Source: Gammaproteobacteria bacterium
Lineage (GTDB): Bacteria; Pseudomonadota; Gammaproteobacteria; Woeseiales; Woeseiaceae
Assembly (NCBI GenBank): GCA_002685275.1
Contig: NYWX01000065.1
Location: 1 to 31,389, forward strand
Reading direction: 5' to 3'
Length of the DNA stretch: 31,389 nucleotides
Positions within the stretch are counted from its first letter, which is position 1. Every line of letters starts with the position of its first letter. The position numbers and the translations under genes were made by a program. The notes under the pieces are model-generated. The model was given only the letters and a program-made list of their open reading frames with translations. It was not told the origin of the DNA and did not search any database. Positions 1 through 31,389 of this stretch are shown here, piece by piece.

Positions 1-1686
1 CATTTATTGATAGATACTTGTGATGCAATGGGTGCTAATTTAGTTAACACCATTTGTGAATCCATAGCACCGGCGCTTGAAAAAATATCAGGTGGAAAAG
101 CTCTACTTAAGATTCTATCCAACTATTCAGATAATTCAGTTTGTTCAGCAATCGTAACCTATAGCCCTAATTGTCTTGCAAATACTTCAATGACAGGCGA
201 AGAAGTTCGTGATCGAATTATTTTAGCAAGTCATATTGCTACCTCCGATGTACATAGAGCAGTAACAAGTAACAAAGGTATAATGAATGGCATAGATGCA
301 CTTGCAATCGCAACAGGAAATGATTGGAGAGCAATTGAAGCTAGTATCCATGCCTTTGCTTCAAAAAATGGACAATATTCAACCCTAACAAAATGGTCAT
401 CCACAGATGACGGTAATTTAATAGGTGAAATTAAAATACCTATAAAGCCTGGCATTGTCGGCGGCAGTTTATTATTAAATCCTGCTGCTAGATTAGGTAT
501 AGCAATTGCTGGTGTTAAAAATGCACAGCAACTTTCAGAATTAATGACTTCCGTTGGTTTAGCTCAAAATTTTGCTGCATTAAAAGCTTTGGTAACTGAT
601 GGCATTCAAAAAGGGCATATGCGCTTGCACGCAAGGAGTGTTGCATCATTAGTAAAAACTCCTAATTATTATTTTGATGATGTCGTTGAAAGATTGGTTG
701 AAAGCAATAATATAAAAGCTTGGAAAGCTGCTGAAATTCTCAAAGATCTTGAATATGAGAGAACATTAAGCTTAGCTAATAATGAGTTTTCAGCAGGAAA
801 AATTATTTTATTTGGAGAGCATGCTGCTGTTTATGATAAACATGCTTTGGCTATTCCTATTATAAAAGCTGTTGGGGCAAATGCTTTACCCTTTAAAGAA
901 GAGACAAAAATTACCATTAGTGAGTGGGGATTAAGTACAACCATTAACCGAAAAGACTATACTGGTGTTAATGGAGTTGTTAATACAATATTCGATGCAC
1001 TTGAGGTAGGTGATTTAAATTTCTTTATTAAAATTTCATCAAGTTTGCCACAAGGTATGGGTTTGGGGTCATCAGCTGCAATAGCAGTGGCAATTATTCG
1101 TGCTGTTGCAAAATCAATTAATATTAGTATTGATAATGAGCGCATAAATCAAATAGCCTTTCAATGTGAGAAATTAGCACACGGCAATCCATCTGGGATT
1201 GATAACACAATTTCTTGCTTTGAAGAACCAATATTATTTCAGAAAAATAAATCCCCAAATTTTGAAATTATAGAACTCAATAATGCACCCCCATTACTAA
1301 TTGGATTTAGCAAGCATTCGAGCCATACTATAAGCCAGGTTTCGAATGTGGGCTCTCGTTATAATAAAAATATTTCTCAATATGAAACTATTTTTGATCA
1401 CATTGATGAACTTAGTTGTAAAGGTGCTGAGGCACTTAAAGCAGGTAATTACAAGGAATTAGGCCAATTAATGAACATTTGTCATGGATTATTGAATGCA
1501 ATAGAAATATCTACTCCTGATCTTGAAAATATAATTAATATCGCACGTGAAAATGGTGCTAGTGGAGCCAAATTAACAGGGTCAGGTGGTGGGGGTTCAG
1601 TTGTAGCATTATGTCCAGATTCTATTGAAGAAGTTCAAAAAGCATTACATCAAGCTGGTTACGAAACCTTAAGACCCAATACTTAA
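1..1686 (+). CDS. HMG-CoA reductase (class II) - mevalonate kinase fusion, 5' partial
   Basis: Two consecutive mevalonate-pathway enzymes in one reading frame, open at the left edge. The first part (to about base 770) is the C-terminal two thirds of a class II (degradative-type) HMG-CoA reductase. It shows DAMGANLVNT near the edge, the catalytic Lys in NKGIMNG (codon 274), the catalytic Asp in GNDWRAIEA (codon 322) and the catalytic His in GHMRLHARS (codon 616). The catalytic Glu lies upstream of the window. After a short linker a complete GHMP-family mevalonate kinase follows: AGKIILFGEHAAVYD at about 795-840, the nucleotide loop PQGMGLGSSAA at 1048-1080, and the glycine-rich motif GAKLTGSGGGG at about 1564-1596. 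No ATG or GTG and only one TTG (694, inside the reductase tail) could restart translation before the kinase, so a true fusion is likely. The isomerase gene starts 14 bp downstream and should be cotranscribed. Confidence 0.93.
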   Translation, partial: HLLIDTCDAMGANLVNTICESIAPALEKISGGKALLKILSNYSDNSVCSAIVTYSPNCLANTSMTGEEVRDRIILASHIATSDVHRAVTSNKGIMNGIDALAIATGNDWRAIEASIHAFASKNGQYSTLTKWSSTDDGNLIGEIKIPIKPGIVGGSLLLNPAARLGIAIAGVKNAQQLSELMTSVGLAQNFAALKALVTDGIQKGHMRLHARSVASLVKTPNYYFDDVVERLVESNNIKAWKAAEILKDLEYERTLSLANNEFSAGKIILFGEHAAVYDKHALAIPIIKAVGANALPFKEETKITISEWGLSTTINRKDYTGVNGVVNTIFDALEVGDLNFFIKISSSLPQGMGLGSSAAIAVAIIRAVAKSINISIDNERINQIAFQCEKLAHGNPSGIDNTISCFEEPILFQKNKSPNFEIIELNNAPPLLIGFSKHSSHTISQVSNVGSRYNKNISQYETIFDHIDELSCKGAEALKAGNYKELGQLMNICHGLLNAIEISTPDLENIINIARENGASGAKLTGSGGGGSVVALCPDSIEEVQKALHQAGYETLRPNT

Positions 1687-1700
1687 AGAGGATCAAATAA

Positions 1701-2270
1701 TTGAATGATTTAAATCGTTTAGTTTCCTCAGAAGGTGAGGAATTAATTTTAGTTGATGATCATGATAATGAAATTGGCTTTCGATCAAAATTTGATTGCC
1801 ACAACGGAGATGGTTTACTACACCGAGCATTTTCAGTATTTTTATTTAATGAAACAGGTCAACTGTTACTTCAGCGAAGAAGTGAAAAAAAAAGGCTCTG
1901 GCCAGGATATTGGTCAAATAGTTGTTGTAGTCATCCTCGTCGAGGCGAGTCATTATCAGTTGCGACGAGGAGGCGTTTAGATGATGAATTAAATGTGTCT
2001 ACTGAGCTCAATTTAATTTATCATTTTAAGTATCAAGCTAATTTTGGAAAAGTAGGATCTGAACATGAGTTATGTCATGTATTTCTGGGAAATTTAAGAG
2101 GCAATGTGCATCCAAATAAAAATGAAATAGAAAGTATTCGATTTATTTCAGTCTGTGAACTGGATTCTGAGCTTACTAGTAGCCCAGAAAAATTTACACC
2201 TTGGTTTATACAGGAGTGGAAAACTCTTCGGGGGAAGTATAATAAGAAACTTGTCGATTATGCGATATAA
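1701..2270 (+). CDS. idi: Isopentenyl-diphosphate delta-isomerase, type I
   Basis: Interconverts IPP and DMAPP, the last step that makes both C5 isoprenoid units. The 189-residue length fits the type I, Nudix-fold, metal-dependent family. The N-terminal half carries LLHRAFSVFLFN, LLLQRRSEKKRLWPGYWSNSCCSHPR and a degenerate Nudix box with RRGES and RRLDDEL. The active-site Cys of the family falls in the SCCSHP segment, and the conserved Glu pair lies further on near GSEHELCHVFLG. Translation starts at TTG 1701 behind an AGAGGA ribosome site at 1687-1692. It lies 14 bp after the reductase-kinase fusion, so it is probably the end of a mevalonate operon entering from the left. The 3' end overlaps the convergent HMG-CoA synthase gene by 13 bp. 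E. coli uses the same enzyme with the MEP pathway; here the neighbours point to mevalonate. Confidence 0.95.
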   Translation: MNDLNRLVSSEGEELILVDDHDNEIGFRSKFDCHNGDGLLHRAFSVFLFNETGQLLLQRRSEKKRLWPGYWSNSCCSHPRRGESLSVATRRRLDDELNVSTELNLIYHFKYQANFGKVGSEHELCHVFLGNLRGNVHPNKNEIESIRFISVCELDSELTSSPEKFTPWFIQEWKTLRGKYNKKLVDYAI

Positions 2271-3742
2271 CGATAATACTCAATACCAAAATCTGAAAAA
2301 TTATCATCATCATTTTTACCAACACAATCGATTACAAATTCGTTATGAGCAACGTATTCAAGATCTTTAATGCATTTACCATTGCGAAGCATTTCATATT
2401 GCTCACAATTTAGGTCAAGCGTTGACTTCATGGCACCAGCAAAGTCAATCTTTGCAGCTGCTTCTTGCCAGTTTTCAGCCATAAAGATGGGAATTATTTC
2501 TGCAGCATCACCACTACCATAACCAAGAGTAAGAACTTCTTCTCCAGGACTTAATGAATTTTTCTGTATTGCTTGTTCAAAACCGGCTGCCATCCATGCT
2601 GGTAGAGCAGCCGTATATAGATTTCCAAGATCGAGCATTGTATTGCTTCCTAAATATAATTTATTTATAACTTCTTTTTGGTAGCAATCTGTTGATCGAA
2701 AAACTTTAAGAACTGTCATTGCCATAGGATAAGCTTCAAGTTGATGTTTATCAGGTTCAGCAAGATCTAATATGTCAGGTTTGCTAATCATTTCTTTTAT
2801 TAAATCATCTTTATTAATATTTGCTTTGAAGCAGTATGAAGTTAATTCTGCCTTATCATTCTCGTTACCTCGGCTTAGAGCAAATAAATAAGATAAGGCT
2901 AAACCAGTTTCTGGCATACGACGATAAGGTCTATGTAAAAATAAGGATCGTAGTGATTTTAAATATCTTATAGAGTTAAGTTTTCTCTTTTCATACATGT
3001 CACTGAGTGCATTAAGGGTCTGATCTAAATAACATGTAACGGAATACTTGCCATTAAATACAGGAAAATCTTGAACATGATGAGTGTCAGAGGGACCTTG
3101 GCCGCAAAAGCGAACCATCGGTTTTCGAAAATCTATAATACGATAATCCGATGCTGATCCAGATTTATTTAAATCAACAATCGCTAACTTCGGATTTTCT
3201 TCGAGCAGCATAGCTACAGCACCGGCTCCTTGGGTTGGTTCACCCGTACTGCCTTGAGCATACTCAGCTATATCTGCACAGACTACGATTGCTTGACTAC
3301 CAGCTCCATCTAATGCGAGATGACGAATAGCGCCTTTCATTCCATAAACACCACCAAGACATGCGTGCTTAAACTCAGGTACTTCACAACTACGAGAAAT
3401 TGGAGCTTTACCTCTAACCTCCATAGCTTTATCAACCATACCTTTAATAATTATTGCGCCAATAGAATTATCTGTGCTTGATTCCGTTCCAAGCCCAAAA
3501 AATTTCACCCTACTTGGATCAATATCATATTGATCAATGAGACGAATTACAGCATTAGCCGCCATAGTATAAATACTATGATTTGGCCCACGCACACGAA
3601 AACTTCGACCGACAACTTCACGGATTTTTGACCAGTCACTATTTGTCCAGTTACACCAATCTTCTAACCACACACGATAGGGTGGTACGTATGCTGCTAA
3701 TCCACTTATTCCGATAGGCTTATTAAAATTAGATGATTTCAT
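2258..3742 (-). CDS. Hydroxymethylglutaryl-CoA synthase
   Basis: Condenses acetyl-CoA with acetoacetyl-CoA to HMG-CoA, the substrate of the reductase encoded at the window start. The thiolase-fold triad can be placed: Glu87 in FFGLGTESSTD, the nucleophile Cys128 in PEFKHACLGGVYG, and His270 in FLHRPYRRM. At 494 residues it is roughly 100 longer than typical bacterial HMG-CoA synthases. The extra length seems to be in the C-terminal half, which ends in an acidic, low-complexity tail (NDDDN). It lies 49 bp downstream of fadE on the same strand, so the two may share an mRNA. The ATG at 3742 has no Shine-Dalgarno in the usual place; an inverted repeat (TGGCG-TT-CGCCA, 3746-3757) occupies it, and the closest purine-rich site (AAGGA, about 3778-3782) is some 35 nt upstream. 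No alternative start exists in frame. Confidence 0.92.
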   Translation of the reverse strand: MKSSNFNKPIGISGLAAYVPPYRVWLEDWCNWTNSDWSKIREVVGRSFRVRGPNHSIYTMAANAVIRLIDQYDIDPSRVKFFGLGTESSTDNSIGAIIIKGMVDKAMEVRGKAPISRSCEVPEFKHACLGGVYGMKGAIRHLALDGAGSQAIVVCADIAEYAQGSTGEPTQGAGAVAMLLEENPKLAIVDLNKSGSASDYRIIDFRKPMVRFCGQGPSDTHHVQDFPVFNGKYSVTCYLDQTLNALSDMYEKRKLNSIRYLKSLRSLFLHRPYRRMPETGLALSYLFALSRGNENDKAELTSYCFKANINKDDLIKEMISKPDILDLAEPDKHQLEAYPMAMTVLKVFRSTDCYQKEVINKLYLGSNTMLDLGNLYTAALPAWMAAGFEQAIQKNSLSPGEEVLTLGYGSGDAAEIIPIFMAENWQEAAAKIDFAGAMKSTLDLNCEQYEMLRNGKCIKDLEYVAHNEFVIDCVGKNDDDNFSDFGIEYYRYIA

Positions 3743-3791
3743 GAATGGCGTTCGCCAAAACTTTTGATTTTAGTGTTCCTTCGCATTTTGC

Positions 3792-6311
3792 TCAACTAAT
3801 TTTCTTTTTTAATTTTTTCTTAATTACTTTTTTTGCTGTGGTTGCTTTATTTTTTGGCGCTCTAGTTTTTATTTTGCGAGATAAATCTTCTGGTGAAAAA
3901 TCATCAACAGCAAGAAGTTCCATAACTTTTTCATGATAAGCGCGCATATTTCGACTTTCAGCTTTGCTAATAACTTGTGCTTTTTCTGCTTCAGAAATTT
4001 GATCTCCCAAGTAATCCGACAATAAGAGGCCTTCCTTTCGCGCTTGTCTTAACCTATTTTCAATAGCTGCATATTTTTCTGTTAACTCCAGCGCCTCCTG
4101 AAGTAACCCAAGTGGGTTAGTGGAGTCATTAGTGGTATAAGCAAATTCACTAAGACTCTCTCTTGACTCATTTGGAGATGTAATCAAATTAACTATTTTT
4201 TTTGAAATTTTATCAGATGGTGCTGAATAGGTTCTACCACGAGGAAAAATAAATATTCTCATTAAAATAGCAACAAACCTATTTGGAAAATTACGAAGAA
4301 ATGAATGTAAAGCCTCTTGTGCTTGATACATTAATGTTCGAATGGACCATTCAACAAGAGGTAAATCTGTTGCACGGCGACCTTGATTTTCAAAGTGCTT
4401 TAAAACAGTTGATGCTAAATACATCGAACTTAAGATATCACCTAAGCGCGCTGATAGAAGTTCTCGTTTTTTAAGTGAGCCACCAAGAGTTAACATTGCA
4501 AAGTCAGACGCTAATGCAAAAGCTGCACTATACCTATTGATATTCTGATAATATCGTCTTGTTGGCGTATTTAATGGAACTTGGCTAAATTTTGCATGTG
4601 TCAATGCTAGAAAAAAGGAACGAGCTATATTGCTGATTGCATAACCAATATGACCAAATAATGCATCATCAAACTCAATTAGGCCGCGATCTTTATCGTC
4701 ATCACTTGCAGCATTAAGTTCACGCAGCACGAATGGGTGACATCGAATTGCACCTTGTCCATAAATAATCAAACTTCTAGTAAGAATATTTGCACCTTCA
4801 ACTGTAATAGCAATTGGAGTTGCCATGTAGGACCGACTTAGATAATTTCTCGGCCCCATCATTACAGCTTTACCGCCATGTATATCCATAGCGTCATCAG
4901 CAACTTTTCGACTGAGTTCCGTGCAATGATATTTTAAAATCGCAGAGGGAACAGCTGGTTTTTCGCCTTGATCAATAGCGCCAGATGTTACGGAAACAGC
5001 AGCATTCATAATATAGGTATGCCCTGCCACTCTTGTCAGCGCTTCACCAATGCCTTCAAAATTAGAGATAGAAGTATTGAATTGCTTGCGAATTACTGAA
5101 TATGCACCAGAAGCATAGGCAGCCGCTTGACCACCACCTGATCCTGTGGATGGTAAAGTAATTGCACGTCCTACTGATAAAAGCTCAACTAACATCTTCC
5201 AGCCTTTGCCAGCCATCTCAGGCCCACCAATTATATGATCAAGCGGAACAAATACATCCTTACCAGTAGTTGGTCCATTTTGAAACGCAACTGATAGTGG
5301 GTAGTGACGCCTACCCACTTCAACTCCATCAATATTAGTTGGAATTAAAGCAGCAGTAATTCCATACTCATCTTTTTCACCAATTAGGTGATTAGGATCA
5401 TAAAGTTTAAATGCAAGGCCAAGTACAGTAGCAATCGGGGCAAGTGTAATATAACGTTTATTCCAGTTAAGGCGTATACCAATAATGGATTTTCCTTTCC
5501 ATTTACCTTTGCAAATTACACCGTTATCTATAATTGCTGCGGCATCTGACCCTGCTTGAGGAGATGTTAGTGCAAAGCAGGGTATTTCTGTGCCAGCGGC
5601 AAGTCCTGGAAGATAACGTTTTTTTTGTTCTTCTGTTCCATAATGCAATAACAACTCTGCTGGTCCTAACGAATTCGGCACACCGATTGTTGATGAAGCA
5701 GTTGGACTGCAGCTAGCAAGTTTAGTGATGACTGCTGCATTAGCATATGCAGAAAATCCTAAGCCACCATACTTTTTAGGAATAATCATCGCAAAAAATT
5801 GTTTTTTTATGATGTATTCCCAGACTTCTTCTGGCATGTCAGCTCGAATATGACAAATATCCCAATCATCAAGCATTTGGCAAAGTTTTTCACAAGGTCC
5901 ATCCAAGAAATCCTGTTCTTCTTTAGATAGCTTTGGAGCAGGGTAGGACATAAGCCTTTCCCATTTTGGCATTCCCGAAAAGAGTTCACCGTCCCACCAA
6001 ACACTTCCAGCCTCTAACGCCTCACGTTCTGTATTCGACATAGAAGGAAGCATACGTCGGTAGATCTTTAGAAGAGGTTTAGTTATTTTTTCACGTCGAA
6101 AATCAATTATATTTAGTGCGAGCATTAAACCGAAAGAAGCTACAAGAAAAAAATTCCATAAAAAACTACCATTTCCAATCAGTATGTAGACCAAAACTGC
6201 TGCCCCAGTTGCTGCGGTAGATGATCGAAGATCAATCCTTTGATAGGCAAGATAGATGCCACCTCCGAAAAACAACAAAAACCAGAGAATTGCTAGGGAT
6301 ATTTCAAACAA
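3792..6311 (-). CDS. fadE: Acyl-CoA dehydrogenase, FadE type
   Basis: Catalyses the first, FAD-dependent dehydrogenation of acyl-CoA in beta-oxidation at the inner membrane. The 839-residue length matches the long FadE class (E. coli about 814) rather than the 380-residue soluble dehydrogenases. Residues 1-70 hold two or three hydrophobic segments. The acyl-CoA dehydrogenase core follows, with PKKYGGLGFS, GTEEQKKRYLPGLAAGTEIPCFALTSPQAGSDAA, TGSGGGQAAAYASGAY and DIHGGKAVMMGPRNYL. A FadE-specific C-terminal helical region follows. The last 25 residues are very basic, with runs of Lys and Ala (TAKKVIKKKLKKKIS), which is unusual and might bind phospholipid or nucleic acid. It lies 62 bp after mdh and 49 bp before HMG-CoA synthase, all on the minus strand, so beta-oxidation, the TCA cycle and the mevalonate entry step probably share transcription. 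Confidence 0.95.
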   Translation of the reverse strand: MFEISLAILWFLLFFGGGIYLAYQRIDLRSSTAATGAAVLVYILIGNGSFLWNFFLVASFGLMLALNIIDFRREKITKPLLKIYRRMLPSMSNTEREALEAGSVWWDGELFSGMPKWERLMSYPAPKLSKEEQDFLDGPCEKLCQMLDDWDICHIRADMPEEVWEYIIKKQFFAMIIPKKYGGLGFSAYANAAVITKLASCSPTASSTIGVPNSLGPAELLLHYGTEEQKKRYLPGLAAGTEIPCFALTSPQAGSDAAAIIDNGVICKGKWKGKSIIGIRLNWNKRYITLAPIATVLGLAFKLYDPNHLIGEKDEYGITAALIPTNIDGVEVGRRHYPLSVAFQNGPTTGKDVFVPLDHIIGGPEMAGKGWKMLVELLSVGRAITLPSTGSGGGQAAAYASGAYSVIRKQFNTSISNFEGIGEALTRVAGHTYIMNAAVSVTSGAIDQGEKPAVPSAILKYHCTELSRKVADDAMDIHGGKAVMMGPRNYLSRSYMATPIAITVEGANILTRSLIIYGQGAIRCHPFVLRELNAASDDDKDRGLIEFDDALFGHIGYAISNIARSFFLALTHAKFSQVPLNTPTRRYYQNINRYSAAFALASDFAMLTLGGSLKKRELLSARLGDILSSMYLASTVLKHFENQGRRATDLPLVEWSIRTLMYQAQEALHSFLRNFPNRFVAILMRIFIFPRGRTYSAPSDKISKKIVNLITSPNESRESLSEFAYTTNDSTNPLGLLQEALELTEKYAAIENRLRQARKEGLLLSDYLGDQISEAEKAQVISKAESRNMRAYHEKVMELLAVDDFSPEDLSRKIKTRAPKNKATTAKKVIKKKLKKKIS

Positions 6312-6373
6312 ATTTTTTACCTTATATTTATATTACCAATAAAACTGCATTTCATAGAATTTAACTTTAGCTC

Positions 6374-7351
6374 TTAGAGCAATGTTTCTATAGCAGCACG
6401 CTCTTCACGTAATTCTGCTTCCGTTAATTTCATTTGTCGGCTGCTAAATTCATTTATATCTAAATCTTGAACAATCTTATATCTTCCATCTTTGCATTGA
6501 ACCGGATAGGAATAAATGATACCTGGTTTGATACCATAACTTCCATCAGCTGGAATGGCCATACTTACCCAATCATTGTCTTTGGTGCCAAGCACCCAGT
6601 CATGCATGTGATCAATAGCTGCTGACGCAGCAGATGCTGCAGAGGAAGCACCTCTTGCAGAAATAATTGCAGCACCCCTCTGCTGTACAACAGGTATAAA
6701 GGATCTTTCAATCCATTCTTGATCTAAGAAAGTGGTTGCATTCTTACCAAAAGCAGAAGTGTGGTATATATCAGGATACTGGGTAGCTGAGTGATTCCCC
6801 CAGATTGTTATTCGATTTATATCGTTAACATGACACCCAATCTTCATTGCGAGATTTGCTTTAGCTCTATTATGATCCAACCGTGTCATAGCTGTGAAAT
6901 TATCAGGATTGATGTTGGGCGCATTACTACTAGCAATTAATGCATTTGTGTTTGCTGGATTACCTACAACTAAAATCTTGATGTTCTTGTTTGCATAATC
7001 GTTGATTGCTTTTCCTTGGACTGAGAATATTGCAGCATTTGCTTGCAGTAAATCATTACGCTCCATACCCGGGCCACGTGGTCGAGCTCCTACCAGTAGT
7101 GCAAATTCACTATCTTTAAAAGCTTCATTGATATTATCAGTCGCAATAACACTTGTAAGCGTGCTAAAGGCACAGTCTTCAAGTTCCATTACCACACCCT
7201 TTAATGCTGGCAATGCTTGAGGGATTTCTAATAGTTGCAAAATAATTGGCTGATCAGGACCAAACATTTGGCCCGCAGCAATCCGAAATGCGAGTTGGTA
7301 TCCGATTTGGCCAGCAGACCCGGTAATAGTAATGCGTACAGGTTTTTTCAT
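6374..7351 (-). CDS. mdh: Malate dehydrogenase (NAD-dependent)
   Basis: Oxidises malate to oxaloacetate in the TCA cycle. This is the 325-residue, cytosolic-type family found in many proteobacteria (like the Burkholderia or Thermus enzymes, not E. coli Mdh). The Rossmann loop GSAGQIG spans residues 11-17. The substrate-binding loop [12 protein letters not shown] holds Arg92 and Arg98. NPANTN contains Asn131, TRLDHNRA contains Arg157 and its Asp, and WGNHS contains the catalytic His187. The alanine-serine-rich stretch [15 protein letters not shown] (about 233-247) matches this subgroup. The start is ATG 7351. The gene heads a minus-strand run with fadE and HMG-CoA synthase. The 210 bp upstream are shared with the divergent azurin gene. 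Confidence 0.96.
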
Positions 7352-7561
7352 TCAAACGATTCCGCTCAAGATTTACGATTTATTAAATAATTAGAGAATT
7401 CTAGCACTCACATCTAAATTTATAATAACACTCATTTAGTCTTCTAGAATTTTTTTTAAATATTAAAAAATTCTTTCGATACCTTCCAACTATGAATAAT
7501 ATTAATTATCATAGCCAATAATATATATACGATCTGATTAATAATTAATAAGGATAAAGAA

Positions 7562-8008
7562 ATGAAGTTTTTATTTTCAATGCTTTCTGTAATTGCCTAT
7601 TTTGTTGTAAACGAGCCCGCTAGTGCAAATGAATGCTCACTAGAAGTAACTGCTGGTGATAATTTAGCATACAGTGTGTCTGAAATATCATTATTAGATA
7701 GTTGTGAGGAAGTAGTCATTACCTTTAAGCATTTAGGATCTTTACCTGCAGCGGTAATGGGGCATAATTTCGTCATTGCGAAGTCTTCTGATTTACAGCC
7801 TATTCAAGATGATGCAAATAAGGTTGGGATGGCCGGCGGTTGGCTGCCAGCAGATGATAATCGAGTGGTTATTGCTTCAAAAATAATTGGTGGAGGTGAA
7901 TCAACTGAAGTAGTGGTGAAATCAGACTTACTGCAACCGTCAGAAACATACAGTTTCTTTTGTACTGTAATGAGTCATTCAGTTGTAATGAGAGGCACTA
8001 TAAATTAA
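7562..8008 (+). CDS. azu: Azurin-family blue copper protein
   Basis: A periplasmic type 1 copper electron carrier. A signal peptide covers about residues 1-22, with likely cleavage after ASA. The azurin ligand set is complete: Gly67 carbonyl and His68 in MGHNF, Cys134 in FFCTVMSHS, His139 five residues later and axial Met143. Cys25 and Cys48 are placed for the conserved disulfide. The 148-residue precursor fits azurin, but the protein stops two residues after MRGT, so the last beta strand is a few residues shorter than in Pseudomonas azurin (from memory). The start ATG 7562 follows an AAGGA site at about 7550. No oxidase, reductase or cytochrome gene is adjacent, so its partner cannot be told from context. 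The gene stands alone, divergent from mdh. Confidence 0.93.
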   Translation: MKFLFSMLSVIAYFVVNEPASANECSLEVTAGDNLAYSVSEISLLDSCEEVVITFKHLGSLPAAVMGHNFVIAKSSDLQPIQDDANKVGMAGGWLPADDNRVVIASKIIGGGESTEVVVKSDLLQPSETYSFFCTVMSHSVVMRGTIN

Positions 8009-8084
8009 AAAGTTTTAAATTAATTTTAGTTTTTAAATGCGCATCTTTTGTATTCTTAATGATTTTTTGTTTTTTTCATTTATC

Positions 8085-8108
8085 AGTGTTATAGTTAATT
8101 ATAACACT
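8085..8108. promoter_or_regulatory. Palindromic operator upstream of the GntR gene
   Basis: AGTGTTATA (8085-8093) and TATAACACT (8100-8108) are perfect inverted 9-mers around a six-base centre. They lie about 75 bp before the GntR start codon. The dyad fits the GTGT...ACAC type of operator known for YtrA-subfamily GntR proteins. It is therefore a likely autoregulatory site, inferred from position and symmetry. Confidence 0.65.
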
Positions 8109-8180
8109 AACTCACTAACATATTAAAAAAATTAAATATGTTTTTTCTTGAAAATTTAAATTCTTAGGAACTCTTTAAAA

Positions 8181-8546
8181 ATGGATCCAAAATGGAATGA
8201 GGATCGACCAATTTACAAACAATTGCGTGATTTAGTAGTAACAATGATTCTTGAAAAAGTTTTAGATGATGGAGATGCTCTTCCTTCTGTAAGAAGTATT
8301 GCTAAAGAATACTGTCTTAATCCATTAACAGTTCTAAAAAGTTTTCAGGAGTTATCTGATGAAGGGCTAGTTGAGAAAAAGCGTGGACGCGGTATGTTTA
8401 TAAATAAAGGCGCACGATTAATTCTTCTAAAGAATGAGAGGAAGTTTTTTTTGGAAAAAGAGTGGCCAGAAGTGGTATCCAAGATTAAACGTCTTGATTT
8501 GAGAACTAAGGAATTGCTATTACAAACAAAAATAAAATCAAATTAG
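8181..8546 (+). CDS. GntR-family transcriptional regulator, YtrA subfamily
   Basis: A 121-residue regulator with an N-terminal winged helix (about 10-75): PIYKQLRDLVVTMILEKVL, then ALPSVRSIAKEYCLNPLTVLKSFQELSDEGLVEKKRGRGMFI, the classic GntR helix-turn-helix and wing. Only about 45 residues follow, predicted helical, with no FadR or UTRA effector domain. That size is diagnostic of the YtrA subfamily, whose members usually repress an adjacent ABC transporter operon and themselves. No transporter gene adjoins this copy. The nearest ABC ATPase is over 11 kb away, so regulated genes other than itself are unknown. A strong palindrome at 8085-8108 supports autoregulation. The start is ATG 8181, with weak ribosome-site purines (TTAGGAA) around 8165-8171. 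The gene converges on the small secreted-protein gene that ends at 8573. Confidence 0.9.
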   Translation: MDPKWNEDRPIYKQLRDLVVTMILEKVLDDGDALPSVRSIAKEYCLNPLTVLKSFQELSDEGLVEKKRGRGMFINKGARLILLKNERKFFLEKEWPEVVSKIKRLDLRTKELLLQTKIKSN

Positions 8547-8572
8547 TTTTTTTATCTTAAATTTAAAAAAAA

Positions 8573-8935
8573 TTATTTTGATTTTTCTTTAAATCTTCGA
8601 ATTTCGATATTAAATATCTCTACTGTTCTAATTTGAGTTTCGATAGCAGCATTATATTTTTTATTGAATAGTTCACTACGCAATTTTTTCTCATTTTCAC
8701 TGATATTTGTAAGACTCTTTGTTGCTGCTATCTCATTTTTTTCGATACAAGATAAGTAAGCAGACATATCATCTTGGTAAGACGCTATTTCTCTCACACC
8801 TGCAAGCATTTCTTCTTTATTTGAATTCGCTCCATCAGGTAAATCTTTTGGCGGTGAAGGATAATCACATGCAAAAGATAAAGAGGCATAACATGTAAGC
8901 ATATACGAGATAACTATTTTTTTTACTTTTTTCAT
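8573..8935 (-). CDS. Small secreted protein of unknown function
   Basis: The frame stays open to 9124, but the likely start is the internal ATG at 8935. It has an AAGAAG ribosome site at the right distance and begins a textbook signal peptide (MKKVKKIVISYMLTCYASLSFA, cleaved before CDYP). The mature protein is about 98 residues. It begins CDYPSPPKDLPDGANSNKEEM and has a second Cys in YLSCIEKN, then a charged, helical, Lys/Glu-rich C-terminal half. Two Cys in the mature part could form a disulfide in the periplasm. The pattern C-x-YP, PDGA and YLxC resembles small periplasmic proteins annotated as hypothetical in other gammaproteobacteria (from memory); no function is known to me. The gene converges on gntR with a 26 bp gap. 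Confidence 0.7.
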   Translation of the reverse strand: MKKVKKIVISYMLTCYASLSFACDYPSPPKDLPDGANSNKEEMLAGVREIASYQDDMSAYLSCIEKNEIAATKSLTNISENEKKLRSELFNKKYNAAIETQIRTVEIFNIEIRRFKEKSK

Positions 8936-9122
8936 AAAACTAACTTCTTTTTTGTTTAAAATTAATATATAGATTTTCGATAAAGCAAAGATTAAATCAC
9001 GATCAAAGAATTGAGTGAAGTCAATTAAGCAATTTTTAACCAATAGATTTGATTTCTTGATTATTGAAAATTTAATAGAATATGCAAGACATGTACTAAA
9101 TATTAGCGTATATGCATTATGC

Positions 9123-9151
9123 AATCTTGAATAATTTTTTTATTTAAGATT
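9123..9151 (+). promoter_or_regulatory. Hairpin-forming repeat in front of gshA
   Basis: AATCTTGAAT (9123-9132) can pair with ATTTAAGATT (9142-9151) as a 10 bp stem with one G-U pair and a nine-base T-rich loop. It lies 30 bp upstream of the gshA start codon and may form in its leader. It is AT-rich, so it is weak and could be chance. Confidence 0.25.
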
Positions 9152-9181
9152 ATTTTAAAATTCAATTTTTGGAAAATCTTT

Positions 9182-10735
9182 TTGGCTAAAAAATTTTATA
9201 ATCGACTCCAGGCTTTATCTGATTCTGTCAAAAATCCTTTTTCTGGAGGTCTAAAGGGTATTGAGAAAGAATCATTACGGGTAGCAGGTGATGGCTCTCT
9301 CTCGACGTTAAGTCATCCTATTGAGCTTGGTTCAGCACTGACGAATAATTATATAACCACAGATTTTTCAGAAGCCTTATTAGAGTTTGTAACACCAGCT
9401 TCAAAAACAACTGAGGAAGTTTTATCAAATCTTTGTGATATACATCAATTCACATATCATCATCTTGATGAAGAATTCCTTTGGCCAGCTAGTATGCCTT
9501 GTCATATGCCGCCAGACATGAAGATTCCACTAGCAAATTATGGTTCTTCAAATATTGGGCAAGCAAAAACAATATATCGACGAGGTTTAGGTTATCGATA
9601 TGGCCGTAATATGCAAATGATTTCTGGCATCCATTTTAATTATTCATTACCAAAACATTTCTGGGCAGTTTATCAAGATATTTTTAATGATAATTCAAAT
9701 AAGAATAACTTTAAATCAGAGCAATACCTTGGGTTAATAAGGAACTTTAAACGCATAGGTTGGTTAGTACTCTATTTATTTGGGGCATCGCCAGCTTTTT
9801 GTGGATCATTTAACAACAGCAGTTCTAGGCCAATAGAATTACTCAAAAAAAGAACTCATTTTGAACCATACAGCACCTCATTAAGAATGAGCGACTTAGG
9901 TTATAGTAATCAAAATCAATCTCGCATCAATATTTCATTGAATAATCTTGAAGAATATATAAGCGATCTCTCTGATGTTCTAGGTAAACCTGAAGATTCC
10001 TATAATAAGATAGGCATCAAGGTTGGTGATGTTTATCGACAATTAAATGCTAATTTATTGCAAATAGAAAATGAATTTTATTCATCAATTAGGCCTAAGC
10101 GAGTAGCTCATTCCGGTGAGAGCCCCACAACTGCTTTACGTCGTGGGGGTATTGAATATATCGAAATTCGATCCCTAGATATTAATTTATTTGAGCCTTG
10201 TGGAATTGATCAAGATACCATTCTTTTTATGGAAGTATTACTAATCTACTGTTTATTGATGGAGAGCCCCGGGATATCTAAAAAAGAACATAAAGATATA
10301 TCTAGGAATCATAATATGACTGCTAGCAATGGACGAGATCCATTATTTAAGTTAATGAGAAATGGCAGTTTTGTATCAATAAAGGAATGGGCTAAAGAAA
10401 TCCTAAACGATATTGCATATATAGCAGCTGAACTTGACCAACATAATAATGGTTATTTGAATGCTGTTCAAAAAATGAAAAGTTTAGTTGATGATCCTGA
10501 TCAAACACCTTCAGCACAGATCCTGGCTTGCCTTAAAGAGAAAGATATAGAGTTTTCTCAATTTGCATTAGCGATGGCAAAACAACATCGTAATCATTTT
10601 TCATCTTTCATTAATAAATCTGATGTTGAGAAGTTTAATTATTATAAAAATGAGGCTGAAGCTTCAATAAAGCGTCAAGAAAAGATAGAGTTGTCAGACA
10701 ATATAAGCCTTGATAAGTATTTATTGAAATATTAA
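9182..10735 (+). CDS. gshA: Glutamate-cysteine ligase
   Basis: Makes gamma-glutamylcysteine from glutamate, cysteine and ATP, the rate-limiting step of glutathione synthesis in the cytoplasm. The 517-residue length equals the gammaproteobacterial class I enzyme (E. coli 518). Recognisable segments are GGLKGIEKESLRV near the N-terminus (ATP/Mg site), TDFSEALLEFVTP, MISGIHFNYSLP, RMSDLGYSN, and RRGGIEYIEIRSLDINLFEPCGI near residue 320. Translation starts at TTG 9182, with GGA at 9171-9173 as the only ribosome-site candidate. The stop codon overlaps that of the convergent oxidoreductase by 4 bp (shared TTAA). The second glutathione gene, gshB, is not in the window. Confidence 0.96.
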   Translation: MAKKFYNRLQALSDSVKNPFSGGLKGIEKESLRVAGDGSLSTLSHPIELGSALTNNYITTDFSEALLEFVTPASKTTEEVLSNLCDIHQFTYHHLDEEFLWPASMPCHMPPDMKIPLANYGSSNIGQAKTIYRRGLGYRYGRNMQMISGIHFNYSLPKHFWAVYQDIFNDNSNKNNFKSEQYLGLIRNFKRIGWLVLYLFGASPAFCGSFNNSSSRPIELLKKRTHFEPYSTSLRMSDLGYSNQNQSRINISLNNLEEYISDLSDVLGKPEDSYNKIGIKVGDVYRQLNANLLQIENEFYSSIRPKRVAHSGESPTTALRRGGIEYIEIRSLDINLFEPCGIDQDTILFMEVLLIYCLLMESPGISKKEHKDISRNHNMTASNGRDPLFKLMRNGSFVSIKEWAKEILNDIAYIAAELDQHNNGYLNAVQKMKSLVDDPDQTPSAQILACLKEKDIEFSQFALAMAKQHRNHFSSFINKSDVEKFNYYKNEAEASIKRQEKIELSDNISLDKYLLKY

Positions 10736-11949
10736 TTAAAAAAATCTTTAAGATTTACTTTTTTATCCTCAAGCTTATCAAGATCTAATATTTTTTTTGA
10801 TTTAATTAGAGACTTCGATATCACAAATTCTGTTGCTGAATTAATTGCATCCGTAGCTATTAACTGACCATCTTTAAAGTATAGACATGCAAAAGAACGG
10901 TCTGATATATTTCCTTTAATAATGGTCCTATCATAACCCTCAGAAAGGCCTGCAATTTGCAGCTTGAGATTATATTGATCTGACCAAAACCAAGGTACTT
11001 GTGAGTATATTTTTTTTATACCACAAATATTACTTACCGCTATTTTTGCCTGCTCTAATGCATTATGAACAGATTCTAACCGAATATTTCGATTATATGT
11101 TTCGCTTGGATGCAATGTGCAATCACCAATTGCATAAATATCTGAGTCATTTGTTTGACATCGATTATTTACAATAATTCCATTGTTTACTTTTAATCCT
11201 GTATCGGCAGCCAGCTCAATATTTGGCTTTATTCCAACACCAACAATCACAATATCTGCAGGTATCTTTTCACCTGAAGAAATTTCAATATTATCTATTG
11301 TATCTTTTCCATTAAATGCGATTATATTAGTGGATAATCTCAGATCAACACCATGTTTTACATGTTCGATCTCAAAAAAATCAGAAATCTGGGGTGAAAC
11401 GACTCGACTCATTACGCGATCAGCTTTTTCTAATACCGTAACGTTATGACCAAGCTGTCTAATTATTGCAGCGACCTCTAAACCAATATAGCCTGCACCA
11501 ATGATTACTACATTTTTTTTACTGTCTATTTCTGATTTAATTTTAATTACATCTGCGATGTTACGTAGATAATGAACTCCATTAAGATTTGAGCCACTAA
11601 TATCTATACGTCGTATTCTAGAGCCAGTTGCAAGTATTAATTTGTCGTAATAAATTTCCTTTCCATCATTTGTTTGTAGTTTTTTCTTGTTCCTATCTAT
11701 TGCGGTAACATTTGTATCAAGATATTTTTTTATTTGTGGATCGTCATAAAATTTTGATGGCTTTAGATAAAGACGATCAATTGAAATTTCATCAGAAAGA
11801 AATTTTTTTGAGAGTGGCGGCCTCTGATATGGCAAGTGAGGTTCTTTTCCAACTAAAATTATTTGCCCTGCAAACCTTTGCTGTTTGAGTGACGCTATTG
11901 CTTGTCCTGCCGCATGACCTGCGCCAACAATAACTAATTTATTGATCAA
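10732..11949 (-). CDS. FAD-dependent ferredoxin/rubredoxin reductase-type oxidoreductase
   Basis: A 405-residue flavoprotein of the pyridine-nucleotide-disulfide oxidoreductase superfamily, of the kind that passes NAD(P)H electrons to ferredoxins of oxygenases, P450s or Rieske systems. It has the FAD loop VGAGHAAG (residues 8-15), the family signature PYQRPPLSKKFL (40-51), LATGSRIRR, a second dinucleotide loop GAGYIGLEVA (151-160) and the FAD-closing YAIGDC (272-277). A C-terminal reductase domain contains VPWFWSDQYNLKLQIAGL. There is no redox-active CxxxxC pair, which argues against a thiol reductase. The start is TTG 11949 behind a GGAG site. No ferredoxin or oxygenase is adjacent, so the electron acceptor is unknown. 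It lies 34 bp after the transporter gene on the same strand and may be cotranscribed with it. Confidence 0.88.
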   Translation of the reverse strand: MINKLVIVGAGHAAGQAIASLKQQRFAGQIILVGKEPHLPYQRPPLSKKFLSDEISIDRLYLKPSKFYDDPQIKKYLDTNVTAIDRNKKKLQTNDGKEIYYDKLILATGSRIRRIDISGSNLNGVHYLRNIADVIKIKSEIDSKKNVVIIGAGYIGLEVAAIIRQLGHNVTVLEKADRVMSRVVSPQISDFFEIEHVKHGVDLRLSTNIIAFNGKDTIDNIEISSGEKIPADIVIVGVGIKPNIELAADTGLKVNNGIIVNNRCQTNDSDIYAIGDCTLHPSETYNRNIRLESVHNALEQAKIAVSNICGIKKIYSQVPWFWSDQYNLKLQIAGLSEGYDRTIIKGNISDRSFACLYFKDGQLIATDAINSATEFVISKSLIKSKKILDLDKLEDKKVNLKDFFN

Positions 11950-11983
11950 GAGTATTCTCCAAGCTCAAAAAATATTGAATAAA

Positions 11984-14344
11984 TTACATGTTTTTTAACG
12001 GCCAAAATATTGGAAGCAGTATCATTACAGTAATGAATACAATAATCGTAAGAGGCACACCAACTTTTAGGTAATCAATAAATCTATATCCACCAGGTCC
12101 CATAACAAGTAGATTCGCAGGGTGTGATATTGGACTCGTAAAGCTTGCCGATGCAGCAATTGCAACTGCCATCATCGCTGTTTCGGGCGCTAAACCCATA
12201 TCTGACATAGCTGATAAAACAATCGGTGACATCAAAACAACTAATGCAGCTGTTGGAATAATCATTGTAGCTATTGCAGTTAAAATATACAGACACATAA
12301 TGACCGGCCACGGCCCTGCATCGCCAAGAAAAACCATTACTTGATTGGCTATATAAGTAGCCGCCCCGCTTTCTTGCATAGCTGTCCCAAGAGGTATCAT
12401 TCCAGCGATAAGAAATATTGCTCGCCAGTCTATGGATCGATATGCCTGCTCCATATTTAGGCAGCCAGTCAAGACCATTATAGTGCCACCAATAACTGCA
12501 GCAACTGAAATTGGAGCATAACCCATCATAACTGAACCTATAACGGTTCCCATAATGAGTCCTGCAAGTGGCGCTTTCCGAGTATCTGGGGGTTTTTGTC
12601 CAAGAGGCGTAAGTATTAGAAAATCAGAGTCAGACGAGAGAAGCTGTAAGCGATCTCGAGGACCAAGTAATAATAATGCATCTCCAATTTGAAGACGTTC
12701 ATCTGCTAGTTCATTTCCGATAGTTTTACCTTCTCGCCATATTCCTACTAATTCAATTCCATACCTTTCTCTAAAATTGAGCTCACCTACAGTTTTGCCT
12801 ACCAAAGAAGAGCGAGGATCTAGAGTTGAATCCATCAATGTAAGACGCTCAGATTCTTTAGAAGCTTGGTTGATAGAAACCTTTGTATCTATATCAAGTT
12901 CTTGCATTCCTCGAAGCACATCGAGATCACTTTGTTGCCCTTCAATTAATAATAAATCACGGCCATAAAGAATCTCATCACCACGTGGCATTACTTTTAA
13001 TTCACCATTACGAAAAACTGCTAATACTCTAAAATCAAAAACATCAGCTAGACGGCTTTTATTCAATGTTTCTTCAGCAAGGTCACTTTTTTCTGGGACT
13101 CTTACAACAAACATTCTTTCATCTATTTGATATGGTTTTTTAAGTTGATCTTCTGAATAAATCTCTATGTTTTTAAAATCAGGAAATCGTTCTAATTGAG
13201 CTATGGCATCTATCTCACCTTGAACAAGAATTTCATCACCAGCTTTGATGGGAACATAAGATAGATTGGTTAGCCGATAACCTCCTTTTCGCATTATTCC
13301 AACTACAGCTACATCAAACCTAGTTCTAAAAGCAGCATGTCTGATTAGTTCAGAAACAATGGGCGATCCTTCAGAAACAAAAACCGATGCATACATAACT
13401 TTTGAGGCCACCATTTGTTTCAATACCTCAGATTCACGCTCAATAACTAGGTCACTCCATCTTTGTAATTCTCGAAATTGATCAATCCGACCTTGAACTA
13501 GCAGTCCATCACCACCTTTAATTATTGTTTTTCGCTTTGGAAGCATGTCATTTCGACCATTTCTAAAAAGAGATAAAATTATCAAACCTGTCGATGCACC
13601 AATTCGTGTCTCCATTAGTGTTTTTCCAACAAGGACTGATTTCTTTGGCACATGCAGCATGAATGTTCGTTCTTGTAATTTATAGAGTGAACGTAAACTT
13701 CGTTGGCTTAGGTGTTTTTCACTCTCAGCACTGACTGTTGGTAATAAGAATCGACCGACAACAACAATAAAAATTACTCCAACAATCATTATTGCCCCTC
13801 CAAGAGGCATAAAATCAAATAATTCAAAAGGCTTATAACCACCAAGAAATAATGATTCACTAATTAGAAGATTGGGTGGTGTCCCAATAAGTGTCATTAA
13901 GCCACCGAGTAAAGTTGAGTATGCTAAAGGCATTAACAAGCGAGATGCTGCAATACCCGTGCGACGCGCTATTTCTACTACCACTGGAAGCATTAAAGCC
14001 GCAACACCAATATTATTCATGAAAGCCGATAAAACTGCACCAGTAATCATTATGACAAAAATTAGTGTTATTTCTCTATTACCTCCAATGCTCATAACTT
14101 GTCGACTGATGATGTCAGCAATACCTGTTCGAGTTAGCCCTTCACTTAATATGAACATAGCCCAAACTGTAATAACAGCACTGTTACTGAACCCAGCAAA
14201 AGCTTGCGTCGAATCTACTAGACCTGTAATAGCTAATGTTCCAAGCACCAGTAACGCAACAACATCCATACGTATGACCTCACTGATGAAAAGAATCAGT
14301 GAGATAATTAATATCCCCAAAACTAGTCCGATTTCAAATGTCAT
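11984..14344 (-). CDS. SLC13/DASS-family anion permease with four TrkA-C domains
   Basis: A 786-residue inner-membrane transporter of the ArsB/NhaD superfamily, SLC13-like branch. The membrane halves are about residues 1-200 and 590-786. The paired substrate and sodium motifs NNIGVAALMLP with IGTPPNLL (110-160), and TAALVVLMSP with SHPANLLVMGPGGY near the C-terminus, mark the family. The cytosolic loop between them contains four RCK/TrkA-C-like repeats at about 226-293, 316-385, 409-478 and 500-569. Each begins with a strand such as ERTFMLHVP or DERMFVVRVP, has a GLIILSLFRNG-type strand, and closes with GDGLLVQG or GDALLLLGP. Relatives such as the algal SAC1/SLT proteins and their bacterial homologues usually have two (from memory). 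The likely substrate is a divalent anion such as sulfate or a dicarboxylate; the sequence does not decide. The start is ATG 14344. Confidence 0.9.
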   Translation of the reverse strand: MTFEIGLVLGILIISLILFISEVIRMDVVALLVLGTLAITGLVDSTQAFAGFSNSAVITVWAMFILSEGLTRTGIADIISRQVMSIGGNREITLIFVIMITGAVLSAFMNNIGVAALMLPVVVEIARRTGIAASRLLMPLAYSTLLGGLMTLIGTPPNLLISESLFLGGYKPFELFDFMPLGGAIMIVGVIFIVVVGRFLLPTVSAESEKHLSQRSLRSLYKLQERTFMLHVPKKSVLVGKTLMETRIGASTGLIILSLFRNGRNDMLPKRKTIIKGGDGLLVQGRIDQFRELQRWSDLVIERESEVLKQMVASKVMYASVFVSEGSPIVSELIRHAAFRTRFDVAVVGIMRKGGYRLTNLSYVPIKAGDEILVQGEIDAIAQLERFPDFKNIEIYSEDQLKKPYQIDERMFVVRVPEKSDLAEETLNKSRLADVFDFRVLAVFRNGELKVMPRGDEILYGRDLLLIEGQQSDLDVLRGMQELDIDTKVSINQASKESERLTLMDSTLDPRSSLVGKTVGELNFRERYGIELVGIWREGKTIGNELADERLQIGDALLLLGPRDRLQLLSSDSDFLILTPLGQKPPDTRKAPLAGLIMGTVIGSVMMGYAPISVAAVIGGTIMVLTGCLNMEQAYRSIDWRAIFLIAGMIPLGTAMQESGAATYIANQVMVFLGDAGPWPVIMCLYILTAIATMIIPTAALVVLMSPIVLSAMSDMGLAPETAMMAVAIAASASFTSPISHPANLLVMGPGGYRFIDYLKVGVPLTIIVFITVMILLPIFWPLKNM

Positions 14345-14500
14345 ACTTGTAATCTTTTTTATTCTTAATGGAATTCAAAGAACTATATGTATAGGTATAC
14401 TTCATCTTTAAACCCTACAAAGCGTAGTAAAGAAAATCTAAATAATTTTAGAGAATACTATATAGATTAATGTAACATTCTAAATTAATTTAATCTTTTT

Positions 14501-16060
14501 CTATTTTAAGAACATCTTGTAAGCAGGATTATCACTCTCTTCCCAGAACGGATAGCCAAGCTTTAGAAGATGTTTTTCTAAATCTTTATTTTTATTTTTT
14601 AAAACATCTATTCCTGTGAGTACACGCCCATAATCAGATCCGTGGTTTCTGTAATGAAATAAGCTAATATTCCAATCAGTACCGATAGCATTTAGAAAAT
14701 CAAGAAGAGCTCCGGGTCTTTCTGGAAATTCAAATCGGAATAATTTCTCATTTTTTATACCTGCAGAGCGACCTCCAACCATATGTCTTACATGCAGTTT
14801 AGCCATTTCATTATCACTCAGATTAATCACATTTATTTTGGCCTTATTTAATTTTTCCAAAATTTTGTCAGCCTCAAATTGTCCATTCAGAAGTTGAACT
14901 CCAACAAATATATGTGCTTTATTTTTATCAGCATACCGATAATTAAACTCAGTAATACCTCGGCGACCAATAATTTCGCAAAATTTACGAAAGCTACCTG
15001 GTTCTTCTGGGATTGCGGCAGCTATTATCATTTCAGTGCGTTCCCCAATTGCAGCGCGTTCTGCAATATGACGTAATCGATCAAAATTTACATTCGCCCC
15101 GCAATTTATTGTAACTATAGTTTGATCACTTAGATTTTTCATAGAAATATATTTTTTTGCACCCGCTACGGCAAGTGCGCCTGCCGGCTCAACAATAGAA
15201 CGTGTTTCTTCAAAAATATCTCGTATTGCAGCACAGCACTGATCTGTATTCACAGTAATAATTTCATCAACATATTTCTGACAAAGTTTGAATGTTTCAT
15301 TTCCGACACGGCGAACTGCTACACCTTCTGCAAAAATACCCACGCGTTCAAGTGATATTGGTTCACCAGTTCTAATTGATTCATACATAGCTGCTGAGTC
15401 ATCAGGCTCTACACCAATGATTTTTATATTTGGGTATTGAAGTTTAATGCACGCTGCAATTCCAGAAATTAAGCCTCCACCACCAATTGGTACAAAAACT
15501 ATATCTATTTCGCTATTTGTCTGATGAAGAATTTCTAAACCGATAGTTCCTTGGCCAGCAATTACCATTGGATCGTCAAATGGATGAATAAATGAGAGAC
15601 ACTCTTTAACTTCAAGCTCCTTTGCATGTTTGTGTGCATCATCATAGGTATTACCATGTAATATAATTTCGCCACCTAATGCTCTGACAGCGTCTACTTT
15701 AATCTGTGGCGTAGTTATTGGCATTACAATGACTGCCCGCACCTTTCTTTTTGTAGCAGCTAGAGCAACTCCTTGCGCATGATTACCTGCTGAGCTACAA
15801 ATCACCCCATTTTTGATTTCATTATTGCTTAAATTAATAATTTTGTTATAGGCACCACGTAATTTGAAGGAAAAAACTGGTTGTAAGTCCTCACGCTTCA
15901 TCAATATACGATTATTCGTTCGTTCAGAGAGAGTGCGTGCAAAGTCAAGCGGCGATCTAATCGCTACATCATAGACATTCGCATTGCGTATTAAATTAAG
16001 ATAGTTAATAGTCTTCACGCTGTGGTTATCGCATACTGTGTAATAATATTTAAAAGGCAA
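14501..16060 (-). CDS. ilvA: Threonine ammonia-lyase, biosynthetic
   Basis: Deaminates threonine to 2-oxobutanoate, the first committed step of isoleucine synthesis. The PLP-binding Lys66 lies in FSFKLRGAYN and the phosphate-binding loop is GGGGLISGI. The catalytic domain ends near residue 335. Two ACT-like regulatory domains follow (from about AIPEEPGSFRKFCEIIGRRG and from FRFEFPERPGALLDFLNAIG), so this is the long isoleucine-sensitive form (E. coli 514 residues). The start is uncertain: the open frame begins at TTG 16060, but GTG 16018 would give MKTINYLNLI, which matches E. coli IlvA better at the N-terminus. Neither has a clear ribosome site. The gene is divergent from the dihydroorotase gene across 61 bp and has no other ilv gene beside it. 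Confidence 0.95.
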   Translation of the reverse strand: MPFKYYYTVCDNHSVKTINYLNLIRNANVYDVAIRSPLDFARTLSERTNNRILMKREDLQPVFSFKLRGAYNKIINLSNNEIKNGVICSSAGNHAQGVALAATKRKVRAVIVMPITTPQIKVDAVRALGGEIILHGNTYDDAHKHAKELEVKECLSFIHPFDDPMVIAGQGTIGLEILHQTNSEIDIVFVPIGGGGLISGIAACIKLQYPNIKIIGVEPDDSAAMYESIRTGEPISLERVGIFAEGVAVRRVGNETFKLCQKYVDEIITVNTDQCCAAIRDIFEETRSIVEPAGALAVAGAKKYISMKNLSDQTIVTINCGANVNFDRLRHIAERAAIGERTEMIIAAAIPEEPGSFRKFCEIIGRRGITEFNYRYADKNKAHIFVGVQLLNGQFEADKILEKLNKAKINVINLSDNEMAKLHVRHMVGGRSAGIKNEKLFRFEFPERPGALLDFLNAIGTDWNISLFHYRNHGSDYGRVLTGIDVLKNKNKDLEKHLLKLGYPFWEESDNPAYKMFLK

Positions 16061-16121
16061 TAAGATAAATAATTATATAACTTCATTATAATCATTAACT
16101 AAACTTAGCAGGATTATTTGA

Positions 16122-17462
16122 TTGAGCAAGCTTTTATTGATAAATGCCCGTTTAATAAACGAGGGGCACATTAGAGATGTAGATGTTTTAATTGAAGATG
16201 AGCGCATTGTTCAAATCAATTCATCCATAGTAGCTCCAGAAGGTGCATCAGTTATTGATTTAGCAGGCAAGTATTTGATGCCTGGGATGATTGATGATCA
16301 AGTTCATTTTCGTGAGCCGGGAATGACACATAAAGCTGATTTAGCCACTGAATCTGCAGCAGCAGCAGCTGGAGGCATAACTAGTTTTATGGATATGCCA
16401 AATGTAAATCCACAAACTACTTCTCGCGCTGCGCTAAGAGATAAGTATGGAATTGCTGAAAATCGGTGCACTTCAAATTATGGTTTTTACTTAGGAGCAA
16501 CTAACAACAATATTGAAGAAATTAAAGCCCTTACTGTAGGAGAGGGAGCAGGCATTAAGGCTTTTCTGGGGGCTTCGACTGGGGATATGTTAGTTGATAA
16601 CCCTCATGCCTTAGAAAAAATATTCCAACATGCTCCAACAATTGTTTTAACTCACTGTGAAGATTCACCAATGATTTGGGCAAATGAAAAGCAAGCGCAA
16701 GAAAAGTATGGCGCAGATGTTCCTTTCTCCATGCATCCGATCATTCGCTCCGCAGATGCTTGTTTAAAATCATCACAGTTTGCAGTCAGCTTGGCTAGCA
16801 ATCATGATGCTTTATTACATGTTTTACATTTGACTACAGCTGTTGAGATGAACTTATTTGATGCAAAACATCGTTCAAAAAAACGCATAACTGCCGAAGC
16901 TTGTGTCCATCATTTATGGTTTGACGAATCTAAATACAAGGAGCTTGGGTCAAAAATTAAATGTAATCCCGCTATAAAAAGCAAAGAGGATCGTGAAGCA
17001 ATAATTTCAGCTCTTAATGATAAACGCATTGATGTTATTGCTACAGATCATGCGCCTCATACGGTCTTTGAGAAAGAAGGAAAATATTTCGATACTCCTG
17101 CTGGATTACCTTTAGTGCAACATGCATTATTAGTATTATTTGATCTATCTGCCAGCGGTCAGATTAGTCCAGAATTAATTGTGGATCGAGCTTGTCATGC
17201 TCCAGCTGATATTTTTGGTATCTCAGAGAGGGGGTATGTAAGAGAGGGGTGGTTTGCAGATCTTGTAGTTGTTGATCCAAATAAATCTTATTCTATTACT
17301 CCTTTTAATCTATTAAGTAAATGCCAGTGGTCTCCATTCGAGGATTATGAATTTTCTAGTAGCATTGATACCACCATTGTCAATGGAGAGATTGTTTATA
17401 GGAATGGAAAATTAACTGGTAACATTGCTGGTCAAAAATTAATATTTACTCGAGGTCGTTAG
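16122..17462 (+). CDS. pyrC: Dihydroorotase, amidohydrolase family (DDQVHFREPG type)
   Basis: Cyclises N-carbamoyl-aspartate to dihydroorotate in pyrimidine synthesis. The 446-residue length and the order of motifs fit class I dihydroorotase: GMIDDQVHFREPGMTH (55-70), MPNVNPQT, GIKAFLGASTGDMLVDN, THCED, HVLHLTT, TAEACVHHLWF and IDVIATDHAPHT with the catalytic Asp. The first His of the usual metal motif HxHxR is Gln60 here (Q-V-H-F-R). I recall the same DDQVHFREPG in Bacteroidetes dihydroorotases, so this is probably a subgroup trait and not a defect, and it hints at a different metal centre or at gene transfer. The start is TTG 16122, 9 bp after an AGGA site at 16109-16112. Other amidohydrolases such as hydantoinase are less likely given the SMHP-IRS and CHHLWF segments. 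Confidence 0.9.
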   Translation: MSKLLLINARLINEGHIRDVDVLIEDERIVQINSSIVAPEGASVIDLAGKYLMPGMIDDQVHFREPGMTHKADLATESAAAAAGGITSFMDMPNVNPQTTSRAALRDKYGIAENRCTSNYGFYLGATNNNIEEIKALTVGEGAGIKAFLGASTGDMLVDNPHALEKIFQHAPTIVLTHCEDSPMIWANEKQAQEKYGADVPFSMHPIIRSADACLKSSQFAVSLASNHDALLHVLHLTTAVEMNLFDAKHRSKKRITAEACVHHLWFDESKYKELGSKIKCNPAIKSKEDREAIISALNDKRIDVIATDHAPHTVFEKEGKYFDTPAGLPLVQHALLVLFDLSASGQISPELIVDRACHAPADIFGISERGYVREGWFADLVVVDPNKSYSITPFNLLSKCQWSPFEDYEFSSSIDTTIVNGEIVYRNGKLTGNIAGQKLIFTRGR

Positions 17463-17476
17463 TCTTTTAATATTTT

Positions 17477-18385
17477 TTAGTTGAGAGAGTTTTCATCTAA
17501 TTTTTTAGAAAGCCGTGCCGCTAGTAATGTATTAGACATAAGCATAGCGATTGTCATGGGGCCAACACCACCCGGTACTGGCGTTATTGCTCTAGCTACA
17601 CTGCATGCCTCATCAAAATCAACATCACCAGTTAGCCCCATCTTGATTTTTCCATCAATAACTTTACCAATCCGATTAATTCCAACATCTATAATAGTCG
17701 CCCCAGGTTTTATCCAATTAGTTTTTACAATATTTGGAATACCAACAGCCACAATAATAATATCTGCATTAGAAGCTAATAATGATAAATTTTTGGTTCG
17801 ACTATGTGCGATAGTCACAGTTGCATGAGCTTTAAGTAAAAGAGAAGCCATTGGTCTACCGACAATATTTGATCTCCCAATTACTATTGCATTCATTCCA
17901 GATAAGTCATTACTAAACTCATCTTCAATTAAAATCATACATCCTGCTGGAGTACAAGGAATGAATGCATTGGATGTGTCGCCACTTGTTAATTTACCTA
18001 TATTTCTATAGTGAAACCCATCAACATCTTTAAAAGGACTTATGGCTTGCGTAATTACAATTTCATCGAGGTGTTTTGGTAGTGGCAGCTGAACTAAAAT
18101 ACCATGAATTACATTGTCACCATTAAGATCATCAATAAGCTTAAGAACTTCTATTTCTGAAGTATTTTCAGGAAGAGTATATTGTCTAGAATAAAATCCA
18201 CAAGATTCGGCTGTACGTTTTTTATTTCGTACATAGATATGACTGGCAGGATCTTCACCTATGACCACAACAGCAAGCCCAGGCCTTATGCCATATTTCT
18301 CTCGCAATTTGACAGATTTTCTTTTTACAAAATCGGTAATCTTTTTTGCTTTAATTTTACCATCTATAAGTTTTGCGACTGCCAT
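17477..18385 (-). CDS. folD: Bifunctional methylenetetrahydrofolate dehydrogenase/cyclohydrolase
   Basis: Interconverts methylene-, methenyl- and formyl-tetrahydrofolate in the cytoplasm, feeding purine and formyl-methionine synthesis. The 302 residues carry every FolD landmark: [16 protein letters not shown] with the catalytic Tyr and Lys, [20 protein letters not shown], the NADP loop [12 protein letters not shown] and the C-terminal [15 protein letters not shown]. The ATG at 18385 has a GAGGG ribosome site about 10 bp upstream. It converges on pyrC with only 14 bp between stop codons and no recognisable terminator, so the two transcripts probably overlap. Confidence 0.97.
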
Positions 18386-18566
18386 TAAATTTATTCCCTC
18401 GAGATTATCAGTATAGTCAGCTATTCTAGGTTGCTCTAAATATTGTAATCTTATTTAATAGCCATCTCTTTAATTTTTTTATAATCATAACTAGATTAAA
18501 TAATTCATGTTAAATCTTATTCTAGAACAAATTAGAAATTTTTTTTAAAAAGAGGTAAATTTCATT

Positions 18567-19481
18567 GTGATGTATGTAACTCAAAACGTACGCGGCATTA
18601 TCTTTTTTTTAGGTCTGACTTTAAATACTGTTTTTTGGTTTATACCAATTACCATACTAGCTTTAATTAAAATACTTCTACCAATATTAATTGTAAAACG
18701 CACTACCGCAAAAATTTTAACAAAAATAGGTGAAAATTGGATAAGTGTTAATAGTCTACTTATAAAATATGCCAGTGCAGTAAATATTGATTGTAACGGT
18801 AATGAATCATTGAAGCCTGATGGCTGGTATTTCGTAATGGCTAATCATCAAACTTGGGTTGATATACTTATATTACAAATGATTTTTAATCGGAAAATTC
18901 CTTTTTTAAAATTTTTTATTAAACAAGAATTGAAGTGGTTTCCATTATTGGGAATTGCTTTTTGGGCCTTGGATATGCCTTTTATGAAACGTTTCTCACC
19001 TTCATATTTATCTAAGAATCCACATATGAAGGGCAAAGACCTTGAAATGACTAAACAGGCTTGTAGTAGGTTTTCTGATGATCCTACCTCTGTTGTAAAT
19101 TTTCTAGAAGGAACTCGGTTTTCAAAATTAAAACACACAAGTAAAAAATCACCCTATAAAAATTTATTACAACCTAAAGCGGGGGGGCTTGCAATTACTT
19201 TGGCTTCAATGGGCAGCCTTTTTAATAGCCTTGTTGATGTAACAATCGTATATACAACAAGTACTATTAGCTTTTGGGATCTTTGTTGTGGTCGTAAAAT
19301 TCACGTCATAGTTAATATTCAAGAAAGAGCGCCTGAAGGTTGGCTTACAAATAATAATTATGCAAATGATCGAACATTTAGAAAAAATTTACACTTATGG
19401 TTAGGTAATGTTTGGAGAGAAAAAGATATGAATATGGAAAAAATATCAAAACATTATAAAGACAAATACAATAATTTCTAA
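18567..19481 (+). CDS. 1-acyl-sn-glycerol-3-phosphate acyltransferase-like protein, YihG type
   Basis: A membrane-bound acyltransferase of the PlsC superfamily. The N-terminal 50 residues hold hydrophobic segments (GIIFFLGLTLNTVFWFIPIT). The H(X)4D catalytic motif is NHQTWVDI (about residues 93-100). The glycerophosphate-binding motif is FLEGTRFS (about 178-185), and the block LQPKAGGLAITLASM is typical of the YihG/LPLAT subgroup of about 300 residues. It may make phosphatidic acid or remodel lysophospholipids; the acyl specificity cannot be read. The GTG at 18567 lies 10 bp after an AGAGGT site, and the next codon is ATG (18570), so either could be used. Confidence 0.88.
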   Translation: MMYVTQNVRGIIFFLGLTLNTVFWFIPITILALIKILLPILIVKRTTAKILTKIGENWISVNSLLIKYASAVNIDCNGNESLKPDGWYFVMANHQTWVDILILQMIFNRKIPFLKFFIKQELKWFPLLGIAFWALDMPFMKRFSPSYLSKNPHMKGKDLEMTKQACSRFSDDPTSVVNFLEGTRFSKLKHTSKKSPYKNLLQPKAGGLAITLASMGSLFNSLVDVTIVYTTSTISFWDLCCGRKIHVIVNIQERAPEGWLTNNNYANDRTFRKNLHLWLGNVWREKDMNMEKISKHYKDKYNNF

Positions 19482-19557
19482 TCTTTTAAAATCAGATTAT
19501 TAACAAGTTCCTTATAAAATACTGATACTTAAATTTTAAATAATTTAGAAGATTTTA

Positions 19558-19824
19558 ATGATTAATAAAAGTTACAGTGTATATATTCTGCAATGCAGTG
19601 ATAGATCTTATTATACTGGCATTTCTACTGATGTTAATCGACGCATAAGAGAGCACGAAAAAGGTAATCGTGGTGCAAAATATCTCAAAGGTCGAGGTCC
19701 ATTACAATTAGTTTTTAGTAAGATTGTAGGTAACAGATCTGAAGCTTTGAATCTTGAATTATTAATCAAAAAGCTTAGCCATAAAGAAAAGAAATTATTA
19801 ATTAATGGCATGTTAACTTTATAA
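19558..19824 (+). CDS. GIY-YIG nuclease superfamily protein, YhbQ/UPF0213 family
   Basis: An 88-residue single-domain GIY-YIG protein. The GIY and YIG positions read VYIL and YYTGIS near residues 8-22. The catalytic-type Arg lies in NRRIREHEKG, and the Glu in EALNLELLIKKLS. Length and motifs match E. coli YhbQ, whose relatives act on branched DNA or damaged nucleic acid; the exact role is uncertain. An AGAAG sequence just upstream of ATG 19558 can serve as ribosome site. It lies 76 bp after the acyltransferase gene and converges on the ABC ATPase gene. Confidence 0.92.
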   Translation: MINKSYSVYILQCSDRSYYTGISTDVNRRIREHEKGNRGAKYLKGRGPLQLVFSKIVGNRSEALNLELLIKKLSHKEKKLLINGMLTL

Positions 19825-19855
19825 ATTTTCCTCAGTTTAAATTTTGATATTCAAA

Positions 19856-20656
19856 TTAGCCAGGATATGCTAAATAATAACCATTAATGTTAGTAACCCT
19901 AATTGATGTTTCATAAATTTTACTCAACAGATTATCCGTTAAAATTTTTTCTTTTTTGTCATCAGCGACAATAGATCCATTTTTAAGTAGGATGATTCTA
20001 TTTATTTCAGGCGGTATTTCATTTAAATGATGAGATACGATAACAATATTATGACCAGATTGAATAAGATTGCGAATTCGATTTAGATAGTCAAAGCAAG
20101 CTGATAAATCAAGACCAGAGGTTGGTTCGTCAAAAATTAGCGTGTCTGGGTTATGAACTAGAGCTCGTGCAAGGATGCACCGTCTCTGTTGTCCAGTGGA
20201 CATATTATTAAGTGGTATATTTTTTAAACTTTCAATACCGAGTTCATGAAGTTTCTTTTCGGCCAAATTGATTTGTTTATTTGTTATGTGTCCAGAGATA
20301 TTACCGTGTATACCAATACTAGAGTAAAATCCTGAAATAGCTACTTCAAGCCCAGTTGAATGTTTGGAATAGCTTTGATGTAAATCGTTAGATACAACAC
20401 CTATATTTTTTCTTAAATTCCACACATTCCAATTATCTTGACCAAGAATCCGGATATATGAACCAGGTCCCAATTCTGGATAGATTTCTCGGTTAATAGT
20501 CTTTAAAAGGGTAGTTTTTCCTGATCCATTTGGACCTAATATAGCTACACATTCATTTTTTTTTATATTAAGACTAAGATTTTTAAAAACACAAGTTGAT
20601 CCTCGCCAAAGGTTTGCATTATTAATTTCTAAGAGATCACATTTGGGCATAAACAT
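19856..20656 (-). CDS. ABC transporter ATP-binding protein without a permease gene
   Basis: A single 266-residue ATPase domain: Walker A GPNGSGKTTLL (about 42-52), an unusual signature MSTGQQRRCILARAL in place of LSGGQ, Walker B TLIFDEPTSGLDL and the H-loop IVSHHLNEIPPEI. The text around these motifs, including FGQDNW-type and EVAISGFYSSIGI segments, resembles the YlmA/ModF-like lone ATPases. These may not drive transport at all. Nothing adjacent encodes a permease or binding protein. The start is ATG 20656, or ATG 20650 two codons later; neither has a ribosome site. Confidence 0.86.
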   Translation of the reverse strand: MFMPKCDLLEINNANLWRGSTCVFKNLSLNIKKNECVAILGPNGSGKTTLLKTINREIYPELGPGSYIRILGQDNWNVWNLRKNIGVVSNDLHQSYSKHSTGLEVAISGFYSSIGIHGNISGHITNKQINLAEKKLHELGIESLKNIPLNNMSTGQQRRCILARALVHNPDTLIFDEPTSGLDLSACFDYLNRIRNLIQSGHNIVIVSHHLNEIPPEINRIILLKNGSIVADDKKEKILTDNLLSKIYETSIRVTNINGYYLAYPG

Positions 20657-20823
20657 TAAATATAATTTAATTAATTAAAGTGTGCATCTATATGGTAAAT
20701 AATTATCATTTATCTTTAAAATCCAACTAAAGATGCTATGTGAATAGTTAAAAAATGTACAATGATTGTTTTTTTGTTATGTGATTTTGTTAATCTTGTT
20801 TCCAGTACTTTGGAGTTTTCACT

Positions 20824-20976
20824 TTGAATGAAGAGTTACTTTACCTTTTGATCTTTTTTATTTTCGTGATTGCTTACACTTTTGGAAAGATAATTTCTTA
20901 TATTCGAAAAAGCGAGCTCCAATGGAAACACGTCGATAAAACAAAATTAAAAAGATGGGATAATGATAAAGATTAA
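20824..20976 (+). CDS. Predicted 50-residue single-span membrane protein
   Basis: A short frame starting at TTG 20824 with a good ribosome site (TGGAG at 20811-20815, 8 bp spacing). Residues 4-20 (ELLYLLIFFIFVIAYTF) form a hydrophobic span, followed by a basic, hydrophilic tail with SYIRKSELQWKH and a DND-KD end. The positive residues after the span suggest an N-out/C-in orientation. I do not recognise a family. Its 3' end comes within 9 bp of the poly-A side of the minus-strand terminator, so read-through would run antisense to the structured RNA at 20985-21159. Confidence 0.55.
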   Translation: MNEELLYLLIFFIFVIAYTFGKIISYIRKSELQWKHVDKTKLKRWDNDKD

Positions 20977-20984
20977 TTTTTATC

Positions 20985-21019
20985 AAAAAAAAAGGCGCTA
21001 GAGGTATTCTCTAACGCCT
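20985..21019 (-). terminator. Intrinsic terminator of the sigma-54-controlled small transcript
   Basis: Read on the minus strand, an 11 bp stem with one mismatch (AGGCGTTAGAG, loop AATAC, CTCTAGCGCCT; 21019-20993) is followed by nine T (20993-20985). This is the clearest Rho-independent terminator in the window. On the plus strand there is no T run after the stem, so it serves the minus strand only. Confidence 0.88.
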
Positions 21020-21159
21020 AATAACGGCAGGGGGTTGCCGCTGGACCAAAAAGGTCCATAAATTCACCAAGTAATACTTAGTGAGTTTCGGGGTAATAGC
21101 CAAATAGCAAAGGGGGGAGAGAGATTTGGCATATTAATTCCCGATGGGGTTTTAAACAT
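20985..21159 (-). ncRNA. Candidate structured small RNA / 3' UTR with C-rich hairpin loops
   Basis: Between the stop codon of the 45-residue peptide and its terminator, the minus strand can form four more hairpins in series. H1: GCCAAAT (21130-21124) with ATTTGGC (21105-21099), loop CTCTCTCCCCCCTTTGCT. H2: AACTCAC with GTGAATT (21087-21061), with an inner stem. H3: TGGACC-TTTTT-GGTCCA (21058-21042), perfect. H4: CGGCA-ACCCCC-TGCCG (21040-21025), perfect. Two of the loops expose C runs, as in small RNAs that pair with G-rich ribosome sites. No coding frame accounts for this region. With the peptide gene it would form a transcript of about 350 nt from a sigma-54 promoter. It could act as part of that mRNA or be processed out. 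I recognise no Rfam family. Confidence 0.65.
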
Positions 21160-21297
21160 TTAATTTTGAAGAACGGTATAAATTTCCACAGTACCAATAT
21201 CGCTACCTAAAGCTGTGTTAGCTGCTGCTGATACACCTACAATAATTACTAGTGCTCCAAAAAGAACAAGACCGTTTTCAAAATACTTACTTTTCAT
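21160..21297 (-). CDS. Predicted 45-residue membrane micropeptide under a sigma-54 promoter
   Basis: ATG 21297 lies 7 bp after a TAGGA ribosome site and opens a 45-codon frame ending at TAA 21162-21160. The N-terminus is MKSKYFENG. Residues about 9-30 (GLVLFGALVIIVGVSAAANTAL) form one hydrophobic span that could also act as an uncleaved or late-cleaved signal. A short acidic-polar tail follows (GSDIGTVEIYTVLQN). The start, ribosome site, promoter and terminator are all in register, which makes it more credible than a random short frame. I recognise no family. It is transcribed away from the sigma-54 activator gene, and its mRNA continues into the hairpin region. Confidence 0.7.
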   Translation of the reverse strand: MKSKYFENGLVLFGALVIIVGVSAAANTALGSDIGTVEIYTVLQN

Positions 21298-21347
21298 GAC
21301 AATTTCCTAGATTCATCGAATAACATTTATAAATACAATATCTATAT

Positions 21348-21364
21348 TGCATAAGGTGTGCCAA
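21348..21364 (-). promoter_or_regulatory. Sigma-54 (-24/-12) promoter of the micropeptide/RNA unit
   Basis: The minus strand reads TTGGCACACCTTATGCA from 21364 to 21348. The -24 element TGGCAC is perfect. The -12 element is ATGCA against the consensus TTGCA, and the GG-to-GC spacing is exactly the required 12 bp. Transcription should start near 21337-21339, which gives a 5' UTR of about 40 nt. Confidence 0.85.
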
Positions 21365-21382
21365 CTTTAAAAAATATAATTT

Positions 21383-21395
21383 AAACAAGTACTTA
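21383..21395 (+). promoter_or_regulatory. Possible IHF site between operator and sigma-54 promoter
   Basis: AAACAAGTACTTA matches the IHF consensus WATCAANNNNTTR at every fixed position but one. It lies between the upstream operator repeats and the -24/-12 promoter, where IHF usually bends DNA for sigma-54 activators. The AT-rich setting makes chance matches fairly likely. Confidence 0.4.
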
Positions 21396-21410
21396 GATAA
21401 AAAAAGAGGA

Positions 21411-21462
21411 TTACGTTATTCCGTAAATAACGAAAAACCGTAATATTATTTACGAAATTACG
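21411..21462. promoter_or_regulatory. Upstream activating sequence with repeated CGTAA/TTACG half-sites
   Basis: Five half-sites occur in 52 bp: TTACG at 21411 and CGTAA at 21422 (inverted, six-base centre), CGTAA at 21439 and TTACG at 21450 (inverted, six-base centre), and TTACG at 21458. Each pair is spaced 11 bp, one helix turn. A further perfect dyad, CGTTATT-CCGTA-AATAACG, covers 21414-21432. The cluster centres about 95 bp upstream of the predicted sigma-54 start and just upstream of the activator gene. It could therefore serve both activation of the small unit and autoregulation. Confidence 0.7.
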
Positions 21463-21483
21463 CAAATTTTATGAAAAATGTTA

Positions 21484-21489
21484 TATAAT
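21484..21489 (+). promoter_or_regulatory. Possible sigma-70 -10 box for a leaderless activator mRNA
   Basis: A perfect TATAAT lies 6 bp before ATG 21496. A transcript initiated about 7 bp after it would start at or next to that ATG. No ribosome site precedes it, which fits a leaderless mRNA. The -35 region is poor and overlaps the last TTACG half-site. Confidence 0.4.
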
Positions 21490-21495
21490 GCTTGC

Positions 21496-23298
21496 ATGAC
21501 TACTCAAAATGATTATCAATGGTTATTTAGGAAATCACCGTCAATGGCAACTTCCATAGCTGAAGATGGTGTTTATTTAGATGTTAATGACTTTATGCTC
21601 AATAGATTAGGTTATGAGCGCGAAGAAATGGTTGGTCGGACCCCAGAAGACTTTACAACTAAAGAAAGTGCTGTACGCATAAGGGATGAATTAAAGCCTG
21701 CATTAAGACGAACTGGTAAGTTAGAAAACAAACCTATCAGTTTTGTTACAAAATCTGGGGATGTAGTGGATTGCACTTCTAATGCTATTGTTGAGTTTGA
21801 TCAAAAAGGCGAATACCTTAGGACAGTCGCAATGTATGCTGAAGTTTCTGATCAAGCAAAAGCAAATTTTAAATATCGTACACTTTATCGCGCTACACCA
21901 GCAATGCTCCACACTGTAAATGGCGATGGTTTAATTGTAACAGTTACTGATCACTGGCTTCAAAAACTTGGTTTTCGAAGAGATGAGGTAATTGGACGAC
22001 CAATAACGGATTTCTTTTCCACTCGTGATAGTGAATATTATGCTGACGGTCGATTAAGTGAGCTTATAAGTAATGGTGATTTCAATAATCTTGAACGTCA
22101 AATGATTACAAAAGATGGTGTTATTCTTGACTTAGTGATGTCAGCAATATCACACCGCGATGAAAACGGCAATGTAGATCGAATGCTTGTTGCCTCAAAA
22201 GATGTAACTGAACGGCGAAAAGCTGAAAGAGAATTACGAGAGACTCTTGACGAAAATAAACGTCTCCACAAAGAGCTAGAGCAGGAGCGTGATTATCTTC
22301 GTGAAGAAGTGAATGTTGCTATGAACTTTGGGCGTATTGTTGGTACAAGCTCTACTTTACGTCAGATGATGAAAAGAGTAGAAGCGGTCTCAGAAACCCC
22401 AGCTAATGTATTAATTCAAGGTGAGTCCGGTGTTGGCAAAGAACTAGTTGCACATGCTATTCATGTTCAAAGTTCTCGTGCCAATGGTCCTTTGGTTAAA
22501 GTGAATTGTGCTTCAATTCCAAAAGAATTATTTGAAAGTGAATTTTTTGGTCATTTGAAAGGCGCCTTCACTGGCGCTCACCGTGATCGTATAGGACGAT
22601 TTCATTTGGCCGATGGCGGTAGTATTTTTTTGGATGAAGTTAGTGAAATCCCTATGGAGCTTCAGGGCAAGTTATTAAGAGTTCTTCAGGAAAGTGAATT
22701 TGAAAGAGTTGGTGATGATGTTACTCGTAGTGTTGATGTTCGTGTAATAGCAGCAACAAATAGAGATTTAAAAAAATCCATTATTGATGGTGAATTCCGT
22801 GAAGATCTATTTTATCGACTAAGCGTATTTCCAATCGATGTTCCGCCTCTAAGAGACCGCGGCGATGATATTCTTCAGTTGGCCCAGCATTTTCTTGAGC
22901 AGACTTGCTTAGACTTTAGTCGAGATGTGCTTACACTGACACAAGCGCAAGCAGTTAATTTAAGATCTTATGATTGGCCAGGAAATGTGCGTGAACTAAA
23001 GAACGTTATTGAACGTGCGGTCATACTTTCAACAGGTAAGGTGCTCCGCCTTGATTTATCTATGCCTGAACTAAAAACTGACATTTATGCAGTTAAAAAA
23101 GCAGATGATTTTAAAAGTGAAGTTATGAGCGAAAATCAAATGAAAGATTTCCAAAGAAAAAATCTTAAAAGAGCTCTTCAGCTTACAAATTGGAAAGTAT
23201 CTGGAGCTGGTGGAGCAGCCGAACTTCTTGGTATTCGTCCTACAACGCTTGCTGACAGAATAAAAGCGTTTAAATTTAAAAAGCCAACTTCTAAATGA
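21496..23298 (+). CDS. Sigma-54-dependent transcriptional activator with two PAS domains
   Basis: An enhancer-binding protein. Two PAS folds (residues about 10-125 and 130-245 counted from the upstream ATG 21478) are followed by a coiled coil (RELRETLDENKRLHKELEQERDYL written in two parts: RELRETLDENKR, LHKELEQERDYL), an AAA+ domain and a Fis-type helix-turn-helix (about 560-597, LQLTNWKVSGAGGAAELLGI). Walker A is GESGVGKE (315-322), the sigma-54 contact loop GAFTGA (362-367), and Walker B GGSIFLDE (380-387). There is no receiver domain, so control is probably through ligand, redox or partner sensing by PAS. The start could be 21478 or 21496; neither has a ribosome site, and 21496 is favoured by the TATAAT before it. 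The gene is divergent from a sigma-54 promoter with operator repeats between, and its end overlaps the next gene by ATGA. The signal is unknown. Confidence 0.93.
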   Translation: MTTQNDYQWLFRKSPSMATSIAEDGVYLDVNDFMLNRLGYEREEMVGRTPEDFTTKESAVRIRDELKPALRRTGKLENKPISFVTKSGDVVDCTSNAIVEFDQKGEYLRTVAMYAEVSDQAKANFKYRTLYRATPAMLHTVNGDGLIVTVTDHWLQKLGFRRDEVIGRPITDFFSTRDSEYYADGRLSELISNGDFNNLERQMITKDGVILDLVMSAISHRDENGNVDRMLVASKDVTERRKAERELRETLDENKRLHKELEQERDYLREEVNVAMNFGRIVGTSSTLRQMMKRVEAVSETPANVLIQGESGVGKELVAHAIHVQSSRANGPLVKVNCASIPKELFESEFFGHLKGAFTGAHRDRIGRFHLADGGSIFLDEVSEIPMELQGKLLRVLQESEFERVGDDVTRSVDVRVIAATNRDLKKSIIDGEFREDLFYRLSVFPIDVPPLRDRGDDILQLAQHFLEQTCLDFSRDVLTLTQAQAVNLRSYDWPGNVRELKNVIERAVILSTGKVLRLDLSMPELKTDIYAVKKADDFKSEVMSENQMKDFQRKNLKRALQLTNWKVSGAGGAAELLGIRPTTLADRIKAFKFKKPTSK

Positions 23299-23984
23299 GA
23301 AAAATTATACGTTGGATTATTTATTTTACTACTTTCATTTTTCTGGCTGTAAGTCTTTATTATTTGCCATTTGATAGCTTAATTAATTACTTAGCAATAA
23401 TAGTTGAAAAGTATCCAACGGCGAGTCCATTAATGTATGTTCTCTTGGTAATAGTTGGAATTATTTTATTTTTACCAGGTTCAATTGCGATGATGGTAAG
23501 TGGTTTTTTATTTGGTTTTTCACAGGGAGTTTTGTTTGCGGTTATTGGTATTTCTCTTGGTTCACAAGCTGCATTTGAAAGTGGCAGAAGGATAGCAAGA
23601 CCTTGGGTAAAGAAAAAAATAGCAGCCAGTGAACGGATACAAGCAATTGAGTTGGCACTCCAAGAAAAAGCTTTCGTAATCATAGCTCTAACAAGATTAT
23701 CATTAATTATTCCATTTAATATTTTAAATTACATTTATGGCGCGTCCCCAGTAAAATCTAGTATTCACTTTATTGCTACTATTATTGGTATGTTGCCTGC
23801 TATAACTTTGTATGTTTATCTTGGTACTTTTGCTAGAGATATTAATCAAATTTTATCTAAAGAAGCCCCGTCATCGGACTTAGGTGATTGGGTAATTTTT
23901 GCAGGAATTATTCTTATAATAATCACCACTTGGGTAATCCATAAAGCAGCTTCAAAAGCATTAGAGAAACATGTTAGTGATTAA
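23295..23984 (+). CDS. TVP38/TMEM64 (VTT domain) family membrane protein
   Basis: A 229-residue inner-membrane protein with about five hydrophobic segments. The VTT/DedA-like signature is present: ILFLPGSIAMMVSGFLFGFSQG (as ILFLPGSIAMM and SGFLFGFSQG, about residues 56-77), LGSQAAFESGR, and later ALTRLSLIIPFNILNYIYGAS. It ends in a C-terminal span. Family members are proposed lipid scramblases or undecaprenyl-phosphate/small-molecule transport factors; a specific role is not established for this branch. The ATG overlaps the stop of the sigma-54 activator gene (ATGA), so it should be cotranscribed and translationally coupled. Its membrane function may thus connect to the signal sensed by the activator. 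Confidence 0.9.
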   Translation: MRKIIRWIIYFTTFIFLAVSLYYLPFDSLINYLAIIVEKYPTASPLMYVLLVIVGIILFLPGSIAMMVSGFLFGFSQGVLFAVIGISLGSQAAFESGRRIARPWVKKKIAASERIQAIELALQEKAFVIIALTRLSLIIPFNILNYIYGASPVKSSIHFIATIIGMLPAITLYVYLGTFARDINQILSKEAPSSDLGDWVIFAGIILIIITTWVIHKAASKALEKHVSD

Positions 23985-24042
23985 AAAATAGTTTTTTTAA
24001 TTGGGATAATATCTTTATCATCATTGAATAATGAGGGCAAAA

Positions 24043-25203
24043 ATGACTTTCAAAACTAATTTATCGCGTAGATCATTTTTATCTGCAAGTTCGATAGTAG
24101 CTAGCGCTAGTTTAATGGCTATGCCAAATTTAACTTTTGGTAAATCAATAAAATTAGCAAATACTGCTTCTATTTTTGGTCCACCACCTAATATTGCAAA
24201 ACTAAATGCTAATGAGAATCCTTATGGACCTAGCCCAAAAGCTATTGCTGCAATGACTAAAGCAATCAACAAAGGGGCGTATTATGTCAATGAGACTGCT
24301 GAGTTTTTGAAAACAATGATTGCTGAAAAACACGGCTTGACAAAAGACCATGTTCTCTTAAGTTCTGGTTCAAGTAGTGCTCTGACAAGTTTGGCCATGA
24401 TGGTTTCAAAAGAAGGATCAATTTTAGGTTCTGACTTATTTTGGGATGCCACGTCTAAAATGGGGACAAGACATAGCAAATATGGAATAAAACGAATTCC
24501 CAAAACTAACGATCTTTCAGTTGATTTGGAAGCAATGTATTCGTCTGTTGACGAAAGCATTGCTCTAGTACAAATTTGTAATCCAAATAATCCTACTGGT
24601 TCTACCATATCTCCTAATAATTTAAAAAATTTTTGTAAAAAAATTTCAACAAAAACTATGGTGCTAATAGATGAAGCTTATAATGAAGTAACTGATGCGC
24701 CAGAAGAAAATAGCATGATTCCTTTAGTTAAAGCTGGATATAATGTAGTTGTTACTAGAACTTTTTCTAAGATCTATGGATTAGCGGGTATGCGAGTGGG
24801 CTACATGATTGCTTCACCGGAAACCATAGAATCAATATCTACATTTGGCCAGAATCATTTTTATGCACTAAATCAAGCTGGAATTGCAGCCGCAATTGCG
24901 AGCTACAATGACCGCGAATTTTTAGCTTATTCTAAGTCAAAAATCATAGAAGCAAGAGAAATGATTACAGACGCAGTTGAAGCAAATGGGCTTTGTGTAT
25001 TGCCATCTCAAACAAGTTTTTTATTTGTAAATTTAGGCGATATTAATGCTGAAGAATTTCGTCAAAAGATGGCTCAAGAGAATATTTTGATAAGAGGGAT
25101 ATATCAAGATTACAATCATTGGTCTCGAGTGAGTGTCGGTACATTACGAGATATAAAAAAATATATTGCAGCGTTACCAAAGGTATTAGATTCTTTAAGC
25201 TAG
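24043..25203 (+). CDS. Tat-exported PLP aminotransferase, HisC-like
   Basis: A class I/II aminotransferase of the histidinol-phosphate aminotransferase type carrying a twin-arginine signal (LSRRSFLSASSIVASASLMA). It should therefore fold with PLP in the cytoplasm and be exported to the periplasm. The body has NENPYGPSPKAI, GSSSALTSLA, NPNNPTGS (cofactor-binding Asn), LIDEAYNEV and the PLP Lys in RTFSKIYGLAGMRVGY. GAG GGC before ATG 24043 forms a ribosome site (GAGGG, 24033-24037). The in-frame ATG at 24031 lacks one, so the protein is 386 residues. A cytosolic biosynthetic HisC would not have this signal; the substrate is unknown. A small membrane protein gene follows 32 bp later and is probably in the same operon. 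Confidence 0.88.
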   Translation: MTFKTNLSRRSFLSASSIVASASLMAMPNLTFGKSIKLANTASIFGPPPNIAKLNANENPYGPSPKAIAAMTKAINKGAYYVNETAEFLKTMIAEKHGLTKDHVLLSSGSSSALTSLAMMVSKEGSILGSDLFWDATSKMGTRHSKYGIKRIPKTNDLSVDLEAMYSSVDESIALVQICNPNNPTGSTISPNNLKNFCKKISTKTMVLIDEAYNEVTDAPEENSMIPLVKAGYNVVVTRTFSKIYGLAGMRVGYMIASPETIESISTFGQNHFYALNQAGIAAAIASYNDREFLAYSKSKIIEAREMITDAVEANGLCVLPSQTSFLFVNLGDINAEEFRQKMAQENILIRGIYQDYNHWSRVSVGTLRDIKKYIAALPKVLDSLS

Positions 25204-25235
25204 CAATTGCCTCTTATCAATCAGGGAGATGAACA

Positions 25236-25598
25236 GTGTGCTCTAAAGCTTATTTAATAATAGGAATCTTGATGATGCCCTCAGTAATTCTTGCTGACGC
25301 CTCATTTTTTGCAGATAGATTCAGCTTTGAGCTAGATTTTAAGACTAGTACTGAATATTTTAAATTTAAATGCTCTGATGAATGTCAGTCCATGAATTTG
25401 AAAATTGACACTGAAGCCACTGTTAATCAAGCTGAGAAAAATACTGCGTATAACAAGAGGTTAGATCATCATATTGGTTTTTCACTATATTGGATTATAG
25501 GTTTAATATTCATTTGCCTTATTATTGGTTTTTTATCTGGCATATGGTGGTCTGACTTTCGAAGTAGACAGCGACATGGTGGTATTCGTATTTATTAA
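25236..25598 (+). CDS. Small bitopic membrane protein of unknown function
   Basis: A 120-residue frame from GTG 25236, seven bases after a GGGAG ribosome site (25224-25228). A hydrophobic N-terminus (AYLIIGILMMPSVILADA) looks like a signal peptide with cleavage near LADA. A periplasmic stretch with two close Cys (FKCSDECQS) follows. A strong membrane span near residues 80-103 (FSLYWIIGLIFICLIIGFLSG) precedes a short basic tail (RSRQRHGG). The likely layout is outside segment, one span, basic inside tail. I do not recognise a family. The position 32 bp after the exported aminotransferase suggests a shared transcript, perhaps as its membrane partner (inference). Confidence 0.72.
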   Translation: MCSKAYLIIGILMMPSVILADASFFADRFSFELDFKTSTEYFKFKCSDECQSMNLKIDTEATVNQAEKNTAYNKRLDHHIGFSLYWIIGLIFICLIIGFLSGIWWSDFRSRQRHGGIRIY

Positions 25599-25609
25599 TA
25601 TTAGATCTA

Positions 25610-25634
25610 TTCTAAATTTAGAAATATTTTTTAA
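25610..25634 (+). terminator. Weak terminator candidate after the bitopic membrane protein gene
   Basis: TTCTA-AATT-TAGAA (25610-25623) forms a 5 bp AT-rich stem followed by a T-rich stretch (TATTTTTT). It lies 12 bp after the stop codon at 25598 and before the convergent cysB end. The stem is short, so the call is tentative. Confidence 0.35.
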
Positions 25635-25668
25635 ATTTTTTCTGTGTTATAGAAACTATTTAATATTA

Positions 25669-26649
25669 TTACTTGAGTAAGGGTAAGTGCTTTAGGTCAA
25701 TTAGAGCATCGATGTTTTCTTGTGTATTTTCATCTTGAATATTGTGAAGTTGAGGCGGTGAAACATGAGGTGCAAATAGTTGCAAAAATTCAGACATATA
25801 TCTTCTTAGAATGATGTTTTTACGGAAGCCAATCCAAGTTGTACATCGAGGGAAAAGTCCTTCAGCACTCAAAACGTAAAAACCTTCCTTTTGATTTATC
25901 TCATTTGCCATACTAGCAATTATCCCAACCCCCATTCCCATGCGTACATATGTTTTAATAATATCGGCATCACGTGCTGTGAATGCAATATCAGGCTTTA
26001 GACCCTCCTCTTTAAATGCACGCTTAAGAGAGGATTCACCATCGACACTGAAAACATAAGTTACTAAAGGAAATTGAGCGAGATCTTTAAGTGTAATTTT
26101 GCGCTTGAGTTGACTAAGTGCATGACTCTTTGGAACTATAATAGAGCGATCCCAGTGATAACTTGGAATTAATAAAAGATTTTCAAATAATTTTTTTGAA
26201 CCTGTTGCAATAGCAAAATCAATATCATTATTTAACACCATGTCCGCAATTTGTTCTGATGTTCCTTGATGTAAGTTTAAGGCTATCTTTGGAAATTTTT
26301 TTCTAAATTTATTAATAATTTCAGGCAATACATAACGAGCTTGTGTATGAGTTGTAGCAATGGATAGTGATCCTTGTTTTTCCTTATTATAATCTAATGC
26401 TATAGATTTAATATTTTCTACCTCTTTTAAAATTACTCTTGCTCTTTCAATAACCTTAAGACCCTCAGTGGTAATGCTACTTAGGCTCTTACCTTCACGA
26501 GTAAATAGCTGTATGCCAAGTTCCTCTTCAAGTAACTTCAGTTGCTTACTTATTCCGGGTTGACTTGTATGCATTCGATTGGCAGCAGTGCTAATATTTA
26601 GACTGTTATCAACAATAGCAAGTAAGTATTTAATCTGCTGTAGTTTCAT
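25669..26649 (-). CDS. cysB: LysR-type regulator of sulfur assimilation, CysB
   Basis: A 326-residue LysR-family protein that matches CysB throughout. The N-terminal helix-turn-helix is MKLQQIKYLLAIV...TSQPGISKQLKLLEEELGIQLFTR, closely like gammaproteobacterial CysB. The effector-domain block IATTHTQARYVLPEII is the sulfate/acetylserine pocket signature, and HWDRSIIVP follows. CysB activates cysteine and sulfate-uptake genes in response to acetylserine. No cys structural gene is adjacent, but an anion permease of a family that includes sulfate carriers lies at 11984-14344. The ATG at 26649 follows an AAGAAG ribosome site. The C-terminal tail (ENIDALIDLKHLPLLK) is a little longer than usual. 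Confidence 0.93.
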   Translation of the reverse strand: MKLQQIKYLLAIVDNSLNISTAANRMHTSQPGISKQLKLLEEELGIQLFTREGKSLSSITTEGLKVIERARVILKEVENIKSIALDYNKEKQGSLSIATTHTQARYVLPEIINKFRKKFPKIALNLHQGTSEQIADMVLNNDIDFAIATGSKKLFENLLLIPSYHWDRSIIVPKSHALSQLKRKITLKDLAQFPLVTYVFSVDGESSLKRAFKEEGLKPDIAFTARDADIIKTYVRMGMGVGIIASMANEINQKEGFYVLSAEGLFPRCTTWIGFRKNIILRRYMSEFLQLFAPHVSPPQLHNIQDENTQENIDALIDLKHLPLLK

Positions 26650-26822
26650 AATCTTCTTTATAAATTTGGCTTTTATTTGTTCAAAAAAGGATCCTAAGCT
26701 AGGAATTACAGTCTAATATAACTCTAAGCTATATTAATAAATAATAGTTTTTAAACTATTTATGACACATGCAAATTGAAAGTTTATAATCCAAGTATTA
26801 AATTCTATCCTTTGAGAGTAAT

Positions 26823-27041
26823 GTGATTACGAAAACAGGTAAGATTGATCAAGAATTAATTCCAGCCAACATCCAAAATAAATATGAAGTTAGTTCAAAA
26901 GACTTACCATTAAGTTGCCCAATGCCTAGCATGTATTTATGGAACTCACATCCTAGGGTTTTTTTACCAATTGAGGCTACTGGAGAAGCAACGTGTCATT
27001 ATTGTGGTGCATTGTATAAGTTATTGCCTGATACTAAATAA
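26823..27041 (+). CDS. Zinc-finger (zf-CHCC) protein, NDUFS6-like
   Basis: A 72-residue protein. The four expected zinc ligands are visible as Cys in LSCPMPS, His in NSHPRVFLPI and the two Cys of TCHYCGALY. This is the zf-CHCC family shared with the mitochondrial complex I subunit NDUFS6. In gammaproteobacteria similar short proteins are common and lack an assigned function. The start is GTG 26823 behind GAGAG at about 26813-26817. It converges on the glycosyltransferase gene, with a 6 bp gap between stop codons. Confidence 0.88.
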   Translation: MITKTGKIDQELIPANIQNKYEVSSKDLPLSCPMPSMYLWNSHPRVFLPIEATGEATCHYCGALYKLLPDTK

Positions 27042-27047
27042 TGGTTA

Positions 27048-28094
27048 TTATTTTTTTGAGTTTAAAAAAAATTTAATTTTTTTAATAACATCTTCCACTG
27101 TAATCAACATCATTGCATCTCGATGACGAACCCTTTGCCCCCATCGAATTTGATTTACTGTTTTTTTTAAATATTTTTTTACTGCATCAGGGTAGCGGTT
27201 AATTGTCAGTTCATATGAGTTGTATGGCCCAGTCCGTTTAGGGTTTGATGTTGCATATAATCCAATCACAGGTGTATTAAACGCTGTAGCTATATGAGCT
27301 GGACCTGAGTCCGGGCAAATAACTAAGTCTGCAGCTTGAATGAGTGCTGCCAGTTGTTTTAGTGAAGTTTTTCCGATTAGATTTGTGGATTCAGTATTTG
27401 CTGAAAGTTCTAATGCGTATTTAGCTTCAAGTCTAGTTGAACCGCCAGTTAATATTACTTTACAACCATTCTTACTGAGATATCTTATTACGCGTATATA
27501 ATTCTTTATATTCCAATTGCGAAAATTTTTTTTCCGGTTGCTGCTGCAAGGACTTATTAAAACTGTAAATTTATTTGGATCTACAAATTTAGCAGCAAAT
27601 TTATTTTCATCTTTATTTAGCGGTATTTCCCAACGTAAAGGTTTAGTGATTAATCCAATATTTGATGCAAACGAAAGCAATGCATCTAACGCATGCTCAT
27701 TATTTTTAGCTTTGATGTATCTATTAGTAAATATCCATTGCAAATCTTTTGCGCGCCGACGATCAAATCCAATTTTAATAGGTGCTTGAATCATTGGGTA
27801 TAAAAAATTGACCCTCATTGAGGGATGCATGCACAAAGCGATATCAAAATCTTTATTACTTAAATGCTTATAAATATCTTGGTATGCTTTAAATCCTTTA
27901 TTTTTATCGAAGATGATAAACTCAATATTTGGGATATCAGACATTAATTGGGCTTCTATTTTGCCAATAATCCATGTAATTTTTGTTTTTGGCCAATTAT
28001 CCTGAATTTGTCTTATGACACTTAATGTATGGCACGTATCACCTATCGCTGATAAGCGAATGATACATATTTTTTTTGAAATTAAATTTGACAA
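27048..28094 (-). CDS. Glycosyltransferase family 9 (heptosyltransferase-like)
   Basis: A 348-residue GT-B-fold enzyme of lipopolysaccharide core assembly. The N-terminus has KICIIRLSAIGDTCHTLSVIRQI, the family hallmark. The C-terminal domain has VLISPCSSNRKKNFRNW, LTGGSTRLE, LIGKTSLKQLAALIQAADLVICPDSGPAHIATAFNTPVIGLY, the nucleotide-sugar site. It resembles heptosyltransferase I/II; which sugar it adds cannot be told. The start is TTG 28094 without a clear ribosome site, just 18 bp from the TTG start of the divergent Kdo-kinase gene. The neighbours kdkA and lpxL support a role in the lipopolysaccharide inner core. Confidence 0.9.
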   Translation of the reverse strand: MSNLISKKICIIRLSAIGDTCHTLSVIRQIQDNWPKTKITWIIGKIEAQLMSDIPNIEFIIFDKNKGFKAYQDIYKHLSNKDFDIALCMHPSMRVNFLYPMIQAPIKIGFDRRRAKDLQWIFTNRYIKAKNNEHALDALLSFASNIGLITKPLRWEIPLNKDENKFAAKFVDPNKFTVLISPCSSNRKKNFRNWNIKNYIRVIRYLSKNGCKVILTGGSTRLEAKYALELSANTESTNLIGKTSLKQLAALIQAADLVICPDSGPAHIATAFNTPVIGLYATSNPKRTGPYNSYELTINRYPDAVKKYLKKTVNQIRWGQRVRHRDAMMLITVEDVIKKIKFFLNSKK

Positions 28095-28112
28095 GTGAAA
28101 AGGATTAATTAG

Positions 28113-28844
28113 TTGAACGAAATTGTTAAAAAAACTAAAGATGGTGCCATCCTATACGATAAGGCTCTTATCGACCAAATATCAGATGAACAATTTACAG
28201 CTAGTAGCTGGCTGAATTCTGAGATTTTGACAGGACGATTTGGATCTAGTGGTCGTGGCAACACCTTTTATATAGGCAACAAACCTCGTGAATATGTTTT
28301 ACGCCACTATAATCGCGGTGGTTTGCTCAGTAAAATTGTAAATGATTCCTATATTTTCTGCGGCGAGCAAAATACACGCCCTTTCTTGGAATGGCGGTTA
28401 TTAAAGAATCTTTCAATGAAGAATATGAATGTTCCACACCCTGTTGCCGCAAGGTTTTGTCGCTATGGTCTTTTTTATAAAGCAGACTTAATTACAATTT
28501 GTATACCAAAAATTATATCTTTATCTGAATACATAGCAATTGAAGAACGGGACAATAAATTTTGGAGGTTTGTTGGCGAGTCAATTTGGAAATTTCATAA
28601 AGTTGGCGTAAATCATACAGATTTAAATGCATACAACATTCAAGTCAATAAAAATGGAGAAGTTTGGGTCATTGATTTTGATAAATGTAAGATTATGCAG
28701 CCAGGCATATGGATGCAAGAAAATCTAAATCGATTATATCGATCATTATTAAAAATAATTAAATTAGATCCTAAAGTACATTTTGATGAGGAAAAGTGGA
28801 AAAATCTTAAAGCAGGTTACTCAAATGCATCTAAATCTTCATAG
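28113..28844 (+). CDS. kdkA: 3-deoxy-D-manno-octulosonic acid kinase
   Basis: Phosphorylates the Kdo residue of Kdo-lipid A, at the cytoplasmic face of the inner membrane. The 243-residue length and motifs fit KdkA: a glycine-rich loop GSSGRGNTFYIG, LRHYNRGGLLSKIV (a KdkA hallmark), the catalytic loop VNHTDLNAYNIQ and the metal-binding IDFDKCK. The start is TTG 28113, with AAGGA about 8 bp upstream. It is divergent from the GT9 gene. Its last 28 bp overlap the end of lpxL on the other strand. Organisms with KdkA usually have a single phosphorylated Kdo (Haemophilus, Vibrio), so a simple inner core is likely here. Confidence 0.93.
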   Translation: MNEIVKKTKDGAILYDKALIDQISDEQFTASSWLNSEILTGRFGSSGRGNTFYIGNKPREYVLRHYNRGGLLSKIVNDSYIFCGEQNTRPFLEWRLLKNLSMKNMNVPHPVAARFCRYGLFYKADLITICIPKIISLSEYIAIEERDNKFWRFVGESIWKFHKVGVNHTDLNAYNIQVNKNGEVWVIDFDKCKIMQPGIWMQENLNRLYRSLLKIIKLDPKVHFDEEKWKNLKAGYSNASKSS

Positions 28845-29755
28845 AAGTCAGGGTACTCACTGGGTAAATTCTTGAATTTTCTATGAATCCAGAAATATTG
28901 CTCAGGACATAACTTTATTTGCTCTTCTAATATATCAACATATCTTTTAGTATCAGTTACAGGATTATTGCCTGGGAACTTTTTAAGTGGTTCTAGCAAT
29001 GAAATTTCATAAGTACCATCAGATAAGCGACGCGGGAAAAAAGGAATTACAATTGCTTTTCCAAGTCGAGCTAATCTTGAAAGAGCTGTTGTATGCATAC
29101 AGGGTATTCCAAAAAAACTGATTATTTCAGCGCCCTTGCGGTTATAGCTTTGATCCGGTGCATACCAAACTGTTCGGCCAGCCCTTAAGTTTCGAACCAT
29201 TTTTCTTATATCTTGTTTTTCTATTGTATCTACAACAGAACGTTCACGACCGCTTCGTTGAATTTCAGTAATAAAATCACTTCGATTTTTACGATAAACA
29301 CTATCAAAAGGTAACCCATTAGCTGCGAGAACTCTGCCACTAACTTCCAAGGTTGTAAAATGAGCAGATAAAAGAATTACACCGTGACCATTTCTTTGAG
29401 CTTTTTTTAAATGTTCAATACCATTGATAACTGTAATTTTTTTAAGATATTGATCGCTTGCCCATCGCCCAAGACCCATTTCAATAAGCATCATCCCTAA
29501 TGCTTCAAAATGCTTAAAAACAAGTGATTGGAGTTCATGTGGTTTTAATTCAGGAAAGCAAAGCTCTATATTACGATAAATTATGTAACGTCTTGATTTA
29601 AATATATAATATGCTATTTTACCAAGTATTTTTCCAACCTTGAGGAGGCCTTTGCGTGGAAGCAGACAAATTAGACGTAGTATTGCCATTAAAAACCAAA
29701 CAGGCCAATATTTCGGGGCTATGAAGTAACTTAGAGATTTTCTTTTTTCAGTCAT
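28817..29755 (-). CDS. lpxL: Lipid A biosynthesis lauroyl acyltransferase
   Basis: Adds a secondary acyl chain to Kdo-lipid A in the inner membrane. The 312-residue length fits the LpxL/HtrB family. A hydrophobic N-terminal anchor (WPVWFLMAILRLICLLP) is followed by RRYIIYRNIELCFPEL, the H(X)4E catalytic motif LSAHFTTLEV, VYRKNRSDF, WYAPDQSYN and FFGIPCMHTTALSRLA. The final ILEEQIKLCPEQYFWIHRKFK is the family's end motif. Whether it is LpxL-, LpxM- or LpxP-like in chain choice cannot be read. The ATG at 29755 has no evident ribosome site. It overlaps kdkA tail to tail by 28 bp. Confidence 0.93.
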   Translation of the reverse strand: MTEKRKSLSYFIAPKYWPVWFLMAILRLICLLPRKGLLKVGKILGKIAYYIFKSRRYIIYRNIELCFPELKPHELQSLVFKHFEALGMMLIEMGLGRWASDQYLKKITVINGIEHLKKAQRNGHGVILLSAHFTTLEVSGRVLAANGLPFDSVYRKNRSDFITEIQRSGRERSVVDTIEKQDIRKMVRNLRAGRTVWYAPDQSYNRKGAEIISFFGIPCMHTTALSRLARLGKAIVIPFFPRRLSDGTYEISLLEPLKKFPGNNPVTDTKRYVDILEEQIKLCPEQYFWIHRKFKNLPSEYPDFYEDLDAFE

Positions 29756-29884
29756 GAAAATTCAAATTTTTAACAAGTTGATAACATATTTATATAATAG
29801 TTTTTCTTCTATATTTATTTATTACTTAATTTTTTTTAAAAAAAAAGTTATTCTTTGAAAGAATACATTTATCAATAATAACAA

Positions 29885-30385
29885 ATGAAAATTTATTTAA
29901 AAATTTCTCTTTTACTACTTTCATTATTTTACATAAAATTTCTTCTGGCTGTAGAATTTCCGATAGCAGAAGAGGTAATTGTTGATAAATCAGATCGCGA
30001 ATTACACCTTCTAAAAGATGATAAAATCTTTCGCACTTTTAAGATTGCTTTAGGAATGTCACCTGTTGGGGATAAAAAGAGAGAGGGAGATTTCAAAACA
30101 CCAGAAGGTAAGTATATCTTAGACATACGTAATCCAAATAGTGAATATTTTTTATCAATACATATTTCATATCCAAATGTTGAAGATCGAATTGAAGCAA
30201 ATAAGAATAGTGTTCTACCTGGAGGTGCAATTATGATTCATGGCCAACCTAATAAGCCAAGTCATTCAGAAGCTTATTATAAGTCTCATGATTGGACAAA
30301 TGGATGTATAGCGGTTTCAAATTCAGATATGATTGATTTATGGTTAATGATTAGAGAAAAAACTCCTATAGAGATTCGCCCATAG
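29885..30385 (+). CDS. L,D-transpeptidase-fold protein, YafK-like
   Basis: A periplasmic protein with a hydrophobic N-terminal signal (YLKISLLLLSLFYIKFLLA). A YkuD-type catalytic domain follows (from about residue 30): VDKSDRELHLLKDDKIFRTFKIALGMSP, GDFKTPEGKY, the active-site His in AIMIHGQP and the nucleophile Cys in DWTNGCIAVSN. The DWT-GCIAV form is that of the YafK/DpaA branch, whose E. coli member is an amidase releasing Lpp from peptidoglycan; other branches crosslink. Cleavage versus crosslinking is unresolved here. It has an ATG start at 29885 with no ribosome site better than a weak AACAA stretch, and stands alone between lpxL (divergent) and htpG. Confidence 0.9.
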   Translation: MKIYLKISLLLLSLFYIKFLLAVEFPIAEEVIVDKSDRELHLLKDDKIFRTFKIALGMSPVGDKKREGDFKTPEGKYILDIRNPNSEYFLSIHISYPNVEDRIEANKNSVLPGGAIMIHGQPNKPSHSEAYYKSHDWTNGCIAVSNSDMIDLWLMIREKTPIEIRP

Positions 30386-30462
30386 AATATTTAAATATGC
30401 GAAGATTTTTTGTAATTATTTTATAGATAAAGATTTCTCAAAATATTCTTAATTATAATAAC

Positions 30463-30488
30463 CTTGAAATAGCTGCTGAAGGCTATAT
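30463..30488 (+). promoter_or_regulatory. Possible heat-shock (sigma-32) promoter of htpG
   Basis: CTTGAAA (30463-30469) matches the sigma-32 -35 element exactly. After 13 bp comes CTATAT, a partial match to the CCCATnT -10 element. It lies about 30 bp before the start codon of htpG, a classic heat-shock gene. The -35 match is strong, the -10 weak. Confidence 0.5.
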
Positions 30489-30517
30489 CGTGTTTTTTTA
30501 AGTCAGGAGATAGTTTG

Positions 30518-31389
30518 GTGGCAAAAAAGAAAGAGACCCTTGGATTTCAGACTGAAGTACGTCAATTACTGCAGTTGATGATTCATTCGTTGTATAGCAA
30601 TAAAGAAATATTTCTTAGAGAACTCATTTCTAATGCCTCAGATGCTGCAGATAAACTTCGCTTTGAAGCTCTAGCTAATTCTGATTTGATAAATGATGAA
30701 CCCGATTTAAATATCATAATTGAGGTAAATAAAAAACAACAATCAATATCATTTATAGATAATGGTATTGGTATGTCTCGCGATGAGTTGATTGATAACC
30801 TTGGCACAATAGCAAAATCAGGTACGGCTGACTTTTTATCCAAAGTAACTGGCGATCAAAAACAAGATTCACAATTAATTGGTCAGTTTGGGGTCGGATT
30901 TTATTCATCTTTTATAGTAGCTGAAAAAGTTAAAGTTGAATCGCGTCGTGCTGGGTTAGCAGATGATGAAGCAGTTGCATGGGTATCAAAGGGTGAGGGC
31001 GAATTTACGATTGAGAATATTAAACGTCCTGAGAGAGGAACAAAAGTAACTCTTTTTCTAAAAAAAGATGAAACTGAGTATACAGAATTATCTAAAATTG
31101 AATCATTAATTCGAAAGTATTCAGATCATATTGGCTTCCCAGTATCACTCGTTTCAGTTGACGATAAAGATTTCGAAACCAAAATTGTTAATTCTGCAAC
31201 AGCTTTGTGGACTCGTTCAAGATCAGAGCTCAAAGATGATGACTATAAAGAATTTTATAAATATCTTTCCCATGATTTTAGAGATCCATTAACGTGGAGC
31301 CACAATCAAGTTGAAGGAAAACGAGAGTACACAAGTTTATTATACATTCCAGGTGCAGCGCCCTTTGATATGTGGAATCGTGAGGCACC
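30518..31389 (+). CDS. htpG: Molecular chaperone HtpG (Hsp90), 3' partial
   Basis: The N-terminal 290 residues of bacterial Hsp90, cut by the right edge. It starts at GTG 30518, seven bases after AGGAGA (30505-30510). The protein begins [20 protein letters not shown]. The GHKL ATPase motifs follow: [15 protein letters not shown] with the Mg-binding Asn and the Asp, [23 protein letters not shown], and [21 protein letters not shown] one codon earlier (30515) is a less likely start. HtpG folds and remodels client proteins on heat and other stress in the cytoplasm. The start was easy to miss because the only ATG codons lie well inside the gene. Confidence 0.96.

Follow-up and report, generated by a model that had tools for sequence, protein, structure and literature searches.

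The gene for a PAS-domain sigma-54 activator on a Woeseiaceae contig faces a short stretch of minus-strand DNA that carries both a small open reading frame and a series of hairpins. Is the product of that strand a messenger for a small protein, a regulatory RNA or both, and which part of it has been kept among relatives? The window analysed here, the whole stretch of 31,389 nucleotides around this locus, is AT-rich (35% GC).

Locus layout, activator and promoter

Along the minus strand, three palindromic sites are followed by an IHF-like stretch, a -24/-12 box, an AGGA sequence, a 45-codon ORF, four hairpins (P1–P4) and an intrinsic terminator ending near 20985 (Table 1). The predicted transcript is about 350 nt long, with its start (near 21337) and end both predicted from the letters, and is divergent from the gene of a PAS-PAS-AAA-Fis sigma-54 activator. 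A sequence-only reading of this DNA had listed a near-consensus promoter, a 45-codon frame with a ribosome site, four hairpins with an intrinsic terminator, and a sigma-54 activator gene that they face. Each of these elements is present: the promoter differs from the consensus at one position and is kept in relatives, AGGA precedes a complete frame, the hairpins and terminator form in the minimum-energy fold, and the divergent protein contains GAFTGA. Absent from that list are the most informative parts of the locus: the C-rich loops, the three palindromes upstream and the IHF-like site.

Table 1. Positions of the elements of the locus in the window
Feature	Position	Strand	Basis and detail
Activator-type site 1, GCG-N6-CGT	21452..21463	-	sequence pattern; one base off ACG-N6-CGT
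Activator-type site 2, ACG-N6-CGT	21430..21441	-	sequence pattern
Activator-type site 3, ACG-N6-CGT	21413..21424	-	sequence pattern
IHF-like site TAAGTACTTGTTT	21383..21395	-	TAA.t..tTGTTTT conserved in family consensus
-24/-12 promoter TGGCAC-N5-ATGCA, TGGCACACCTTATGCA	21348..21363	-	one mismatch to TGGCAC-N5-TTGCW
Shine-Dalgarno AGGA	21305..21308	-	sequence
Predicted 45-aa small protein MKSKYFENGLVLFGALVIIVGVSAAANTALGSDIGTVEIYTVLQN	21160..21297	-	ATG 21297, stop 21160; 29 homologues; purifying selection; signal-peptide or single-TM like (by eye)
Hairpin P1	21088..21144	-	fold and covariation; loop with CUCUCUCCCCCC at 21123-21112
Hairpin P2	21064..21084	-	fold; GGA in loop in 43/55 aligned rows, not in window
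Hairpin P3	21042..21058	-	fold; loop GGA in 39/55 aligned rows, UUUUU in window
Hairpin P4	21024..21041	-	fold; C-rich loop CCCCC at 21034-21030
Intrinsic terminator, 11-bp stem and T-run	20985..21019	-	stem 21019-20993, then eight T
Sigma-54 activator (enhancer-binding protein), 600 aa	21496..23298	+	domain matches; PAS-PAS-AAA+(GAFTGA)-Fis HTH
VTT-domain (DedA-type) membrane protein gene	23295..23984	+	overlaps activator 3' end by 4 nt; context, perhaps outside unit

The activator frame ends at 23298 and has two candidate starts, 21478 and 21496. We take the latter because most homologues among the matches listed are 598–603 residues long, compared with 606 for a protein starting at 21478. 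Homologues reach 88% identity, and one is named from Woeseia sp. Its PAS region matches solved structures weakly (best E 0.00036), and the protein may sense its signal through this region. A search for sigma-54 was positive in 10 of 10 genomes, and the activator-like matches returned by a plasmid search all lie below 60% identity. The VTT-domain gene adjoins the activator gene in 9 of 9 close relatives that have space for it. In 20 distant loci, 17 of them outside the family and 3 within it, the roughly 0.9 kb downstream of the activator gave no VTT match, and we rejected the gene as a fixed part of the unit. On the other side, a 50-codon ORF that starts with TTG and would encode a small membrane-like protein (20824-20976, plus strand) faces the terminator. 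It has a tblastn match in 8 of 10 related loci at 42–56% identity and lies farther from the RNA there, so that it looks like an independent conserved small gene.

Throughout, family and order mean the ones to which G001 belongs, the genome that contains locus L008 (Woeseiaceae bacterium OFTM48). The activator occurs in 93 of 107 family (Woeseiaceae) genomes (E up to 1e-110) and in 157 of 396 genomes of the order (E up to 1e-150). A sample of the class yielded it in 2 of 369 genomes (E up to 1e-170), both of them also in the order sample, and the unit looks confined to the order as sampled. Upstream DNA was taken for all 93 family loci, a few of whose activator copies are split over contigs or frames or contain a stop, and for 40 loci outside the family, of which 39 were long enough to be checked for the promoter and 38 for the loops. 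The sampled genomes are related, so the counts given below are not independent events, and many are draft assemblies.

As a sequence match alone the promoter is not significant: the window holds 17 sites with at most two mismatches against 14.7 in shuffles, and three sites with a single mismatch to TGGCAC-N5-TTGCW. Its significance comes instead from conservation across loci. The family loci (93/93) and all 39 readable loci outside the family have a promoter that matches at 9 or more of the 11 scored positions. As placed, the box lies about 110–135 bp from the activator start in 92 of the 93, the exception being G049, where the activator match begins only at residue 135. The sequence-only reading would have been contradicted by orthologous activator loci lacking the promoter and hairpins; the comparison came out in its favour.

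Between activator and promoter lie the three palindromes, spaced 22 and 17 bp apart, to which the activator would bind. Allowing up to two mismatches, the triple-site pattern occurs in 47 of 61 family genomes; it is absent from the 11 genomes of this set without the activator and was not found in three that have it (G068, G073 and G107). Matches with no or one mismatch number 48 in the 61 genomes, 47 of them within the activator upstream region and the last on a G080 contig that also carries the peptide and RNA matches of that genome. The remaining 10 matches have two mismatches, a tolerance at which a reversed-pattern control also matches many genomes. Since no other place in the 61 genomes matches the triple sites with 0–1 mismatch, the activator looks dedicated to this transcript. 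The stretch at 21383..21395 resembles the IHF consensus and may be an IHF site. The locus therefore has what is found in sigma-54-dependent small RNA systems: a -24/-12 promoter before the RNA, enhancer-type sites upstream, here putative, and an activator with GAFTGA.

Conserved structure and C-rich loops of the predicted RNA

The 3' part of the predicted transcript (20980-21157, minus strand) folds at minimum energy into the four hairpins and the terminator, with a free energy of -65.3 kcal/mol (z -8.97) that 0 of 200 shuffles equalled. The z-score of the whole 358-nt predicted transcript is -4.62. Across 93 3' regions (92 of the family plus the window) the median is -3.8; 81 fall below -2 and 12 do not, and the window itself scores -8.2. 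Stability beyond that of shuffled sequences is thus present in many relatives and modest in size.

Covariation is clearest in P1. The alignments derive from a core set of 80 of the 94 loci, selected by a P4 pattern. In 30 aligned loci the P1–P4 cores contain 18 consensus pairs, nine of them with two-sided changes. The P1 alignment comprises 45 of 55 rows, ten unlike rows having been left out by hand, and in it 89.7% of stem cells are paired against 79.2 in shuffles, a level reached by 0 of 500. Cells with two-sided change number 56 against 15.5 in shuffles, and 0 of 500 shuffles reach that number or the covariation score; slid controls pair at 15–56%. The number of P1 pairs with a two-sided change (8 of 11) is reached by 31 of 500 shuffles and gives no separation from them.

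The P3 and P4 stems were aligned together in 55 of the 80 loci (54 distinct rows). Pairing reaches 98.1%, with 21 two-sided cells against 5.1 (0/500 shuffles) and two-sided change in 4 of 11 pairs (2/500 shuffles); the pair types, reached by 144 of 500 shuffles, give no separation. These stems are weaker evidence than P1 because the pattern used to select the rows already favours pairing in P3 and P4 and because P4 hardly varies in these rows. P2 was not counted for covariation, as the automatic alignment mixes registers there.

A covariance model of the RNA (R1), seeded with 30 hand-chosen core loci, recovers 86 of the 94 loci at E up to 0.1, or 56 of 64 when the seed sequences are excluded, and gives the window 80.1 bits; one of the eight missed loci is a stub. 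With stricter filters and eight scored candidates per genome, a search of the 396 order genomes returned 77 matches, spread over 76 genomes of which 29 had supplied seeds. All but two of these (75/77) lie within the activator upstream region, and the two are on other contigs of G052 and G080. Searches of Rfam gave only chance-level matches in the window region and in 8 relatives, the best in the relatives being suhB at E 0.044, below the gathering score.

The terminator search gave one hit where 0.4 is expected. Many relatives, among the loci listed (e.g. L081, L083 and L085), carry a conserved branched insert resembling GGAGACCGCTCCGTGTCGGATCGGCCCGCTGA in the terminator stem; in the window and in several near relatives the terminator is short and simple.

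CCCC stands in a hairpin loop in 93/93 3' regions, compared with 17–19 in three shuffled sets, and at least two loops with CCC are present in 81 of 93 against 5–13. Outside the family, 35 of 38 loci have a CCCC loop (5–13 in shuffles) and 22 of 38 have at least two CCC loops (4–7 in shuffles). Stems vary and the C runs are kept, as expected of a displayed seed.

A target scan over 800 kb of two relatives found predicted pairings of the P1 seed at or below -12 kcal/mol with 33 of 688 translation starts against 12 of 688 positions inside genes. The reversed seed gave 22 against 12, for which reason the scan cannot carry the step of pairing at translation starts. At -14 kcal/mol the numbers are 13 against 5 for the P1 seed and 6 against 5 for the reversed seed, a modest and not specific excess. 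One of the best predicted pairings of the P1 loop is with a GGGGGGAAA stretch near 57562 of G055:C21 (L259), before an 883-residue frame whose N-terminus, by eye, resembles a TonB-dependent receptor.

The predicted small protein

Relatives of the 45-residue protein were found in 60 of 107 family genomes (E up to 0.01), and in 60/60 of them the frame lies divergently beside the activator with a gap of 73–209 bp. Peptide relatives also lie in MAGs named Woeseiaceae, Gammaproteobacteria or Proteobacteria, and a search of viral contigs found none. By script, an ORF of 30–108 codons could be picked in 92 of 93 family loci and in the window, G080 being cut by a contig end; some of the picked ORFs may have wrong starts. 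Their lengths are spread widely, 10 of 93 having at most 34 codons, 19 having 44–47 and 47 having at least 80.

The pooled pN/pS of 0.32 (pS 0.351, pN 0.112) derives from 22 hand-chosen pairs with genomes reused, two of them saturated, of which one (G084/G088) probably has wrong starts, and indicates that the ORF is under purifying selection. Selection on the ORF, whose translation is predicted, is what a dual-function RNA would display in its sequence. Most family ORFs begin with a basic N-terminus followed by a hydrophobic stretch that ends in A-x-A-like residues, and the product looks like a Sec signal-peptide or one-TM protein when read by eye. The sequence-only reading had called it a membrane peptide; a Sec signal peptide is the other possibility besides a single transmembrane segment. 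Pfam searches with two other small proteins and with P0001 gave nothing significant (best Pilin_N, E 0.13).

Outside the family most of the small proteins are dissimilar. Four of 38 loci there (G204, G145, G195 and G219) lack an ATG ORF of 26–150 codons with an SD-like sequence; GTG or TTG frames are present without such a sequence, in G219 along with ATG frames. In these four, C-rich hairpins directly follow the promoter and the terminator lies near +170. We take the RNA to be the constant part because the ORF varies while these loci keep the C-rich hairpins and terminator, and such relatives give indirect support to an RNA that acts apart from the peptide. A membrane peptide and a structured RNA had been proposed as the two products of one transcript. 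Both do lie on a single predicted transcript, but not as equal partners.

Several unrelated small proteins (L197, L198, L201 and some other outside-family loci) have a sequence of the form EEIVVxG or EEVTVDG just past the hydrophobic N-terminus, which resembles a TonB box.

Probable mechanism, alternatives and related RNAs

Sequence comparison supports the promoter, the upstream sites, the conserved structure and loops, a coding ORF and the exclusive linkage of these elements. The reading that we consider probable is a sigma-54-dependent RNA unit with C-rich loops and a dedicated activator, acting in the manner of sX13 on G-rich translation starts and co-transcribed with a small exported or membrane protein. 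The PAS-domain activator would respond to a signal and bind the three palindromes just upstream, and DNA bending, probably by IHF, would carry it to the -24/-12 box and the sigma-54 RNA polymerase there. A single transcript of about 350 nt would then be made, stopped at the intrinsic terminator and possibly split into mRNA and sRNA. Its 3' part would be a small RNA whose hairpins display C-rich loops (CUCUCCCCC; CCCCCC), and these may pair in trans with G-rich sequence at the ribosome-binding sites of target mRNAs and so lower translation. The 5' part is predicted to encode the small protein, which may be exported and have a separate or auxiliary function.

The hairpin loops also allow an RNA that titrates CsrA/RsmA through GGA in P2 and P3, as a sponge or as a mixed pairing and CsrA RNA with the C-rich loops secondary. 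Sponges of the CsrB/RsmZ type carry GGA in hairpin loops, and many relatives resemble them: besides the P2 and P3 counts of Table 1, a GGA hairpin loop is present in 60 of 93 3' regions against 11–20 in shuffles and in 14 of 38 loci outside the family against 3–6, and CsrA was found in 9 of 10 genomes. There are few such sites per RNA, however, and GGA is absent from the P1–P4 and terminator loops of the window; outside the family the 14/38 loci with GGA contrast with the 35/38 that have a CCCC loop. We did not adopt a CsrA sponge as the main reading because of the window loops, and consider it unlikely. Similar doubt attaches to a plain mRNA for the small protein with the hairpins as a stabilising 3' UTR. 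An ORF nearly everywhere in the family and its low pN/pS are what such a message would have, but the protein is the variable part of the unit, the four outside loci without an SD-preceded ATG ORF keep promoter, C-rich hairpins and terminator, and stability would not require conserved single-stranded C runs.

Loops and ORF share a transcript, and the C-rich loops are complementary in sequence to purine-rich ribosome sites, so they could act in cis, for example adjusting how much peptide is made by pairing with the ribosome site of the adjoining ORF or by binding ribosomes. With an SD in the window that is merely AGGA, and with loops kept in loci that have no convincing ORF, we regard this as very improbable. 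Chance hairpins beside a chance promoter-like site have a negligible probability: a promoter match of this quality is by itself nothing rare within the window, but conservation in 93/93 and 39/39 loci, covariation and exclusive linkage refute a chance origin. A variant in which the ORF serves as an address tag, its translated signal peptide or one-TM stub drawing the transcript to the membrane so that the C-rich loops act on mRNAs for exported or envelope proteins translated there, would account for an encoded part that can be as short as about 30 residues, stopping close to the hydrophobic stretch, or differ wholly in sequence, and yet usually starts in an export-like way. We hold it to be speculative and unlikely.

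The favoured reading, a C-rich-loop RNA under sigma-54 control, can be set beside several known RNAs. Qrr, GlmY/GlmZ and CrcZ are sigma-54-dependent sRNAs controlled by an enhancer-binding protein, with two-component activators and no ORF. Sigma-54 dependence and the enhancer-binding protein are alike here; the differences are the ORF, the structure with its C-rich loops and the one-component PAS activator. SgrS/SgrT is a dual-function RNA with a small ORF and a regulatory RNA in one transcript, as at this locus, but in the present unit lineages differ by replacement or loss of the ORF, and the promoter and activator are of another type.

The nearest parallel is sX13 of the Xanthomonadaceae. 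The portion of its description available (PMC3771888) presents a 115-nt RNA downstream of polA for which Hfq is dispensable, with three apical C-rich loops that repress mRNAs carrying G-rich motifs near translation starts. Both RNAs are intergenic and form stable hairpins with apical C-rich loops; pairing at G-rich starts is shown for sX13 and proposed here. No sigma-54 promoter, dedicated activator or ORF is reported for sX13 in that portion (PMC3771888). A Pfam scan of 27 of the window's 34 listed ORFs found no polA, and the RNA lies by the activator, a location unlike that of sX13. Rfam gave no sX13 match with E limits of 5 for the window region and 1 for 8 relatives, though Rfam may not include sX13. 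C-rich apical motifs also occur, as the same excerpt has it, in Staphylococcus aureus and Helicobacter RNAs and in alpha-r7 RNAs (PMC3771888), which differ by description in organism, locus and control.

GlnZ, in the excerpt of its paper (PMC9731577), is a 3'UTR sRNA of glnA. It is carried on an enzyme mRNA that NtrC controls, and it depends on Hfq and RNase E. It resembles the present transcript in being sigma-54-dependent, with a coding part, a 3' regulatory RNA and an intrinsic terminator (PMC9731577, same excerpt). The enzyme mRNA and NtrC contrast with the tiny ORF and dedicated activator found here. For NcS25, the excerpt of PMC10117139 offers no C-rich-loop match. Open-access papers yielded nothing on Woeseia with sigma-54, on an RpoN-dependent C-rich-loop sRNA or on a relevant Woeseiaceae small RNA; what they otherwise returned were general sRNA and sigma-54 papers.

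Sigma-54-dependent sRNAs, C-rich-loop sRNAs and small-ORF RNAs are each known separately. What appears to be new is their combination under a PAS activator that apparently has a single promoter, with an ORF that is interchangeable and sometimes missing. The earlier claim of an analogous but undescribed sigma-54 unit beside its own activator agrees with the comparison, with Rfam and with the papers searched; the two parts of that claim that go further, sensing through PAS and a dual function of the transcript, we infer.

The unit would be an additional regulatory RNA family, spread through the majority of the genomes sampled from a family of marine bacteria. Its circuit would be unusually clean, with a single sensor protein, a single enhancer array and a single transcript in almost all genomes that have it. 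The RNA appears to be held constant while the co-transcribed protein is shortened, replaced or lost, which would provide a natural series for studying the origin of dual-function RNAs and which of their halves is important. A further suggestion is that RNAs with C-rich loops directed against ribosome sites can be found under transcriptional controls of quite different kinds.

Elsewhere in the window, positions 7-3742 encode part of an HMG-CoA reductase followed by a GHMP kinase in one frame, then a NUDIX protein and an HMG-CoA synthase. These genes are of the mevalonate-pathway type, which is unusual for a gammaproteobacterium.
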